This document shows positions 1 through 64,000 of a stretch of 64,000 bases of DNA, in pieces. Made by a program: the position numbers and the translations under genes. Below the pieces are notes generated by a model that made no database searches, had not been told where the DNA came from, and worked only from the letters and a program-made list of their open reading frames with translations. Position 1 is the first letter of the stretch. Every line of letters begins with the position of its first letter. Origin of the DNA: Pseudothauera lacus (GTDB lineage Bacteria > Pseudomonadota > Gammaproteobacteria > Burkholderiales > Rhodocyclaceae); the NCBI RefSeq assembly GCF_003034845.1, contig NZ_PZKC01000007.1:1-64000 (forward strand), given 5' to 3'.

Positions 1-2
1 AG

Positions 3-410
3 GGCCCGGCCGCGCTGCCCCCGGTGCGCCACTACCTGAGCGTGCGCCGGCGCGGCCTGCGCGCCTTCGTCGATGTGCTGGGCATGATGCGCGCCACGCC
101 CATCGCCACCCTCACCTCATCCGGCCGCCCTCCTCGCGAACGCACCCTGGCCGCGGCCCTGATCGCCGGCATCGGCCTGCTCGCGCCGGTGTTGATGTGT
201 TTCCAGATCGCCCATGGCATTGCCATGCATACCTGCCGCACCCCGCACTGGCCTGCCACCCATGAAGCGCTCGCCGCCAGCGGCGGCCCCATGCGCCCGC
301 CTCCGGGCGCGAGCCCCGACCACCAGCCCCTGCAGCGCCACGAGCAGTTCATCGGCGCCTTCTGGCTGCTGTGCGCCATCGCCGGCTGGGCATGGCTGAT
401 CGGCAGGTGA
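3..410 (+). CDS. Unknown membrane protein, 5'-truncated by window edge
   Basis: The reading frame is open from the first codon in the window, so the true start is probably upstream; an in-frame GTG at 24 is the first start-like codon visible. The visible part is about 135 residues. It has one hydrophobic segment in the middle (rich in Leu, Ala, Ile, Gly) and a second near the C-terminus (GAFWLLCAIAGWAWLIG), separated by a polar, Pro-rich loop containing several His and Cys. That suggests the end of an inner-membrane protein with an exposed loop. I do not recognise the family. Coding is supported by GC-rich third positions and by the clean stop before an intergenic gap. Confidence 0.5.
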   Translation, partial: GPAALPPVRHYLSVRRRGLRAFVDVLGMMRATPIATLTSSGRPPRERTLAAALIAGIGLLAPVLMCFQIAHGIAMHTCRTPHWPATHEALAASGGPMRPPPGASPDHQPLQRHEQFIGAFWLLCAIAGWAWLIGR

Positions 411-567
411 AGGGCTGATGGTCATGGGCGGGCAGGCACGCCACCGGTCAACGCAGCGCCGAGGTACTGGGGCGACCAACACCCCTGTCCGCCATGCGGC
501 CTGGACCGAGGAGGTGACCTGGCCCTTCGCCCCCCCGGGCCGGCATTGAGAAGGCAGATACGGACTT

Positions 568-1491
568 ATGGAGTTTGAAGGGCTGATCAGTTCCTACCCC
601 GCGAATCGTCCACTCACGCGCGAGGAAATCGAGGATTACCTGCCTGTCGACCGGCGCAACGATGTCGAGCCGCAGTCGCAGCTGGCGGCCATACGTGCAA
701 ACTCGACCTTTCTGGAGCTCACCGACAAGTTCTTCGGAGCGAAGGGGCAGGCAAGCCTGGTCGCGTTACTGGTCATCGGCATTTCCATCCTGGCCATGGC
801 TGCGGCACTGATCAGTGTCGTGGACGGCATTGAGCAGGCGAGCCAGCAAGAGATGCTTGATGGGATGGCATTCCTCGCCATGACAACGCTGATCTTCATG
901 CCGCTCTTTGGTGCAGGCCTCTGGTTCTTGCTGAGCGAGTCCTTTTCCCTCACTCATTTCCCCATCCGTTTCAACCGCAGAAACCGCATGGTGTACGTCT
1001 TTCGAACCAACGGCAGCGTGCTTTGCGCACCGTGGGACGAGCTCTTCTTCACCCTCTGCCGGCAACCCCGGGGAGGCGGGTTGAGCCTGTGGGAGGTCAG
1101 GGCCCATGTCCTCGCCAGCGACGGCACGACGGTGCGCGAGACCTTCGCACTTCCCTTCGCTGCGAGACGCCACGAGCCGGCGCTGCTGTCACTGTGGGAG
1201 TTCGTCCGCCGCTACATGGAGGACGGTCCTCAGGACACTGTGCCGCGCATCGCACGCCTCACCCCGATCAGCCAGCAGCGGGAGCGCTTCTGGCATGGTT
1301 GCCGACGCCTGTGGTCAGAGTTGGTTGGCGGAGCACCGATGCCGGTCATGTTCGGCCTCCTGGCGCCACTCTTCACCCCTCTCGCCATCACCCGCCAGTT
1401 CGCCAAATGGACCAGCCGCATTCCGGTCTGGCCCGCGGAGGTCGAGGCCGCGTGCGAGATCGCCGCGGACGACCCGTACGTCAAGGAGTAA
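568..1491 (+). CDS. Membrane protein, probably DUF6708-like
   Basis: A 307-residue protein starting at ATG 568. After about 60 polar residues come two transmembrane helices (roughly residues 65-90 and 105-130). A cytoplasmic domain follows with the stretch FPIRFNRRNRMVYVFR and then a GSVLCAPWDELFF segment. This order (N-terminal helices, then an RFNRxxRxVYVFR-type beta domain) is what I remember of the DUF6708 family, which is often found near type VI secretion effectors. No secretion genes are visible here, although the left side is cut. The function is unknown. The family assignment is from memory of motifs and could be wrong; that the gene is real is much more certain. Confidence 0.6.
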   Translation: MEFEGLISSYPANRPLTREEIEDYLPVDRRNDVEPQSQLAAIRANSTFLELTDKFFGAKGQASLVALLVIGISILAMAAALISVVDGIEQASQQEMLDGMAFLAMTTLIFMPLFGAGLWFLLSESFSLTHFPIRFNRRNRMVYVFRTNGSVLCAPWDELFFTLCRQPRGGGLSLWEVRAHVLASDGTTVRETFALPFAARRHEPALLSLWEFVRRYMEDGPQDTVPRIARLTPISQQRERFWHGCRRLWSELVGGAPMPVMFGLLAPLFTPLAITRQFAKWTSRIPVWPAEVEAACEIAADDPYVKE

Positions 1492-1530
1492 CGTGCCTGT
1501 TCAGGGCAGCCCCATGGCGGGGCTCACCAC

Positions 1531-2517
1531 TCACTCCGCGGGCTGCGGCACAGGCACGAGGCGGTTGAGGCGGGATTGCAGCAGGGCAGCGGCCACCGGA
1601 GGCAGGAACAGGGCCCACAGGCTGGTGCCGAGCACTGAAGGAGGGGCTGGCAGGCCGTTTTCCTGGTACTTGCGCTGCAGGACCTCGGCAAGACTGGCGA
1701 CGGCGAAGAGCCACAGGAAGGGGATGAAGATGCCGCCGAGCAATGCCCCGCGCGGCGACATCAAAGCGCGCGATGGCGCCACCGCGGCGACTTCGCCATG
1801 CACGCGATACAACCAGTAGAGGCCATAGAACGGCACCAGGAAGAGCAGCGCGACCTGCAGCGGCGGCCTGCTCCGGGGGGTGAGTGCGTAACCCCGCTCC
1901 GGCGGCGGGCCGGCAAACATCTGCGCCGGCAGGGTGAGCAGCAGCGCGGCGCTGACCAGCACTGCAACTGCCGCCAGGTAAGGCACGCTGCGCATCTCCC
2001 AGAGGTCGTAGCTGACCCCTGCGAGCCCGTTGCTCAGCGTGCCGCCCGCAAACCCCAGCGTGGCGACGATGCCGAACGGGATGAGATAGGCTTCCGCGCC
2101 GCCTCGCCCGCCGGCGATGACGGCGGGCAGGATGAACACGAGCGCTCCGCCAGCGAGCCCGTGCAAAGCCCAGCCGATGGACATGCCCCAGAGCGGCAGA
2201 CCTTCCTGCATCACCACCAGCAACCCGCAGAAGGTCAAGGCGGCCAGCAGCACCATTGCAAGCAGAGGCTTCCACTTGATCGCCAGCCACGCCAGCGGCA
2301 GGCACAGCAGGGCCGACACGGCGCCGACCTGCCGGGTGTTGCCGAGCTCTGCCAGGCTTAGCCCGGAGCTGATGCGCAGATCCAGCAGTACCGAGCCCCG
2401 CGCGGCGCCGGAAAACACGTCGACAAGCACATAGGCGATCAACAGCGCCCAGAAGCGCCAGCTGCTGAGCTGATCAGCCCAGGTCCAGGACGCCGGTGGC
2501 GGCGCGGCGGCGGCCAT
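1531..2517 (-). CDS. Polytopic membrane protein of unknown function
   Basis: A 328-residue protein with about eight to nine hydrophobic helices spread over its length. Its ATG (2515-2517) overlaps the stop of the upstream CAP-domain gene by one base (TGATG), so the two are probably translationally coupled and form an operon. An alternative TTG start lies one codon earlier. The alternating helices and the Gly-rich GWALHGLAGGALVFILP region recall a partial MFS-like fold, but no transporter signature is clear. The pairing with an exported PEP-CTERM protein is the only functional hint. It could be a transporter or a membrane scaffold. Confidence 0.6.
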   Translation of the reverse strand: MAAAAPPPASWTWADQLSSWRFWALLIAYVLVDVFSGAARGSVLLDLRISSGLSLAELGNTRQVGAVSALLCLPLAWLAIKWKPLLAMVLLAALTFCGLLVVMQEGLPLWGMSIGWALHGLAGGALVFILPAVIAGGRGGAEAYLIPFGIVATLGFAGGTLSNGLAGVSYDLWEMRSVPYLAAVAVLVSAALLLTLPAQMFAGPPPERGYALTPRSRPPLQVALLFLVPFYGLYWLYRVHGEVAAVAPSRALMSPRGALLGGIFIPFLWLFAVASLAEVLQRKYQENGLPAPPSVLGTSLWALFLPPVAAALLQSRLNRLVPVPQPAE

Positions 2518-3101
2518 CAAGCGGCGTGGCTCGGGCCGGCGGCGGCGCGACGGCGGGCGGCGAGGCCCAGCAGACCCAGCCCGGCGAGCAGCATGGCGTA
2601 GGCGTGGGGCTCGGGAACGGGGGCGAGGGTGCCGAAGTTCTGCACCCAGTAGTGGCGGTAGTCGCTGCTGCCGAGGTAGTAGTAGCCGACGCCGATGCCC
2701 AGCCAGTCGGGGTTGAGGATGTTGGCACGGTGGCCTGCGCTGTCCATCCAGCCGGCCACCACGGCGGCCGCGGTGCTGTAGCCGGCGGCGATGTTCTCGC
2801 CGATGCCGGCCAGCGGGTAGTAACTGTAGATGCGCTCGCTCCAGACGCCGCCGTCGCAGCTGTTGTGGGAGAAGCAGCCGTTGCTGGCCATGTCGTGGGC
2901 GTGGGCGCGGGCAGCTGCCTGCAGGCGGCTGTCAAAGCTCAGCGCACCGAGGCCGGCGTTGGCACGCTCCAGATTGACCAGCTCGATGACCGCGCCTTCG
3001 AACTCGGCGGAGAAGTAGTCGGCCTGCGCGACCGCCGGCAGTGCGGCGGTGGCGGCGAGGACGGCGGCGGGGAAGGCGGCGAGAAGGCGCTGGACGGGCA
3101 T
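2517..3101 (-). CDS. Exported CAP (SCP/PR-1) domain protein with PEP-CTERM signal
   Basis: 194 residues. I chose the ATG at 3099-3101 because GGAGGA sits about eight bases before it and a signal peptide follows (AFPAAVLAATAALPAVAQA). The CAP domain covers roughly residues 35-160: LVNLERANAG, the HDMASNGCFSHNS region with the His typical of the fold, GENIAAGY, and HRANILNPDW. The C-terminus carries a PEP-CTERM anchor: VPEP, then a hydrophobic helix (AMLLAGLGLLGLA), then an Arg cluster. PEP-CTERM proteins are sorted by an exosortase, usually in bacteria making exopolysaccharide or floc. No exosortase is in this window. The role of bacterial CAP domains is largely unknown; some are lipid-binding or proteolytic. 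Confidence 0.85.
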   Translation of the reverse strand: MPVQRLLAAFPAAVLAATAALPAVAQADYFSAEFEGAVIELVNLERANAGLGALSFDSRLQAAARAHAHDMASNGCFSHNSCDGGVWSERIYSYYPLAGIGENIAAGYSTAAAVVAGWMDSAGHRANILNPDWLGIGVGYYYLGSSDYRHYWVQNFGTLAPVPEPHAYAMLLAGLGLLGLAARRRAAAGPSHAA

Positions 3102-3267
3102 GGGATGAGTCCTCCGGTTTATGGCTGCAGCATTATGAGAGCACAATGACATGCACACAAGTGTGCCGCGCAGCGCGCGGTGCGCGGCATGCCGGCGGCG
3201 CCCCTGCTCGACGGCATGGGCCTGCCTCCGATACAGTTCTGCATTTGCCCACTCCGCCCCTCCTCCC

Positions 3268-4797
3268 GTGCGCCTGTTCCGCCTGATCAAGATCGTTTCC
3301 GTCGGCCTGCGCTTCGGCCTCGACCGCATGGTGCTCGATGCCGACAGCAGCGGCCGTCTGGCGCGCCTGTGGAACGTGCTGTTCTTCTGGCGCCGTTTTC
3401 GCGAACCGCGCGCGGTGCGCCTGCGCCGTGCGCTGGAGTCACTGGGGCCGATCTTCGTCAAGTTCGGGCAGATGCTGTCCACCCGCCGCGATCTGCTGCC
3501 GCCGGATCTCGCTGACGAACTGGCGCTGCTGCAGGACCGCGTGCCGCCCTTCCCCACCGCACAGGCGCTGGCGCTGCTGGAGGGTTTCTACGGCCGCCCG
3601 GTGGACGAGGTGTTCCGCGATTTCGAGCGCACCCCGGTGGCCTCTGCCTCGGTGGCGCAGGTCCATTTTGCCCGCCTGCCGGATGGCACCGAGGTGGCGG
3701 TGAAGGTGCTGCGCCCGGGCATCGAACGCGTCATTGCCCATGATCTGGCGCTGCTGGAGGTGGCGGCGATGCTGCTCGACCGCCTGTGGCCGGAGGGGCG
3801 GCGGCTGAAGCCGCGCGAGGTGGTGGCGGAGTTTGCCAAGCACCTCGCCGACGAGCTCGACCTGATGCGCGAGGCCGCCAACTGCTCGCAGCTGCGGCGC
3901 AACTTCACCGAGTCGCAACTGCTGATCGTGCCCGAGGTGTATTGGGACTGGTGCGGCAAGTCGGTGATGGTGATGGAGCGCATGCACGGGGTGCCGATCT
4001 CGCAGACCCAGGCGCTGCTGGCGCAGGGCACGGATCTGTCGAAGCTGTCGCGCGCGGGGGTGGAGATCTTCTTCACCCAGGTCTTCCGCGACGGCTTCTT
4101 CCATGCCGACATGCACCCCGGCAACATCTTCGTGCATGCCGACGGGCGCTACATCGCGCTCGACTTCGGCATCATGGGCACGCTCACCGATGTCGACAAG
4201 AACTACCTGGCGACCAACTTCCTGGCCTTCTTCAAGCGCGACTACAAGCGCGTCGCGCAGGCCCACATCGACGCCGGCTGGGTACCCGCGAAGACCCGCG
4301 TGGACGAGTTCGAGAGCGCCATCCGCGCGGTGTGCGAGCCGATCTTCGACAAGCCGCTGAAGGACATCTCCTTCGGCAAGACGCTGCTGCGCCTGTTCCA
4401 GACCGCGCGCCGCTTCGAGATGGAAGTGCAGCCGCAGCTGGTGCTGCTGCAGAAGACCCTGCTCAACATCGAGGGGCTGGGCCGCCAGCTCGACCCCGAG
4501 CTGGATCTGTGGAAGACCGCCAAACCTTTCCTGGAACGCTGGATGAACGAGCAGATGGGCTGGCGCGCGGTGCTGCGCGGGGTGCGCGAAGAGGCCCCGG
4601 CATGGGCCGGCACGCTGCCGCAACTGCCCCGCCTGGTGCATCACGCGCTGACCGAACCGTCGCGCCAGCAGCTCGCCATTCGCGACGAGCTCGACCGCCT
4701 CAACACCACCCAGCGCCAGCAAAGCCGCATCCTCGCCATTGTCGGCCTGCTGCTGGCGGCACTGGTGGGACTGGAAGTGCTGCGCCTGCTCGGCTGA
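3268..4797 (+). CDS. ubiB: Ubiquinone biosynthesis kinase-like protein UbiB
   Basis: 509 residues from GTG 3268. The frame is open further upstream, but the UbiB family begins near this residue (a short lead into LxRLIKIxSxGLRFGLD), so the GTG is preferred over an ATG at 3151. Family motifs are clear: [20 protein letters not shown] (the KxGQ motif), an Ala-rich ASASVAQVH nucleotide loop, VAVKVLRPG with the invariant Lys, HADMHPGNI and ALDFGIMG (catalytic-loop and metal-binding motifs). A C-terminal hydrophobic helix ends the protein. UbiB is an atypical kinase/ATPase of the inner membrane that supports coenzyme Q synthesis. It is encoded 2.6 kb before ubiUVT, but not in the same transcription unit because a symporter gene intervenes. 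Confidence 0.93.
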
Positions 4798-4807
4798 GCT
4801 CAGAGCC

Positions 4808-5710
4808 GTGGCGAGCGTTTCCCGCACCCTCGCCGTGGTCGCCGCCGCGTCCGCCGCCGGCGCACCGCGCCGCGGCCCCGAGCAGGGCCCCGGGGCGTTG
4901 CTCGGGGCCGGCCTCACCCAGGCCTTGCAGGACGCTGGCTGTGCGATGGCCGGCACCACGCTGCTGGAAGCGCAGGACGCCCCCGCCTGCGGCACGCCGA
5001 TGCACCAGCGTCTGCAGGCCTGCGCCGACTATGCCCGGCGTCTGGCGGAGCGCATCGCCACGCTCCCTGCGGCGCACACCGCGCTGGTAATCGGCGGCGA
5101 TCACGCGGTGGCCGCAGGCAGCTGGCGCGGCGTCGGGGTGCGCCAGGGCGATGGCGGCGCACCGGGACTGTTGTGGATCGACGCCCATCTCGACAGCCAC
5201 ACCGACGCCACCACCCATTCGGGCAACATCCACGGCATGCCGCTGGCGGCCCTGCTCGGCGAGGGCGCGGCGGCACTGACCGGGCTGCGCGGCCCCGCGC
5301 TCGACCCGGCGCGCACCTGCGTTCTCGGTGCGCGCGCCTGGGAGGGCGAGGAGCGCGCCCTGCTGCAGCGCCTCGGCGTACGCATCTTCGAGATGGCGGA
5401 GATCCGCCGGCGCGGCCTCGACGCGGTGTTTGCCGAGGCGCTGCGGATTGCCCGCGGCAAGGGTGGCGGCTTCGGCGTCAGCCTCGACCTCGACGCCATC
5501 GACCCGCAGCAGATGCCCGCCGTGCTGTGCCCGGAGGCCGGCGGCATCGATGCCGGCGAACTCGCCACGGCGCTGCGCACCCTGCGCGGCTGCGCCGATC
5601 TGCGCGCACTGGAAATCACCGAATACGTGCCCGCGCTGGACCCCGATGGGGGCTGCGCGCGACTGGTGATCGACCTGGCCTGCGCGGCACTGGGGCGGCG
5701 ATCCGGCTGA
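4808..5710 (+). CDS. Arginase/agmatinase-family ureohydrolase
   Basis: 300 residues from GTG 4808, ten bases after the ubiB stop. The metal-binding signatures of the ureohydrolase fold are all present: GGDHA (normally GGDHS), DAHLDSHT (the DAHxD site), GNIHGMPLA, and SLDLDAIDP with both metal-ligating Asp. The GNIHGMPL block and the lack of an agmatinase-type N-terminal extension favour arginase (RocF-like: arginine to ornithine plus urea) over agmatinase. The substrate cannot be fixed from sequence; formimidoylglutamase or another guanidine hydrolase is possible. It may be cotranscribed with ubiB, but no functional link is evident. Confidence 0.8.
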   Translation: MASVSRTLAVVAAASAAGAPRRGPEQGPGALLGAGLTQALQDAGCAMAGTTLLEAQDAPACGTPMHQRLQACADYARRLAERIATLPAAHTALVIGGDHAVAAGSWRGVGVRQGDGGAPGLLWIDAHLDSHTDATTHSGNIHGMPLAALLGEGAAALTGLRGPALDPARTCVLGARAWEGEERALLQRLGVRIFEMAEIRRRGLDAVFAEALRIARGKGGGFGVSLDLDAIDPQQMPAVLCPEAGGIDAGELATALRTLRGCADLRALEITEYVPALDPDGGCARLVIDLACAALGRRSG

Positions 5711-5798
5711 TGCACCACCGTTGTGCGCCATAAGCGGCAACTTGCGCGCAATTGGGTGCCGTTTCATCGCGTTTTACCCCCACGGCAGCGGTATTCGT

Positions 5799-5807
5799 TG
5801 CTACACT
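5799..5807 (+). promoter_or_regulatory. Possible extended -10 promoter for symporter gene
   Basis: TG-N-TACACT lies 50 bases before the symporter ATG and fits an extended -10 element. No convincing -35 hexamer is seen at the usual distance. This is inference from sequence shape only. Confidence 0.3.
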
Positions 5808-5856
5808 TCGCCCCGCTGAATTCCACCCCTCGTTGAACCGTGCGGAGAGGCCGCCC

Positions 5857-7317
5857 ATGCTGCTCTGGCTCGTTGTCGCCTACCTCGTCATTTCCATCGG
5901 CATCGGCCTGGTGGCCGCCACCAAGGTGCACAACGCCCGCGACTACATCGTCGCCGGCCGCAACCTGCCGATGTACATCGTGCTGGCCATGGTGTTCGCC
6001 ACCTGGTTCGGCGCCGAAACCGTGCTCGGCATCTCCGCGACCTTCATCGACGAGGGCTTCCGCGGACTGATCTCCGACCCCCTCGGGGCCTCGATCTGCC
6101 TGGTGCTGTTCGGCCTCATCTTCGCCCGCCCGCTGTACCGCATGAATCTGCTCACCCTGGGCGACTTCTTCCGCGTGCGCTACAACCGCAGCACCGAACT
6201 GATCCTCTCGCTGTGCATCATCGCCTCCTACCTGGGCTGGGTGGGCGCGCAGATCGCCGCGCTGGGCCTGGTCTTCAACGTACTCTCCGACGGTGTGGTG
6301 ACCATGAACCAGGGCATGGTGATCGGCGCCGCGGTGGTGCTGCTGTACACCCTGTTCGGCGGCATGTGGTCGGTGGCCATCACCACCTTCGTGCAGATGA
6401 TCGTCATCGTCGCCGGCCTGCTCTACGTCACCTGGCTGGCGGGCGACATGGCCGGCGGCTTCAATACCGTGATCGAACGCGCTGCGGCCGACGGCAAGTT
6501 CGAGTGGCTGCCCAGCCTCGACGCCCTCGACATGCTGGCGTGGACCGCCGCGCTGCTCACCATGGCGCTGGGCTCGATCCCGCAGCAGGACGTCTTCCAG
6601 CGCGTCAATTCGTCGAAGAACGAGCGCATCGCGGTGTGGGGGACCACGCTGGGCGGGGTGAGCTACTTCTTCTTCGCCGCGGTGCCGCTGTTCCTCGCCT
6701 ACTCGGCGACGCTGATCGACCCCGGGATGGTCGAGCGCCTGATGGACGAGGACACGCAGCTGATCCTGCCGCACCTGATCGTCAACTACATGCCCTTCGC
6801 CGCCCAGGTGATCTTCTTCGGCGCCCTGCTGTCGGTGATCATGAGTACCGCCTCGGGCACCCTGCTGGCACCGTCGGTGACCTTCTCGGAGAACATCCTG
6901 CGCGGCTTCATCCCCAACATGAGCGACCGCCAGTTCCTGTGGAGCACGCGCATCACCGTGGCGGTGTTCGCCGTGCTGGTGACCATCTACGCCACCTCCA
7001 CCGAAACCACCATCCACCACATGGTGGAGAACGCCTACCGCGTCACCCTGGCCGGCGCCTTCGTGCCGCTGGCCGCCGGGCTGTTCTGGAAGCGTGCCAA
7101 CAACCTCGGCGCCGCGCTGGCGATCGCCTTCGGCATGGCGACCTGGCTGCTGCTCGAATTCACCGTACCGGAAGGCGACGTCGAACCGCAGCTGATCGGC
7201 CTGGTTGCGGCCATCATCGGCATGCTCATCGGCGGCTACCTCGGCCCGCAAAGCCATCACCGCCCGCACGCCGGCCACCATCGCGCCGCTGCCGCCACGC
7301 ACCACGTCGCACGCTGA
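5857..7317 (+). CDS. Sodium:solute symporter (SSS family)
   Basis: 486 residues. The ATG at 5857 is preferred because GGAGAGG precedes it and the first transmembrane helix begins at once (MLLWLVVAYLVISIGIGL). About thirteen helices follow. SSS family features visible are the early RDYIVAGRNLP motif, the AxxFATWFGAETVLG helix and the GSIPQQDVFQRVNSSK loop typical of proline/pantothenate/choline-type symporters. It ends in a His-rich cytoplasmic tail (HHRPHAGHHRAAAATHH), which might bind metal. The substrate is not determinable. It is a lone gene between the arginase homologue and the ubiU regulatory region. Confidence 0.85.
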   Translation: MLLWLVVAYLVISIGIGLVAATKVHNARDYIVAGRNLPMYIVLAMVFATWFGAETVLGISATFIDEGFRGLISDPLGASICLVLFGLIFARPLYRMNLLTLGDFFRVRYNRSTELILSLCIIASYLGWVGAQIAALGLVFNVLSDGVVTMNQGMVIGAAVVLLYTLFGGMWSVAITTFVQMIVIVAGLLYVTWLAGDMAGGFNTVIERAAADGKFEWLPSLDALDMLAWTAALLTMALGSIPQQDVFQRVNSSKNERIAVWGTTLGGVSYFFFAAVPLFLAYSATLIDPGMVERLMDEDTQLILPHLIVNYMPFAAQVIFFGALLSVIMSTASGTLLAPSVTFSENILRGFIPNMSDRQFLWSTRITVAVFAVLVTIYATSTETTIHHMVENAYRVTLAGAFVPLAAGLFWKRANNLGAALAIAFGMATWLLLEFTVPEGDVEPQLIGLVAAIIGMLIGGYLGPQSHHRPHAGHHRAAAATHHVAR

Positions 7318-7339
7318 GCGCAGGCGCCGCGACCCGCCC

Positions 7340-7353
7340 TTGACCCCGGTCAA
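7340..7353 (+). promoter_or_regulatory. FNR/ANR-type operator upstream of ubiU
   Basis: The 14-mer TTGACCCCGGTCAA is a perfect palindrome with the spacing of an FNR box (TTGAT-N4-ATCAA) and one changed base per half-site. Its centre is 63.5 bp before the ubiU ATG. If it acts as a class II site (-41.5), transcription would start near 7388, and TAAGGT at 7376-7381 would be the -10. In E. coli, ubiU-ubiV are induced by Fnr in anoxia, which makes this location meaningful. Binding is inferred. Confidence 0.6.
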
Positions 7354-7378
7354 CGCACGGGCGCGGCACAGCGAATAA

Positions 7379-7407
7379 GGTTGCGGGGCTTTTTTCGCCC
7401 CGCAACC
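7379..7407 (+). terminator. Perfect 11-bp hairpin abutting the ubiU start codon
   Basis: GGTTGCGGGGC and GCCCCGCAACC pair perfectly around a TTTTTTC loop. The second arm ends two bases before the ubiU ATG at 7410. The T-run lies in the loop rather than after the stem, so it is not a textbook terminator. It would still fold in any transcript reading through from the symporter gene and would cover the ubiU ribosome-binding region. Confidence 0.5.
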
Positions 7408-7409
7408 AA

Positions 7410-8423
7410 ATGAACCCCTCCCAACGCATCGAACTGGTCTGTCCGGCAGGCAGCCTGCCCGCGCTCAAGACCGCCATCGACCACGGCGCCGACTGCGTCT
7501 ACCTCGGCTTCAAGGACGCCACCAACGCGCGCAATTTCACCGGGCTCAACTTCGACCCGGCGAGCATGCGCGAAGGCGTGCGCTACGCCCACCAGCGCGG
7601 CCGCAAGGTGCTGCTGGCGCTCAACACCTACCCGCAGGCCGGCAACTGGGGCGACTGGACCGCCGCGGTGGACCGCGCCGCCGAGATGGAACTGGACGCG
7701 GTCATCCTCGCCGACCCCGGGCTGATGGCCTACGCCGCCAAGACCCATCCGCAGCTGCGCCTGCACCTCTCGGTGCAGGGCTCGGCAACCAGCTACGAGG
7801 CGATCAATTTCTACCATGAGCGCTTCGGCATCCAGCGCGCGGTGCTGCCGCGCGTGCTCTCGCTGGCCCAGGTGGAACAGGTGATCGCCAACACCCCGGT
7901 GGAGATCGAGGTATTCGGCTTCGGCGGGCTGTGCGTGATGGTGGAAGGGCGCTGCGCGCTGTCGGCCTACGCCACCGGCGAGTCGCCCAACTGCAACGGC
8001 GCCTGCTCGCCCGGCAAGCATGTGCGCTGGGAGCAGACCCCGCAGGGCATGGAGACGCGGCTGAACGGCATCCTCATCGACCGCTTCGCCGACGGCGAGC
8101 GCGCCGGCTACCCCACGCTGTGCAAGGGCCGCTTCGACGTCAATGGCGAGACCTACTACGCCATCGAGGAGCCCACCAGCCTGAACACCCTCGAACTGCT
8201 GCCCGAGATCGCCCGCGCGGGCGTGCGCGCGATCAAGATCGAGGGCCGCCAGCGCAGCCCGGCCTACGTTACCCAGGTCACCAAGGTGTGGCGTGCGGCG
8301 CTCGACCGCGTGATGGCCGACGCCGACAACTTCACCGTGCAGCCGGCGTGGATGGCCGAGCTCAACAAGGTCTCGGAAGGCCAGAGCCACACCCTGGGCG
8401 CCTACTACCGGCCGTGGAAGTAA
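7410..8423 (+). CDS. ubiU: O2-independent ubiquinone hydroxylation protein UbiU (U32 family)
   Basis: 337 residues. The protein belongs to peptidase family U32 and matches UbiU: ELVCPAGSLPALKTAIDHGADCVYLG at the start, and the four Cys that ligate the [4Fe-4S] cluster in E. coli UbiU (C169, C176, C193, C232) align with C175, C182, C199 and C238 here. With UbiV it forms a heterodimer needed for ring hydroxylations of ubiquinone without oxygen (prephenate is the oxygen donor in E. coli). No Shine-Dalgarno sequence precedes the ATG, which directly follows a hairpin. ubiV and ubiT follow on the same strand. Confidence 0.93.
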   Translation: MNPSQRIELVCPAGSLPALKTAIDHGADCVYLGFKDATNARNFTGLNFDPASMREGVRYAHQRGRKVLLALNTYPQAGNWGDWTAAVDRAAEMELDAVILADPGLMAYAAKTHPQLRLHLSVQGSATSYEAINFYHERFGIQRAVLPRVLSLAQVEQVIANTPVEIEVFGFGGLCVMVEGRCALSAYATGESPNCNGACSPGKHVRWEQTPQGMETRLNGILIDRFADGERAGYPTLCKGRFDVNGETYYAIEEPTSLNTLELLPEIARAGVRAIKIEGRQRSPAYVTQVTKVWRAALDRVMADADNFTVQPAWMAELNKVSEGQSHTLGAYYRPWK

Positions 8424-8447
8424 GCGCGCGTACGCACCGATACCACA

Positions 8448-8521
8448 CCGTTCGGGCTGAGCGTGTCGAAGCCCGATTGCCTCCGCCGGGAATCGCCCTT
8501 CGACATGCTCAGGGCGAACGG
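8448..8521. repeat. REP-like inverted repeat, family 1, copy 1
   Basis: The arms CCGTTCGGGCTGAGCGTGTC and CGACATGCTCAGGGCGAACG face each other across a short spacer between ubiU and ubiV. At least three further near-identical copies (23513, 30591, 32528) and one degenerate one (about 20414) lie in other intergenic gaps. The transcript would form a stem-loop between the two genes. Confidence 0.8.
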
Positions 8522-8546
8522 TGGCGGAAAGACCAATGAGATTGCC

Positions 8547-9443
8547 ATGAAACTCGCCCTCGGACCCCTGCTCTACTACTGGCCGCGCCAGGCCACACTG
8601 GATTTCTACGCCGACATTGCCGACAGCACGGTGGACATCGTCTACCTCGGCGAGACGGTGTGCTCGCGCCGCCATGAACTGCGCCTCGACGACTGGCTGG
8701 AAGTGGCCGGCGTGCTCGCCGCGGCCGGCAAGGAGGTGCTGCTGTCCACCCAGGCGCTGATCGAGTCCGAATCGGACCTCAAGGCCCTGCGCCGCATCGT
8801 CGCCCAGGGCGAGTTCGGCGTCGAAGCCAACGACATGGGCGCGGTGCGCCTGCTCGCTGCGGCCGGGCGCCGCGACTGGGTCGCCGGCCCCACCCTGAAC
8901 GTCTTCAACCCCGCCACCCTCGGCCTGCTGCAGGACGCCGGTGCGCGACGCTGGGTGATGGCCCCGGAAATGTCCGGCGCAGCCCTCGCCGACCTGCTCG
9001 CCGGCATGGAGCAGACCCCGCAGACCGAGGTCTTTGCCTGGGGACGCCTGCCGCTGGCGCACTCCGCGCGCTGCTTCACCGCCCGCCACTTCAACCTGCA
9101 GAAGGACACCTGCGAGTTCCGCTGCCTGGGGATGAGCGAAGGCATCGTGCTGCGCACCCGCGAAGGCGAACCCTTCCTCACCCTCAACGGCGTGCAGACC
9201 CAGTCGGCGCGGGTCTACAATCTGCTCGGCGACCTGCCCGCCCTGCGCGCCCACGCCGGCGTGCTGCGCATCAGCCCGCAGGGCGAGCATACCCGCGCGC
9301 TGGTGGACACCTTCCGCGCCGCGCTGGCCGGCGAGCTCAGCCCGGCGGCGGCGCTGGAGCACAGCCGCCAGTGGATGAACGACGCCCCGTGCAACGGTTT
9401 CTGGCACGGACGCCCCGGTGTGGAACAATACGTCGCTGCGTAA
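8547..9443 (+). CDS. ubiV: O2-independent ubiquinone hydroxylation protein UbiV (U32 family)
   Basis: 298 residues from ATG 8547, where family similarity begins (KLALGPLLYYWPRQ; E. coli starts KYSLGPVLWYWPK). The cluster Cys C39, C176, C189 and C193 match E. coli C39, C180, C193 and C197. The segments VYLGETVCSRRHELRLDDW, LPLAHSARCFTARHF and LNGVQTQSARVYNL are characteristic. It is the partner of UbiU in oxygen-independent ubiquinone synthesis. A longer frame starting at 8463 runs through the REP-like repeat and is not used. It is probably cotranscribed with ubiU and ubiT. Confidence 0.93.
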   Translation: MKLALGPLLYYWPRQATLDFYADIADSTVDIVYLGETVCSRRHELRLDDWLEVAGVLAAAGKEVLLSTQALIESESDLKALRRIVAQGEFGVEANDMGAVRLLAAAGRRDWVAGPTLNVFNPATLGLLQDAGARRWVMAPEMSGAALADLLAGMEQTPQTEVFAWGRLPLAHSARCFTARHFNLQKDTCEFRCLGMSEGIVLRTREGEPFLTLNGVQTQSARVYNLLGDLPALRAHAGVLRISPQGEHTRALVDTFRAALAGELSPAAALEHSRQWMNDAPCNGFWHGRPGVEQYVAA

Positions 9444-9469
9444 CCGCCCCCTTCCTGGATCCCCGCCCC

Positions 9470-10015
9470 ATGCCCGCCCTGCCCGCCCTGCCCGATCTGG
9501 CCACCCTGCAGAACGCCGCCCGCCGCCTGCCCACCTTCGTGCTGCCGCCCGCGGTGGCCCGCATCGTCGCCCGCCTGCCGCAGCAGCCGCCCACCCTCGC
9601 CCTCACCGCAGCGCTCAACCTCGCCCTCGGACGCATCCTGCCGCGCGAGGACCTCGCCCCGCTGAACGGCCGCCGACTGCGCCTGCGCGTACTCGACGCC
9701 GGCCTGACACTGGACTTCGGCCTTGGCGAGAAGGGTTTCCGCACGCTGCCGGCGGGCGCTGCCCGCCCCGACCTCACCCTCAGCGCCACGGTGCGCGACT
9801 TCATCGCCCTCGCCGCCCGCGAAGAGGACGCCGACACGCTGTTCTTCAGCCGCCGCCTGGTGATGGAGGGCGACACCGATCTCGGCCTGCTGGTCAAGAA
9901 CACCCTCGACGCGGTGGACTGGGAGGCCGTCGACGCCCGCTGGTCGCCCGCCGCACTGCTCGCCCGCCTGCCCCTGCCGGCGCTGTTCGCGACGCGCCCG
10001 CGCACGGCCGCCTGA
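9470..10015 (+). CDS. ubiT: UbiT, SCP2-domain lipid-binding accessory factor
   Basis: 181 residues from ATG 9470, 26 bases after ubiV. The SCP2 (sterol carrier protein 2) domain covers roughly residues 45-135, with GRRLRLRVLDAGLTLDFGL, RPDLTLSATVRDFIALA and DTLFFSRRLVMEGDTDLGLL; the last is the hallmark of YhbT/UbiT. UbiT is the anaerobic counterpart of UbiJ and binds hydrophobic ubiquinone intermediates. Its place directly after ubiU-ubiV supports the name. The N-terminus is unusually rich in Pro, Ala and Leu. Confidence 0.9.
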   Translation: MPALPALPDLATLQNAARRLPTFVLPPAVARIVARLPQQPPTLALTAALNLALGRILPREDLAPLNGRRLRLRVLDAGLTLDFGLGEKGFRTLPAGAARPDLTLSATVRDFIALAAREEDADTLFFSRRLVMEGDTDLGLLVKNTLDAVDWEAVDARWSPAALLARLPLPALFATRPRTAA

Positions 10016-10069
10016 TGCCCGCCGTGGCGCCTCCCGCGCCCACCGCCGGCTGAGTGCACGGGCAAAGCG

Positions 10070-11152
10070 ATGGCGCGTACCGCCTCTGCCCTGCCGGTCC
10101 ACCTCGCCCTCGCCTATGCAGGGCTGGTGGCCTACGCCTGCCTGCACCCGTTCACCGGCTGGCAGGGCAGCGGCCTTGCCCCCTTCGACTTCCTGCTGGC
10201 GCCGTGGCCGAAGTACTACGAGGTGGACGACATCGTCCTCAACGTGCTCGGCTACCTGCCGCTCGGTTTCGTCACCGCGGCGGCGCTGCCGCGGCGCTGG
10301 GCCGCGCTGCTGCGCATCGTGCTGGCGACGCTGCTGTGCGCCCTTCTCAGCCTGGGGCTGGAGACCGCGCAGAACTTCCTCCCCACCCGCGTCGCCTCCA
10401 ACATCGACCTCGGTGCCAACGCCGCCGGCGGTCTGCTCGGTGCCCTCCTCGGCACCCTCCTCGGCAACTGGCTGTTCGGCGAGCAAGGCTGGCTGCAGCG
10501 CTGGCGCGCGCGCCGCATCGTGGGTGGCCACATGGGCGATGCCGGGCTGATGCTGCTGGGCCTGTGGCTGCTCACCCAGCTCACCCCCGACGGCCTGCTG
10601 TTCGGCAGCGGCGACCTGCGCCAGGCCCTCAGCCTGCCCAGCCCGGTGCTGTTCCAGCCCGCCGCCTTCATCCGCCTGGAGGCCGCCCATGTCGCCGCCA
10701 CCGTGCTCGCCGCCGGCCTGCTGGCACGCTGCATGATGAGCGCTCCGAGCATCTGGCCGATCCTGCTGCTCCTCGCGCTGGCCTGCGGCGCCAACACCCT
10801 GGCGACCTTCTCCTTTTTTTCCACCGACGATCCGCTGGCCTGGCTCACCCCCGGCGCACGACTGGGTCTCACCATCGGCCTCCCCCTGCTCGGCGCCAGC
10901 CTGCTGCTGCCGCGGGTGATCCAGCACGCGCTGGCCGGCGTCGCGCTGCTGGCAGCCACCCTGCTGGTCAACCTGATGCCCGCCAATCCCTACCTGCCAC
11001 TCAACCCGGCAATGCTCGACTCCGGCCACTTCCTCAACTTCCACGGTCTCACCACGCTGGTGACCAGCGCCTGGCCCTTCCTCGCCCTCGCCTACCTGTC
11101 GGCCCTCGGCCTGTGGCGCGGCGAGCACCTGAACGGCGGCCGACGCTTATAA
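10070..11152 (+). CDS. VanZ-like membrane protein
   Basis: 360 residues with eight to nine predicted helices. The N-terminal half matches the VanZ-like domain: YxxxLHPFTGW near the start, then DDIVLNVLGYLPLGFV, the LGLETAQNFLPTRVASNIDLGANAAGGLLGALLG block with conserved Glu, Gln, Arg, Asp and Asn. The C-terminal half adds further helices of unknown role. VanZ family proteins are named for teicoplanin resistance, but most have no known function. It starts 54 bases after ubiT and may be a last gene of that operon; that link is positional only. Confidence 0.8.
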   Translation: MARTASALPVHLALAYAGLVAYACLHPFTGWQGSGLAPFDFLLAPWPKYYEVDDIVLNVLGYLPLGFVTAAALPRRWAALLRIVLATLLCALLSLGLETAQNFLPTRVASNIDLGANAAGGLLGALLGTLLGNWLFGEQGWLQRWRARRIVGGHMGDAGLMLLGLWLLTQLTPDGLLFGSGDLRQALSLPSPVLFQPAAFIRLEAAHVAATVLAAGLLARCMMSAPSIWPILLLLALACGANTLATFSFFSTDDPLAWLTPGARLGLTIGLPLLGASLLLPRVIQHALAGVALLAATLLVNLMPANPYLPLNPAMLDSGHFLNFHGLTTLVTSAWPFLALAYLSALGLWRGEHLNGGRRL

Positions 11153-11176
11153 TCAGCGGATTCCACGGGAGTCCGC

Positions 11177-11497
11177 ATGAGCTATTTCAAGCACCATGTC
11201 TTCTTTTGCTGCAACCAGCGCCAGGCCGGCGAAAGCTGCTGCAACGACCATAACGCCAGCACCCTGCAGACCCACGCCAAGGAGCGCATCGCCGCGCTCG
11301 GCCTGAAGGGGCGCGGGCAGGTGCGGATCAACAAGGCCGGCTGCCTCGGGCGCTGCGACGACGGCCCGGTGCTGGTGGTGTACCCGGACAACGTCTGGTA
11401 CACCTACGTCGACCAGGAAGACATCGACGAGATCATCGACAGCCACCTTGCCGGCGGGCGCATCGTCGAACGCCTGCGCCTGAAGGACGCCCCGTGA
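11177..11497 (+). CDS. Thioredoxin-like [2Fe-2S] ferredoxin
   Basis: 106 residues. The N-terminus HHVFFCCNQRQAGESCC and the later GCLGRCDDGPVLVVYPD carry the Cys set of the thioredoxin-fold [2Fe-2S] ferredoxins (Shethna-I/Aquifex Fd4 type): a Cys near residue 11-12, CC at about 21-22, then C-x3-C. It is a small soluble electron carrier of unknown partner. The stop overlaps the GTG of the next gene by four bases (GTGA), so it is coupled to the hydrolase. Confidence 0.85.
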   Translation: MSYFKHHVFFCCNQRQAGESCCNDHNASTLQTHAKERIAALGLKGRGQVRINKAGCLGRCDDGPVLVVYPDNVWYTYVDQEDIDEIIDSHLAGGRIVERLRLKDAP

Positions 11498-12150
11498 GCC
11501 GCCCCGCCCCCACCGAGAGCGTGCTGCTGCGCGGTGGCGCCGGCGCCATCGATGCGCTCATCGACAGCCCCGCGACGGTGCGCGGCATCGCCGTGGTCTG
11601 CCACCCCCATCCGCTCTACGGCGGCGCCAACACCAACAAGGTGGCGCACACGCTGGCGCGCAGCCTGCGCGATCTCGGCTACGCCGTAGTGCGGCCGAAC
11701 TTCCGCGGCGTGGGCAGGAGCGAAGGCACGCACGACCACGGCAACGGCGAGACCGAGGACATCCTCGCCGTGCTCGGCTGGGCACAGTCGCGCTGGGGCA
11801 GCCTGCCGCTGGCGCTGGGCGGCTTCTCCTTCGGTGGCTTCGTGCAGTGCCGCGTGGCCAATCGCCTCGCCGGCAGCCTCACCCCGGTGCAGCGCCTGGC
11901 GTTGGTCGGCATGGCCGCCGGCAGCGCCGCCGACGGCGCCCGCCAGTACGACACCCCGGCGCTGCCCGAAGGACTCTCCAGCCTGATCGTGCATGGCGAG
12001 GCCGACGACACCGTACCGCTCGCCAACGTGCTCGACTGGGCACGCCCGCAGGAGCTGCCGGTGGTGGTGGTGCCCGGCGCCGACCACTTCTTTCACGGCA
12101 AACTGCACATCATCCGCGAACTCATCGCCCGCAACTGGACTCCACTGTAG
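11494..12150 (+). CDS. Alpha/beta hydrolase (CHPHP family)
   Basis: 218 residues from GTG 11494, overlapping the ferredoxin stop. Visible features are VVCHPHPLYGGxxxNKV, typical of this small hydrolase family, the nucleophile elbow GGFSFGG with Ser112, an acid Asp in HGEADDTVP and the catalytic His in GADHFFHGKL. It is a probable cytoplasmic esterase or thioesterase of unknown substrate. The coupling with a ferredoxin gene is recurrent in beta-proteobacteria as I recall, but is not explained. Confidence 0.85.
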   Translation: MSRPAPTESVLLRGGAGAIDALIDSPATVRGIAVVCHPHPLYGGANTNKVAHTLARSLRDLGYAVVRPNFRGVGRSEGTHDHGNGETEDILAVLGWAQSRWGSLPLALGGFSFGGFVQCRVANRLAGSLTPVQRLALVGMAAGSAADGARQYDTPALPEGLSSLIVHGEADDTVPLANVLDWARPQELPVVVVPGADHFFHGKLHIIRELIARNWTPL

Positions 12151-12171
12151 ATCGCCCCCGGGAGCCTGACC

Positions 12172-12783
12172 ATGAAACTGTTTGCCTCGCTGACCAGCCC
12201 GTACGCCCGCAAGATCCGCATCCTGCTTGCCGAGAAGGGCCTGCCCTTCGAGCTGGTGGTGGATTCGCCGTGGGAAGCCAACACCCGCATCCCCGCGCTC
12301 AATCCGCTCGGCAAGGTGCCGGTGCTGATCACTGACGGCGGCGAAGCCTTCTTCGACTCTCCGGTCATCGCCGGCTACCTGGAAACGCTCGGTGCCGCAC
12401 CGGCAATGCTCCCCGCTGACGCGCTGGGGGCCGTGCGGGTACGCCAGAGCGAGGCGCTCGCCGACGGCATCACCGACGCCGCGGTGGCAGCGCTGCTCGA
12501 ATCGCGCCGCCCCGACGGCGAGCGCAGCAGCACCGAGATCGCCCGCCAGCGCGAAAAGATCGTCCGCGGCCTGGAGGCCCTCGCCGGGCGCGTCGGCACG
12601 CGGCGCTGGCTGCACGGCGAGGCCATCGGCCTCGGCGACGTCGCCGCGGCGGTGGCGCTGGCCTATCTCGACCTGCGCCACCCCGACATCGACTGGCGCA
12701 ACCGCCACCCCGCGCTGCAGGCCTACGCCGAGCCGCTGTTCGCCCGTCCGGCCTTCGTCGACACCCGTCCGCCGGCCGGCTGA
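12172..12783 (+). CDS. Glutathione S-transferase family protein
   Basis: 203 residues. The N-terminal thioredoxin-like domain starts KLFASLTSPYARKIRILLAE, with a Ser-Pro-Tyr-Ala-Arg-Lys motif as in YibF-type GSTs. NPLGKVPVL carries the cis-Pro and FDSPVIAGYLE the glutathione gamma-Glu contact (Asp-Ser). An all-helical C-terminal domain follows with LGDVAAAVALAYLDLRHP. It is probably a glutathione-binding detoxification or disulfide-handling protein. It lies 21 bases after the hydrolase and 10 bases before cutA, in the same + strand run. Confidence 0.88.
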   Translation: MKLFASLTSPYARKIRILLAEKGLPFELVVDSPWEANTRIPALNPLGKVPVLITDGGEAFFDSPVIAGYLETLGAAPAMLPADALGAVRVRQSEALADGITDAAVAALLESRRPDGERSSTEIARQREKIVRGLEALAGRVGTRRWLHGEAIGLGDVAAAVALAYLDLRHPDIDWRNRHPALQAYAEPLFARPAFVDTRPPAG

Positions 12784-12793
12784 GCACACAGCG

Positions 12794-13135
12794 ATGAGTG
12801 AAAGCGAGGTCCTGCTGGTGTTCACCAACGCGCCGGACGCCGACAGCGCCCGCCACATCGCACGCAGCCTCATCGACGCGCGCCTGGCAGCTTGCGTGAA
12901 CGTGCTTGCACCGTGCACCTCGCTCTACCGCTGGCAGGGTGAGGTCGAGGCCAGCACCGAGGTGCCGCTGCTGATCAAGAGCACGCGCACGCACTACGCT
13001 GCACTGGAAGCGGCGATCCGCCTCGCCCACCCGTACGAACTTCCGGAGATCGTCGCAGTCCCTGTGGAGCGCGGACTGCCCGGCTACCTCGCCTGGGTGA
13101 CTGCCGAAACCACGCCCCCTGCCCCGCACACCTGA
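12794..13135 (+). CDS. cutA: Divalent-cation tolerance protein CutA
   Basis: 113 residues from ATG 12794, ten bases after the GST gene. CutA features: VFTNAPDADSARHIARSLIDARLAACVNV near the start, SLYRWQGEVEASTEVPLLIKS in the middle and HPYELPEIVAVP near the end. The usual length is 105-115 residues. CutA forms very stable trimers of PII-like fold; a role in copper tolerance is historical and uncertain. dsbD begins ten bases downstream. The cutA-dsbD pair is a classic arrangement (CutA1/CutA2-DipZ in E. coli). Confidence 0.92.
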   Translation: MSESEVLLVFTNAPDADSARHIARSLIDARLAACVNVLAPCTSLYRWQGEVEASTEVPLLIKSTRTHYAALEAAIRLAHPYELPEIVAVPVERGLPGYLAWVTAETTPPAPHT

Positions 13136-13145
13136 GCCCCGCCCC

Positions 13146-15029
13146 ATGCTTCGCCTCCCTGCGTCCCTGCTTGCCCGCGCCACTGCCGCGCTCTTCCTCG
13201 CCCTCGCCCTGCTGGTGCCGGCGGTCCACGCGCAGACCCACCCGATGGATCCGGAACGCGCCTTCGCGCTCAGCGCCCGCGCGCTCGACCCCGAGACCGT
13301 CGAGGTCAGCTTCCGCATCCACAAGGACTACTACCTCTACGGCGACAAGTTCGGCTTTGCCGCCGACCTCGCCGAAGTCAGCCTCGGCGCAGCGCTGATT
13401 CCCCCCGGCACGGTCAAGGACGACGACTTCTTCGGTACCGTCGAAACCCACCGCGGCGATGTGCGCATCCTGCTGCCGGTCAGCGCCCCCGACGACGCCC
13501 GGCGCTTCACCCTGACGGTCAACAGCCAGGGCTGCTGGGACGGCGGCATCTGCTACCCGCCAGCTACCCAGGCTGTCGCCATCGATCTCGACGCGCCGCC
13601 GGACAGCGGCCGCGGCAGCCTTCTCGAACGCCTGCGTGGCGGCGCCCCGGCCGCCACCACGGCGCCACCGCGTCCCGCGGAGAGCAGCCCCGGCGCGCCC
13701 GCGGCAGCCGCCGCCGCCGACGAGAGCGGACGCATCGCCGGCCTCCTCGCCGGCGCCAGCGTGCCGCTGATCCTCGCCAGCTTCTTCGGCTTCGGCCTGC
13801 TGCTGGCGTTCACGCCGTGCACCTTCCCGATGATTCCCATCCTCTCCGGCATCATCGTCGGCCACGGCCACCACATCTCGCGCATGCGCGCGCTGCTGCT
13901 GTCGCTGGCCTACGTGCTGGGGATGGCGGTGACCTACGCCCTTGCCGGCGTCGCCGCCGGGCTGTCCGGCACCCTGCTGTCGGCGGCACTGCAGAACGCC
14001 TGGGTACTCGGCGCCTTCGCACTGGTGTTCGTGGCCCTGGCGCTGTCGATGTTCGGCTTCTACGAACTGCAGATGCCTGCCGCCCTGCAGAGCAGGCTGG
14101 CCGACAGTGCCGCCCACCGCAAGGGCGGCAGCCTCGGCGGGGTAGCGGTGATGGGCGTGCTCTCGGCCCTCATCGTCGGCCCCTGCGTGGCTGCACCGCT
14201 GGCCGGCGCCCTGCTCTACATCGCCCAGACCGGCGACGCCGTGCTCGGCGGCGCTGCGCTGTTCGTCATGGCGCTGGGCATGGGCGCCCCGCTGCTGGTC
14301 GTCGGCGTCGCCGCGCGCAGCGTGCTGCCCAAGGCCGGGCCGTGGATGGAAGGGGTCAAGAAAGCCTTCGGGGTGATGCTGCTGGCCGTTGCGCTATGGC
14401 TGCTCGACCCGGTGCTGCCGGCCCTCGCCACCATGCTCGGCTGGGCCGCGCTGCTGCTCTTCTCCGCCATCTTCCTGCATGCCCTCGACCCCCTGCCGGC
14501 GCATGCGCGAGGCTGGCAGCGCTTCTGGAAGGGTTTCGGCGTGGTCCTCCTGCTCGCCGGCGCGGCCATGCTGGTCGGCGCCCTGGCCGGCTCCCGCGAT
14601 CCCCTGCAGCCACTCGCGGTGCTGCGCGCGCAGGCCGCCGCACCGGCTACGGCGCTGCAGTTCGAACGCATCGACTCGCTCGCCGAACTCGACGCCCGCG
14701 TCGCCGCCGCCGGCCGCCCGGTGATGCTCGACTTCTACGCCGACTGGTGCGTCTCCTGCAAGGAAATGGAGCGCTACACCTTCAGCGACCCCGCCGTCGC
14801 CGCACGCATGGGGCGAATGCTGCTGCTGAAGGCCGACGTCACCGCCAACAGCGACGACCACAAGGCCCTGCTGCGCCGCTTCGGCCTCTTTGGCCCGCCC
14901 GGCATCATCTTCTTTGACGCCGCCGGCACCCAGCACGAGGAACTGCGCGTGGTCGGCTTCATGCGCGCCGCGCCGTTTGCGGAGATTCTCGACCGTGCGC
15001 TGCGCCAGGATCCCGCAATCCGGGGGTGA
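13146..15029 (+). CDS. dsbD: Thiol:disulfide interchange protein DsbD
   Basis: 627 residues, the normal DsbD architecture. A signal peptide (to about residue 29, VHAQ) is followed by the periplasmic DsbD-alpha domain with its redox pair in GCWDGGICYPP. About eight transmembrane helices carry FTPCTFPMIPILSG and GPCVAAPLAGALL, the membrane Cys pair. A C-terminal thioredoxin domain has the CxxC active site in DWCVSCKEME. It moves electrons from cytoplasmic thioredoxin to periplasmic DsbC/DsbG and to cytochrome c maturation. A Pro/Ala-rich linker joins the alpha domain to the membrane domain. Confidence 0.95.
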   Translation: MLRLPASLLARATAALFLALALLVPAVHAQTHPMDPERAFALSARALDPETVEVSFRIHKDYYLYGDKFGFAADLAEVSLGAALIPPGTVKDDDFFGTVETHRGDVRILLPVSAPDDARRFTLTVNSQGCWDGGICYPPATQAVAIDLDAPPDSGRGSLLERLRGGAPAATTAPPRPAESSPGAPAAAAAADESGRIAGLLAGASVPLILASFFGFGLLLAFTPCTFPMIPILSGIIVGHGHHISRMRALLLSLAYVLGMAVTYALAGVAAGLSGTLLSAALQNAWVLGAFALVFVALALSMFGFYELQMPAALQSRLADSAAHRKGGSLGGVAVMGVLSALIVGPCVAAPLAGALLYIAQTGDAVLGGAALFVMALGMGAPLLVVGVAARSVLPKAGPWMEGVKKAFGVMLLAVALWLLDPVLPALATMLGWAALLLFSAIFLHALDPLPAHARGWQRFWKGFGVVLLLAGAAMLVGALAGSRDPLQPLAVLRAQAAAPATALQFERIDSLAELDARVAAAGRPVMLDFYADWCVSCKEMERYTFSDPAVAARMGRMLLLKADVTANSDDHKALLRRFGLFGPPGIIFFDAAGTQHEELRVVGFMRAAPFAEILDRALRQDPAIRG

Positions 15030-15047
15030 GTCCCCACCCGCCGGCCC

Positions 15048-15305
15048 TCAGTTCTTCCCTGGCGTCTTCCCGGCAAGCTTCCTCCAGCCGCCATCGACGC
15101 GCTCGTACAGATCGGCCGTCAGGCTGCAGGCACCCGTGGCATGGATCTCCCTGACGGTGTCCCCGAGGCGCTGGAGTGCGTCCCGGTTGGCCGAGTCCGC
15201 AACCAGCAGCACGTCACGGCTGGGGATGCCCATCCAGTCGATAAGAGGGCGCCGATGCCCACACGCTGCGGACGGGCCCGGCGGGCCCAGCGCCATGCCC
15301 CTCAC
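15048..15305 (-). CDS. Doubtful small ORF, hypothetical
   Basis: An 85-codon frame fills much of the 399-bp dsbD-ribE gap on the opposite strand. Its last 60 residues read like a protein (SRDVLLVADSANRDALQRLGDT, then TADLYERVDGGWRKLAGK), with balanced charged and hydrophobic residues. The first 20 residues are rich in Gly, Pro and Arg and could be non-coding. No RBS is clear. It may be a small gene, the end of a decayed one, or chance. I do not recognise it. Confidence 0.3.
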   Translation of the reverse strand: MRGMALGPPGPSAACGHRRPLIDWMGIPSRDVLLVADSANRDALQRLGDTVREIHATGACSLTADLYERVDGGWRKLAGKTPGKN

Positions 15306-15428
15306 TCACCGCAGGACGAACCGACCGCGGTCGCCCAAGGCGCAGTGCCTGTGGATCACCGGATCGAACTGCCCCGACGCCGCGCTTTGCCCTACAATGG
15401 CGCCTTCCCCATCCGTACGGTCCCCCCA

Positions 15429-16034
15429 ATGTTTTCCGGAATCGTGGCCGCCTGCGGCCGTATCGAACATATCGAGCCGCTCGAAGACGGCGTGCGCCTG
15501 AGCGTTGACGTCGCCGGGCTGGATCTGGGCGACGTCGCCATCGGCGACAGCATCGCCAACAGCGGCGTGTGCCTGACCGTGGTGGCCATCGATGGCACGC
15601 GGGTCAATTTCGACGTCTCCCGCGAGACCCTCAACTGTACCGTCGGCCTCGACGGCGTCGGCAACGAGGTCAACCTGGAGAAGGCCCTGCAGCTCAACGA
15701 CCGTCTTGGCGGCCATATGGTCACCGGCCACGTGGACGGCGTCGGCGAGGTGCTGCGCTTCGAGCCCGTGGGCGAAAGCCACGAGCTGGTCGTCCGCGCG
15801 CCGGCGGCGCTCGCCGGCTACATTGCGCGCAAGGGTTCAATCACCGTCAACGGCGTGAGCCTGACGGTGAATCGCGTCGACGGCACCGATTTCTCCATCA
15901 ATCTCATCCCCCACACCGTGGCGGTGACCAATCTCAAGCATCTGCGCGCCGGCAGCCGGGTGAACCTGGAGATCGATCTCATCGCCCGCTACGTCGAGCG
16001 CATGCTGGCCTGGCGCGAGGAGGCCGTGCAATGA
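15429..16034 (+). CDS. ribE: Riboflavin synthase alpha subunit
   Basis: 201 residues from ATG 15429. It shows the internal duplication of riboflavin synthase: [16 protein letters not shown] opens the first barrel, with SGVCLTVV and [12 protein letters not shown], and a second copy runs from about residue 98 with [10 protein letters not shown] and INLIPHT. It dismutates two 6,7-dimethyl-8-ribityllumazine molecules to riboflavin. The stop overlaps the ribBA ATG (ATGA), so it is the first gene of a ribE-ribBA-ribH-nusB operon. No FMN riboswitch is recognisable in the 399-bp gap upstream. The E. coli name for this enzyme is ribC. Confidence 0.95.
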
Positions 16035-17122
16035 CCGCGCTGTCGCCGATCAGCGAGATCGTCGAGGACATCCGTGCCGGGCGCATGGTGATCCTGGTCG
16101 ACGAGGAAGACCGCGAGAACGAAGGCGATCTGGTGATGGCCGCCGAGTTCGTCACCCCCGAGGCGATCAACTTCATGGCCAAGCATGGCCGCGGCCTGAT
16201 CTGCCTGACCCTCACCGAGGAGCGCTGCCGCCAGCTCGGCCTGCAGCAGATGGTGCGCGACAACCGCACCCCGCACGGCACCGCGTTCACCGTCTCGATC
16301 GAGGCCGCCACCGGGGTGACCACCGGCATTTCCGCCCACGACCGCGCCCGCACCGTGCAGGCCGCGGTGGCCCGCCATGCGCGCCCGGACGATATCGTCA
16401 CCCCAGGGCACATCTTCCCGCTCACGGCGCAGAAGGGCGGCGTGCTGATCCGCGCCGGGCACACCGAGGCCGGCTGCGACCTCGCCCAGCTTGCCGGGCT
16501 GGAACCCGCAGCGGTGATCTGCGAGATCCTCAAGGACGACGGCACCATGGCCCGCCTGCCCGACCTGGTCGAGTTCGGCAAGGCGCACGGCCTGAAGATC
16601 GGCGCCATCCGCGACCTCATCGAGTACCGTGCCGCCAACGAGCACCTCGTCGAGCAGGTCTGCGAGAAGGAAGTGGACACCCCCCACGGCCGCTTCCGCC
16701 TCTCCGCCTTCGAGGACAAGACCTCCGGCGACGTGCATTTCGCCCTCAGCCGCGGCGACATCGACCCGGCGCGCGAAACCCTGGTGCGCGTGCATGAACC
16801 GATCGCGGTGGTGGACTTCCTCGACCCGGAGAGCGGTCGCCACAGCTACGGCGTCAATGCGGCAATGGCCGCCATCGCCGCTGCCGAGGCCGGCGTCATC
16901 GTCCTGCTCTACCGCCCGCAGAGCGGGCGCGAGCTGCTCGCCAGCCTGACCGGTACCGCGGATCGCCCGGCGCGCTGGGATCCGCGCCTGTTCGGCGTCG
17001 GCGCGCAGATCCTGCGTGCCCTCAAGGTCGGGCGCATGCGGCTGATGTCGAGCCCGCGCAAGATTCCCAGCATGGCCGGCTTCGGCCTCGAAATCACCGG
17101 CTTCCACGGCGACGCGGACTGA
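16031..17122 (+). CDS. ribBA: RibBA: DHBP synthase with degenerate GTP cyclohydrolase II-like domain
   Basis: 363 residues from ATG 16031. Residues about 1-200 are 3,4-dihydroxy-2-butanone 4-phosphate synthase: [16 protein letters not shown] (metal-binding acidic loop), [14 protein letters not shown], and [17 protein letters not shown]. Residues from about 205 resemble GTP cyclohydrolase II but lack the zinc Cys cluster (the SECLTGD...C-C-C region is missing; [15 protein letters not shown] stands in its place). This half is therefore probably inactive for GTP hydrolysis, as in other beta-proteobacterial RibBA proteins. A separate RibA would be needed; none is in the window. Confidence 0.93.
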
Positions 17123-17157
17123 GCCGCCGCGCCCGCCCCGCAATTCACGGAGTTCCC

Positions 17158-17628
17158 ATGCCCCGCTTTGACCTCATCAACGAGTACGAAACCGACCTCA
17201 ACGGCCAGGGCCTGCGCGTCGGCATCGTCATGAGCCGCTTCAACCAGGATGTCTGCGAAGGCCTGCTGTCGGCCTGCGTGGACGAACTGCAGCGCCTCGG
17301 CGTGTCGCCCGAGCTGATGCGCATCGCCACCGTGCCCGGCGCGCTGGAGATTCCCCTCACCCTGCAGACCATGGCGCGCAGCGGCCGCTTCGACGCCCTG
17401 GTGGCGCTGGGCGCGGTGATCCGCGGCGAGACCTACCACTTCGAGCTGGTGTCCAACGAGATGGGCGCCGGCATCACCCGCGTCACCCTCGATACCGGCG
17501 TGCCGGTGGCCAACGGCGTGCTCACCACAGAAGACGACGACCAGGCGCTGGCCCGCATGCAGGAGAAGGGTAGCGACTGCGCCCGCGCCGCAGTTGAGAT
17601 GGCCAACCTGCTGAAGGCCCTGCAATGA
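17158..17628 (+). CDS. ribH: 6,7-dimethyl-8-ribityllumazine synthase
   Basis: 156 residues. Lumazine synthase features are [18 protein letters not shown], the [12 protein letters not shown] substrate loop, [16 protein letters not shown] with the catalytic His, and [17 protein letters not shown]. It condenses the RibB product with 5-amino-6-ribitylamino-uracil. It lies 35 bases after ribBA and overlaps nusB by four bases (ATGA), the usual ribH-nusB arrangement. Confidence 0.95.
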
Positions 17629-18065
17629 GCAGCGCCAAGTCCCCGCGCCGGCGTGCGCGCGAGTTCGCCCTGCAGGGCATCTACCAGTGGCTGCTCTCCG
17701 GCAACAGCGTGCCGGTGATCGAAGACCACATGAGCCAGGTGTCGGGCTTCGACAAGGCCGACCGCGAGCTCTTCGTCGAGCTGCTGCGCGGCACCCTCGA
17801 CAACGTCGCCGACCTGCAGTACGACTTCGCGCCCTACATCGACCGCCCGCTCGCCGAACTGTCGCCGGTCGAGCGCGCCATCCTGCTGCTCGCCACCCAT
17901 GAGCTCAAGTGCCGCCTGGAAACGCCCTACCGCGTGGTGATCAACGAGGCCATCGAGCTCGCCAAGGGCTACGGCGCCACCGACGGCCACCGCTTCATCA
18001 ACGGCGTGCTCGACAAGCTCGCCGCACAGCTGCGTGCGGCGGAGATCGAAGCGCTGAAGAAGTAA
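17625..18065 (+). CDS. nusB: Transcription antitermination factor NusB
   Basis: 146 residues, all helical. Family features are the [19 protein letters not shown] start with the conserved Arg/Ala-Gln pattern, [16 protein letters not shown], and the C-terminal [30 protein letters not shown]. It binds boxA RNA with NusE (S10) during rRNA transcription. Last gene of the rib operon, followed by a strong terminator. Confidence 0.95.
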
Positions 18066-18090
18066 GCGCCGGCACGACCCGGCAGACGAA

Positions 18091-18116
18091 AAAATACCCG
18101 CCGCGGCGGGTATTTT
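18091..18116. terminator. Bidirectional terminator between nusB and rhlE
   Basis: A perfect 26-base palindrome with a GC core (CCCGCCGCGGCGGG) flanked by AAAATA and TATTTT, followed by CTTTT on the + strand and preceded by A-rich sequence. It lies between the convergent ends of nusB and the helicase gene and would end both transcripts. Confidence 0.85.
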
Positions 18117-18135
18117 CTTTTCCCCCCGGAGAGGC

Positions 18136-19482
18136 TCAGGGGCGCGGACGGCGGGCACCCTGCGGGCGCTCGCTGCTGAAGCGGCCCTCGCCACCGGCGT
18201 TGCGCCCGAAGCCACCGCTGCTGCTGCGGCGCGGCTGCTCGGACGGCCACGGGCTGTTGGCGCCGCGACCGCCGAAGCCGCCCGGCTTGCCGCCGCTGCC
18301 GAAGCGCGGCTTGTTGCCCGCCGGGCGCGGATTGGCTGCGCGCGGGCTGGGCTCCAGACCTTCGATGGTGTGCACTTCGATGCGGTCACCGGTGTAGCGC
18401 TCGATGGCACGGATGATGCCGGTCTCGCGCGGGCCGGAGAGGGTGATGGCGATGCCGGTGCGGCCGGCACGGCCGGTGCGGCCGATGCGGTGCACATAGT
18501 CTTCGGCCTGACGCGGGGGATCGAAGTTCACCACGTGGCTGATGCCGGCGACGTCGATGCCGCGGGCGGCCACGTCGGTCGCCACCAGCACGTTGATGCG
18601 ACCCTGGCGCAGCTGCTGCAGGGTGCGGTTGCGCGCGCCCTGGTGCATGTCGCCGTGCAGCGCGGCGGCGGCAAAGCCCTTTTCCTGCAGCTGCAGGGAG
18701 ATTTCCTCGGCGCCGCGCTTGGTGGAGGTGAACACCACCGCCTGATTCAGCGTGGTGCAACCCAGCACCGCTTCGAGGAGCTTGTTCTTGTGGCCAAGGC
18801 CATCGGCGTAGAGCAGGCGCTGTTCGATATTGCCACGGCTCTCGTCGGTGCCGGCGATCTCGATGCGCTGCGGGTCGCGGGTGAGCTGGCGGGCCAGGTT
18901 GCCGACCACGCCGTCAAGGGTGGCGGAGAACAGCAGGGTCTGGCGGCTCGCCGGAGTGGCGCGAACGATGGTCTCGATGTCTTCGAGGAAGCCCATGTCA
19001 AGCATGCGGTCGGCTTCGTCGAGAATCAGCACTTCGATGTCGGAGAGCTTGAGCTTGCGGCGTTCGAGGTGGTCGATGAGACGGCCCGGGGTCGCCACGA
19101 TGACGTCCGGATTGCGGGCAAGCTGCTTGACCTGGGCGAAGAAGGGGGCGCCGCCGACGAGGCAGGCGGTGTTCAGCCAGCGCAGCGCGCGGCCATAGGT
19201 GTTGACCGCCTTCTCGACCTGCAGGGCGAGCTCGCGGGTCGGCGTGAGCACCAGCACACGCGGGCCGGCACCGGGCGCCGGACGGCGGCCGATGAGGCGT
19301 TGCAGGGTGGGGAGGGTAAAGGCTGCGGTCTTGCCGCTGCCGGTGTGCGAGGACACCAGCAGGTCGCCACCGGCGATCGCTGCGGGAATGGCCTGCAGCT
19401 GCACGGGGGTGGGTACGGTATAGCCGGAGCTCTGGATGGCCTTCAGCAGTTCGGCGTCGAGGCCAAGTTGATCGAACGTCAT
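18136..19482 (-). CDS. rhlE: DEAD-box ATP-dependent RNA helicase, RhlE type
   Basis: 448 residues from ATG 19482 (MTFDQLGL is the standard family start). Motifs in order: Q motif (YTVPTPVQLQAIP), Walker A HTGSGKT, PTRELALQ, TPGRLIDHL, DEAD in LILDEADRMLDMGF, SAT in LLFSATLDG, ATDVAARGIDV, and HRIGRTGRAGRTG. The C-terminal tail (from about residue 375) is basic and rich in Gly, Arg, Ser and Pro, as in RhlE proteins that remodel RNA and ribosome precursors. A 490-bp leader region separates it from HU; long leaders are common for such helicases. Confidence 0.92.
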   Translation of the reverse strand: MTFDQLGLDAELLKAIQSSGYTVPTPVQLQAIPAAIAGGDLLVSSHTGSGKTAAFTLPTLQRLIGRRPAPGAGPRVLVLTPTRELALQVEKAVNTYGRALRWLNTACLVGGAPFFAQVKQLARNPDVIVATPGRLIDHLERRKLKLSDIEVLILDEADRMLDMGFLEDIETIVRATPASRQTLLFSATLDGVVGNLARQLTRDPQRIEIAGTDESRGNIEQRLLYADGLGHKNKLLEAVLGCTTLNQAVVFTSTKRGAEEISLQLQEKGFAAAALHGDMHQGARNRTLQQLRQGRINVLVATDVAARGIDVAGISHVVNFDPPRQAEDYVHRIGRTGRAGRTGIAITLSGPRETGIIRAIERYTGDRIEVHTIEGLEPSPRAANPRPAGNKPRFGSGGKPGGFGGRGANSPWPSEQPRRSSSGGFGRNAGGEGRFSSERPQGARRPRP

Positions 19483-19973
19483 TCGTAATCTTCCTTGCAT
19501 GGCTGGCCGGCAGGGTATGGGCCGGAACAGCCGGATCAGGCCCGCAAAAACGGGCCGCATGACATCGCACCGCCCGCAGACCATGGGTAATGGTCGCGGA
19601 CGCGAGGCCACCGGAAACGGGGGCGCACGATGAGCGTGGGCCGGTCGCCGGCACGCCGGAAGGCATGGCTCGGACGACCGCGCATCGGCACCAACCGGTT
19701 ATCTCGATGCCAGACGATCGCAGGAACGAATGGAGTTCGACTGAAGGGAGGTCGGGGGCGATGGGGCTGTGGTTACAGTCCCTGGGGCCGGGTCAGGAAG
19801 GGCGTCACCGACGGTGACGGAACGCTTCGAGTACCACGATGGCCCTGCTGCTGCATTGCACAACGAGGCGCAGTGTACCCTAAAGGGCATAGCCGTGGGG
19901 AAAAATCCACCGCCGGACGTAAAAACGGCCCGGGCGGTGAAGCGCCGGGCCGCATGCAGCGAAGCAGGCAGGC
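19483..19973. other. 491-bp gap upstream of the rhlE gene
   Basis: No convincing gene is present. It holds a hairpin in the helicase leader (GGCCCG at 19539-19544 pairing with CGGGCC at 19551-19556 around an A/T loop), a sharp inverted repeat CGTCACCG-A-CGGTGACG at 19803-19819, and the HU terminator at 19922-19952. Several frames are open here, but none has protein-like composition or a usable start. Confidence 0.6.
19922..19952 (-). terminator. Rho-independent terminator of the HU gene
   Basis: On the minus strand CGGCCCGGCG pairs with CGCCCGGGCCG (one bulge) and is followed by TTTTT. It lies 21 bases past the HU stop. Confidence 0.8.
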
Positions 19974-20252
19974 TTACTTGCCGTTCACGGCAGCCTTGAG
20001 GGTGGCGCCAGCGGTGAACTTGGGCACGCTGGAAGCGGCGATCTTGATGGTCGCGCCGGTCTGCGGGTTGCGGCCGGTACGGGCAGCACGCTTGGAGACC
20101 TCGAAGGAGCCAAAGCCGGTGAAGGCGACCTTTTCGCCCTTGGAGAGCTGCTCGGCGATGATTTCGAGCACGCCGGAAAGGGCACGGTCGGCTTGCGCGC
20201 GGGAAACATCCAGGCGGTCGGCCAGGGCTTCGACGAATTCACCTTTGTTCAT
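19974..20252 (-). CDS. hup: DNA-binding protein HU
   Basis: 92 residues, the normal HU length. MNKGEFVEALADRLDVSRAQADRAL and the signature GFGSFEVSKRAARTGRNPQTG, with the beta-arm Arg and Pro, are diagnostic. A clear RBS (GAGGA, seven bases before ATG) and a terminator flank it. HU compacts and bends DNA as a dimer in the nucleoid. A possible promoter is marked upstream. Confidence 0.95.
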   Translation of the reverse strand: MNKGEFVEALADRLDVSRAQADRALSGVLEIIAEQLSKGEKVAFTGFGSFEVSKRAARTGRNPQTGATIKIAASSVPKFTAGATLKAAVNGK

Positions 20253-20304
20253 GCTTTATCCTCGATTGGTGTGAGTAGGACAGGAATACGGTTCTGCGCT
20301 CAGG

Positions 20305-20332
20305 ATTCTAGCACTGTCGCGGCTTGCAGGAA
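20305..20332 (-). promoter_or_regulatory. Possible promoter of the HU gene
   Basis: On the minus strand TG-C-TAGAAT (TAGAAT at 20305-20310) is a good extended -10; TTCCTG, 16 bp upstream, is a weak -35. The distance to the HU ATG is about 52 bp. Inference from hexamer similarity. Confidence 0.45.
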
Positions 20333-20413
20333 GCAAACAATGCGATTTGCGAGGTCGGCGACGTAGATATTTTGTTCAAGGCGGGCGCTTCGTCATTAAC
20401 CCGGCAGTCGGAT

Positions 20414-20553
20414 ACCGTTCGGGCCGAGCGCAGCAAGCCCCGCCGTGGGCGCGGCCAAACGAATCATTGAGTCAGCCACAGCAGTTTGCCCTGCAGTAGG
20501 GCGTTTATCGGCAGTGCCTCCGGGCCGGCTTAATCAGCTTCAGGGCGAACGGC
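20414..20553. repeat. Degenerate REP-like repeat, family 1
   Basis: CCGTTCGGGCCGAGCGCAGC at the left and TCAGGGCGAACGG at the right keep the outer arms of family 1, but the centre is about 90 bases of other sequence. It looks like a decayed or interrupted copy. Confidence 0.5.
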
Positions 20554-20565
20554 GGGGCGCAGGGC

Positions 20566-20687
20566 CTTAACCCGCATTCTCACACCATCCCTGCTGCGGG
20601 TGCCGGTGCACTCGCCCTGGCACGCCGTACTCCCTCACGCCGCCTCGACCCCCTCGCGACGTGAGGGGATGAGAAATGCGGGTTAAG
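20566..20687. repeat. Long-range inverted repeat before the LTA-synthase-like gene
   Basis: CTTAACCCGCATTCTC (20566-20581) and GAGAAATGCGGGTTAAG (20671-20687) are inverted copies with one extra base, about 90 bases apart. They frame a non-coding stretch in the HU-sulfatase gap. It may be another mobile palindromic element or a structured leader. Confidence 0.65.
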
Positions 20688-20738
20688 CCGGTCTTAAGTT
20701 TGCCATGCTGAACTGCGCCCGTCTCAACATCGGGCACA

Positions 20739-22790
20739 TTGCGCGTGATCCAGCCAGACTCATCCCTCCGCCTCATCGACCGTTGGTGGTCCACCCTGAA
20801 CCGCCTCGGCCCCTATGCACCATTGGCGATGATGGTGCTTGCCGGCCTTGCGGTGCTGACCGCCTCCCGCCTCGGGCTGATGCTCTGGCAGTGGGAGCGC
20901 GTCGCCGCCACCGGCATTGCCGGCACCATGCTGCTGCAGGGCCTGCGCGTGGATCTGATCCAGCTCGGCCTGCTGGTGCTGCCAGCGCTGCTGCTCGCCC
21001 CGCTGCTGGCCACCGCGCCGGGCTGGCGTCTGTGGCGCCGGCTGACCTGGCTATGGGCGGTGGCCGGGGTGACCGTGCTGGTGTTCATGGAACTGGCCAC
21101 TCCGGCCTTCATCGGCGAATACGACACCCGCCCGAACCGCCTCTTCGTCGAGTACCTGAGGTACCCGCAGGAAGTGCTCTCCATGGTCTGGCTGGGATTT
21201 CGCGCCCACCTGCTCGCCGGCCTGGCGGCGACCGCGCTGGCGGCCTGGGCCATGCTGCGCCTGATGCGCCCCTGGCTGGCTGTCGAGCGCCGCGGCAGGC
21301 ACTGGCAGCTGTGGCTGTCGTGGCCCTTCGTGTTCCTGCTGGCAGCCATCACCATCCGCTCCACCACCGATCACCGCCCGGCCAACCCGGCGCTGTTTGC
21401 GCTGACCACCGACCCGATGGTGAACAGCCTGATCCTCAACTCCACCTGGTCGGTGGCCCACGCCATCTACAACCTCAAGCATGAATCCGGCTCCAGCGAG
21501 ATCTACGGCAAGATGCCGGTCGAGGAGATGCTGGCACTGACGCTGGGCGGACGCGGCCAGGCGGATGCAGGCCTGCGGCCCGTCACCCTGCCCGAAGCCG
21601 GACTGCCCACCCTGACCCGCCTTGAGCCAACCCGCCCGCGCGTACGCCCGCTGAACCTGGTGATCGTGCTGGAAGAGAGCCTGGGCGCGACCTTCGCGGC
21701 CTCGCTCGGCGGCCTGCCGGTAACCCCGGAACTGGAGAAGCTCAAGGAACAGGGCTGGTGGTTCGAGCAGATGTACGCCACCGGCACGCGCTCGGTACGC
21801 GGCATCGAGGCGGTCGTCACCGGCTTCCTGCCCACCCCGGCGCAGAGCGTGGTGAAGCTGTCGCTGTCGCAGACCGGCTTCTTCTCGCTCGCCGAACTGC
21901 TCGCCCGCCAGGGTTACCACACCGAGTTCATCTACGGTGGCGAGTCGCACTTCGACAACATGCGCAGCTTCTTCAAGGGCAACGGCTTTCAGCGCATCGT
22001 GGACCAGAACGACTACCCGGCACCGGTGTTCAAGGGCAGCTGGGGGGTGTCCGACGAGGATCTGTTCGCCCGCACCCACGAAGAGCTCAGCCGCCACCAC
22101 GCCGCCGGCAAGCCCTTCTTCACCCTGGTGTTCACCTCGTCCAACCATTCGCCCTTCGAATTTCCGGACGGCCGCATCGCGTTGCACGACGCCGACAAGG
22201 CCACCGAAAACAACGCGGTCAAGTACGCCGACTACGCGCTGGGGCGCTTCTTCGAGCAGGCGCGCGCCAGCGACTACTGGCAGGACACCGTGTTCCTGGT
22301 GGTCGCCGACCACGACATCCGGGTGCGCGGCGACAGCCTGGTGCCGGTCGAGCGCTTCCACATCCCGGCGCTGATCCTGGGCGGCGACATCGAGCCGCGC
22401 CGCATCCGCACGGTGGCCAGCCAGGTGGACCTGCCGGTGACCCTGCTGTCGCTGATGGGGATTGCCGCCGAACACCCGATGATCGGCCGCGACCTCACGC
22501 GCGCCGCCGCGGACGAGCCCGGCCGCGCGATGATGCAGTACGAACAGAACTATGCCTGGATGGAAGGCGAGCGGGTGGTGGTGCTGCGCCCCGACCAGGC
22601 GCCCGCCCACGGCCGCTACGATCCGCAGCGCAAGCGCCTGGAGAACGGCGCCGCGCCGGACGACGGCGATGAGCTGGCGCGCCGCGCGCTCGCCCATGCG
22701 CTGCTGCCGGCCTGGCTGTACCGCGAACAGCGCTACCGGCTGCCGGAAACCACGGCCGCGGCGCGCCTGGCGCAGGCGGCGAACGACTGA
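20739..22790 (+). CDS. LTA-synthase-family (sulfatase-fold) phosphotransferase
   Basis: 683 residues from TTG 20739; a GTG two codons later is an alternative. Five transmembrane helices occupy about residues 25-215. A periplasmic alkaline-phosphatase-superfamily domain follows: NLVIVLEESLGA (first metal site), ATGTRSVRGIEAVVTGF (the Thr-containing nucleophile region), IYGGESHFDNMRSFF, FTSSNHSPFEFP, and VVADHDIRVRG (second metal site). In Gram-negative bacteria such proteins are usually phosphoglycerol transferases (OpgB-like) or phosphoethanolamine transferases acting on periplasmic glucans or lipids. The exact acceptor is unknown. It is a single-gene unit, with a terminator after it. Confidence 0.85.
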   Translation: MRVIQPDSSLRLIDRWWSTLNRLGPYAPLAMMVLAGLAVLTASRLGLMLWQWERVAATGIAGTMLLQGLRVDLIQLGLLVLPALLLAPLLATAPGWRLWRRLTWLWAVAGVTVLVFMELATPAFIGEYDTRPNRLFVEYLRYPQEVLSMVWLGFRAHLLAGLAATALAAWAMLRLMRPWLAVERRGRHWQLWLSWPFVFLLAAITIRSTTDHRPANPALFALTTDPMVNSLILNSTWSVAHAIYNLKHESGSSEIYGKMPVEEMLALTLGGRGQADAGLRPVTLPEAGLPTLTRLEPTRPRVRPLNLVIVLEESLGATFAASLGGLPVTPELEKLKEQGWWFEQMYATGTRSVRGIEAVVTGFLPTPAQSVVKLSLSQTGFFSLAELLARQGYHTEFIYGGESHFDNMRSFFKGNGFQRIVDQNDYPAPVFKGSWGVSDEDLFARTHEELSRHHAAGKPFFTLVFTSSNHSPFEFPDGRIALHDADKATENNAVKYADYALGRFFEQARASDYWQDTVFLVVADHDIRVRGDSLVPVERFHIPALILGGDIEPRRIRTVASQVDLPVTLLSLMGIAAEHPMIGRDLTRAAADEPGRAMMQYEQNYAWMEGERVVVLRPDQAPAHGRYDPQRKRLENGAAPDDGDELARRALAHALLPAWLYREQRYRLPETTAAARLAQAAND

Positions 22791-22816
22791 AACGCCAGCG
22801 CAGCACGGCCATACAA

Positions 22817-22849
22817 ACGGGCCACCGCGGCAAGCCGCCGATGGCCCGT
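22817..22849. terminator. Bidirectional hairpin between convergent genes
   Basis: ACGGGCCA (22817-22824) pairs with TGGCCCGT (22842-22849) around a loop that can itself pair (GCGG with CCGC). It lies between the ends of the LTA-synthase-like gene and the hemerythrin gene. On the minus strand it is followed by TTTGT. Confidence 0.65.
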
Positions 22850-22885
22850 TGCACTTATGGCGCCCGCTGACACGGGCGCAAGGAC

Positions 22886-23476
22886 TCAATCGTCCTTGTA
22901 CGGCCCCGCCCCGAGGCCGATCGGCGGTGGCGCGGCGGCAACCAGCTTCGAGAAGATGCGCTGGAAGTCCTCGGTTTCGCGGGTGCCGCCCATCGGATCG
23001 TTGTTCTCGCGGAATCCCGCCGCCACCGCCTCCCAGTCCTCGTCGGTGAAGTGCTTGCGGCACAGCGGCAGCACTTCGCGTTCTTCCAGCAGCATGTGGT
23101 TGCGGTAGAAGTCGGCGAAGTTCTCGAAGGCGCGGTTGAAGGCGTCGAAACCGTCGCGGTCGCCGCTGGCGTACAGGTGCAGCGCAGTCTCCAGTGCCTT
23201 GATGCGCGCCTCGCCGCCGGCGTGCTCCTGCTCCAGGCGCGCCATCGCCTCGGCACCTTCGTCGGTGCGCTGCTTGAGAAGGGCGAAGAGGTACTGGTCT
23301 TCCTTGGGGTGGTGGCGCTGCTCGGGATAGGCATCCAGGTAATGCACCATGGCGCGCAGCAGGCGGAAGTCCGGCGCAAGCTTGCCCTTGCCGATCTCCT
23401 TCAGCATGTAGCGCACCGCGTGCAGGATGGCGGCTAGCGACTGGTGTTCGTCCTCGATGATGCGTATGGCTTCCAT
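22886..23476 (-). CDS. Hemerythrin HHE domain protein
   Basis: 196 residues. The ATG at 23476 has AAGGA upstream. The HHE domain carries the diiron ligands: EDEHQSLAAILH, a HYLD segment, the RHHPKEDQYLF motif, a later H-x3-E in QEHAGGEARIK, and NHMLLEEREVLP. The C-terminal tail is about 40 residues, Pro/Gly-rich. Such cytoplasmic proteins bind O2, NO or iron and are common in microaerobic bacteria. It is a single gene, separated from livF by a REP-like repeat. Confidence 0.88.
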   Translation of the reverse strand: MEAIRIIEDEHQSLAAILHAVRYMLKEIGKGKLAPDFRLLRAMVHYLDAYPEQRHHPKEDQYLFALLKQRTDEGAEAMARLEQEHAGGEARIKALETALHLYASGDRDGFDAFNRAFENFADFYRNHMLLEEREVLPLCRKHFTDEDWEAVAAGFRENNDPMGGTRETEDFQRIFSKLVAAAPPPIGLGAGPYKDD

Positions 23477-23512
23477 GTTCTCTCGTCCTTGTGGGGCCGC
23501 CGCAGACTCCGA

Positions 23513-23580
23513 CCGTTCGGGCTGAGCTGGTCGAAGCCCACTTGGCACACTCGCCCTTCGACTGGTTCGGGGCGAACGGT
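23513..23580. repeat. REP-like inverted repeat, family 1
   Basis: CCGTTCGGGCTGAGCTGGTC faces GACTGGTTCGGGGCGAACGG across about 28 bases, between the hemerythrin gene and livF. Same consensus as the copies at 8448, 30591 and 32528. Confidence 0.8.
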
Positions 23581-23596
23581 TATTGGTATCTGTCCG

Positions 23597-24357
<761 letters not shown>

Positions 24358-24361
<4 letters not shown>

Positions 24362-26172
24362 TCCACCCCTCCCAGATAGGCTTCCAGCACCGCCGGATCC
24401 TGTTGCACTTCTTCCGGCAGGCCCTCGGCGATCTTCTCGCCGAATTCCATCACCACCACGCGGTCGACCAGGCCCATGACGAAGTCCATGTCGTGCTCGA
24501 CCAGCAGGATGCCCATGCCCTCGCCGCGCAGCTTCTTCAGCAGGCTGGCGAGCGCCTCCTTTTCCTTCAGGCGCAGGCCGGCGGCCGGCTCGTCGAGCAG
24601 CAGCAGGCAGGGGTCGGAGCACAGCGCACGGGCGATCTCCAGGATGCGCTGCTGGCCCAGGGCCAGCGCACCGGCCTCGTCGAACATGTGCTCGGCCAGG
24701 CCGACGCGCTCGATCTGGCGCGCCGCCTCGGCCAGCAGGCGGGCCTCCTCGGCGCGATCGAAGCGCCAGGCGGAACTGACCACGCCCTTGGAGCCGCGCA
24801 GATGGGCGCCGATGGCGACGTTCTCCAACACGCTCATGGTCGGCAGCAGCTTGACGTGCTGGAAGGTACGGCTCATGCCCATCGCCGCGATGGCGCGCGC
24901 ACCGAGGCCAAGCACCGATTCACCGCGGAACAGCACCTCGCCCGAAGTCGGCGTATCCACCCCGGAGACCTGGTTGAACATGGTGCTCTTGCCGGCGCCG
25001 TTGGGGCCGATCAGCGCGAGGATCTCGCCGGCGCGCACCGAGAGGCTCATGTTGTTGTTGGCGACCAGGCCGCCAAAGCGGCGGGTGACATCCCTGGCCT
25101 CCAGCAGCACCTCGCCGGGCTGGGGCAGTTCGCGCCGCGGCAGTGGCTCGGCGGCCGCGTCGATGCGGCGCTGGGTGGCCTGCACCGGCACCACGCGACC
25201 GACCAGGCTGACCAGGATGGGCCACAGACCGCCGCGCGCCTTGTGCAGGATGAGGACCATCAGGGCGCCGAAGAAGATCACCTCGAAGTTGCCGCTGTGG
25301 CCAAAGAGCTTGGGCAGGATGTCCTGCAACCACTGCTTGAGGACGGTGATCACCCCGGCACCGACCAGCGCCCCCCAGACATGGCCGGCACCACCGACCA
25401 CCGCCATGAAGAGGTATTCGATGCCGATGTGCAGACCGAACGGCGTCGGGTTCACGAAGCGCTGCATGTGCGCGTACAACCAGCCCGAGGCGCACGCCAG
25501 CAGCGCGGCAATGACGAAGATCACCATGCGCGAGCGCGCGGTATTCACCCCCATCGCCTCGGCCATCACCATGCCGCCCTTGAGCGCACGGATGGCACGA
25601 CCCTCGCGCGAGTCGAGCAGGTTGCTCACCGTATACACACCGATCAGCAGGAAGGCCCAGATCAGATAATAGATCTCGTGGCCCTGTGACAGCTTGTAGC
25701 CGAACACGCTGATCGGCGGGATGCCGGTCAGCCCGGTGTGGCCGCCCAGCATCGCCATGGTGCCGAACAGGAAGTACAGGCTGATGCCCCAGGCGATGGT
25801 GCCCAGCGGCAGGTAGTGGCCGGAGAGCTTGAGGGTCAGCGAACCGAGCACGATGGCCACCGCCGCGGTGATCACCAGACCGGCGATCAGCGACAGCCAC
25901 GGCGACCAGCCCAGCCAGGCCAGCCAGCCCGGCAGTTCAGTGGCGGTGGACAGCACCGCAGTGGTGTAGGCGCCGATGCCGACGAAGGCCGCCTGGCCAA
26001 AGCTGGTCAGCCCGCCGACGCCGGTGAGCAGCACCAGGCCCAGGGCGACCATGGCGTACAGGCCGATGTAGTTGAGCAGGGTGACGTAGAAGGGCGACAG
26101 GGTGAGCGGGGCGACCAGCAGCAAGGCCATGAACACCCCGAGCACCACGCGGGGAGAGAGCGTGAATTTCAT
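24358..26172 (-). CDS. livMG: Fused Liv-type permease-ATPase (LivM-LivG)
   Basis: 604 residues from ATG 26172 ([13 protein letters not shown]). Residues about 1-335 are a LivM permease with eight or more helices and the [17 protein letters not shown] motif. A short Pro-rich linker leads to a LivG ATPase from about residue 350: [26 protein letters not shown], the signature replaced by [15 protein letters not shown], and Walker [12 protein letters not shown]. In E. coli these are two genes; here one frame carries both with no stop between. ATG and stop overlaps with livH and livF show tight coupling. Confidence 0.9.
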
Positions 26173-27206
26173 TCTTCCTCCTCCAGGTGATGGCTCTTCA
26201 GCGAGCGCCACAGCAGTACCGGGATGATCAGCGTGAACACGATGACTTCCTTGTAGGCACTGGCCCAGAACGAACTGAAGGCCTCCAGCACGCCAACCAG
26301 CAGCGCGCCGGCCGCGGCGATCGGGTAGCTCGCCAGGCCGCCGATGATGGCGCCGACGAAGCCCTTCAGGCCGATCAGGAAACCGGTGTCGTAGTAGATG
26401 GTGGTGATCGGCGAGATCAGCACGCCGGAGAGCACGCCGATCAGCGCCGCCAGGAAGAAGGTCAGCTTGCCCGCCAGCGCCGGCGAGATGCCCATCAGGC
26501 GCGCGCCGGTGCGGTTGATGGCGGTGGCGCGCAGCGCCTTGCCGTAAAGCGTGCGACCGAAGAACAGCGCCAGGGCGACGATCAGCACCAGCGAGGAGAG
26601 CACCACCCAGATGGTCTGGCCGGTGATCATCATCGGGCCGACCTCGAAGCGCGCCTCGGAGAACGGCGGGGTGCGATAGCCTTCGGCGCCGAAGAACAGC
26701 AGGCCGAGGCCGACCATGGCGACGTGCGCGGCCACCGAGACGATCAGCAGGATCAGCACCGGGGCTTCGGCAATCGGCTGATACACCAGGCGGTACATCA
26801 TCGGTCCCAGCGGCACCACGATCAGCAGCGTCGCCAGCACCTGCAGCGGCAGCGCCAGGTCGCCCAGCGGCAGCGCGGAGAGCACCCCCAGCAGGGCCAG
26901 TGGGTAGATGAGGTTGATGCCGGCGATGGCGCCCAGCCTGCGCACCTGCCCGGCACGCAGCGCAGCGATGCCATCGAGCACGGTCACCGCGATGCCGGCG
27001 AGGATGAGCAGCCAGATGGTGCCCGGCACGTTGCCGTTTTCCATCATCGCCAGCGTCAACGCGCCGTAGGCAACGAACTCACCCTGCGGAATGAAGATCA
27101 CCCGGGTCACCGCGAACACCAGCACCAGGGCCAGCGCCAGCAGCGCATAGATGGACCCGTTGGTGATCCCGTCCTGCCCCAGGATAAGGGCAATTTGCAA
27201 ATCCAT
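26169..27206 (-). CDS. livH: Branched-chain amino acid-type ABC permease LivH
   Basis: 345 residues from ATG 27206. About eight to nine helices; the N-terminal GITNGSIYALLALALVLVFAVTRVIFIPQGEFV is the standard LivH start, and ATAINRTGARLMGI is the cytoplasmic coupling (EAA-like) loop. It is longer than E. coli LivH (308), with extra helices around residues 70-130. The C-terminus (KSHHLEEEE) overlaps the start of the fusion gene by four bases. Confidence 0.9.
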   Translation of the reverse strand: MDLQIALILGQDGITNGSIYALLALALVLVFAVTRVIFIPQGEFVAYGALTLAMMENGNVPGTIWLLILAGIAVTVLDGIAALRAGQVRRLGAIAGINLIYPLALLGVLSALPLGDLALPLQVLATLLIVVPLGPMMYRLVYQPIAEAPVLILLIVSVAAHVAMVGLGLLFFGAEGYRTPPFSEARFEVGPMMITGQTIWVVLSSLVLIVALALFFGRTLYGKALRATAINRTGARLMGISPALAGKLTFFLAALIGVLSGVLISPITTIYYDTGFLIGLKGFVGAIIGGLASYPIAAAGALLVGVLEAFSSFWASAYKEVIVFTLIIPVLLWRSLKSHHLEEEE

Positions 27207-27331
27207 GGACGAACCCTCCCGCCCCACCCGCGGCCTGTGCCCCGTGGTGCGGTCTAATTCCCTGCAAACACAGAAACTTGTCGGAGCGCAGGCGGCAGCA
27301 CGGTGGCCGCCGCCCGCGGTTCAGGCCGGTA

Positions 27332-28480
27332 TTACTGCACCAGCTTCCAGGCGCCGTTCTGGATCTGCACCATCACGCGTGCGCGCTGGTCCAGGCCCAG
27401 GTGGTCGGTCGGGCTCATGCTGAAGATGCCATGAGCGGCGGGCGCTTCCTTGACGTTCTCGAGCGCATCGCGCAGCGCCGCGCGGAACTCGGCGGTGCCC
27501 GGCTGGGCGGTCTTCAGCGCCACCGGAATGGCAGCCTGCAGCAGCACGCCGGAGTCCCAGGCATGGGCGCCGAAGGTCGACACGCTGCCCTTGCCGTGCA
27601 CGGCCTCATAGGCGTTGATGTAGGTCAGCGCGCTGGCCTTCACCGGGTTGCTGTCGGGCAGTTGCCCGGCTACCAGCACCGGGCCGGCGGGCAGGAAGGT
27701 GCCTTCACAGTCGCGCCCGCAGACACGCAGGAAGTCGTTGTTGGCGACACCGTGGGTCTGGTAGATCTTGCCGGTGAAGCCACGCTCCTTGAGCGCCTTC
27801 TGCGGCAGCGCGGCCGGCGTGCCGGAACCGGCGATGAACATCGCGTCCGGGCGGGCGGAGATCATCTTCAGTACCTGGCCGGTGACCGAGGTGTCGGTAC
27901 GGTTGAAGCGCTCATTGGCGACGATGCGGATGCCGCGCGCTTCGGCGATGGCCTTGAACTGCTCGAACCAGCCTTCGCCGTAAGCGTCGGCGAAACCGAT
28001 GAAGCCCACCGTCCTGACGTTGTTGTTGGTCATGTGTTCGACGATGGCGGTGGCCATCTGGGCGTCGTTCTGCGGCGTCTTGAAGACCCAGCGCTTCTTG
28101 TCGTCCACGGGCTCGACGATGCGGCTCGATGCCGCCCAGGAGATCATCGGCGTGCGCGTCTCGGCGGCAACGTCGATCATCGCCAGCGAGTTCGGCGTGG
28201 TCGTGGAGCCGAGCACCACGTCGACGCGGTCTTCGGAGACCAGCTTGCGGATGTTCTTGACCGCCGACGAGGTGTCCGAGGCGTCGTCGAGGATGATGTA
28301 GTTGATGCGCTGGCCGGCGATCTCCTGCGGCATCAGGGCAACGGTGTTGCGCTCGGGGATGCCCAGCGAGGCGGCCGGGCCGGTGGCCGACACGGTAACG
28401 CCGACGGTGATCTGGGCGTGCGCCGCGGAAGCGGCAAAGGCAAGGCCAAGGGCGGCCAGCAGGGTCTTCTTCAGCTTCAT
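27332..28480 (-). CDS. livK: Periplasmic substrate-binding protein of the Liv-type transporter
   Basis: 382 residues. A signal peptide (KKTLLAALGLAFAASAAHA) is followed by a type I periplasmic-binding fold: ITVGVTVSATGPAASLGIP, the LDDASDTSSAVKNIRKLVSEDRVD region, and FGAHAWDSGVLL near the end. Binding proteins of this group next to aromatic genes often take aromatic acids. It lies 125 bases upstream of livH and 126 bases after the thiolase gene, with its own possible control region (inverted repeat at 28562-28584). Confidence 0.88.
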   Translation of the reverse strand: MKLKKTLLAALGLAFAASAAHAQITVGVTVSATGPAASLGIPERNTVALMPQEIAGQRINYIILDDASDTSSAVKNIRKLVSEDRVDVVLGSTTTPNSLAMIDVAAETRTPMISWAASSRIVEPVDDKKRWVFKTPQNDAQMATAIVEHMTNNNVRTVGFIGFADAYGEGWFEQFKAIAEARGIRIVANERFNRTDTSVTGQVLKMISARPDAMFIAGSGTPAALPQKALKERGFTGKIYQTHGVANNDFLRVCGRDCEGTFLPAGPVLVAGQLPDSNPVKASALTYINAYEAVHGKGSVSTFGAHAWDSGVLLQAAIPVALKTAQPGTAEFRAALRDALENVKEAPAAHGIFSMSPTDHLGLDQRARVMVQIQNGAWKLVQ

Positions 28481-28561
28481 GGTGTCTCCTCCTCGTGGTT
28501 ATGTGCAGTAGTCGGGATCGAGGCTGCCCGGCTACTGGTGGCGAAAAATTATCACATTACT

Positions 28562-28584
28562 AATTCGTTTGAACATGACGAATT
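28562..28584. promoter_or_regulatory. Inverted repeat upstream of livK
   Basis: AATTCGT (28562-28568) and ACGAATT (28578-28584) form a perfect 7-bp palindrome with 9-bp spacing in an unusually AT-rich patch about 80 bp before livK. It has the shape of a regulator operator. The sequence differs from the TetR-type site at 39308. Confidence 0.5.
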
Positions 28585-28606
28585 GTGAAGATCGCGCAGG
28601 TGTCGT

Positions 28607-29824
<1,218 letters not shown>

Positions 29825-29890
29825 GTCTCACTCCTCCTTGCGGGCGCGGCAGTCTTCTCCGCCGCCTGCGCCCCGTTTCACGGCACGGCG

Positions 29891-30526
29891 CTAATGCGCC
29901 GGACTCTTTTCCTTGTGCTTCATCACATCCTTGTCCACCAGCCCCCTGATGCCTTCGAGCACGATGCGGCAGACCACCGGTGCCATGTCGGCATGGGTAA
30001 AGCGGCCGTCGGCGCGCAGCCAGGTGAAGGTCCAGTTGATCATCCCGAAGAGGATCATTGCCACCGGCTTGTCGAGGTGGCGGCGCCGGAGCCCGGGCTC
30101 GACACGCTCCACCGCCTCGGCAAAGGCCGCCACCACGCGGCGCTGCTTGGCCGTGACCTGCTCCGCCTGCTCGGCCTGAAGGAACTTGACGTCCTGCACC
30201 AGCACCATGTGGCGGTGCTGGGAGTGCCCGTACTCGTCCATGAAGCGGGTCAGCAGTGCTTCGAGGTGGGGTTGCGGCGCCAGCGCGGCGGCCTTCACCC
30301 CGGCGACGATGTCGAGCAGCTGGTCCATGTAGCTGTCGGCGATGTCGAAGAGGATGTGCTCCTTGTCGCGGTAATAGTGATAGAGCAGCGGCTTGGAGAC
30401 GCCGCAGGCCTTGGCCAGCTCGGCCATCGACGCATTGGGGAAGCTGCGCATGGCAAACAGGCGTGCGGCCTCGGCCAGGATGGTGGCGCGCTGCACTTCG
30501 AAGGTGGGGGCTTTTCCTCGGGCCAT
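29891..30526 (-). CDS. paaR: TetR-family regulator, probable PaaR
   Basis: 211 residues from ATG 30526. The helix-turn-helix is clear: RATILAEAARLFAMRSFPNASMAELAKACGVSKPLLYHYYRDKEHIL. The C-terminal ligand domain has no obvious relatives by eye. TetR regulators inside beta-proteobacterial paa clusters (PaaR) repress the genes until phenylacetyl-CoA binds. A fitting palindrome sits between paaG and paaN at 39308-39323, although none is seen before its own gene. Position between paaE and the thiolase supports the role; the effector is inferred. Confidence 0.8.
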   Translation of the reverse strand: MARGKAPTFEVQRATILAEAARLFAMRSFPNASMAELAKACGVSKPLLYHYYRDKEHILFDIADSYMDQLLDIVAGVKAAALAPQPHLEALLTRFMDEYGHSQHRHMVLVQDVKFLQAEQAEQVTAKQRRVVAAFAEAVERVEPGLRRRHLDKPVAMILFGMINWTFTWLRADGRFTHADMAPVVCRIVLEGIRGLVDKDVMKHKEKSPAH

Positions 30527-30590
30527 GATGTTCAGACGGATTTCGAGCGTTGCGGGAAAGGGGACGCGCCAACGGCCCGGCAATCAAACA

Positions 30591-30682
30591 CCGTTCGGGC
30601 TGAGCCTGCCGAAGCCCGGTCGACACCAACGCCCTTCGACAAGGCTCTCCTGAGCACAGCCGAAGGGCTCAGGGCGAACGGT
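30591..30682. repeat. REP-like inverted repeat, family 1 (long form)
   Basis: The left arm CCGTTCGGGCTGAGCCTGCC pairs with CTCAGGGCGAACGG. The right half contains an extra imperfect segment (CAAGGCTCTCCTGAGCACAG), making it about 25 bases longer than the other copies. It lies between paaE and the TetR gene. Confidence 0.8.
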
Positions 30683-30791
30683 TTCAGATGCCTCGCCGCC
30701 GGGCGCACGAACCGCGCGTCGTGGCGGAATTCTCCGCCACGCCCGCGACCATACACGCTCGAAGCCCTCAGCTCCACTGTGGTCTTTCCCC

Positions 30792-31859
30792 TCAGCGCTC
30801 GTCGAAACTGATCACCACCCGCTCGGTGAGCGGGTGGGCCTGGCAGGTCAGCACATAACCTGCGTCCACGTCGGGCTGCTCCAGCGTGTAGTTCTTGTCC
30901 ATGCGCACCTTGCCTTCCACCACCTTGGCGCGGCAGGTGCAGCACACCCCGCCCTTGCACGAGTACGGCAGGTCCATGCCGGCGCGCAGCGCCACGTCGA
31001 GGATGGAGGGATCGCTGGCATGGAACTCCATCTCGCGGCGCAGGCCGTCGGCCACCACCACGATGGTGGCCTGCGGTGCATCGCCCGCCTCGACGTGATG
31101 CGCGGGGGCGGCATCGGGCACGCCGAAACGCTCCAGGTGGATGTGCTCGGCGCTCAGGCCGGCGCCCAGCAGCGCGGCTTCCACCTCGTCGATCATCGCG
31201 CCGGGGCCGCAGATGAAAGCTTCGTCGATGGTATCCGCCGGCAGCAGGGTGTCCATGAAGGCCGCCACCTTGGCGGCATCCAGGCGGCCGTTGAACAGCG
31301 GCACTTCCTGCTCCTCGCGGGAGAACAGGTTGTACAGCGTGAAGCGCGCCAGATAGCGGTTCTTGAGGTCTTCCAGGGCCTCGGCGAACATCACGCTGGC
31401 CTGGCGGCGGTTGCCGTACACCAGGGTGAAGCGGCTCTGCGGCTCGGCCGCCAGCGTCGTCTTGATCAGCGACAGGATGGGGGTGATGCCGCTACCGGCG
31501 GCAAAGGCCACGTAGTGCCGGGCCTGCGCCGGGTCGAGCGGGGTGTGGAAGCGCCCCTCCGGGGTCATCACCTCCAGCACGTCGCCCACCTTGATGCCGC
31601 CGTTGGCCCAGGTGGAAAAACGCCCGCCGGCTACCTTCTTGATCGCCACGCGCAGTTCGCCATCGTTCACGCCGGCGCAGATGGAATAGGAGCGGCGCAG
31701 CTCCTCGTCACCCACACGGGCCTTCAGGGTGAGGTGCTGGCCCTGCACGAAGCGGTAGTCCTCGGCCAGTGCGGCCGGCACCTCGAAACGCAGGCTCACC
31801 GCGTCGGCGGTCTCGCGCCGCAGCTCGGCAATTTTCAGGGAGTGGAATTTCGGCGTCAT
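30792..31859 (-). CDS. paaE: Phenylacetyl-CoA epoxidase reductase subunit PaaE
   Basis: 355 residues from ATG 31859. An FAD domain (RRSYSICAGVNDGELRVAIK), an NAD(P)-binding domain (YVAFAAGSGITPILSLIK, FICGPGAMIDEVEAAL) and a C-terminal plant-type [2Fe-2S] domain (YSCKGGVCCTCRAKV, plus a distal Cys in LTCQAHP) are in the standard PaaE order. It passes electrons from NADPH to the PaaABC oxygenase. It lies 34 bases after paaD. Confidence 0.95.
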   Translation of the reverse strand: MTPKFHSLKIAELRRETADAVSLRFEVPAALAEDYRFVQGQHLTLKARVGDEELRRSYSICAGVNDGELRVAIKKVAGGRFSTWANGGIKVGDVLEVMTPEGRFHTPLDPAQARHYVAFAAGSGITPILSLIKTTLAAEPQSRFTLVYGNRRQASVMFAEALEDLKNRYLARFTLYNLFSREEQEVPLFNGRLDAAKVAAFMDTLLPADTIDEAFICGPGAMIDEVEAALLGAGLSAEHIHLERFGVPDAAPAHHVEAGDAPQATIVVVADGLRREMEFHASDPSILDVALRAGMDLPYSCKGGVCCTCRAKVVEGKVRMDKNYTLEQPDVDAGYVLTCQAHPLTERVVISFDER

Positions 31860-31893
31860 GGGTTGTCTCCGGCAAGCGTCTGCGCGCTCTCGC

Positions 31894-32385
31894 TCAAATG
31901 GGTTTGAAGTATTCGAAGGGTTCGCGGCAGGCGCGGCAGCGGTACAGCGCCTTGCAGGCCGTGGCGCCGAATTCGGACAGGCGTTCGGTGTCGGTGGAGC
32001 CGCAACGCGGGCAGGTCTGCGCCTTGGCCACAAAACGGATCGGTTGCGCGCCGCCCACCGCGGCCTTGCCCGAGGGTGGCGCGATGCCGTAGGCGCGCAG
32101 CTTGTCGCGTGCGGTCTCGCCGATCCAGTCGGTGGTCCATGCCGGATCGAGGCGGGTTTCGATGTCCACCTCCCCTGCCCCGGCCGCCTGCAGCGCGGCG
32201 CGGATGCTCTCGGCGATCACCTCGGTGGCCGGGCAGCCGGAGTAAGTGGGCGTCACCACCACGCGCAGGCCGTCCTCGCCACAGGCGAGCTCGCGCACGA
32301 TGCCGAGCTCGACCACCGAGACCACCGGGATCTCGGGATCGGGCACGCCTTCGAGCACCTGCCAGGCCTGGGTTTCGCTCAGCAT
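31894..32385 (-). CDS. paaD: Phenylacetyl-CoA epoxidase assembly protein PaaD
   Basis: 163 residues. The N-terminal DUF59/MIP18 domain has VPDPEIPVVSVVELGIVR and TYSGCPATEVIAE with the conserved Cys. The C-terminal part carries a zinc ribbon, CPRCGSTDTERLSEFGATAC and CRACREPFEYFKP. PaaD is thought to help iron-sulfur or diiron maturation of the epoxidase. A 250-bp repeat-containing gap separates it from paaC. Confidence 0.93.
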   Translation of the reverse strand: MLSETQAWQVLEGVPDPEIPVVSVVELGIVRELACGEDGLRVVVTPTYSGCPATEVIAESIRAALQAAGAGEVDIETRLDPAWTTDWIGETARDKLRAYGIAPPSGKAAVGGAQPIRFVAKAQTCPRCGSTDTERLSEFGATACKALYRCRACREPFEYFKPI

Positions 32386-32527
32386 TCTTGCTCTCCAAGA
32401 CGCTTGGAGAAGCCGTAGCGAGCGGGCCGCGGCCGACGCGAGAAGCGCAGCCGTACAAGAGGTACGGCGAGCATCGCAGGGGCGGCCCCGCTTCGCGCAA
32501 TAGGCCTATTAACCCGGCAGTCAAATA

Positions 32528-32594
32528 CCGTTCGGGCTGAGCCTGTCGAAGCCCAGTCGACACGAACGCCCTTCGACAGGCTCAGGGCGAACGG
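32528..32594. repeat. REP-like inverted repeat, family 1 (canonical copy)
   Basis: CCGTTCGGGCTGAGCCTGTC / GACAGGCTCAGGGCGAACGG are almost perfect inverted arms around a 27-base centre. It lies in the paaC-paaD gap, inside the presumed operon, where it could act as an mRNA stabilising or processing stem-loop. Confidence 0.85.
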
Positions 32595-32635
32595 GGTAGC
32601 GCATTTCGTTGCCGGGCTAATATCCATGCGTCGGC

Positions 32636-33406
32636 TCACCATTGCGCGCCGGGGTAGGTCCGCTGCATGTACTGCATGGTCGCCAGCAAGTGGCCCATGT
32701 GCTCGGAGTGGCGGCCGAACTTGCCGTAGGTCCTGAACGGCGTGCGTGCCGGCACGGTGAGCGTGGCCTCATTGAGCACCGGCACCACCAGGGCCTCCCA
32801 CTCGGGCTCCAGGCTGGCCCAGGCCGGGCCGATGCCGGCGGCTGCCACCGCATCGTCAGCCGGGTTGGCGGCGAAGAACTCGGCGGTGTAGGGCCACAGG
32901 TAATCGAGCGCGGCTTGCGCCCTGGCGTGCGAGAGCTCGGTGCCGTCGCCCAGGCGGATCACCCATTCGCCGGCGTGGCTCAGGTGGTAGCGCGCCTCCT
33001 TCAGGCTCTTGGCGGCAATGGCGGCCAGTTCCGCGTCGCTGCTGGTCGCCAGACGCTGGTAAAGCAGCACCTGGAAGGCGGCGAAGAGGAAGTTGCGCAC
33101 CACGGTACGGCCGAAATCCTCGTTGGGCAGCTCGGTGAGCGTGACGTTGCGGTAGTCGCGCTCCACGCGCAGGAAGGCGAGCTGGTCCTCGTCGCGGCCC
33201 TGGCCTTCCAGCTTGCCGGCGTGGGTCAGCAGCAGGCGCGCCTGACCGATGAGGTCGAGCGCGGTATTGGCCAGCGCCATGTCCTCTTCCAGCACCGGCG
33301 CGTGCCCGCACCACTCGGACAGGCGCTGGCCGAGAATGAGCGCGTTGTCGCCCATGCGCAGCACGTATTCAATGTGCTCCGGCGTTGCGATGTTCTGTTG
33401 GGTCAT
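32636..33406 (-). CDS. paaC: Phenylacetyl-CoA epoxidase structural subunit PaaC
   Basis: 256 residues from ATG 33406. A ferritin-like all-helical protein with LRMGDNALILGQRLSEWCGHAPVLEED, DLIGQARLLLTHAG and KEARYHLSHAGEWVIRLGDGT. It forms the inactive, structural partner of PaaA in the PaaABC(E) complex. It follows paaB by 16 bases. Confidence 0.95.
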   Translation of the reverse strand: MTQQNIATPEHIEYVLRMGDNALILGQRLSEWCGHAPVLEEDMALANTALDLIGQARLLLTHAGKLEGQGRDEDQLAFLRVERDYRNVTLTELPNEDFGRTVVRNFLFAAFQVLLYQRLATSSDAELAAIAAKSLKEARYHLSHAGEWVIRLGDGTELSHARAQAALDYLWPYTAEFFAANPADDAVAAAGIGPAWASLEPEWEALVVPVLNEATLTVPARTPFRTYGKFGRHSEHMGHLLATMQYMQRTYPGAQW

Positions 33407-33422
33407 CGGTCTCTCCCCCGCT

Positions 33423-33710
33423 TCACATGTGATTGACTTCGTCGGGCAGGGTGTAGAAGGTCGGGTGGCGGTAGATCTTGTCTTCCGCCGGGTCGAAGAG
33501 CTCGGGCTTGGCGTCCGGGTCGGAGGCGACGATGTCGCTCGCGCGCACCACCCAGATCGACACGCCTTCCTGGCGGCGGGTATAGACGTCACGCGCCACC
33601 TGCAGCGCGAGCCTGGCATCGGGCGCGTGCACGCTGCCGCAATGCTTGTGATCGAGGCCGTTCTTGCTGCGGACGAAGACTTCCCACAGCGGCCATTCCT
33701 TGCGTTCCAT
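33423..33710 (-). CDS. paaB: Phenylacetyl-CoA epoxidase subunit PaaB
   Basis: 95 residues, the normal PaaB size. WPLWEVFVRSKNGLDHKHCGSVHA and ALQVARDVYTRRQEGVSIWVV are diagnostic. It bridges PaaAC heterodimers in the epoxidase. A 227-bp gap with a family 2 repeat separates it from paaA upstream, unusual within this operon. Confidence 0.95.
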   Translation of the reverse strand: MERKEWPLWEVFVRSKNGLDHKHCGSVHAPDARLALQVARDVYTRRQEGVSIWVVRASDIVASDPDAKPELFDPAEDKIYRHPTFYTLPDEVNHM

Positions 33711-33745
33711 TCAAATCTCCTAGCCGCCAAAGGCGGCGCTGTAAG

Positions 33746-33930
33746 CTCCTCCCCCCTTCAAGGGGGGAGGCCGGGAGGGGGGATGGGTTTCGGTTCAGGC
33801 TGTGCCGGACCTCAAGAAACCCATCCCCACCCTGTCCCGTCCAGTGCCGGCTTTGCACAGCCGGCCCGTTCAGCCGGCGCGAAGCAGTGCTTCGCGAAAC
33901 CCCGGCTTCACCCCCTTGAAGGGGAGGGAG
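33746..33930. repeat. Mosaic palindromic repeat, family 2, copy A
   Basis: Outer boxes CTCCCCCCTTCAAGGGGG and CCCCCTTGAAGGGGAGGGAG bound a 185-bp element. Inside are inverted boxes GGGGATGGGTTT and GAAACCCATCCCC and a GC-rich arm (33837-33930). This arm is the reverse complement of the left arm of the copy at 41168. Confidence 0.8.
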
Positions 33931-33937
33931 AAAACCC

Positions 33938-34942
33938 TCAAGCCGCGACTTTCTCCCGCGCCGCCTGCTTCCGCGCATGCTCCAGCGCCGCCTCGCGCAC
34001 CCATGCCCCTTCCTCCCAGGCTTTGCGCCGTGCCGCGATGCGGTCCACGTTGCACTGCCCGTGGCCATTCACCGTGGACCAGAACTCCTCCCAGTCGATG
34101 GCGCCGAAGTCGTAGTGGCCGCGTGCCTCGTTCCATTTCAGGTCCGGGTCCGGCAGGGTAATGCCCAGCACTTCGGCCTGCTTCACCGTGGCGTCGACGA
34201 ACTTCTGCCGCAGGTCGTCGTTGGAGATGCGCTTGATGCCCCAGCGCATCGAGGTTTCCGAATGCTGGCTGTCCTTGTCGTGGGGGCCGAACATCATGAT
34301 CGACGGCCACCACCAGCGATTCACCGCGTCCTGCACCATCTCGCGCTGCTCGGGCGTGCCCTTCATCATCTGCAGCAGCAGGTCGTAGCCCTGGCGCTGG
34401 TGGAAGGACTCTTCCTTGCAGATGCGCACCATGGCGCGCGAGTAGGGGCCGTAGCTGCACTTGCACAGCGGGATCTGGTTCATGATCGCCGCACCGTCGA
34501 CCAGCCAGCCGATCACGCCGATGTCCGCCCAGGTCAGCGTCGGGTAGTTGAAGATCGAGCTGTACTTGGCGCGACCGTCGAGCAGGGCTTCGTAGAGTTC
34601 GTCGCGCGACACGCCCAGGGTTTCGGCGGCGGCGTACAGGTAGAGGCCGTGGCCGCCCTCGTCCTGCACCTTGGCGAGCAGGATGGCCTTGCGCTTGAGG
34701 CTGGGCGCGCGGGTGATCCAGTTGCCCTCAGGCAGCATGCCGACGATTTCGGAATGCGCGTGCTGGCTGATCTGGCGCACCAGGGTCTTGCGGTAGGCCT
34801 CGGGCATCCAGTCCTTGGCCTCGATGAAGCCGCCGGCGTCGATCTTGGCGTCGAACTCGGCCTGGTAGTCGGCGTTCTCGACCACGCGCGGGCCTTTCGG
34901 CTCGCCCTTGGGCTGGGGAATGTCCAGAGCTTGTGTATACAT
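33938..34942 (-). CDS. paaA: Phenylacetyl-CoA epoxidase catalytic subunit PaaA
   Basis: 334 residues from ATG 34942, nine bases after GGAG. Diiron ligands sit in ferritin-like helices: [14 protein letters not shown] (E-x2-H) and [18 protein letters not shown] (E-x2-H). [11 protein letters not shown] and [23 protein letters not shown] are typical of PaaA. It forms the 1,2-epoxide of phenylacetyl-CoA with O2. First of the epoxidase genes, 52 bases after paaK. Confidence 0.96.
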
Positions 34943-34994
34943 GTATGTGCTCCTTCTCTGTGGGGGGGCGCCGGCCATGCCGGCGCATGCAATG

Positions 34995-36317
34995 TCAGCC
35001 CTTCGGCCGGCGATCGACGACCCGCTTGGCCTTGCCGATGGTGACCCGCTCGATGCTGAAGGGCTCGCCGACCTGCACCTTGGCAGACACGCCGATGAGG
35101 CTCTTGATGTGGTGGGTGAGCTCCTTGGCGAGCGCTTCCTTCTGCTCCGGGTGGCGGCCGACGCCGGCTTCCGGGTTGATCTCCACCTTCACGGTGAGGG
35201 TGTCCATGTGACCCTGCTTGTCCACTTCCAGCAGGTAGTGCGGGGCCAGCTTGGGGATCTTGCAGATCAGTTCCTCGATCTGCGTGGGGAACACGTTCAC
35301 CCCGCGGATGATCAGCATGTCGTCCGAGCGCCCGGTGATCTTGGCCATGCGCCGCATGCTGCGCGCGGTGGGCGGCAGCAGGCGGGTGAGGTCGCGGGTG
35401 CGGTAGCGGATCACCGGCATTGCTTCCTTGCTGAGCGAGGTGAACACCAGCTCGCCCTCCTCGCCGTCGGCCACCACTTCGCCGGTTTCCGGATTGATGA
35501 TCTCGGGGTAGAAGTGGTCTTCCCAGATGGTCGGACCGTCCTTGGTTTCGACGCACTCGTTGGCTACCCCCGGGCCGATCACTTCGGAGAGGCCGTAGAT
35601 GTCCACCGCATCCATGCCGGAGCGCTCCTCCATCGCCAGGCGCATCGCCGGGGTCCAGGGTTCGGCGCCGAAGATGCCGATCTTCAGCGAAGTGCTCTTC
35701 GGGTCGATCCCCAGGCGCTCCATCTCGTCGAGGATGGTGAGCATGTAGGACGGCGTCACCATGATGATCTTGGGCTTGAAGTCCTGGATGATCTGGATCT
35801 GCTTCTCGGTCTGCCCGCCGGACATCGGCACCACGGTACAGCCCAGCTTCTCGGCGCCGTAGTGCGCGCCCAGGCCGCCGGTGAACAGCCCGTAGCCGTA
35901 GGACACATGCACCATGTCGCCCGGCCGCCCGCCGGAGGCGCGGATGGAGCGCGCCACCACGGTGGCCCAGGTGTCGATGTCGCGCAAGGTGTAGCCCACC
36001 ACCGTCGGCTTGCCGGTGGTGCCGGAGGACGCATGCACGCGGGCGATCTTCTCCATCGGCACCGCGAACATGCCGAAGGGGTAGTTGTCGCGCAGGTCGT
36101 GCTTGGTGGTGAACGGGAACTTGGCCAGATCCGCCAGCGACTTCAGGTCGTCCGGGTGCACGCCCTTGTCGTCGAACTTCTTGCGGTAGTGCGGCACGTT
36201 GTCGTAGGCGTGGCGCAGGCTCCACTTCAGGCGTTCGAGCTGCAGCGCGCGCAACTCGTCGATACTGGCCTTCTCGATCTGGTCGAGCTGCGGCGGGGCA
36301 AAGCTGTTGATCGGCAT
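34995..36317 (-). CDS. paaK: Phenylacetate-CoA ligase PaaK
   Basis: 440 residues. The ATG at 36317 is chosen because GAGGAGG lies eight bases upstream; a GTG two codons earlier would be only two bases from it. Motifs are [15 protein letters not shown] (P-loop), [27 protein letters not shown] and [18 protein letters not shown] of the adenylate-forming family, PaaK branch. It makes phenylacetyl-CoA from phenylacetate, ATP and CoA, the entry step of the pathway. Confidence 0.95.
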
Positions 36318-36385
36318 CCTCACATCCTCCTCGTTGTCGTCAATGCGGCAGTTCTGCGTCCGCCGTCATAATACTCTTGGCATAA

Positions 36386-36850
36386 CTACAACTCGACCAC
36401 CGGCCGCCCCTTGAGGCGGTAGGACTTGCCGCGCATCACCGCGATCAGCTCGCCCTTCTGGTTGCTCACGGTAATGTCGTACACCCCGGTGCGCCCGGCC
36501 ACGAAGACCTCGCGCGCGGCAGCGGTGAGCAGGTCACCCGGACGACCCGGGGCCATGAAGTCCACGCTGACGCCGGAGGCCACCGTCTGCTCGTTGCCAC
36601 TGTTGCAGGCATAGGCGAAGGCGGTATCGGCGAGGGTGGTGATGAAGCCGCCGTGGCAGATCTGAAAACCGTTGAGCATGTCGCCACGCACTTCCATGGT
36701 CATCGTCGCCCGGCCCGGACCGACATCCACGAAGGCCATGCCCAGGCCGCGCGCCGCATGATCGCGCTCGAACATGCCGTCGCGCACGCGCTCGGCCAGG
36801 GTCTGCGGATCTAGCCCGCCGCTGATGTCCCGAAAAGTTGCCTCACTCAT
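36386..36850 (-). CDS. paaI: Hotdog thioesterase PaaI
   Basis: 154 residues from ATG 36850, overlapping the paaH stop by eight bases. The hotdog fold shows MLNGFQICHGGFITTLADTAFAYACNS, with HGG and the catalytic Asp of the 4HBT/PaaI group. It hydrolyses ring-hydroxylated phenylacetyl-CoA to rescue CoA from dead-end products. Confidence 0.93.
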   Translation of the reverse strand: MSEATFRDISGGLDPQTLAERVRDGMFERDHAARGLGMAFVDVGPGRATMTMEVRGDMLNGFQICHGGFITTLADTAFAYACNSGNEQTVASGVSVDFMAPGRPGDLLTAAAREVFVAGRTGVYDITVSNQKGELIAVMRGKSYRLKGRPVVEL

Positions 36851-38378
36851 GAAAGCTCGCTCCGGTGATGGCCTTGCGTTGCAGCAAGGGCGAGGTACGG
36901 TAACGGGTATCGAAGTAGTGTGCGGCCAGATTGGCAAGCACGCGGGCCACGCTGGCCACGCCGATCTCGTCGGCCCATGCCAGGGGCCCCTTCGGATAGT
37001 TGGTGCCGAAGCGCATCGCGGTGTCGATGTCCGCCGCCGAGCCGATGCCGGCGAGCACCGCATCGGCGGCCTCGTTGGCCAGCATCGCCACCGTGCGCAG
37101 GCCCACCAGGCCGGCCACGTCGTCCACGCGGGTCACCGCCAGGCCGGCGGCCTGCAAGGTGCCGGCCACCGCACGCCAGGCCCCGGTGCCGCACTGCTCG
37201 GCCACCGCCAGCGTCAGGCGCGGCGTGGTGGCGTAGTCCAGGCAGAGGTCGAACAACACCAGATTGGGCACGCCCTCTTCCGCCGCGCGCCGGGTGGCGG
37301 TACGGCCGTCGGAGAGCACCAGCCGGGCGCCGCCAATTTCCAGCCAGCCGGCGCCGTGCGCGGAACTTCCCGGCTTGCGCTGCACGGCGATGCCTGCCGC
37401 CTCCAGGCGGGCGATCAGCGCCCCGGCAACGCCCAGGTCGCCGACCACGGCCACCATGGTTTCGCCCTGCTGCGCCGCCTCGGTCGCCGGCAGGGGGCGC
37501 GCGGCGCCTTCCGCGTAGTCGTAGAAACCGCGTCCGCTCTTGCGCCCCAGCCGCCCGGCGAGCACCAGTTCCTGCTGGATCAGGCTGGGAGTGAAGCGCT
37601 TGTCCTGGAAGTACGCGTCGAACACCGAGGAGGTCACGGCGAAGTTCACGTCGTGACCGATGAGGTCCATCAGTTCGAAGGGCCCCATCGGGAAGCCGCA
37701 GCCTTCGCGCAGCACCGCGTCCAGCGTGGCGACATCGGCCGCGCCTTCGCCGAGCACGCGCAGCGCTTCGGCGTAATAGGGGCGGGCGACGCGGTTCACG
37801 ATGAAGCCCGGGGTCGATTTCGCATGCACGGCCACCTTGCCCCAGGCGCGCGCGGTGGCATGCAGGGCGTCGGCAACCTCCGTGTCGGTGGCGAGGCCGG
37901 AGACCACCTCCACCAGCTTCATGACCGGTGCCGGGTTGAAGAAGTGCAGACCGGCGACCCGCCCCGGGCGGGCCAGCGGAGCGGCGAGCGCGGTGATCGA
38001 CAGCGAGGAGGTGTTGCTGGCGAGGATGGCGTCGGCCCCCAGCAGACCTTCCAACTCGGCGAACAGCGCACGCTTGACCGCCAGATCCTCGACGATGGCT
38101 TCCACCACCAGCCCGGCGTCGCGCGCCGCGCCCAGTTCACTCACCGGCAGCACGCGGGCGGCGGCGGCCTGTGCGGCTTCGGCGCTCATGCGGCCCTTGG
38201 CGGCCAGCTTGTCGAGTGCCGCGACGATGCCGGCACGGCCCTGGTCGGCCGCCTCGGCACGGCTGTCATACAGGTAAACGGTGTGGCCGGCCGCGGCCGC
38301 CACCTGGGCGATGCCGCTGCCCATGGCGCCGGCGCCGACCACCAGCACCTTCAGGTCGGGGGAGAGTGCTGCACTCAC
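36843..38378 (-). CDS. paaH: 3-hydroxyacyl-CoA dehydrogenase PaaH
   Basis: 511 residues. Rossmann start VLVVGAGAMGSGIAQVAAAAGH, HFFNPAPVMKLVEVV, the KSTPGFIVNR motif and the first C-terminal domain with GFPMGPFELMDLIGHDV. A second, partial copy of the helical domain fills residues about 400-500 (AMLANEAADAV, NYPKGPLAWADEIG), the usual PaaH architecture of about 500 residues. It oxidises 3-hydroxyadipyl-CoA. It follows paaG by three bases. Confidence 0.94.
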   Translation of the reverse strand: MSAALSPDLKVLVVGAGAMGSGIAQVAAAAGHTVYLYDSRAEAADQGRAGIVAALDKLAAKGRMSAEAAQAAAARVLPVSELGAARDAGLVVEAIVEDLAVKRALFAELEGLLGADAILASNTSSLSITALAAPLARPGRVAGLHFFNPAPVMKLVEVVSGLATDTEVADALHATARAWGKVAVHAKSTPGFIVNRVARPYYAEALRVLGEGAADVATLDAVLREGCGFPMGPFELMDLIGHDVNFAVTSSVFDAYFQDKRFTPSLIQQELVLAGRLGRKSGRGFYDYAEGAARPLPATEAAQQGETMVAVVGDLGVAGALIARLEAAGIAVQRKPGSSAHGAGWLEIGGARLVLSDGRTATRRAAEEGVPNLVLFDLCLDYATTPRLTLAVAEQCGTGAWRAVAGTLQAAGLAVTRVDDVAGLVGLRTVAMLANEAADAVLAGIGSAADIDTAMRFGTNYPKGPLAWADEIGVASVARVLANLAAHYFDTRYRTSPLLQRKAITGASFHE

Positions 38379-38381
38379 CGT

Positions 38382-39209
38382 TCAGTCCCCCTTGAAGCGC
38401 GGCGCGCGCTTTTCCATGAAGGCGGCCACGCCTTCGCGGTAGTCGTGCGAGCGGCCGCACACAGTCATGGCGTCGCGTTCGCGGTTCAACTGGGATTCGA
38501 AATCCTCACCATCGCTGGTCCAGATCAGGCGCTTGGTCTGCGCATAGCCGAAGGTCGGCCCCTGCGCCAGCGTGGCGGCGACCTGCTGCACGGTAGGCAG
38601 CAATGCCTCGTCGTCCACGCACTTCCAGATCAGGCCCCATTGCTCGGCCTGTTCGGCCCCCAGCTTGTCGCCCAGCAGGGCCAGGCCCATGGCGCGCGCC
38701 GGGCCGAGCAGGCGCGGCAGGATCCAGGTGCCGCCGGTATCCGGGATCAGGCCGAGCTTGGCGAAGGACTGGATGAAGCTCGCCGAGCGCGCGGCGAACA
38801 CCAGGTCGCAGGCCAGCGCGAGGTTGGCGCCGGCACCTGCGGCAACGCCGTTCACCGCAGCGATCACCGGCAGGTCGAGCGCACGCAGCGCGAGCACCAG
38901 CGGCTTGTAGTTGCGTTCGACGGAGGCGCCGAGGTCGGGGGCCTCGTCGCCGGCCGCCACGGCGCGGTCGGAGAGATCCTGGCCGGCGCAGAAACCCCGC
39001 CCGGCGCCGGTCAGCACCAGCACGCGGACGCTACCGTCGGCACGCCCGGCGCGCACCGCGGCGAGCGCCGCACGCACTTCGGCGTGCATCTGATCGTTGA
39101 AGCTGTTGAGCCGCTCGGGGCGGTTCAGGGTCAGCGTCGCCACGCCTTCGGCCACCGTCAGGGCGATGGTCTCGAAAGGCTGGGCCGCGGCACTGTGGGC
39201 AGTGCTCAT
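38382..39209 (-). CDS. paaG: 2-(1,2-epoxy)phenylacetyl-CoA isomerase PaaG
   Basis: 275 residues from ATG 39209, with GGAGGAG 6-12 bases before it. Crotonase fold: LTLNRPERLNSFNDQMHAEV, GRGFCAGQDLSD (oxyanion hole), AAVNGVAAGAGANLALACDLVFAA and GLIPDTGGTWILPRLLG with the acid residue. It turns the epoxide into an oxepin. It is the first gene of the long minus-strand paa run. The only enoyl-CoA hydratase-type gene in the locus; no paaF is seen. Confidence 0.92.
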   Translation of the reverse strand: MSTAHSAAAQPFETIALTVAEGVATLTLNRPERLNSFNDQMHAEVRAALAAVRAGRADGSVRVLVLTGAGRGFCAGQDLSDRAVAAGDEAPDLGASVERNYKPLVLALRALDLPVIAAVNGVAAGAGANLALACDLVFAARSASFIQSFAKLGLIPDTGGTWILPRLLGPARAMGLALLGDKLGAEQAEQWGLIWKCVDDEALLPTVQQVAATLAQGPTFGYAQTKRLIWTSDGEDFESQLNRERDAMTVCGRSHDYREGVAAFMEKRAPRFKGD

Positions 39210-39307
39210 GAGGGTCTCCTCCATCCTTGTTCTTTTACGCGCCGTGGGGCACGCTGTCTCTTCCATGCCGGGGCTTGATGCCCTCTGTCCGGTCTCTGCA
39301 AAGTCGT

Positions 39308-39323
39308 TTGACCGACCGGTCAA
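39308..39323. promoter_or_regulatory. TetR-type operator (putative PaaR site) between paaG and paaN
   Basis: TTGACC-GACC-GGTCAA is a perfect inverted repeat whose core ACCGACCGGTC has the form recognised by many TetR regulators of acyl-CoA catabolism. It overlaps the start point expected from the minus-strand promoter at 39327-39356, so binding there should block paaG transcription. Regulator identity is inferred from the TetR gene at 29891. Confidence 0.7.
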
Positions 39324-39326
39324 TCA

Positions 39327-39356
39327 ATAGTAGTCTTGATCCAGATCAAAAAACAA
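39327..39356 (-). promoter_or_regulatory. Probable sigma-70 promoter of the paaG operon
   Basis: On the minus strand TTGTTT (39351-39356), an 18-bp spacer and TACTAT (39327-39332) make a reasonable promoter, with a start near 39320. The FNR-type box lies in the spacer and the TetR-type palindrome at the start point. Inference from sequence. Confidence 0.5.
39336..39349. promoter_or_regulatory. Perfect FNR/ANR box in the paaG-paaN control region
   Basis: TTGATCCAGATCAA matches the FNR consensus TTGAT-N4-ATCAA at every fixed position. It lies 12 bp from the TetR-type palindrome and, for the paaG promoter proposed above, between -35 and -10, a repressing position. For paaN its centre is 83.5 bp before the ATG. 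Confidence 0.75.
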
Positions 39357-39425
39357 GCACTATTTTTCGCACCCCGCGAAGACCCTTTTTCACGGCGCAC
39401 AGACGCCGTCAATGGAGGAGACGCC

Positions 39426-41096
39426 ATGACCCACCCGCTGTTCGACAAGCACCGCGCCACCCTGGACGCGGCCCTCGACGCCATCCACAGCCGCGGCTAC
39501 TGGACCCCCTACCCCGAGATGCCCAGCCCCAAGGTGTATGGCGAAACCGCCATGGCCGACGGCAAGGCCGCGGTGGAGGCACTCGCCGGCCAGGACTTCG
39601 TTCTCGACCAGCCCGGCGCCAGCGCCTGGGCCGCGCCGGAGAAAAGCCCCTACGGCGTGAAGCTGGACGTGCGCTATCCGGTGTGTGACGTGGACGCGCT
39701 GATCGCCGCCGCCCAGGCCGCCATGCCGGGCTGGCGCAAGATCGGCGCCGAAGGCCGCGTCGGCGTGTGCCTGGAGATCCTCGACCGCCTCAACAAGAAG
39801 AGCTTCGAGATCGCCCACGCGGTGATGTACACCACCGGCCAGGGCTGGATGATGGCCTTCCAGGCCGGCGGCCCGCACGCGCAGGACCGCGGTCTGGAAG
39901 CCGTGGCCTACGCCTGGGACGAGATGAGCCGCATCCCTGCGACCACCATCTGGGAAAAGCCGCAGGGCAAGAACCCGGCGCTGAAGATGCAGAAGCACTA
40001 CGAGATCGTCGGCCGCGGCGTGGCGCTGGTGATCGGCTGCGGCACCTTCCCGACCTGGAACACCTATCCGGGCCTGTTTGCGGCGCTCGCCACCGGCAAC
40101 CCGGTGATCGTCAAGCCGCACAGCAACGCCATCCTGCCCGCCGCCATCACCGTGCGCATCATCCGCGAAGTGCTCGCCGAAGCCGGTCTCGACCCCAACC
40201 TGGTTAGCCTCGCAGTGGTGGAAAAGCGCGCCGCCACCCAGGCGCTGGCCACCCACCCGGCGGTGAAATCCATCGACTTCACCGGCGGTAACGTCTTCGG
40301 CCAGTGGCTGCTCGACAACGCCCGCCAGGCCCAGGTGTATGCCGAGCTGGCCGGGGTAAACAACGTGGTGATCGAGTCCACCGACAGCTACAAGGCCATG
40401 CTGAGGAACCTCGCGTTCACGCTCAGCCTTTACTCCGGGCAGATGTGCACCACCACCCAGGCGATCATGGTGCCCGCCGGCGGCATCGAGACCGACCAGG
40501 GCCACAAGAGTTTCGACGAAGTCGCCGCCGACCTCGGCGCGGCGATCAGCAAGTTCCTCGCCGATCCCGCAGTGGCCACCGCGGTGCTCGGTGCCATCCA
40601 GTCCGAAGCCACGCTGGCGCGCATCGAGGAATGCCAGTCCGGCGCCTTCGGCAAGGTGGTGCTCGGCTCCAGCAAGATCGAGCACCCCGAATTCCCCGGC
40701 GCCGAAGTGCGCACCCCGGTGCTGCTGGCCTGCGACGCCGCCGACGAGTCGAACTACATGGAAGAACGCTTCGGCCCCATTGCCTTCGTCGTCAAGGTCG
40801 CCGACGGCGCCGCCGCGGTGGCGCTCTCCGAACGCATCGTGCGCAAGCACGGCGCGCTCACCGTGGGCGTGTATTCGACCCGCGCGGAGATCCTCGACGC
40901 CATGACCGAAGCCACCCTCAACGCCGGCGTCGCGCTGTCGATCAACCTCACCGGCGGGGTGTTCGTGAACCAGTCCGCGGCCTTCTCCGACTACCACGGC
41001 GTAGGCATGAACCCGGCCGCCAACGCCTCGTATTCGGACGCTGCCTTCGTCGCCAACCGCTTCCGCGTGGTGCAGCGGCGTTACCACGTCGAGTAA
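39426..41096 (+). CDS. paaN: Ring-opening semialdehyde dehydrogenase PaaN (PaaZ without hydratase domain)
   Basis: 556 residues from ATG 39426, after TGGAGGAG. It is an aldehyde dehydrogenase of the phenylacetate type: GVALVIGCGTFPTWNTYPGL (cofactor domain), the SIDFTGGNVFG loop, ELAGVNNVVIES with the Glu, and LYSGQMCTTTQAIMVP with the catalytic Cys. E. coli PaaZ (about 680 residues) has a further C-terminal MaoC-type hydratase that opens the oxepin ring. That domain is absent here, as in Azoarcus evansii PacL. A separate hydratase must exist elsewhere. Transcribed divergently from paaG. Confidence 0.92.
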   Translation: MTHPLFDKHRATLDAALDAIHSRGYWTPYPEMPSPKVYGETAMADGKAAVEALAGQDFVLDQPGASAWAAPEKSPYGVKLDVRYPVCDVDALIAAAQAAMPGWRKIGAEGRVGVCLEILDRLNKKSFEIAHAVMYTTGQGWMMAFQAGGPHAQDRGLEAVAYAWDEMSRIPATTIWEKPQGKNPALKMQKHYEIVGRGVALVIGCGTFPTWNTYPGLFAALATGNPVIVKPHSNAILPAAITVRIIREVLAEAGLDPNLVSLAVVEKRAATQALATHPAVKSIDFTGGNVFGQWLLDNARQAQVYAELAGVNNVVIESTDSYKAMLRNLAFTLSLYSGQMCTTTQAIMVPAGGIETDQGHKSFDEVAADLGAAISKFLADPAVATAVLGAIQSEATLARIEECQSGAFGKVVLGSSKIEHPEFPGAEVRTPVLLACDAADESNYMEERFGPIAFVVKVADGAAAVALSERIVRKHGALTVGVYSTRAEILDAMTEATLNAGVALSINLTGGVFVNQSAAFSDYHGVGMNPAANASYSDAAFVANRFRVVQRRYHVE

Positions 41097-41167
41097 GCTG
41101 GTTAGCAGGTCCCTTCCCCATCAGGAGAGGACGCAGGCAGGTTTGCTCCGCAGCCCATGACCTGCGT

Positions 41168-41426
41168 CCCTCCCCCTTCAAGGGGGGCGAAGCCGGGGTT
41201 TCGCGAAGCACAGCTTCGCGCCGGCTGAGCGGGCCGGCTGTGCAAAGCCGGCCCTGGACGGACAGGAGGGGGATGGGTTTCCAGCGAGCAAGATACGCAT
41301 GCGACGGAATTCAGCCCGCAACCCATCCCCACCCCCACCCGGTAGTCTCCGCTACGCTACGCCGCTACGCAGGCGGCGAGCGGTGCTCGCCGAAACCCCT
41401 GCTCCGCCCCCTTGAAGGGGAGGGAG
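41168..41426. repeat. Mosaic palindromic repeat, family 2, copy B
   Basis: A 259-bp element in the 405-bp paaN-paaY gap. It starts TCCCTCCCCCTTCAAGGGGG and ends CCCCCTTGAAGGGGAGGGAG, with inner GGGGATGGGTTT and AACCCATCCCC boxes. Its left arm (41168-41263) is the reverse complement of the right arm of copy A (33837-33930); its right arm contains a different stem (GGCGGCGAGCGGTGCTCGCC). The rest of the gap shows nothing else. Confidence 0.8.
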
Positions 41427-41501
41427 TTTCATTGTGGCGATGAAGTGCAGGGACCATTCAGCACGCAGCACTGCACCAACATCTACCCCCAGGAGCCCCC
41501 C

Positions 41502-42107
41502 ATGCCCTGCTACGAAATCGACGGCCTGCGCCCGGTCATCCACCCCGACGCCTTCGTCCACCCCGACGCCGTGCTGATCGGCGACGTCATCGTCGGCCCG
41601 CGCTGCTACGTCGCCCCGCTCGCCTCCCTGCGCGGCGACTTCGGCCGCATCGTGCTGGAAGAAGGCAGCAACATCCAGGACACCTGCGTGATGCACGGCT
41701 TCCCCGGTACCGACACCGTCATCGAACAGGACGGCCACGTCGGCCACGGCGCCGTGCTGCACGGCTGCCGGGTCGGCAGGAATGCGCTGATCGGCATGAA
41801 CGCGGTGATCATGGACAACGCCATCGTCGGCGAATCGGCCATCGTCGGCGCCTGCGCCTTCGTCAAGGCCGGCATGGAAATCCCCCCGCGCATGCTCGCC
41901 GCCGGCATGCCGGCGAAGGTCATGCGCGCGCTCTCCGAAGAGGAAATGGCCTGGAAGGTCGACGGCACGCGCTGCTACCAGGACCTCACCGTGCGCAGCC
42001 TGTCCACGCTGAAGGCCTGCGCCCCGCTCACCGAGATGGAGCCGGGGCGCAAGCGCTTCGAGTTTCCGGGGGTGGTGCCGCTGGTGGATGTGAAGAAGGG
42101 CGAATGA
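41502..42107 (+). CDS. paaY: Hexapeptide-repeat protein PaaY
   Basis: 201 residues from ATG 41502, after AGGAG. Left-handed beta-helix of the gamma-carbonic anhydrase fold: [39 protein letters not shown], and [28 protein letters not shown] carry the three zinc-type His. PaaY is reported to be a thioesterase that relieves CoA trapping in this pathway. It is the last gene of the + strand paa pair. Its final 54 bases occur again at 49680. Confidence 0.9.
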
Positions 42108-42174
42108 CGCAGAACGTACCCAGAGTGGGAAACTTCTGCGCGGAACCGCCGCTGCGCCCTGATGAAGCACCGCT

Positions 42175-44235
42175 TCAGTAGGGCTCCCCCCTCAGCCACG
42201 CGTCCAACTCGCGAGCGGGGAACGGCGGGGAGAACAGATAGCCTTGGCATGAACTGCAACCCGCGGCGAGAAGGAAATCCCGTTGTTCCGCCGTTTCCAC
42301 CCCCTCGGCAACGACCTCACGGTCGAGTCCGTGGCCAAGCTGGATGATGGTCGCAACGATGCGGGAGCTGGCCTGATCACGGCCGATGTCTCCAACAAAG
42401 CTCTTGTCTATCTTGATTACGTCAAAGGGAATGCTCTTGAGATAGGCAAACGACGAGTAGCCCGTACCAAAATCATCAATGGCGATACGCACCCCAATGC
42501 TGGCCAACTGCCCGAGCTTCTCCATCGCGCCTGCCACATCCATCAACACGCTCTCGGTAATCTCCAGCTCAAGAAGCGTAGGCCTCAGTCCATTGCCGTC
42601 AAGCATGGCCCGTATCCGCTCGACGAGATCAGGCTGCCTGAACTGGCGCGCTGACAGGTTCACCGCCAGTCGGGTCAATGGCACACCCTCATCCAACCAG
42701 GCACGGGCCTGCGCACATGCATCGCGCAGCACCCAATCCCCAAGCGCAACGATGAATCCGCTTTCTTCGGCAAGCGGAATGAACCTTGACGGTGACACCA
42801 GGCCACGCTGCGAGCTCCGCCACCTCACCAGCGCCTCGACCCCGATCAGGCTGCCATCGCGCGCATCCACCTGCGGCTGGTAGTACAGGACAAACTCATC
42901 ATGATCGAGCGCCCTGCGCAACGCCACCTCCATGGCCAAACGCTCGTCAGCCGCCCTTGTCTGCGCCTCGGCATAGAACCGGTAAGCGTTGCTTCCACAC
43001 GATTTAGCGTTGTAAAGCGCTGAATCCGCGTGCTGGATCAAGGCATCGGGACTATCGCCATCCCTTGGATACAACGCGATGCCTATGCTTGCCCCAACGA
43101 TCACCTCGTTGCCTCCGCACACCAGGAAGGACCTTGCCAGGCCTTGCAACAGCTTTTCAGCAACGGTCGCGGCACCGTTCGCGCTCGCGACCCCCTCCAG
43201 AAGGACGACGAACTCATCGCCGCCAAAGCGTGCCAGGAGATCCGTCTCGCGCAGGCACTCGCCAAACCGAACGGCGACCTGGCACAGAAGTTCGTCCCCG
43301 GCGGGGTGTCCCAGGCTGTCGTTGACATGCTTGAAACGGTCCAGATCGATGAACAGCAGCGCGCCCCCCTGCTCCGGCTGGCGGGACTGGCGGAGGACCT
43401 TCTGCAGGCGCGTCAGCAACATCAGTCGATTCGCCAGACCCGTCAGGACATCATGATGGGCCAGATAGTCCAGTTGCCGCTCCGACTGCTTGAGGGGAGA
43501 CACGTCGAGCAGCACGCCGACATAGCTGTAGGGCGCGCCGCTCGCGTCCGGAACCGTACTGATGGTCAGCCAGATCGCGTAGAGATCACCATTCTTGCGC
43601 CGATTCCAGATCTCACCCTGCCAGAACCCATCCCGTGCCAAGCTGCTCCACATCTCGCTGTAAAAGGTACTGGGATGACGGCCAGACTTGAGCATGCTGA
43701 GCTTGTGACCAAGCAGCTCCTCTTCCGCATAGCCCGAAATGGAGCGGAAAGCGGAGTTGACCACCCTGACTCGTCCTTCCAGGTCGGTCACCACCACGCC
43801 TTCGCGCATGGAAGCGAACACTGCGGACACCAGGCGCTGACGCTGCCCGTGACTCCCAAGGTGGCGCATCGCCATCCGCGACCGGTACCCAGCCAACCAA
43901 GCGGCAAACAGAACGCTCGCCAACAGCATCAGCATCACCTCACCCTTGCCGCCGGCACCTCCGTCAGGAAACACCGCAGCCAGAGCATCGCTGCCACCGA
44001 ACACCCAGGCCAACCCGCACGCAAAGTACACCAGCAGTGCCAGTGCAATGGTGCGCCCCACCTTCTCAGGATGGGGCGAGCCAACGCCATCCACGCGACT
44101 GACGAAGCACTCGCTGCAGGTCTCCCGGCAAATCTCACGGGCATCTCCCGATGGAGCCACCTCGTCAGCGCAAGATGGGGCAGTGCCCACAACATCCTTG
44201 GGAGCCTCCTCAACCACCTCCGCGGGGCCACTCAA
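42175..44235 (-). CDS. PAS-GGDEF-EAL cyclic-di-GMP protein with membrane anchor
   Basis: 686 residues from TTG 44235, which overlaps the stop of the upstream MCP-like gene (TTGA). Two transmembrane helices lie at about 62-80 and 98-117, a PAS domain at about 133-250 ([20 protein letters not shown]), a GGDEF domain at about 258-420 with intact GGDEF at 338-342, and an EAL domain at about 435-680 with EAL at 467-469, plus the [14 protein letters not shown] loop. Both catalytic motifs look complete, so it could make and break c-di-GMP. The N-terminal 50 residues contain several Cys and acidic residues and are not recognised. Confidence 0.93.
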
Positions 44236-45452
44236 AACAGCTCAACCGCCACGACGCCAGGGGCTGAACGACCATGTCCGTCATAAATACCGACAGCGGC
44301 TTCGTTCACCGCCCCCCTGCCGGGCACGGGCGAACCGGGCTTGGAAGTCAGTTCGGCCAACAAGCCGATGTGCGCCTCCATCCGCATGACGACATCCTGG
44401 ATGCGCTCGATCTGTTGACGGGCAATGTCCTGAAACTGGATGCAGCTCATCGCCCGGCAAATGCCATCGTCAAGCAACTGCGCAGCGTCGTTGATTCGTT
44501 GAAGGGTATCGGCCTCACCCTCGATGACCTGCTGGATTCCCTGGGTGAGGCTCTCCAGCTGCTCCGCGATGGCCTGCAGGGAGCGCCGTTCCGCAACCAC
44601 GCCATCGTCATTGAGCCGAGCTTCGAACTGGGAGGCAATCGTCTCCGCCACTGTGGCAATGCCCGTCTGGATACTGCCCGCCGCCTCGCCCACGACCGTG
44701 GAAAGCTTGCGAACCTCGTCCGCCACCACAGAAAAACCCCGCCCTGCCTGCCCCGCCCTGGCTGCCTCGATTGCAGCATTCAACGCCAGCAGGTTGGTTT
44801 GACTGGCGATGCCACGGATCGCATCCGCCAACTTGCCCAGATCGCGGCTCTCATCCACTACTCGTGCAATGCGCTGGCGCTCTCGCTCAGATTCGGCCAG
44901 GCGCTCCTCCATGTAATGCCCGAGCCTCACCACCACGTCATGGTTGCTCTGCATCCTTGCCCTGGCGTCGCTCATCAGCCGGGCACTCAGCTCCGTCGCA
45001 CGCGATACCCCACCCTTCAGGTCGCGCATCGACACATCGAGCAACTGCAGCTCGCCGACGATATCGACCGCGGCCGTCTCGGTAAGCTCAACGAGTTGCC
45101 CCAACTGCTCGCGCGTCAGCCGACCCACCTGCCGCAACTCCGACAAGCTCTCCAGCACCTCGTGCTGATGCCGCGTCAGGGCATGCTGGCGGTCTCGAAG
45201 GTGACCCGCATTCACTCCGAGACCGAGGACAAGATCCCGATAAAACAGCCTGGAGTACAAGGCATAGACGCCATAGGCAACACCGACGATGATCAGGGTC
45301 CCAGCGGTGTCTGCAAGCCGGTTGGACAACCCGAGGCTCTCGGCGGAAACGACATGGTAGTAATCGTGGCCGAGATATACTACGAGGCAAGCGACCAGCG
45401 CGATGCAGAGGAAGGCCAGCGTTCCTCGCCGCACCAAGGGAAGTGCAGTCAT
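44232..45452 (-). CDS. Methyl-accepting chemotaxis-like transducer
   Basis: About 406 residues from ATG 45452; a GTG at 45509 is also in frame. Two helices (about residues 8-28 and 48-66) leave only about 20 residues outside, so there is no real periplasmic sensor. The signalling tip [37 protein letters not shown] is intact. The C-terminal [19 protein letters not shown] resembles the tail of MCP-like proteins that work outside classic chemotaxis. Stop-start overlap with the GGDEF-EAL gene suggests the two act together, perhaps linking a signal to c-di-GMP. Confidence 0.88.
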
Positions 45453-45937
45453 GAGAATAACGCCCCCGGCGCTTTGGAGATCTCCGAACGACACTGCGTG
45501 ACAGGCCACTCAACCCACCCCAAACTACCCGGAGTGGGCAAAGAGGCCTTACCGTTCCCCTCAGAAAGCCGTTTCTGCGTTGTATTACTTTTCCTTGGCG
45601 TTACACTGACCATACCACCCCCAGGAGGTCCAAGGACACCACAGAGACTCCCCCGAACGGGCACGGACATCGACCCGGATAGGCAGTGCACCTACTTGCG
45701 CCCAGAGCGATGCCGTCGCCACGGAGTCCCAAAAGACGACAACACGCCCGTGGACTGCAGCGCCTTACCAAGCGTTTAAGCACCCATTGAAGAGAGTGGG
45801 CGGCTGCACGCGCTCACAGCCCCCAAGATAGGATCACGCTTGTCATACGACGAAATTACTCCTTATCTGGTTACAGGTCAACACAGAAAACTCCTTATTT
45901 GGATCACATAGGCCCCCAAGAAGAGCACTGCCCCCAC
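45453..45937. other. 485-bp gap before the HTH gene, with iterated boxes
   Basis: No gene is supported. The right part (45840-45905) is AT-rich compared with the rest of the window and contains two direct repeats, ACTCCTTATCTGG (45858-45870) and ACTCCTTATTTGG (45890-45902), 32 bp apart. The left part has short hairpins but no clear terminator. Confidence 0.6.
45858..45902 (+). promoter_or_regulatory. Direct repeats ACTCCTTATYTGG, likely operator of the HTH gene
   Basis: Two 13-mers differing at one base, spaced by 32 bp (about three helical turns), lie 36-80 bp before the ATG of a phage-repressor-type regulator. A third copy, TCCTTATTTGGA, lies inside its HTH coding region at 46073-46084. 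Iterated boxes before and within such a gene suggest autoregulation. Confidence 0.5.
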
Positions 45938-46414
45938 ATGCGTGCCCAGCCCACAGCACCTGCCGCTCCCCCGCAAACCACTGTACCGCGAGCGACGGTC
46001 AAGGCCGGCAGCCTCGGATCGCGCTTGAAGGCCTGGCGCGAGACGAAGGGACTCAGGCAGGCTGACGCGTCATCCTTATTTGGAGTCCCATACAGTTCGT
46101 ATCAGAAGTATGAGATGAACCTCAGCCTGCCCGGCGCTGACGCCATCGAGCGTTTTGTGCGCGCGGGCGTCGATGCCAACTGGCTGCTAACGGGCGAAGG
46201 TCCCATGACTGCACCTGCAGTGGAACCAACGGCGCCTTGCGCGAAACGTCTGCAAGCGGCACTGGAGACTGTCGAAACCAGCTTGAGCCGGGCCGGTCAT
46301 CCCACCGTTTCTGCTGAGAAAAAGGCAGCGCTCGTGCTGAGGGTATACGACCTGCTACAGGAACCCGCTGCCTCGAAGGAAAAGGTCCTGAAGCTCCTTG
46401 AACTCGTGCTTTGA
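45938..46414 (+). CDS. Phage-repressor-like HTH (XRE) regulator
   Basis: 158 residues from ATG 45938; a TTG at 45899 in frame would add 13 residues but would overlap the second operator-like repeat. The helix-turn-helix is RLKAWRETKGLRQADASSLFGVPYSSYQKYEMNLSLPGADAIERFVRAGVDANWLLTGEGPM, typical of short bacteriophage CI/Cro-like and bacteriophage-helix proteins. The C-terminal part is helical with no peptidase (LexA-type) domain. The target is unknown. Base composition is less GC-rich than its neighbours, a hint of transfer. Confidence 0.78.
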   Translation: MRAQPTAPAAPPQTTVPRATVKAGSLGSRLKAWRETKGLRQADASSLFGVPYSSYQKYEMNLSLPGADAIERFVRAGVDANWLLTGEGPMTAPAVEPTAPCAKRLQAALETVETSLSRAGHPTVSAEKKAALVLRVYDLLQEPAASKEKVLKLLELVL

Positions 46415-46495
46415 GTTCACGGCAGTGTCGTACTGCACGACTGCGGGGCCTCCATGGCGTTGTCGCCCTTTGACGGGAGATAGACCGGCTGTGGA

Positions 46496-47941
46496 TCACT
46501 CCGCGCGCCGGAGCACCGCACGCCGCGTTGCGACGGTTGTCCGCACGGCAATCAACAGCGCAACCAGCATTAGGCCGCCACCGACGGCAAAGGCAGCCGC
46601 AAGGCCGGAGGAGGCCGCCTGCTGAGCGAGCGAGGTGAAATCGGCCGCACCCGCGCCCGAAGCAAAGACGGCGCCCATGAAGGACGCGCCGGTGATCAGA
46701 CCGAGGTTGCGCGACAGGTTGAGCAGGCCGGAGACGAGCCCGTGCTGGTCGGCACTGCTGCGGATCATCACCGCGGTGTTGTTCGCCGCCTGAAACAGCG
46801 CATAGCCTGAGGTGATGACCGCCAGCATGCCGACATAACCCGGCAGCCCCACCGTAGCGGCCAACGCGGGCAGCGCAAAGGCGCCCAGTGCCATCGCCCC
46901 CAGACCGACGATGGTCATCCACTGTGCCCCCAAGCGATCCACCAGTCGCCCGGCGGGCATGCCAGCGAACGCGGCCACCAGCGGACCGCTCGACATCACC
47001 AGCCCCACCCGTGTCGAATCCAGGGCAAAAACACTGGCAAGGTAGAACGGCCCCACGACCAGCGTCGCCATGACCACGGCGTTGACCAGGACGCTCATCG
47101 CCAACCCGGCACCAAGCACGCCCTCCTGACCCAACAGACCCGGCCGCAGCAGCGGCGCCTGCGCCCGCGCTTCGACCCACAGGAAGAGCACGGCTCCAAT
47201 GATGGCCGCGAGCAGCAGCGCACCGTTGACGACGCCGAAGCGCCCATTCCCAAGCGTCATCGCCAGCGCATAGGCCGCGAGCGTCATCGCCAGGACGACT
47301 ACGCCAGCCTTGTCGAACGGCGGGCGCGCATCTCCGGTCGAACTGCCAGCGGCCGGCAGGCCAAGCAGCGCCAGGAGCAGCGCCACCACCGCGAGCTGGA
47401 ACTTGATCAGGAAGATTGCCTGCCAGCCGCCAACGGCGATGAGCATGCCGCCCAGCGTCGGCCCCAGCGCCGTGCCCGCCGCGGACAGGGTGCCCAGCAG
47501 GCCCATGGCGCGGCCGGTACGCGCCTTGGGTATGGCCTCGCCTACCAGCGCCATGGTGAGCGCCATCATGATCGCCGCCCCCACGCCCTGCAGCGCGCGC
47601 GCCGCGATCAGCCACCCCAGGCCGGGCGCCACGCTGCACAGTACGGAGGCCGCAGCAAACACGGCAAGGCCGACGAGCAGCAGTCGGCGCCTGCCGATGA
47701 CGTCGCCCAGGCGGCCGACGCCGACGATCGTGCAAGTAACGGCGAGGAGGTAGGCCAGCACCACCCACTGGACCGCCTGAAAGGATGCATCGAAGGACTG
47801 TGCCAGCGTTGGCAGAGCCACGTTGGCGATGCTGGTGCCCAGCGAGGACAGCAGCATGGACAGCGACAGGCTCGTCATCGCCCAGCGCGAGGCAGCATTC
47901 CGCGGCGCGTTTGCGCCAATCGGATGATCAAGCTTGCTCAT
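46496..47941 (-). CDS. MFS drug-efflux transporter, DHA2 (14-TM) type
   Basis: 481 residues from ATG 47941, overlapping the methyltransferase stop by four bases (ATGA). About fourteen helices; SIANVALPTLAQSF in helix 1, the motif A GRLGDVIGRRRLLLVGL, RALQGVGAAIMMALTMALV (helix 4) and motif C GPTLGGML. It belongs with QacA/EmrB/Bcr-like proton antiporters. The substrate is unknown. It lies in an operon with a SAM methyltransferase, opposite a LysR regulator. Confidence 0.9.
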   Translation of the reverse strand: MSKLDHPIGANAPRNAASRWAMTSLSLSMLLSSLGTSIANVALPTLAQSFDASFQAVQWVVLAYLLAVTCTIVGVGRLGDVIGRRRLLLVGLAVFAAASVLCSVAPGLGWLIAARALQGVGAAIMMALTMALVGEAIPKARTGRAMGLLGTLSAAGTALGPTLGGMLIAVGGWQAIFLIKFQLAVVALLLALLGLPAAGSSTGDARPPFDKAGVVVLAMTLAAYALAMTLGNGRFGVVNGALLLAAIIGAVLFLWVEARAQAPLLRPGLLGQEGVLGAGLAMSVLVNAVVMATLVVGPFYLASVFALDSTRVGLVMSSGPLVAAFAGMPAGRLVDRLGAQWMTIVGLGAMALGAFALPALAATVGLPGYVGMLAVITSGYALFQAANNTAVMIRSSADQHGLVSGLLNLSRNLGLITGASFMGAVFASGAGAADFTSLAQQAASSGLAAAFAVGGGLMLVALLIAVRTTVATRRAVLRRAE

Positions 47942-48627
47942 GGCAACCTCCAGCCACGCACGAGGCAATCGATGGCCACCCGGGGGCCGTCGTCGGTGCC
48001 GACGATACGCTCTACGGTGTGCGCCTTCTCGATGACCAGTTCGTGCCCGACGGCGGTCACCACCTGCTCCGCCGTGTAGAGCACCGCAGGGTCCTGCGGA
48101 CCGCCGAAGCCGTCGGCCCGGTTCGATGTATCGTGAGCGACGAGCAGGAAGGTGCCACCCGGCGCCACGGCCTGCGCGGCCTTCAGCAGGATCGGTTGCA
48201 GCTCCGCTTGAGGAACCTGCAGATAGATCAGCGTGACCAGATCGAAGCCGCCGGGCTCGGGCCGATAGCTGCGCAGATCCGCGGCCTCGAGGCTCACGCG
48301 CCCCGCCACGCCGCGTGCACCCGCCAGCCGCCGGGCTTTCTGCAAGCCCAGCTCGGCGAAATCAACGGCACACACATCCCAGCCCTGCTCGGCCAGCCAG
48401 ACGGCGTTGCGTCCTTCGCCGGTGGCCAGGTCCAACGCCCGCCCGGGCGGCAAACCTGCCACCTCCGCGACCAGAAAGCGGTTGGCGTCGACGGTCCACA
48501 GGAACTCGCTCACCGCGTAGCGCCGGTTCCATTCCTCGCGCCCCATGGCGCGCGCAGCGCCGTCGGGCGCGGCACCCCCGGCGACATCCCCGTTGTTTGC
48601 CCGACCAGGCACAGCTCTCGACGCCAT
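47938..48627 (-). CDS. Class I SAM-dependent methyltransferase (TehB-like)
   Basis: 229 residues from ATG 48627. Motif I is ALDLATGEGRNAVWLAEQGWDVCAVDFAE, and the EEWNRRY start and LVTLIYLQVP motif resemble small thiopurine/tellurite-type (TehB-like) methyltransferases. It could detoxify an oxyanion or small molecule that the coupled MFS pump then exports; this link is inferred. Divergent from the LysR gene with 125 bp between them. Confidence 0.88.
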   Translation of the reverse strand: MASRAVPGRANNGDVAGGAAPDGAARAMGREEWNRRYAVSEFLWTVDANRFLVAEVAGLPPGRALDLATGEGRNAVWLAEQGWDVCAVDFAELGLQKARRLAGARGVAGRVSLEAADLRSYRPEPGGFDLVTLIYLQVPQAELQPILLKAAQAVAPGGTFLLVAHDTSNRADGFGGPQDPAVLYTAEQVVTAVGHELVIEKAHTVERIVGTDDGPRVAIDCLVRGWRLP

Positions 48628-48695
48628 TTTTCGACTCCTCGACCACGATGTCCGGATGGTAGAAAGGTCGCTCGCAAGGCGGAAGGCGCACCGTT

Positions 48696-48712
48696 TGCAG
48701 TTAATCAGTGCA
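48696..48712. promoter_or_regulatory. LysR-type box between methyltransferase and LysR genes
   Basis: TGCA-N9-TGCA with an AT-rich centre (GTTAATCAG) forms a palindrome of LysR-box form in the divergent intergenic region, 40 bp before the lysR ATG. Confidence 0.5.
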
Positions 48713-48752
48713 TGAAACGCCATGCCCTCAAATGCCGTGCTATGGTGCGCGC

Positions 48753-49646
48753 ATGTCAAGGCCCGATTTCAACCTGCTCCTCACGCTGGACGTGCTGTTG
48801 GCCGAAGGCAACGTGGCACGCGCGGCCGAGCGCCTGCGGCTCAGCCCTTCGGCCATGAGCCGCGCACTGGCGCGACTGCGCGAGACAACGGGCGACCCGC
48901 TGCTGGTCCGCGCCGGACGCGGGCTCGTGCCCACGCCGCGCGCACTGGAGCTGCGTGAGAAGGTGAGCGAGTTGGTGCAGGACGTGGAAGCCGCGTTGCG
49001 TCCAGTGGAAGCCCCCAACCTGGCAACGCTGGAACGCAGCTTCACCCTGCGCACCGGCGAAGGCTTCGTAGAAAACTTCGGACCGTCGCTGCTGGCCCGC
49101 GTAGCCCAGGCGGCGCCGGGCATCCGCCTGGGCTTCGTGCCCAAGCTCGACCGCGACAGCAACGCGCTGCGCGACGGCACGGTCGATCTGGAAACCGGCG
49201 TACTCGGCAGCGGCATGGGCCCCGAGCTTCGTGTTCAGGCGCTGTTTCGCGACCGTTTCATCGGCGTGGTACGCGCAGGACACCCGCTCTGCGGCGAAGA
49301 GATCACCCCTTCCTCATTCGCCGCGGGCCGGCATATCGGCCTCTCGCGGCGCGGCGTGCCACACGGCCCGGTCGATGACGCACTGGCTGCCCTGGGTCTG
49401 CAGCGCAAGGTCGTCACCACCGTCGGCGGCTTCTCGACTGCCGTAGCGCTGGCGCGGGTCTCGGGCTTGATCGCAAGCGTACCCGAACGCCACACCGGAA
49501 ACCTCCGCGACGGCATGTACTCGTTTGCCCTGCCCTTTGCCGTTGGAGAAATTACCGTATCGCTGCTCTGGCACCCGAGGCTCCACAGGGATCCGGTGCA
49601 TCGCTGGCTTCGCGGGGTGATACAGGACGTCTGCGCGCCCCCTTGA
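48753..49646 (+). CDS. LysR-family transcriptional regulator
   Basis: 297 residues from ATG 48753 (SRPDFNLLLTLDVLLAEGNVARAAERLRLSPSAMSRALARLR is a textbook LysR winged helix). A periplasmic-binding-like effector domain follows. It is divergent from the methyltransferase-MFS operon and is probably its regulator. An in-frame start at 48708 is possible but would lie inside the palindrome. Confidence 0.9.
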   Translation: MSRPDFNLLLTLDVLLAEGNVARAAERLRLSPSAMSRALARLRETTGDPLLVRAGRGLVPTPRALELREKVSELVQDVEAALRPVEAPNLATLERSFTLRTGEGFVENFGPSLLARVAQAAPGIRLGFVPKLDRDSNALRDGTVDLETGVLGSGMGPELRVQALFRDRFIGVVRAGHPLCGEEITPSSFAAGRHIGLSRRGVPHGPVDDALAALGLQRKVVTTVGGFSTAVALARVSGLIASVPERHTGNLRDGMYSFALPFAVGEITVSLLWHPRLHRDPVHRWLRGVIQDVCAPP

Positions 49647-50086
49647 TGATCTTGGCGGAACACACACGACGCCTCACCAATGGAGCCGGGGCGCAAGCGC
49701 TTCGAGCTTCCTGGGGTGGTGCCGTTGGTGGAACAGAAGACGGTTTCAGCCACCTGACCGTGGTCTCAGGAAGACGGGGCGGGCGGAAGGTTCGAGCACA
49801 GGACAGCCAAAACGGCTCACCGACAGCTATCGACCCGTTGCTGCCTTTCGTCGCTGCAACTATCCAACGGCAGTCAGTTGATTGCAGCGGTCATTCGAGC
49901 GACTTGGCGACCGAGTGCTCGTCGGCCGGAGCTGCCATTCAGTTGCGTTGAATGAAACGGCTGGTTTGCCAAGGACAACGGCCACACGTGCCGCCGAACG
50001 CGTCAATGAGCACGAATTCAAGGTATGCCCCCCACGTCTTACTGCGGGTCTAGCCCAGCTTCGCGCTACACGACACGGCGTATTAT
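49647..50086. other. 440-bp gap after lysR with gene debris
   Basis: No intact gene. It contains a paaY 3'-end fragment (49680-49733); the remaining sequence shows a few short open frames without protein-like composition. The GC content drops towards the right, at the edge of the defence cassette. Confidence 0.6.
49680..49733 (+). pseudogene. Remnant of a paaY-like gene (3' end)
   Basis: These 54 bases repeat the end of paaY (42036-42089): the first 27 bases are identical, and only three of the following 25 or so differ. Translation gives [16 protein letters not shown] compared with [16 protein letters not shown], and two of the three changes are silent. Nothing of the rest of paaY is nearby. 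It is the tail of a decayed or displaced second copy rather than a working gene. Confidence 0.75.
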
Positions 50087-51091
50087 TTAGTGGATTGGGT
50101 GGATCCAGCAACCGGGACTCTCGCTGTCGAAGAACTCCACTTCGACGTGCGCTCCCAATACATCATGGATTATCTGGACGACCCGATTGCAGTACGCCTG
50201 TTCGCCTCGGAATACTGACACCGCTACACGATTGATGCCCGTGTCTTTCATGCGTTGCAGGAGGTGAATGTCTTGCTCGGCGAAGCCCCAGCCATAGACC
50301 ACCAGAGTATCCCGCTGCGATTTCAGAACCTCTCTGTAGACGGTGGAGAGGTAGTAGCTGTTCTGGATGGATGCAACTTTTTGCGGCCACGTTCCCTCGC
50401 TCACGAACAAAGGCACGACCTCTCCGTTTTGCCAGCGTTGCAGGACCGCCTCCAGCAACCCGTCCCGAAGGTTGTGGATCTTGCGCTCTTGCTCTACCAA
50501 GTTTCGGCACAACACCAGACTGCCATGCGCATAGAACACCAGCGAGACTGAACGGTCTCCTCGGATCGGCTGCCTGAATCGCCGCCAGTCATCGTCGAAG
50601 GCGCCGCCTCCCACAAAGCAGTCTTTGAATGCATGCTGGTCGTCGATGTCCAACCCGTAGGTCATAGCCCAGTACACCACCAGGTCGTAGTTAAGCGAGA
50701 TGACGGTTCCGAACCGTTTCAGGAATTGATAGATGCTCGGCAGGTGGACGCTTACCGTGCCGTGCTCCGGGTGAATGTCGCGGACTGTTTGGATGAGGCA
50801 GTCCCTAAGGCCGACATAGGCGGCATGGGTCTGCGCATCCGGTATTCGTAGCGAACGATTGACGTTTGATGCCTGCCAGACGATCCGAAGAACCAACTCG
50901 AAGTCGTTGGTCTGAAAGAACTCAAACAACCGCTGAGCATCCTCGCGAAGCAGGTTCTGCTCGGCGGCATGTTGCAGCAGCGAGCCGTAGGAAAAGCTCG
51001 GACTGACGGAAATGCTGGCACCATTGCCGAGGAGAATTGTGCAGCCGTAGTTTTCCGCAATCGCTTCCCAAGGCCTGATCTCAAACGGCAT
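50087..51091 (-). CDS. SIR2-like DUF4917 family protein
   Basis: 334 residues from ATG 51091. Features: CTILLGNGASISVSPSFSYGSLL at the N-terminus (a nucleotide-binding turn like that of SIR2 folds), VISLNYDLVVYWAM in the middle, YAHGSLVLCRN, and TLVVYGWGFAEQDIHLL near the end. This order fits the DUF4917 family, which I place in the SIR2/STAND-associated group; several SIR2-like proteins deplete NAD+ on phage infection. It follows the unknown gene at 51111 by 19 bases and is the last of the minus-strand cassette. The enzymatic role is inferred. Confidence 0.75.
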   Translation of the reverse strand: MPFEIRPWEAIAENYGCTILLGNGASISVSPSFSYGSLLQHAAEQNLLREDAQRLFEFFQTNDFELVLRIVWQASNVNRSLRIPDAQTHAAYVGLRDCLIQTVRDIHPEHGTVSVHLPSIYQFLKRFGTVISLNYDLVVYWAMTYGLDIDDQHAFKDCFVGGGAFDDDWRRFRQPIRGDRSVSLVFYAHGSLVLCRNLVEQERKIHNLRDGLLEAVLQRWQNGEVVPLFVSEGTWPQKVASIQNSYYLSTVYREVLKSQRDTLVVYGWGFAEQDIHLLQRMKDTGINRVAVSVFRGEQAYCNRVVQIIHDVLGAHVEVEFFDSESPGCWIHPIH

Positions 51092-51110
51092 GTTGTTGGT
51101 CCTTGCGCAT

Positions 51111-51905
51111 TCAAGTCGGGGGGCAAGGCTGTGAAATTCGCATGAGATGGTTCTTGAGCAGGAACCAGCACATATTGAGCGCGAATGAACGGCCACGCCG
51201 TGTCATCTGATCTTCAGGGATTCCCACCGGGCGGTGTGCGCCAGGACTGAGAAAGCCGAAAACACCGGCTAGGCCTTTTTCCTCCTCTGTGGTCATCTCG
51301 CCGCTGCTGCGCAGGAACGCAAGCACCTCGCCCCATTTCGATGGGTTGTAAGCGGCGGGTGTCTGCCGTTGCGAGGCGACATGGGCGGCTATGTCGCCGG
51401 CCAAAGTTTCCAGCGCCACGCGGGCGTTCACAAGCGATGCGTTGTAGTCGGGCGGAATTGCCCGGAACGCGCCAGCCGAATCGTTGATCTTGGCGATGAT
51501 CTCCTCCGCACGAGGTGCGCCAGAGCTCTGTAGCGCAGTGATCAGGGCATCCTCCAAGGGCGCAGCATCAGAGATCGACGGATCTGTCTGGATCAGCTTC
51601 TTGTCCTGGATGATGTAGCCGTCCAGCAGGAGGCATTGCGCCAGATCATGCTGGCGCTCGTCGAACCGATACTTCGGATTGACTCTGGCCCGCAGATCGC
51701 CCGAAGTTGCAACGACCTCAGCCAGCGCCAGCATTAGTGTGCGGTCATCCAGATCGCGCAACGTATTGAGTAGACCGTACAGCAGTTGCCCATGCGACAA
51801 CGGCAGATGCTGCACGCCGTACTTGCTCAGAAGCACGATCGAAGTCATCGGCTCCTGCAGCCCGAGGAACTGGGCGAACGAATGGCGGGTTCTTTGTCCG
51901 ATCAT
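51111..51905 (-). CDS. Unknown protein within the defence cassette
   Basis: 264 residues from ATG 51905; an ATG at codon 20 is an alternative start. No family recognised. The N-terminal half is mixed alpha/beta (YGLLNTLRDLDDRTLMLALAEVV). The C-terminal half is helical with RVALETLAGDIAAHVASQRQ and ends SPGAHRPVGIPEDQMTRRGRSFALNMCWFLLKNHLM; that end resembles HEPN-like abortive-infection domains by its R/H pattern, but the match is by eye only. It lies between the ABC-3C ATPase (123 bp upstream) and the SIR2-like gene and may be a module of either. Confidence 0.6.
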   Translation of the reverse strand: MIGQRTRHSFAQFLGLQEPMTSIVLLSKYGVQHLPLSHGQLLYGLLNTLRDLDDRTLMLALAEVVATSGDLRARVNPKYRFDERQHDLAQCLLLDGYIIQDKKLIQTDPSISDAAPLEDALITALQSSGAPRAEEIIAKINDSAGAFRAIPPDYNASLVNARVALETLAGDIAAHVASQRQTPAAYNPSKWGEVLAFLRSSGEMTTEEEKGLAGVFGFLSPGAHRPVGIPEDQMTRRGRSFALNMCWFLLKNHLMRISQPCPPT

Positions 51906-52028
51906 GCTTGCGATCTTTCATAGGCTTCAGGACAGGGGCGTTGCCTTCCCTCTGTGCTTGCTTCCGATGGTCCGAAACTCCCGGCAGACGAGCGCACCCT
52001 CGGGACTCAATTTCCATAAATTCGGCAT

Positions 52029-53750
52029 CTATCCAAATCTGATGCCAAACAAGCCACCGTCTTCCGTGGCATCGGTCAAGCGCGTGGGAAGCACATAGTC
52101 GTTGAGATCGAATCCTTCAATAGTTTCCTTGAAGGCGTCATCCTCATTCATCGTCACGATGTACTGAAAGCCAAGTTCCTGAGCAATTTCTGAGCCAAGA
52201 CGCAACGCACTGATGACCTGGCGCCCGTCAACGCCATCGAAGAGATGGCTGTCATGGATCAGGAATCCAGGCCCCATCTGCCGCTTTGTGCACAAGCGCA
52301 TAAGCATCATGTCGAAGCAGAAAATCTGCATGTTCTTGATGCCCTTGCTGCGTTCGCCCTGCATCGGAAACTTGAAAATCGGTCCGTTGGAGGTCTCGTC
52401 GACCGTCATGCTGCCGGCCGATTCATACAAGCGTTGCGAGGTTTCCTCGAAGGCGACGATTGCCTCCGCCAGTCTATCCTTCTGCTCGGTGAAGTCACGC
52501 CTTAGGCGGATCGTGAGGCGGTTCCGCTCAATCTCCAACTCGTTCTTGGTGCCTTCGAGCTGCTCGGCTGCTTCGAAGCGTTGCCGCAATGATTCCACTT
52601 CGGATTCCAGTCGCCCTAGTTCGCCTTGCAGCTTGAGGAACTGTTCAAGTGCGCCGTGGCTCTTGAGAATGCCCAGGATTTCAACGCGCCGATGGTCGAG
52701 TTGCGCCTTCTTGCTATCGCGCAGCTCGATACGCAGCTTCGCCGCTTCGAGTTCGCTGGACAGATAGTCCTTGCGATTGCGAACCACCGATTCGTGAAAG
52801 CTCTTTACGTCCTCGTAGCGGCGCTTGACCAAGCCCGGTAGCACGACGCCTGCTTCTTGATAGACCGCCTGAAGGTCTTCATGGTTGGGAGGAACCTCAG
52901 AGGCGAGTGCGCTTTCCAGATCACGAATGGCCGAGAAGTCGATGGTGTTGGCGTTGGCCAACTCGTTGAGCTGCCGTGTCAGCGTGGCGCTTTCGATTTC
53001 CAGTTCCCGGTATTCCGGCAAGACCTGGAAAGTCTCAACTTCCGCATGGAGCTTCTTGAGGCGGGCTTCTTGAATGGTCAGCTCAGTGCGCAGGTCGGCG
53101 GCCTTGCCGATGATTGAACCGAACGCGCCGTTCCCAGCCGCCTTCTTCAGCTCATCCAGGGTTTTTTCGCGATCACGCACAGCTTGCCAATCTCGGGCGA
53201 TTTGCCAGTCCAATCCGAGCAGGAACATCAGCGCCATTTGCATGTCGCCAGTGCCCTGCATCGTGGCCTGCTTCTCCGGTGTCATGAACGCACCACTCGC
53301 CTGTCGGCGCACAAAGTAGGCAAACAGTGACCGGAACGAAGGCGGCTTGCTGCCTGCAGCTTCAAGGCTGCTCAGACCGAACATTTGCTCGCCGAGGAAC
53401 GTACACCACTCGGTGGCCGAGAACTTGACCTTCGCGGCAGGCGGGACGGTCACGAAGATTTTGGCTTTGGAACTACCGCTGCGCTCTACCACCGTCCGTT
53501 CTGACTTCAGATCGAAGTCCATGCCAAAGGTATGTTCTGCCAGCTCCGGGGTACGGAAAATTGAGTCCGGCCCGGCGTCGGCGCCCAGCAGAAAATGCAC
53601 CAGCTCAACGAAACTGGTTTTGCCGGCGCGATTGCGTGTTTGTTTGGTGGTCGCCCCTTCGGTTTTTTGGGCGAGCAGCACATTCAGGCCGGGCTTCAGA
53701 TCGCCAAGATTCTTGAAGCTAGGCAGCGTGCTGAAGATGTGATGGATCAC
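52029..53750 (-). CDS. ABC-3C system ATPase (DUF2326, SMC/RecN-like)
   Basis: 573 residues from ATG 53750. The Walker A region is NRAGKTSFVELVHFLLG. Two long coiled coils (about residues 185-440) separate it from a C-terminal head with FLIHDSHLFDGVDGRQ (Walker B/D-loop-like) and QYIVTMNEDDAF. This is the DUF2326-containing ATPase of the ABC-three-component conflict systems. It overlaps the middle-component gene by four bases. It probably senses phage or aberrant nucleic acid and triggers the partner nuclease. Function inferred from family context. Confidence 0.85.
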   Translation of the reverse strand: MIHHIFSTLPSFKNLGDLKPGLNVLLAQKTEGATTKQTRNRAGKTSFVELVHFLLGADAGPDSIFRTPELAEHTFGMDFDLKSERTVVERSGSSKAKIFVTVPPAAKVKFSATEWCTFLGEQMFGLSSLEAAGSKPPSFRSLFAYFVRRQASGAFMTPEKQATMQGTGDMQMALMFLLGLDWQIARDWQAVRDREKTLDELKKAAGNGAFGSIIGKAADLRTELTIQEARLKKLHAEVETFQVLPEYRELEIESATLTRQLNELANANTIDFSAIRDLESALASEVPPNHEDLQAVYQEAGVVLPGLVKRRYEDVKSFHESVVRNRKDYLSSELEAAKLRIELRDSKKAQLDHRRVEILGILKSHGALEQFLKLQGELGRLESEVESLRQRFEAAEQLEGTKNELEIERNRLTIRLRRDFTEQKDRLAEAIVAFEETSQRLYESAGSMTVDETSNGPIFKFPMQGERSKGIKNMQIFCFDMMLMRLCTKRQMGPGFLIHDSHLFDGVDGRQVISALRLGSEIAQELGFQYIVTMNEDDAFKETIEGFDLNDYVLPTRLTDATEDGGLFGIRFG

Positions 53751-53995
53751 GCTGTCCTCCGTGCCACAAGGCCGCTTTCGAGTTCTATGGTTCCAAGGGC
53801 GTACAGGAGGTCTAGGGCGAGCAGGAACCAGTCATAGGTAACGCGCCGGGGCGTCGCCGCCAAGCCAGCGTCATTTCTGTTCAATTCCTCCCAAAGCGCG
53901 GAGACAGTCTTGGGGTGAGCGAGGAACGTCAAAACATGCGCACCAACGGTCAGCAGCGCACGATCCTGCGGCAGATGCTTGGATGGAAGGATCAT
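53747..53995 (-). CDS. ABC-3C system middle component (MC6 type)
   Basis: 82 residues. The sequence LLPSKHLPQDRALLTVGAHVLTFL then ITYDWFLLALDLLYALGTIEL-type pattern (VTYDWFLLALDLLYALGTIELESG) fits the small winged-helix-like middle component of ABC-3C systems. It overlaps both neighbours by four bases (ATGA), so all three proteins are made in step. Without the neighbours it would not be recognisable; the MC6 label is from memory of the family. Confidence 0.75.
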   Translation of the reverse strand: MILPSKHLPQDRALLTVGAHVLTFLAHPKTVSALWEELNRNDAGLAATPRRVTYDWFLLALDLLYALGTIELESGLVARRTA

Positions 53996-54912
53996 GCCGC
54001 CACCACCGCTTGAGCATCTTCAAAGATTTCGCACTTGTCGAACAGGTAGGCCATCACGGCCAACACGGCGGCCTTGTGCGCGGGCGTGGTGTTCGCCGTG
54101 CCCCCGGCCCATGCTTCGAGACGGCCGAATATCTCATCAGGATGGAGCTGAGGAACTCCATCCCGTAGCCCCACGTATTCGTTCTTGAACGCCTGCGCGA
54201 TCTGCTCGCCGTAGGTAGGGTTCTTCCAGCTATTGAAGAACTGTGCAACGAGCGGCGACTTCTGCATGCCGATCTTCAGAAAGTCGGCGACAGCCTGAGA
54301 CAGAAGATTGGCCTCGATCTTTCCGCGCGATACGTCCTTCACCTCGCTCGTCGTGGGTATGGGCGTGGTACTGATATGCGTGAGCACAGCAGCCAGGTCG
54401 CTGAAGCCCAAATTGACGTTCGCTTCCATTGTCAGCGAGGGGCCAAACCAGGATTCAAGATCCTGAAGGCTCAACTGGCGGAACTTCTCCAACATTTCCT
54501 CATATCCGCAATGTCCGATTCTGATCTCCGGATTGTCTTGCCTGAGTTTGGCCAGCGCTTCGATGATGTGGGGGCCCAGACGCCCGTCGGGTGCGTTGTG
54601 GACGAAGGTCCACTCATCGAAGTATTTTTCCCAGTGCTCTTTGGCCCCCTCGAAGTCCTCGTTGATCTTCTTGGTGGCCTCGGCGGCGTTCATTTCATTC
54701 GGCGCGTAACTCTGGAACAGGATTCGCGCAGAAGGCAAATAGCCATCGTTCTTCCGGTCTCCAACGTTGCCCCAGGGCCGGCAAGCCATGAAATCGTTGG
54801 GGTGCGCCTTCGACATCAGTTTCTCGAACAGGCGTTGAAACCCGTCCCCCTTGGATTCCAAGAAGGCGATGCGGAAGTCCTTTTCATAGTTGAGCTGCTG
54901 TACTCGATCCAT
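53992..54912 (-). CDS. ABC-3C effector with nuclease-like N-terminal domain
   Basis: 306 residues from ATG 54912; a TTG seven codons earlier is in frame but has no better RBS. The N-terminal part has RLFEKLMS and PWGNVGDRKNDGYLPSARILFQSYAP (GDxKNDGY at about 51-58, Q-x-Y at about 67-69), the pattern of PD-(D/E)xK-type domains in ABC-3C effectors, with candidate catalytic acids Glu30, Asp52 and Asp56. The remainder is a helical C-terminal region typical of the group. First gene of the cassette; the preceding region is AT-rich with an orphan antitoxin. Confidence 0.75.
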   Translation of the reverse strand: MDRVQQLNYEKDFRIAFLESKGDGFQRLFEKLMSKAHPNDFMACRPWGNVGDRKNDGYLPSARILFQSYAPNEMNAAEATKKINEDFEGAKEHWEKYFDEWTFVHNAPDGRLGPHIIEALAKLRQDNPEIRIGHCGYEEMLEKFRQLSLQDLESWFGPSLTMEANVNLGFSDLAAVLTHISTTPIPTTSEVKDVSRGKIEANLLSQAVADFLKIGMQKSPLVAQFFNSWKNPTYGEQIAQAFKNEYVGLRDGVPQLHPDEIFGRLEAWAGGTANTTPAHKAAVLAVMAYLFDKCEIFEDAQAVVAA

Positions 54913-54935
54913 GGGTTCTAGCTCGTGAATCAATG

Positions 54936-55151
54936 TTATTGGAATATCACAGAGTGCGCCTCATTGTCTGTTGGTATCCGACTGAGGCTGAGCAGAATTG
55001 AATCTAATGGAGGGGTTCTGTCGGCTGAAATGCGAGTGAGAAACATCCTAATGGCATCCGAAACAAACAGGCCCATTCCGGCTAACACGTCAGTGGCTAC
55101 CACTTTGATGTGCCTGTCAATCCGAGTGCGACCAACATTACTGGTCCACAT
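54936..55151 (-). CDS. Orphan RelB/DinJ-like antitoxin
   Basis: About 71 residues from ATG 55151 (a longer frame starts at 55283, but its first part is not antitoxin-like). The segment RTRIDRHIKVVATDVLAGMGLFVSDAIRMFLTRISADRTPP aligns with DinJ (RARIDEDLKNQAADVLAGMGLTISDLVRITLTKV...). That is the ribbon-helix-helix plus helix of the family. The C-terminal toxin-binding part is short and atypical, and no RelE/YafQ-type toxin lies next to it. Probably a remnant or an orphan that acts only as a repressor. It ends 24 bases from the ABC-3C operon start. Confidence 0.6.
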   Translation of the reverse strand: MWTSNVGRTRIDRHIKVVATDVLAGMGLFVSDAIRMFLTRISADRTPPLDSILLSLSRIPTDNEAHSVIFQ

Positions 55152-55427
55152 TCTCAGTCTCAAGGTATCGTTTAGCTGCATTGTGCCTCGGACGCGCCTG
55201 AATGTCATTTGTCTATTGCTAGGCATCCCAAGAATCATCGCATCGTCATATCTGGAGGCCGCCGTTCTTTGCGTCTCAGCCATGAGCGACCAGTAAGCGC
55301 CACATTGCTGCCTGATTCCGTGCTCAGGAGCAACGACCGCAAAGGCCGAGTAGCCGAAGTAGATCCTCGGACAGGTTTCGACGTGGACCTGACGCTCGAA
55401 TGAGCATGGCTTCCTGGGTTGACCGAA
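55152..55427. other. Gap between antitoxin and Mrr-like gene
   Basis: About 276 bp without a recognisable gene. Composition is mixed: AT-rich beside the antitoxin, GC-rich again towards 55400. Short open frames only. This is the right boundary of the low-GC region. Confidence 0.5.
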
Positions 55428-56381
55428 TCAAGCCCTGGGGGCGGCAGACTTGGTGCGCATGCCCAGTTTTGCGTGGCATTTTGGGTAGCTCACACACCCC
55501 CAGAACGGCCCCCACTTGCCTTGCCGTGCGGTCATGCGGTCGCCGCAACTGGGGCAGGTGGGCGTGGTCCAGTCGCCTTCGGTGGCGAAGTCCAGCAGGC
55601 GCTTGCTGGTTTCTTCGGGCAGGCGCTGCAGCATGGCGAGGAAGAGCTTGCCGTCGAGCAGGGTGATGCGGTTTTCGGTGGCGAAGGCGCGGGCTTCGTC
55701 GGTGTAGCCGTTGGGGGCCATGAAGAAGGCCTTGTCGACCTTCTCGTGGGCCATTACGCCACGCAGTTCGCGCATTTCGCGGACGCCCACCGGCTTGCTC
55801 CATGCCTTGCACTGGACGATGGAAGTGGCGCGGGCGGGGTCGGCTTCGTCCTGAAAGAGGTGGATGTCGATGCCGCCGTCGGCACCCAGCCGGGTGGTCT
55901 GGGCGCGGATGCCCTTTTCGCGGTAGAAGGCGCAGCAGAGGTCTTCGAAGCGCTTCCATTCGATGCTGTCGAGGACGTCGAGCGACCACTCTTGCGGGCG
56001 TGGCGGTGGCGGGGGGTTTTCCGGCTTTGTCTTGGCGGCCTGGGGAACGGGCGCGATCATCGTCACCGCTTCGGCGAACTGGTTGCTGTTGCCGGCGGCG
56101 GGGCGCTTGCGGCCATCCGCGCGCGCGGCGGACCCCGCCGAAGCCTGCTTGAAGTAGCGGATGAGGGCGATGCCGGCGAAGCCGAGGGCGAAGAAGACGG
56201 CGAGCGTGGAAAATATCCCCGCCATGGGGGCAAGGAGGGGATTGCCGGCGAAGAACACCGGAATGAGCACCAAGCCGATGAAGAGGCAGGCCGCGGCGAT
56301 GCCGGCGGAGAGTTTCCAGTCCGAGCGGGTGGCGATCTCAAAGAGACCTTGTTCGCGTTTCCTGTTGCGCCGCCGGGCCAT
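55428..56381 (-). CDS. Membrane-anchored Mrr-like restriction endonuclease with zinc ribbon
   Basis: 317 residues. A basic N-terminus is followed by two transmembrane helices (about 26-45 and 52-77), a Pro-rich linker (PPPPPRP), then an Mrr-type PD-(D/E)xK nuclease: WKRFEDLCCAFYREKG (Glu146), GADGGIDIHL (Asp172), IVQCKAW (Gln190-Lys192). The C-terminus carries a topoisomerase-type zinc ribbon, CPSCGDRM...WGCVSYPKC. Such TM-Mrr-zinc fusions are seen in many proteobacteria and may cut modified or damaged DNA at the membrane. Neighbours are a defence cassette on one side and housekeeping genes on the other. Confidence 0.88.
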   Translation of the reverse strand: MARRRNRKREQGLFEIATRSDWKLSAGIAAACLFIGLVLIPVFFAGNPLLAPMAGIFSTLAVFFALGFAGIALIRYFKQASAGSAARADGRKRPAAGNSNQFAEAVTMIAPVPQAAKTKPENPPPPPRPQEWSLDVLDSIEWKRFEDLCCAFYREKGIRAQTTRLGADGGIDIHLFQDEADPARATSIVQCKAWSKPVGVREMRELRGVMAHEKVDKAFFMAPNGYTDEARAFATENRITLLDGKLFLAMLQRLPEETSKRLLDFATEGDWTTPTCPSCGDRMTARQGKWGPFWGCVSYPKCHAKLGMRTKSAAPRA

Positions 56382-56546
56382 CCGTATGCCTGCCTTCGGC
56401 AGTCCGGGGGGTTGAAGGATTCACCCCTCGGGCATGCTCATCTGTTTTGACCGGATGAATGATACAGAGCCGCGGGGCGGGATGGCGATCAACCGGCGCA
56501 TGGGCGCTATACACTACCGCCTTTCCATCCCCCGCACCGTAAGCCC

Positions 56547-57047
56547 ATGAGCACCGACACCGCCGCAGTCCCGGTCAGTTCCCGCGCCCGCGTCGAAGCC
56601 GCCCTGCGCGCGCTCGGCATGCCCTCCGAAATCGTCGAGTTCGGCGCCTCCACGCGTACCAGCGCGGAAGCGGCTGCGGCAATCGGTTGCGAGGTGGCGC
56701 AGATTGCCAAGTCGGTGGTCTTTCGCGGCAAGCAGTCGGAGGCGTGCATCGTGGTGATCGCCAGCGGTGCCGACCGCGTCGATGAGAAGAAGCTCGCTGC
56801 GCTGCTGGGCGAAAAGGTGGGCCGCGCGGACGCCGACTTCGTGCGCCTGCGCACCGGCTTTGCCATTGGCGGGGTGGCGCCGGTTGGCCATGCGGGGGCG
56901 GTTACGGTGCTGGTGGATCAGGCGCTGTGGGCGCTGGATCCGATCTGGGCGGCGGCGGGTACGCCGAACACGGTGTTCCGCCTGTCGGCCGACGATCTGC
57001 ACCGCATTCCGGACATCCGCGTCGTCGACGTCCGCCAGGGGGGCTGA
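56547..57047 (+). CDS. YbaK/ProX-type aminoacyl-tRNA deacylase
   Basis: 166 residues from ATG 56547. The YbaK/EbsC fold shows VEFGASTRTSAEAAAAIGCEVAQIAKSVVFRG with the conserved Lys, and IASGADRVDEKKLAALLG, GFAIGGVAPVGH. It edits mischarged tRNA such as Cys-tRNA-Pro, or is a relative of unknown specificity. It ends one base before the cupin ATG (TGA then GATG), so the two are probably one operon. Confidence 0.88.
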   Translation: MSTDTAAVPVSSRARVEAALRALGMPSEIVEFGASTRTSAEAAAAIGCEVAQIAKSVVFRGKQSEACIVVIASGADRVDEKKLAALLGEKVGRADADFVRLRTGFAIGGVAPVGHAGAVTVLVDQALWALDPIWAAAGTPNTVFRLSADDLHRIPDIRVVDVRQGG

Positions 57048-57048
57048 G

Positions 57049-57387
57049 ATGTCCGCCCCGCCATGCTTCGGCAACCTGCTTGCGGCGCTGCCGGCAGCGG
57101 GAGCGGAGGAGTCCTTCGAGACGCTGTTCGCCACCCCGCACTGCCGCGTCGAGCGCATCGTCTCGCACGGCCACACCAGCCCGCCGGGGTTCTGGTACGA
57201 ACAGGACGGGGACGAGTGGGTAATGCTGGTGCAGGGCAGTGCCACGCTGGCCTTTGACGGCAGTGCGGAACATGCCCTGGAGGCCGGCGACTGGGTGCTG
57301 ATCCCCGCCCGCTGCCGCCACCGCGTGGCCGCCACGGGCGCGGCCACGGTATGGCTGGCGGTGCATGTACACGCCACCCAGGCGTGA
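57049..57387 (+). CDS. Cupin-domain protein
   Basis: 112 residues from ATG 57049. A single cupin barrel: RIVSHGHTSPPGFWYEQDGDEWVMLVQG (motif 1 with His, Glu) and LEAGDWVLIPARCRHRVAA (motif 2 with His). Small cupins of this kind bind a metal and act as isomerases, dioxygenases or sensors; no substrate can be named. Follows the YbaK-like gene directly. Confidence 0.85.
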   Translation: MSAPPCFGNLLAALPAAGAEESFETLFATPHCRVERIVSHGHTSPPGFWYEQDGDEWVMLVQGSATLAFDGSAEHALEAGDWVLIPARCRHRVAATGAATVWLAVHVHATQA

Positions 57388-57478
57388 CCGATTTGCCTTT
57401 GGCAGCATCGCTGATCCCTTATAATCCGCGGTTGCGTTTTTTTACACTTGCCCCGCAGCCGGCGGCCCCCTGATTTCG

Positions 57479-59287
57479 ATGCCTCTTGCCTTCCTGTCGC
57501 AGCGCGCCGCCCTCGGCGCCCTGCATCGCGCTCTCACCCTGACGCTCGCCGCCGTGCTGCTGAGCGCCTGTGCGGGCGCGCCGCCGAAGCCGGCGCAGTG
57601 GGTGCAGGGCGACTACGATTACCTGCGCAGCCACGTCGGCTGGCTGATCGAGCGCGAGATGCGCGCCAACGACATCACCGGGCTCTCGGTGGGGCTGGTC
57701 GACGGCGACCGCCTGGTGTGGGCGGCGGGCTACGGCTACGAGGATCTCGTTGCCGGCACGCGGGCGAGCGCTGCGACGCGCTACCGCCTGGGCTCGATCG
57801 CCAAGGTGCTGACGGCGACGGCGGCGATGCAGCTGGCCGAGGCCGGGCGCATCGACATCGACCGCCCCTTTGTCGACATGCTGCCGGAGTTCTCCGTGCG
57901 CAGCCGCTTCGGCGCCGGCACGGAGATCACCCCGCGCAACATCATGCACCACCACTCCGGCCTGCCGGCCAACCACCTCCACGGCATGCTGGGGGGCGAG
58001 CCGGCGCCGATCGCGACGCTGGTCGATGCGGTGCGCGAGGACTACCTGGCCTATCCGCCGGAGTTCGTGTTCTCCTACTCCAACCTCGCCTACACGCTGC
58101 TCGGCGTCGGCATCGAGCGCGTCAGCGGCCAGCCCTATGCGCGCCACATGCAGCAGGCGCTGTTCGAGCCGCTGGGGATGCGCAGTTCGTCCTTCGAAGC
58201 GCGCCCGGCGCTCAAGGAGTACCGCAATGGCCAGGAAGTGGAGCCGATCGCGCTGCGCGACCTGCCTTCCGGCGGGCTGGTGTCCACGGTGGAGGACATC
58301 GCCCGTTTCATGAGCATGGTGCTCAGCGAGGGGCGCAGCGGCGGGCAGCGCGTCATCGCGGCCGCGACGCTGGCGGAGATGATGCGCCCGCAGAACGAGC
58401 ACGTCGCCCTCGACCTCGACATGCGCATCGGCCTGGGCTGGATGTTCAACGGCCTCGGCGTGCATCACGGCGGCCCGGTGCCCAACCATGGCGGCACCCT
58501 GCTCGATTCGCACAGCCTGATGGCGCTGCTGCCCGAGCACGGTCTGGGGGTGGTGGTGATGAGCAACAGCGGCACCGCGCAGACCAGCGTCAAGAAGATC
58601 GCCACGGCGATGCTCGAACTGGCTCTCGAAGCGAAGGCCGGACTGCCGCCGCCGCCCGTCACCCCGCCGCCGCGCCAAGGCGCCTCTGCGGCGGCGGCGG
58701 AGGTGGATCTGCAGGCCTACCAGGCGTGGTACGACTCCATGATCGGCCTGGTGCGCGTCAATGCCGGGCGGCGCAGCCTGGAGGCCGAGGCCCTCGGCCA
58801 CACCTTCCAGCTCGACCCCGCCGAGGACGGGCTGTTCGGCCTGCGCTACAAGCTCTTCGGGCTCATTCCGGTGCGCGTGCCGCTGTTCGAGCAGATCCAG
58901 GTCTCGCTGGCCAACATCGGCGAACACGAGGTGCTGGTCGGTCACATCGGCGGCCACAGCATGCTGGTCGGCCAGCGCCTGAGGCGCTCGCCGATTCCGC
59001 GCCGCCTGCTCGACTACGTCGGTGACTACGAGATCGTCGGCAACCCCGGCGGGCTCACCCCCGACCACCTCGCGCTGCGCCTGGAAGACGGCCTGCTGGT
59101 CGGCGAGGCGAGCTTCTCGCAGATGCCCGGCTTTGTGCTGCGCGCGGCGCTGCAGCCGATTTCGGAAACCGAGGCGATCATCTCCGGGCTGGGCACCGGC
59201 AAGGGCGAAACCCTGCGCATCGTCGAGGCCGACGGCGCGCGCGAGGTCCATTACTCCGGCCTCGTGCTGCGCCAGAAGCGCCGCTGA
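57479..59287 (+). CDS. Lipoprotein serine hydrolase (class C beta-lactamase fold)
   Basis: 602 residues. A lipobox LLSAC (Cys31) follows a signal peptide. The hydrolase domain (about 45-380) has the Ser-x-x-Lys of GSIAKV (Ser106, Lys109), Tyr-x-Asn of SYSNLAY (Tyr200, Asn202) and the NHGGT triad in place of KTG. A Pro/Ala linker leads to a beta-rich C-terminal domain of about 200 residues (from LQAYQAWYDSMIGL), as in esterase/DD-peptidase relatives. It may trim peptidoglycan or an acyl product at the outer membrane. It ends 14 bases before the flavodoxin-like gene and may belong to that operon. Confidence 0.88.
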   Translation: MPLAFLSQRAALGALHRALTLTLAAVLLSACAGAPPKPAQWVQGDYDYLRSHVGWLIEREMRANDITGLSVGLVDGDRLVWAAGYGYEDLVAGTRASAATRYRLGSIAKVLTATAAMQLAEAGRIDIDRPFVDMLPEFSVRSRFGAGTEITPRNIMHHHSGLPANHLHGMLGGEPAPIATLVDAVREDYLAYPPEFVFSYSNLAYTLLGVGIERVSGQPYARHMQQALFEPLGMRSSSFEARPALKEYRNGQEVEPIALRDLPSGGLVSTVEDIARFMSMVLSEGRSGGQRVIAAATLAEMMRPQNEHVALDLDMRIGLGWMFNGLGVHHGGPVPNHGGTLLDSHSLMALLPEHGLGVVVMSNSGTAQTSVKKIATAMLELALEAKAGLPPPPVTPPPRQGASAAAAEVDLQAYQAWYDSMIGLVRVNAGRRSLEAEALGHTFQLDPAEDGLFGLRYKLFGLIPVRVPLFEQIQVSLANIGEHEVLVGHIGGHSMLVGQRLRRSPIPRRLLDYVGDYEIVGNPGGLTPDHLALRLEDGLLVGEASFSQMPGFVLRAALQPISETEAIISGLGTGKGETLRIVEADGAREVHYSGLVLRQKRR

Positions 59288-59301
59288 GCCCGGCCGCGCG
59301 C

Positions 59302-60237
59302 ATGAAGAAGGTTCTCGTCGTCCATTTCTCGCAGTCCGGCCAGCTCGCCCGCATCGCCGGCAACATCGTCGCGCCCTTGCGCGCAGCCGGCATCGCGGTG
59401 CATGAGGAGATCCTCCGCCCCTGCCAGCCCTACCCCTTTCCGTGGCCGCTGCTGGATTTCCTCGACGCCTTTCCGGAATCCTTCCGCCTCGACCCGCCGC
59501 CCAATCAGCCGCCCGCCATCGACCCCGAAACGCCTTTCGACCTGGTCATCCTGGCCTATCAGGTGTGGTACCTGGCACCGGCGATGCCGATGACCGCCTT
59601 CCTGCAGAGCGCCGAGGGGCGGCGGCTGGTGGCCGGGCGCCCGGTGGTCACCGTGGTGGCCTGCCGCAACATGTGGCTGGGTGCGCAGGAGAAGATGGCG
59701 CAACTGGTGCGCGAGGCCGGCGGCCGCCTCAGCGATCACCTTGCCTTTACCGACAGCGCCCACCCGCTGGCGACCTTCATCACCACCCCGCGCTGGGTGC
59801 TCAGCGGGCGCCGCGACAGCTTTCTCGGCCTGCCGCCGGCGGGGGTGGCGGAAGAGGAGATCAGCGGCGCCGCGCGCTTCGGCCACGCCCTTGCCGAAGC
59901 CCTCGCCACCGACCGCGAACGCGCTGCCGCACCGCTGCTCAGCGGCCTGCGCGCGGTGCGCGTGAATCCGCGCCTGATCATTTCCGAGCGTGCCGGCCAG
60001 CGCGCCTTCAAGCTCTGGTCGGGGCTCATCCGCGCCTGCGGACGACGCGGCCAGTGGCGGCGCAAGCCGGTGCTGCTGCTGTTCTTCACCTACCTGCTGC
60101 TGATGATCGTCACGGTGGTACCCTTGAGCCTTTTGCTCCAGCGTGTCTTCGCCCCGCTGCTGCGCCCGCGCCTCGACGCCCTGCGCGCGCAGCACGAGCT
60201 GCCTTCCGGCTCGGGGACGGAACGCATGCCTCCATGA
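59302..60237 (+). CDS. Flavodoxin-like protein (annotated elsewhere as dialkylresorcinol condensing enzyme)
   Basis: 311 residues. KKVLVVHFSQSGQLARIAGNI is a flavodoxin-type FMN-binding start; LVILAYQVWYLAPAMPMTAFLQS and TVVACRNMWLGAQEKM continue that fold. The C-terminus has one transmembrane helix (LLLFFTYLLLMIVTVVPLSLLL). Relatives are often labelled dialkylrecorsinol condensing enzyme (DarA-type), a name I think is only by association. It overlaps the KAS III-like gene by four bases (ATGA). In a cluster with KAS III, BtrH-domain and ABC genes, a redox step in making or exporting an acyl product is plausible. Confidence 0.75.
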   Translation: MKKVLVVHFSQSGQLARIAGNIVAPLRAAGIAVHEEILRPCQPYPFPWPLLDFLDAFPESFRLDPPPNQPPAIDPETPFDLVILAYQVWYLAPAMPMTAFLQSAEGRRLVAGRPVVTVVACRNMWLGAQEKMAQLVREAGGRLSDHLAFTDSAHPLATFITTPRWVLSGRRDSFLGLPPAGVAEEEISGAARFGHALAEALATDRERAAAPLLSGLRAVRVNPRLIISERAGQRAFKLWSGLIRACGRRGQWRRKPVLLLFFTYLLLMIVTVVPLSLLLQRVFAPLLRPRLDALRAQHELPSGSGTERMPP

Positions 60238-61385
60238 CCGACCGCCACGCCTACATCACCGCCACCGCCGCCGCACTGCCCAACGCCCCGGTCGGCAACG
60301 ACGACATCGAAACCGTGCTCGGCCGCATCGGCGACCGTCCGTCGCGCGCGCGCCGCATCGTGCTGCGCAACAACGGTATCCGCCTGCGCCATTACGCCAT
60401 CGACCCGGCCACCGGCGCCCCTACCCACAGCAACGCACAGCTCACCGCCGCCGCCGTGCGTGCGCTGGCCGCCGACGGCTTCGCGCTCGACGACATCGAG
60501 GCGCTGGTATGCGGCACCTCGCTGCCCGACCAGCTGATGCCCGGCCATGGCGTGATGGTGCACGGCGAACTGGGCATTCCGTCCTGTGAGGTGGTCAGCA
60601 CCGCCGGCATCTGCCTCGCCGGCATGACCGCCCTCAAGCACGCCTGGCTGTCGGTGCTCGCCGGCAGCACGCGCAATGCGGTGGCCACCGGCTCCGAGCT
60701 GTGTTCGCCGGTGCTGCGCGGGGAACATTTCGCCGCCGAGAGCGAGGCCCGCGTCGCCGAACTCGAAAGCCACCCCGAGATCGCCTTCGAGAAGGACTTC
60801 CTGCGCTGGATGCTTTCCGACGGCGCCGGCGCCGTGCTCGTCGAGCGCGCCCCGCGCCCCGGCAGCAGCGCGCTGCGCATCGACTGGATCGAGCTCTCCT
60901 CGCAGGCTCACGTGCTGCCCACCTGCATGTACGCCGGCGCCGCGCGCAAGGACGACGGTACGCTCGACGGCTGGGCCCGCCACAGCCCGGAGCAGTGGGC
61001 GGCACAGTCGATCTTCGCCATCAAGCAGGATGTCCGCCTGCTCAACGACAACGTCGTCCGCCACACCCTGGAGATTCCCCTCGCCGGCCTCATCGCCCGC
61101 CGCGGGCTGCGCGCGGCGGACATTGACTGGTTCCTGCCGCACATGTCGTCGCACTACTTCCGCCAGCCCATCGCCGACGCGCTGGCCACACTGGGGCTGG
61201 AGATTCCGGCGACGCGCTGGTTCACCAACCTCGCCGAGAAGGGCAACACCGGCTCGGCGTCGATCTTCATCATGCTCGACGAACTGGTGCGCAGCGGCCG
61301 CCTCGCCGCCGGCCAGCGCCTGCTCTGTTTCGTCCCCGAGAGCGGGCGCTTCTCCAGCGCCTTCATGCACCTCACGGTGGTCTGA
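60234..61385 (+). CDS. Beta-ketoacyl-ACP synthase III-like protein
   Basis: 383 residues from ATG 60234. Thiolase fold with the catalytic Cys in TAGICLAG (Cys127), the His in LPHMSSHYF (His303) and Asn in EKGNTGSAS (Asn338), the KAS III triad. Its active-site loop (SSHYFR) differs from FabH (HQAN), so it is a secondary KAS III, as in DarB- or pathway-specific starters. Coupled to the flavodoxin-like gene and followed by a small conserved gene one base after its stop. Confidence 0.85.
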   Translation: MTDRHAYITATAAALPNAPVGNDDIETVLGRIGDRPSRARRIVLRNNGIRLRHYAIDPATGAPTHSNAQLTAAAVRALAADGFALDDIEALVCGTSLPDQLMPGHGVMVHGELGIPSCEVVSTAGICLAGMTALKHAWLSVLAGSTRNAVATGSELCSPVLRGEHFAAESEARVAELESHPEIAFEKDFLRWMLSDGAGAVLVERAPRPGSSALRIDWIELSSQAHVLPTCMYAGAARKDDGTLDGWARHSPEQWAAQSIFAIKQDVRLLNDNVVRHTLEIPLAGLIARRGLRAADIDWFLPHMSSHYFRQPIADALATLGLEIPATRWFTNLAEKGNTGSASIFIMLDELVRSGRLAAGQRLLCFVPESGRFSSAFMHLTVV

Positions 61386-61386
61386 G

Positions 61387-61788
61387 ATGGACGCGGGCGA
61401 GGTCCCCCAGGAAGGCAACGCCACCCTCGGTGGCCGGCGCAAGGCGATGTACGCGCGCGGCGCCGACGGCCGTCTCGGCACCGTCGCCTCGGCGGGCTGG
61501 GAGGTCGAGGAGATCGTCACCCGGCAGGCCGTCGATGAGCTCGACCGCCGCGCCGCCGCCGCGCTGGCCGGCGTGCATGCGGGCACCGCCTCGCTGCTTG
61601 AATACCACATGTACCGCGCCCGCATGGACGACAGCCTGCTCGCCCAGAGCACCGGGCTGTGGCGCTGGCGGGTGCGCCGCCACCTGCGCCCGGCGGTCTT
61701 CGCCCGCCTGTCCACGGCCCTGCTGACGCGCTACGCCGCGGCACTGGGCATCGACGTCGCCACGCTCACCAGCACGCCGCCACGATGA
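61387..61788 (+). CDS. Small conserved protein of the KAS III-BtrH cluster
   Basis: 133 residues from ATG 61387, one base after the KAS III stop, and overlapping the next gene by four. No family recognised. RRAAAALAGVHAGTASLLEYHMYRARMD and LWRWRVRRHLRPAVFARL are helical and basic. It might be a partner of the synthase or an ACP-like or regulatory protein; no phosphopantetheine Ser motif (DSL/GxDSx) is seen. Confidence 0.7.
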   Translation: MDAGEVPQEGNATLGGRRKAMYARGADGRLGTVASAGWEVEEIVTRQAVDELDRRAAAALAGVHAGTASLLEYHMYRARMDDSLLAQSTGLWRWRVRRHLRPAVFARLSTALLTRYAAALGIDVATLTSTPPR

Positions 61789-62780
61789 GCGCCTTCCAGC
61801 ACCGGCACGCCTCCCACTGCGAAAGCGGGGTGATGTCGGCCATCGTGCGCCACTACGGCCTGCCGCTCTCCGAGCCGATGGCCTTCGGCCTCGCCTCGGC
61901 GCTGTCCTTCGCCTGGCTGCCCTTCATCAAGCTCGGTGGCCTGCCGCTGGTGGCCTACCGCATGCCGCCGCGGGCCATCGTGCGCGGCCTGCAGAAGCCA
62001 CTCGGCCTGCGCATGCGCACCGAAACCTTCCGCACCCCGGCGCGCGGCGCAGCGCGGCTGGACGCCCTGCTCGACGAGGGCAAGGTCGTCGGCCTGCAGA
62101 CCTCGGTGTTCTGGCTGCCCTACTTCCCGCAGGACCTGCGCTTTCACTTCAACGCCCACAACGTGCTGGCCTACGGCCGCGACCCGGCGAGCGGCGACTA
62201 CCTGCTCTCCGACCCGGTGTTCGAGGAGCCGGTGCGCTGCGCCGCCGCCGATCTCGCCAGGGCCCGCTTCGCCCGCGGCGTACTCGCCCCCCGCGGCCTG
62301 CTCTACTACCCCGCAGGGCAGCCGCAGGAGCCCGACTGGGGCACGGTGATCCCCGCGGCGATCCGCAAGACCGTGCGCGTCATGCTGCGCACCCCGCTGC
62401 CCATCGTCGGCACCCGCGCCATGGAGCGTGTCGCCGCCGCCATCGAACGCCTGCCGGCCAGCGGCGACACCCGCCAGGGCCTGCTCTTCATCGGCCATCT
62501 GGTGCGCATGCAGGAGGAGATCGGCACCGGCGGCGGCGGCTTCCGCTTCATGTATGCGGCCTTCCTGCAGGAAGCCGCCGGCCTCGCGCAGCGTCCGGCG
62601 CTGGCCGAACTGGGCGACCGCCTGGTCGACATCGGCGACGGCTGGCGCGAGTTCGCCCTCGCCGCGGCGCGCATGATCCGTGGCCGCGACGCCTTTGCGC
62701 CAAGCGCGCTGGGCGCCCTGCTGCGCCGCCAGGCGGCGGACGAACGCGCCTTCTTCCAGGCCCTCGAACGGGCGCTGTGA
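61785..62780 (+). CDS. BtrH N-terminal domain protein (C39-like acyltransferase fold)
   Basis: 331 residues from ATG 61785. The N-terminal half matches the butirosin-type BtrH domain: HRHASHCESGVMSAIVRHYGLPLSE (Cys12), then LPYFPQDLRFHFNAHNVLAYG with the His, and LLSDPVFEEP with the Asp, a papain-like triad. The C-terminal half is helical (LGELGDRLVDIGDGWREFALAAARM). BtrH transfers an acyl chain from an ACP to an acceptor. Here it may move the KAS III product to an unknown acceptor. Overlaps the ABC ATPase by one or four bases. Confidence 0.85.
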   Translation: MSAFQHRHASHCESGVMSAIVRHYGLPLSEPMAFGLASALSFAWLPFIKLGGLPLVAYRMPPRAIVRGLQKPLGLRMRTETFRTPARGAARLDALLDEGKVVGLQTSVFWLPYFPQDLRFHFNAHNVLAYGRDPASGDYLLSDPVFEEPVRCAAADLARARFARGVLAPRGLLYYPAGQPQEPDWGTVIPAAIRKTVRVMLRTPLPIVGTRAMERVAAAIERLPASGDTRQGLLFIGHLVRMQEEIGTGGGGFRFMYAAFLQEAAGLAQRPALAELGDRLVDIGDGWREFALAAARMIRGRDAFAPSALGALLRRQAADERAFFQALERAL

Positions 62781-63703
62781 TGCTGCGCATCCGCGGCCTC
62801 GTCCATCACTACCCGCGGCAGCCGCAGCCGGCGCTGGCGGGCATCGACCTCGACGTGCCGGGCGAGGGCGTGTTCGGCCTGCTCGGCCCCAACGGTGCCG
62901 GCAAGACCACGCTGATCTCCATCCTCGCCGGCCTCCTCGACGCCGACGCCGGCGGCATCGACATCGACGGCGAGTCACTGGCTGCCTACCGCCGCCGCCA
63001 CCCCGCGGCAATCGCCCTGGTGCCGCAGGAGCACGCCTTCTACCCGATGCTGACGGTGACCGAGAACCTGCGCTTCTTCGCCGGCGTGCTCGGCCTCGGG
63101 CGGACAGAAGCACGCGCCCGGGTGGCCGCGGCAAGCGCCGCCACGCAGCTCGAAGGGGTGGCCGGACAGCGCGCGGAAACCCTCTCCGGTGGCCTGCGGC
63201 GGCGCCTCAACCTGGCCATCGGCCTGCTCGGCGCGCCACGCCTCCTGCTCCTCGACGAACCCACCGTGGGCGTCGACCCGCAGTCGCGCGCCTTCCTCCT
63301 CGACACCATCCGCGGCCTCGCCGGCGACGGTCGCACGGTGATCTACACCAGCCATTACATGGACGAGGTCGAGGCGCTGTGCTCCCGCGTGGCGATCATC
63401 GACCACGGCCGCGTACTCGCCGCCGACACCCTCGCCGGCCTGCTCCATGACGACGCCGGGCGCCTCGCCCTGCGCCTCGCGCAGCCGCTGCCCGCGGCAC
63501 TCGCCGCACGCCTGGCGGCGCAGCATCCGGCACTGCACACGCACGGCTGCGAGGTGCTGCTGCCCGCCCTGGAACCCGCCGCCCTCCCCGCCCTGCTCAC
63601 CGAACTGGCCGCCGCGGGCTGCCCGGCACAAGCCGTGGACTACGGCCGCCAGAACCTCGAAACCCTGTTCATGCGCCTCACCCGGCGCTCGCTGCGCGAC
63701 TGA
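62780..63703 (+). CDS. ABC transporter ATPase of the KAS III-BtrH cluster
   Basis: 307 residues from ATG 62780 (a GTG one codon earlier is possible). Walker [13 protein letters not shown], signature LSGGLRRRLNLAIGLL, Walker B LLLLDEPTVGVDP and the H-loop TSHYMDE are intact. The DrrA/NodI-like C-terminal extension (about residue 215 onward) is typical of exporters of hydrophobic products. It is coupled to the BtrH gene and followed by a permease gene two bases after its stop. Confidence 0.9.
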   Translation: MLRIRGLVHHYPRQPQPALAGIDLDVPGEGVFGLLGPNGAGKTTLISILAGLLDADAGGIDIDGESLAAYRRRHPAAIALVPQEHAFYPMLTVTENLRFFAGVLGLGRTEARARVAAASAATQLEGVAGQRAETLSGGLRRRLNLAIGLLGAPRLLLLDEPTVGVDPQSRAFLLDTIRGLAGDGRTVIYTSHYMDEVEALCSRVAIIDHGRVLAADTLAGLLHDDAGRLALRLAQPLPAALAARLAAQHPALHTHGCEVLLPALEPAALPALLTELAAAGCPAQAVDYGRQNLETLFMRLTRRSLRD

Positions 63704-63705
63704 CG

Positions 63706-64000
63706 ATGACCCGCCTGCTCGCCCTCTGGAGGAAGGAGACCATCGCCCTGCTGCGCGACCGCCATGGGCTGGCGGCGCTCTTCCTGATGCCGATGATCTT
63801 CATCCTGGTGATGTCGCTGGCGCTGCGCGACGCCTTCGACGTTGGCGCGGCCAGCGATCTCGGCTATGCCATCGTCGACCTCGACCACAGTGCCGCTTCG
63901 GCACGCTACGCCGAGGGCCTGCGCCGCCTGCTTACCTTCCGCGACACCGGCATGCTGGCCGACGAGGCCGCCGCCCGTGCCGCCCTCGCCGACGGCCGCA
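63706..64000 (+). CDS. ABC-2 type permease, 3'-truncated by window end
   Basis: About 98 residues visible from ATG 63706. WRKETIALLRDRHGLAALFLMPMIFILVMSLAL is the standard first helix of ABC-2 permeases, followed by the start of the large outer domain (GYAIVDLDHSAASARYAEGL). The partner of the ATPase just upstream. The gene runs off the window. Confidence 0.85.
   Translation, partial: MTRLLALWRKETIALLRDRHGLAALFLMPMIFILVMSLALRDAFDVGAASDLGYAIVDLDHSAASARYAEGLRRLLTFRDTGMLADEAAARAALADGR

Follow-up and report, generated by a model that had tools for sequence, protein, structure and literature searches.

A conserved pair of putative TetR-family and FNR-type sites between paaG and paaN suggests a two-input, two-direction off-switch for phenylacetate genes

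The gap between the divergent genes paaG and paaN carries a 42-base control element, in which a putative operator for a TetR-family repressor is followed 12 bp later by a putative FNR-type box, and this element is likely to act as an off-switch with two inputs, TetR and an FNR-type regulator, and two directions. Phenylacetyl-CoA serves as a hub in the metabolism of aromatic compounds; the aerobic branch leading from it needs O2 for the PaaABC epoxidase. The near letter-for-letter conservation of the element suggests that its carriers switch this O2-consuming pathway off when oxygen runs out. The element lies in the window (the whole stretch of 64,000 nucleotides that was analysed), where the gap measures 216 bp, with the start of paaG at 39209 on the minus strand and that of paaN at 39426 on the plus strand. 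The original prediction had read here a TetR palindrome and a perfect FNR box 12 bp apart, together with a minus-strand promoter of the form TTGTTT-18-TACTAT, and all of these are present. The parts of the element are as follows.

39308-39323, unstranded: putative TetR-family (PaaR-type) operator, TTGACCGACCGGTCAA, one of two perfect copies in the genome
39308-39313, plus strand: predicted −35 element of the paaN promoter, TTGACC, in the left arm of the operator
39327-39332, minus strand: predicted −10 element of the paaG promoter, TACTAT
39331-39336, plus strand: predicted −10 element of the paaN promoter, TAGTCT
39336-39349, unstranded: putative FNR-type box, TTGATCCAGATCAA, a perfect match to TTGAT-N4-ATCAA
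39351-39356, minus strand: predicted −35 element of the paaG promoter, TTGTTT

The genes on either side were identified from profile matches and translations.

39426-41096, plus strand: paaN, aldehyde dehydrogenase family (translation; plasmid matches annotated PaaN)
38382-39209, minus strand: paaG, which opens the minus-strand operon (translation reads as crotonase-like; plasmid match annotated PaaG)
36843-38378, minus strand: paaH (TIGR02279, 779 bits)
36386-36850, minus strand: paaI thioesterase, start estimated from the translation (TIGR02286, 163.7 bits)
34995-36323, minus strand: paaK phenylacetate-CoA ligase (TIGR02155, 779.8 bits)
33938-34978, minus strand: paaA, O2-consuming epoxidase subunit (TIGR02156, 554.9 bits)
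32636-33730, minus strand: paaC epoxidase subunit, open frame with the match from residue 126 (TIGR02158, 342.2 bits)
31894-32385, minus strand: paaD (TIGR02159, 221.9 bits)
30792-32033, minus strand: paaE reductase, open frame with the match from residue 63 (TIGR02160, 560.2 bits)
29891-30583, minus strand: TetR-family regulator, candidate PaaR (TetR_N and TetR_C_24)
28607-29824, minus strand: pcaF/paaJ thiolase (TIGR02430, 733.5 bits)

The minus-strand genes thus run in the order paaG, paaH, paaI, paaK, paaA, paaC, paaD, paaE, the TetR gene, and pcaF/paaJ; since they include the epoxidase subunits, the paaG promoter should drive the O2-using epoxidase.

The operator consists of two perfect 7-bp arms, TTGACCG and CGGTCAA, on either side of a 2-bp centre (AC). 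The FNR box is the sole match in the window at one mismatch or fewer, a count that is unremarkable in itself, as 33 of 100 shuffles contained at least one such match. Across the 3.66-Mb genome, 5 perfect boxes stand against 0 for the reversed pattern, and 81 against 7 when up to one mismatch is allowed. The palindrome has two perfect copies in the genome; at up to three mismatches, its 154 matches are fewer than the 355 of the reversed control, and weak matches to it are therefore meaningless. That the operator–FNR pair exceeds chance follows from its position and recurrence rather than from its count in the window. Folded as a single strand, the site gives a z-score of −2.50, with a hairpin at the palindrome and a second, longer hairpin opening the FNR box. 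A search of the literature did not find the operator letters in published papers.

At a 12-bp spacing and with up to three mismatches, the pair occurs in 47 of the family's 395 genomes and in 10 of its 68 genera, and the reversed control gave 0; a paaN match (E ≤1e-150) was present in 147 of the 395 genomes and in 33 genera. With paaN similarity as the sole ranking criterion, the top 43 genomes included 41 with the pair, and the remaining two (G123 and G014) carried a degraded form of it. A scan of a named genome collection returned 37 stretches with the pair, many of them probably from the same species and overlapping in species with the family set. Thirty lie at paaG and/or paaN, from sources that include Aromatoleum, Azoarcus, Pseudothauera, Denitromonas, Parazoarcus, Cognatazoarcus, Tepidiphilus, Hydrogenophilus, and one alphaproteobacterial MAG with an 18-bp spacing, and four precede a diiron protein and a reductase. 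In two others, from Pseudolabrys (L124) and Luteibacter (L139), there was no match to any of the four probe proteins, and in one Thauera MAG (L130) the pair is kept and the diiron gene that follows is cut short after 24 codons. The alphaproteobacterial MAG has both sites, 18 bp apart, between a paaG and a paaN of about 50% identity (L119:2634-2681), possibly the same logic separately evolved or acquired. One g73 genome has the pair, with a degraded TCGAG arm, before a gene that reads as paaY rather than paaN (L162:1504).

Recurrence was also assessed independently of the box, by choosing loci on paaN protein similarity and scanning both strands. Of 22 loci examined, 7 had the operator, and all 7 had TTGA-N6-TCAA 12 bp behind it. 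Among a second set of 20 promoter stretches, 5 had the operator, including the already known pair carriers L146, L162, and L165; L152 and L161, from genomes not picked up by the module search, both combine the operator with TTGA-N6-TCAA. In total, 9 of 9 operators that had not been chosen for a box have TTGA-N6-TCAA at 12 bp, and the other loci were without any such operator. Lack of conservation in close relatives was to have refuted the original prediction, but relatives retain the two sites at the same distance from each other.

To compare letters column by column, 71 copies with 70-bp flanks (some genomes contributing twice) were reduced to 32 with a pairwise flank identity below 75%. These represent 12 genera, namely the 10 of the family scan (some by way of named loci) plus g10 and g62, and they count as sequences, not as evolutionary events, because the carriers are related bacteria and the copies are not independent. 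Mean pairwise identity was 0.92 in the operator arms and 0.91 in the FNR arms, values that are partly circular because the search patterns requested most of the arm letters; the 0.86 of the spacer and the 0.76 of the FNR centre concern letters requested by no pattern and are not circular. In the flanks, identity was 0.31 on the left and 0.38 on the right. The box reads TTGA-N6-TCAA in 31 of the 32 copies, TTGAY-N4-RTCAA in 28, and exactly TTGATNNNNATCAA in 17, the source genome included. Position 5 is C in 6 copies and position 10 is G in 6; G occupies position 5 in four, giving a less good FNR site, and L162, one of the four, has C at position 2 as well.

The same 32 copies outline two interleaved promoters. 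On the plus strand, the predicted paaN −35 lies 17 bp before a TANNNT in 32/32, and some relatives have TATACT or TAAAAT as the −10. On the minus strand, the best −35 starts with TTG in 32/32 and the −10 is TANNNT in 32/32, in letters requested by no pattern, with a spacing of 17–19 bp (18 bp in 26 copies). Both −10 elements lie between the two sites in every copy, against a background of 17 TANNNT in 4096 flank positions; the two counts are not independent, because the TA at 39331-39332 belongs to both elements. The pattern forced TTGACC and, in the paaN −10, the last T, which is the first letter of the box; neither the TA common to both elements nor the A at 39327 was requested. Start sites were estimated at 6–8 bases past each −10, which predicts a paaG start near 39320, inside the operator, and a paaN start near 39343, in the middle of the FNR box. 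The TetR site is thus predicted to span the paaG start together with the paaN −35. The FNR box would in turn span the paaN start and fill the paaG spacer. Since each site overlaps both predicted promoters, each regulator should block both directions. The original prediction had both regulators repressing paaG: the predicted geometry is repressive, but the effect would not be confined to paaG, as the paaN promoter is interleaved with it. The paaN half of this anatomy is an addition to the paaG half described there.

The sites, their recurrence at a fixed spacing, the conserved −10 letters, the linkage of the TetR gene, and an FNR gene with a cysteine motif were computed here; we infer the start sites, the binding proteins, the ligand, and the response to O2. 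As proposed, two sigma-70-type promoters would diverge with overlapping −10 elements. The TetR-family repressor from the paa operon, the candidate PaaR, would occupy the palindrome and block both paaN and paaG, and phenylacetyl-CoA, to judge from known PaaR/PaaX regulators, would most likely release it. When O2 is lacking, an FNR-type dimer on the second box would block both promoters again. The epoxidase operon would therefore run only with both substrate and oxygen present.

Candidates for both proteins are encoded in the genome. Of seven TetR_N genes, one lies inside the paa operon, and in selected stretches of up to 15 kb, a homologue was found in the paa operon of 15 of 15 genomes examined (13 with the module, plus G066 and G014 with its degraded form) and in none of the 5 genomes lacking the module. 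PDB matches of the TetR protein include 3ccy (6.3e-32) and 3vpr (1.1e-16, 'Transcriptional regulator, TetR family'), the latter of which we take to be the structure of PaaR from T. thermophilus. A TetR-family gene linked to the paa genes and an inverted-repeat operator in the paa promoter core are both features of a PaaR regulon. An assignment of the palindrome to a fatty-acid regulator (FadP-type) was considered and rejected, the place of the TetR gene in the paa operon speaking against it. On the FNR side, there are 13 HTH_Crp_2 matches, 9 of them over the cut-off. The FNR orthologue at C23:74263-75009 has an N-terminal CSQCNLQELC (C-x2-C-x5-C) and an ETVSR (ExxSR) recognition helix, and it adjoins genes read as hemN and cco, which have FNR-type boxes. 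The genome thus combines a box matching TTGAT-N4-ATCAA with a gene for an FNR protein bearing the cysteine motif.

The box might instead be read by another Crp/Fnr protein, a DNR/NNR-type sensor of NO, in which case denitrification rather than lack of O2 would shut paa down. This is unlikely, though it deserves some weight: the box accepts a C at its fifth position and a G at its tenth (6/32 each, as above), several of the HTH_Crp_2 proteins that were read out lack the cysteine motif of FNR (including one encoded at C23:71369, close to the FNR gene itself), and the genome has nosZ. Against it, the exact FNR consensus is kept in 17 of the 32 copies, although sequence alone cannot separate FNR from DNR. 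The organism had been described as a facultative denitrifier; nosZ bears this out for at least the last step, but no narG was found over the cut-off in the genome, where there were two weak partial matches.

The sign of control can be judged from position. FNR activator sites of class II have their centre at −41.5, so that the −10 element falls 36 bases past the start of the box. In the paa modules, TANNNT occurs at the activator distance (35–37) in 0 of 32 copies in either direction, the zero on the minus strand being partly forced because the operator letters leave little room. A role of the box as activator site for paaG or paaN was rejected on these counts. Activation of paa by an FNR-type protein at low O2 from other start sites is most improbable: it could draw on a table from B. 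diazoefficiens in which paa rows stand beside fix genes among microoxia-responsive proteins and genes (PMC6515984), and on the Azoarcus FNR-family protein that activates anaerobic aromatic genes from a site centred at −41.5 (PMC6678401), but the same absence of TANNNT at 35–37 on the plus strand stands against it. The Bradyrhizobium rows, with paaA among the entries raised in microoxia, do count against any general rule of anoxic paa shut-off.

The expected activator geometry is found at a different gene, iorA, for the alpha subunit of indolepyruvate ferredoxin oxidoreductase (629.5 bits, slightly under the curated cut-off of 650.9). Present in 20 of 61 genomes, iorA has a TTGAY-N4-RTCAA box within 260 bp upstream at 12 of the 20 loci, and all 12, 5 of which belong to the genus of the source genome, have TANNNT at exactly +36; at the other 8 loci, no such box was found within 260 bp upstream. 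One such iorA promoter, with its FNR-type box in activator position, lies at G000:C23:114945-114984 (L052:7946-7985). All five members of the genus that possess iorA also show, 10 bp past the box, the palindrome TTGACCGACCGGTAAG, or a form at most one letter off, which overlaps the −10; it is a half match to the paa palindrome, from which its right arm differs, so that it is not certain that the same TetR protein binds there. The activator geometry is not universal, since boxes near ccoN and hemN in the source genome lack TANNNT at +36, one of the ccoN boxes (ccoN b) having it at +35.

A second promoter bears on the pair. The second perfect palindrome in the genome (C7:40849) precedes a 341-residue, diiron-type protein with two ExxH motifs, which is followed by a reductase (L051:7968-8990 and 9074-10129; G000:C7:40967-43128). 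The 341-residue protein gave no Pfam or NCBIfam match over the cut-off (Ribonuc_red_sm and AurF fell below it) and no significant PDB match, and the reductase is BenC/PaaE-like, below the cut-offs of those models. Sixteen bp behind the palindrome lies an FNR-like box, TTGACCCAGATCAT, with 2 mismatches; four relatives have 0–1 mismatch, a like box at the same 16-bp spacing occurs at 6 diiron promoters, and 3 of the 6 have TANNNT at 17 bp. In relatives without the module, the diiron–reductase pair and paaN are divergently oriented in 11 of 20 stretches, and the pair therefore belongs with the phenylacetate genes; it is probably an O2-dependent pair of the phenylacetate regulon. That the second site of the element might be conserved promoter sequence only, with no Crp/Fnr protein binding, fits its place within an overlapping promoter pair whose spacer is likewise conserved (0.86), but it has little to commend it, given that the TCAA arm supplies neither a −35 nor a −10 at the predicted spacing, yet occurs in all 9 operator-bearing loci selected without regard to the box, and that a like box recurs at the six diiron promoters.

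We also considered whether the diiron protein and reductase replace PaaABCDE where the module is absent, an idea prompted by upstream stretches lacking paaA, C, and E, and rejected this for G284, which has paaA, C, D, and E further along the cluster (L225); in G245, G209, G023, and G082, where such a replacement may still apply, no paaA, C, or E was found in the stretches fetched on both sides, which do not cover the whole genome. Two loci without the module (L211 and L215) have the diiron–reductase pair and then a gene read as PaaX, with L215 also having one read as PaaY. By eye, the promoters of relatives without the module show GATAC-type repeats, and a stretch CGATACCACAA that is shared upstream of the diiron gene in L051, L109, and L130 resembles these repeats and is perhaps a relic of an older operator.

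Taken more broadly, one FNR-type regulator could be a reciprocal switch at the phenylacetyl-CoA node, a reading we offer tentatively and hold at somewhat less than even probability. Under anoxia, this regulator would repress the ring-oxygenation operon, paaN, and the diiron pair from boxes over promoter cores, and activate iorA, whose product would carry out the ferredoxin-linked conversion of phenylpyruvate to phenylacetyl-CoA, from a box at −41.5. As the iorA palindrome of this genus has the same core and lies over the −10, one substrate-sensing repressor may gate both arms. If so, the system would be a natural example of one box type acting with opposite signs according to position. The original prediction had anaerobic phenylacetate degradation proceed by another route; one through benzoyl-CoA is not supported in this genome, which gave no match to benzoyl-CoA reductase subunit C (TIGR02263). 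With no match to this subunit and no narG over the cut-off, the benefit of the off-switch would lie in making no useless oxygenase, rather than in a handover to anaerobic ring reduction.

A search of the open-licence literature returned no account, for this bacterial group, of either FNR binding to paa or control of paa by O2. Data from Azoarcus BH72, in which paa genes were lower on N2 than on ammonium (PMC3916325), are silent on oxygen because both cultures were grown at 0.6% O2. A. aromaticum EbN1, of the wider group, is described as lacking ArcBA and possessing FNR, with FNR-type motifs reported for denitrification genes (PMC9765128). Two findings on this strain count against the proposed oxygen switch: O2 control of its aromatic pathways is reported to be relaxed, and its TetR-linked paa cluster made no products (PMC9765128). 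Its authors hold that such specialists do not strictly differentiate between oxic and anoxic conditions at the regulatory level (PMC9765128), a published view that the reciprocal switch, if true, would contradict.

Among known systems, the TetR half of the element is closest to PaaR of Burkholderia cenocepacia K56-2, a TetR-type regulator with an inverted repeat in the paa core promoters that is needed for repression of paaA (PMC2770484). In both cases, a TetR-family gene lies near the paa genes and a short inverted repeat sits in the promoter cores; in B. cenocepacia, however, the repeat lies between −35 and −10, and no FNR-type site is mentioned in the part of that account drawn on here, whereas the present operator serves two divergent promoters. 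The FNR half has a parallel in Azoarcus sp. CIB, of the same bacterial group, in which the FNR-type regulator AcpR activates the anaerobic bzd promoter PN from −41.5 (PMC6678401). There too, an FNR-type regulator and a repressor sensing the CoA-linked substrate act on one promoter, but the sign is opposite, an anaerobic pathway being activated from −41.5, whereas here the box covers the core of an aerobic promoter. The proposed logic as a whole resembles that of ArcA and PaaX in E. coli, in which an anaerobic shut-off of paa is laid over a substrate-sensing repressor: under anoxia with phenylacetate, paaA expression was 23 Miller units in the wild type against 404 without ArcA (PMC3798270). 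The E. coli sensor is ArcA, acting at a different site, and the FNR-type box would do that job here; the same problem that E. coli solves through ArcA has apparently been solved in this group by an FNR-type site set within an interleaved divergent promoter.
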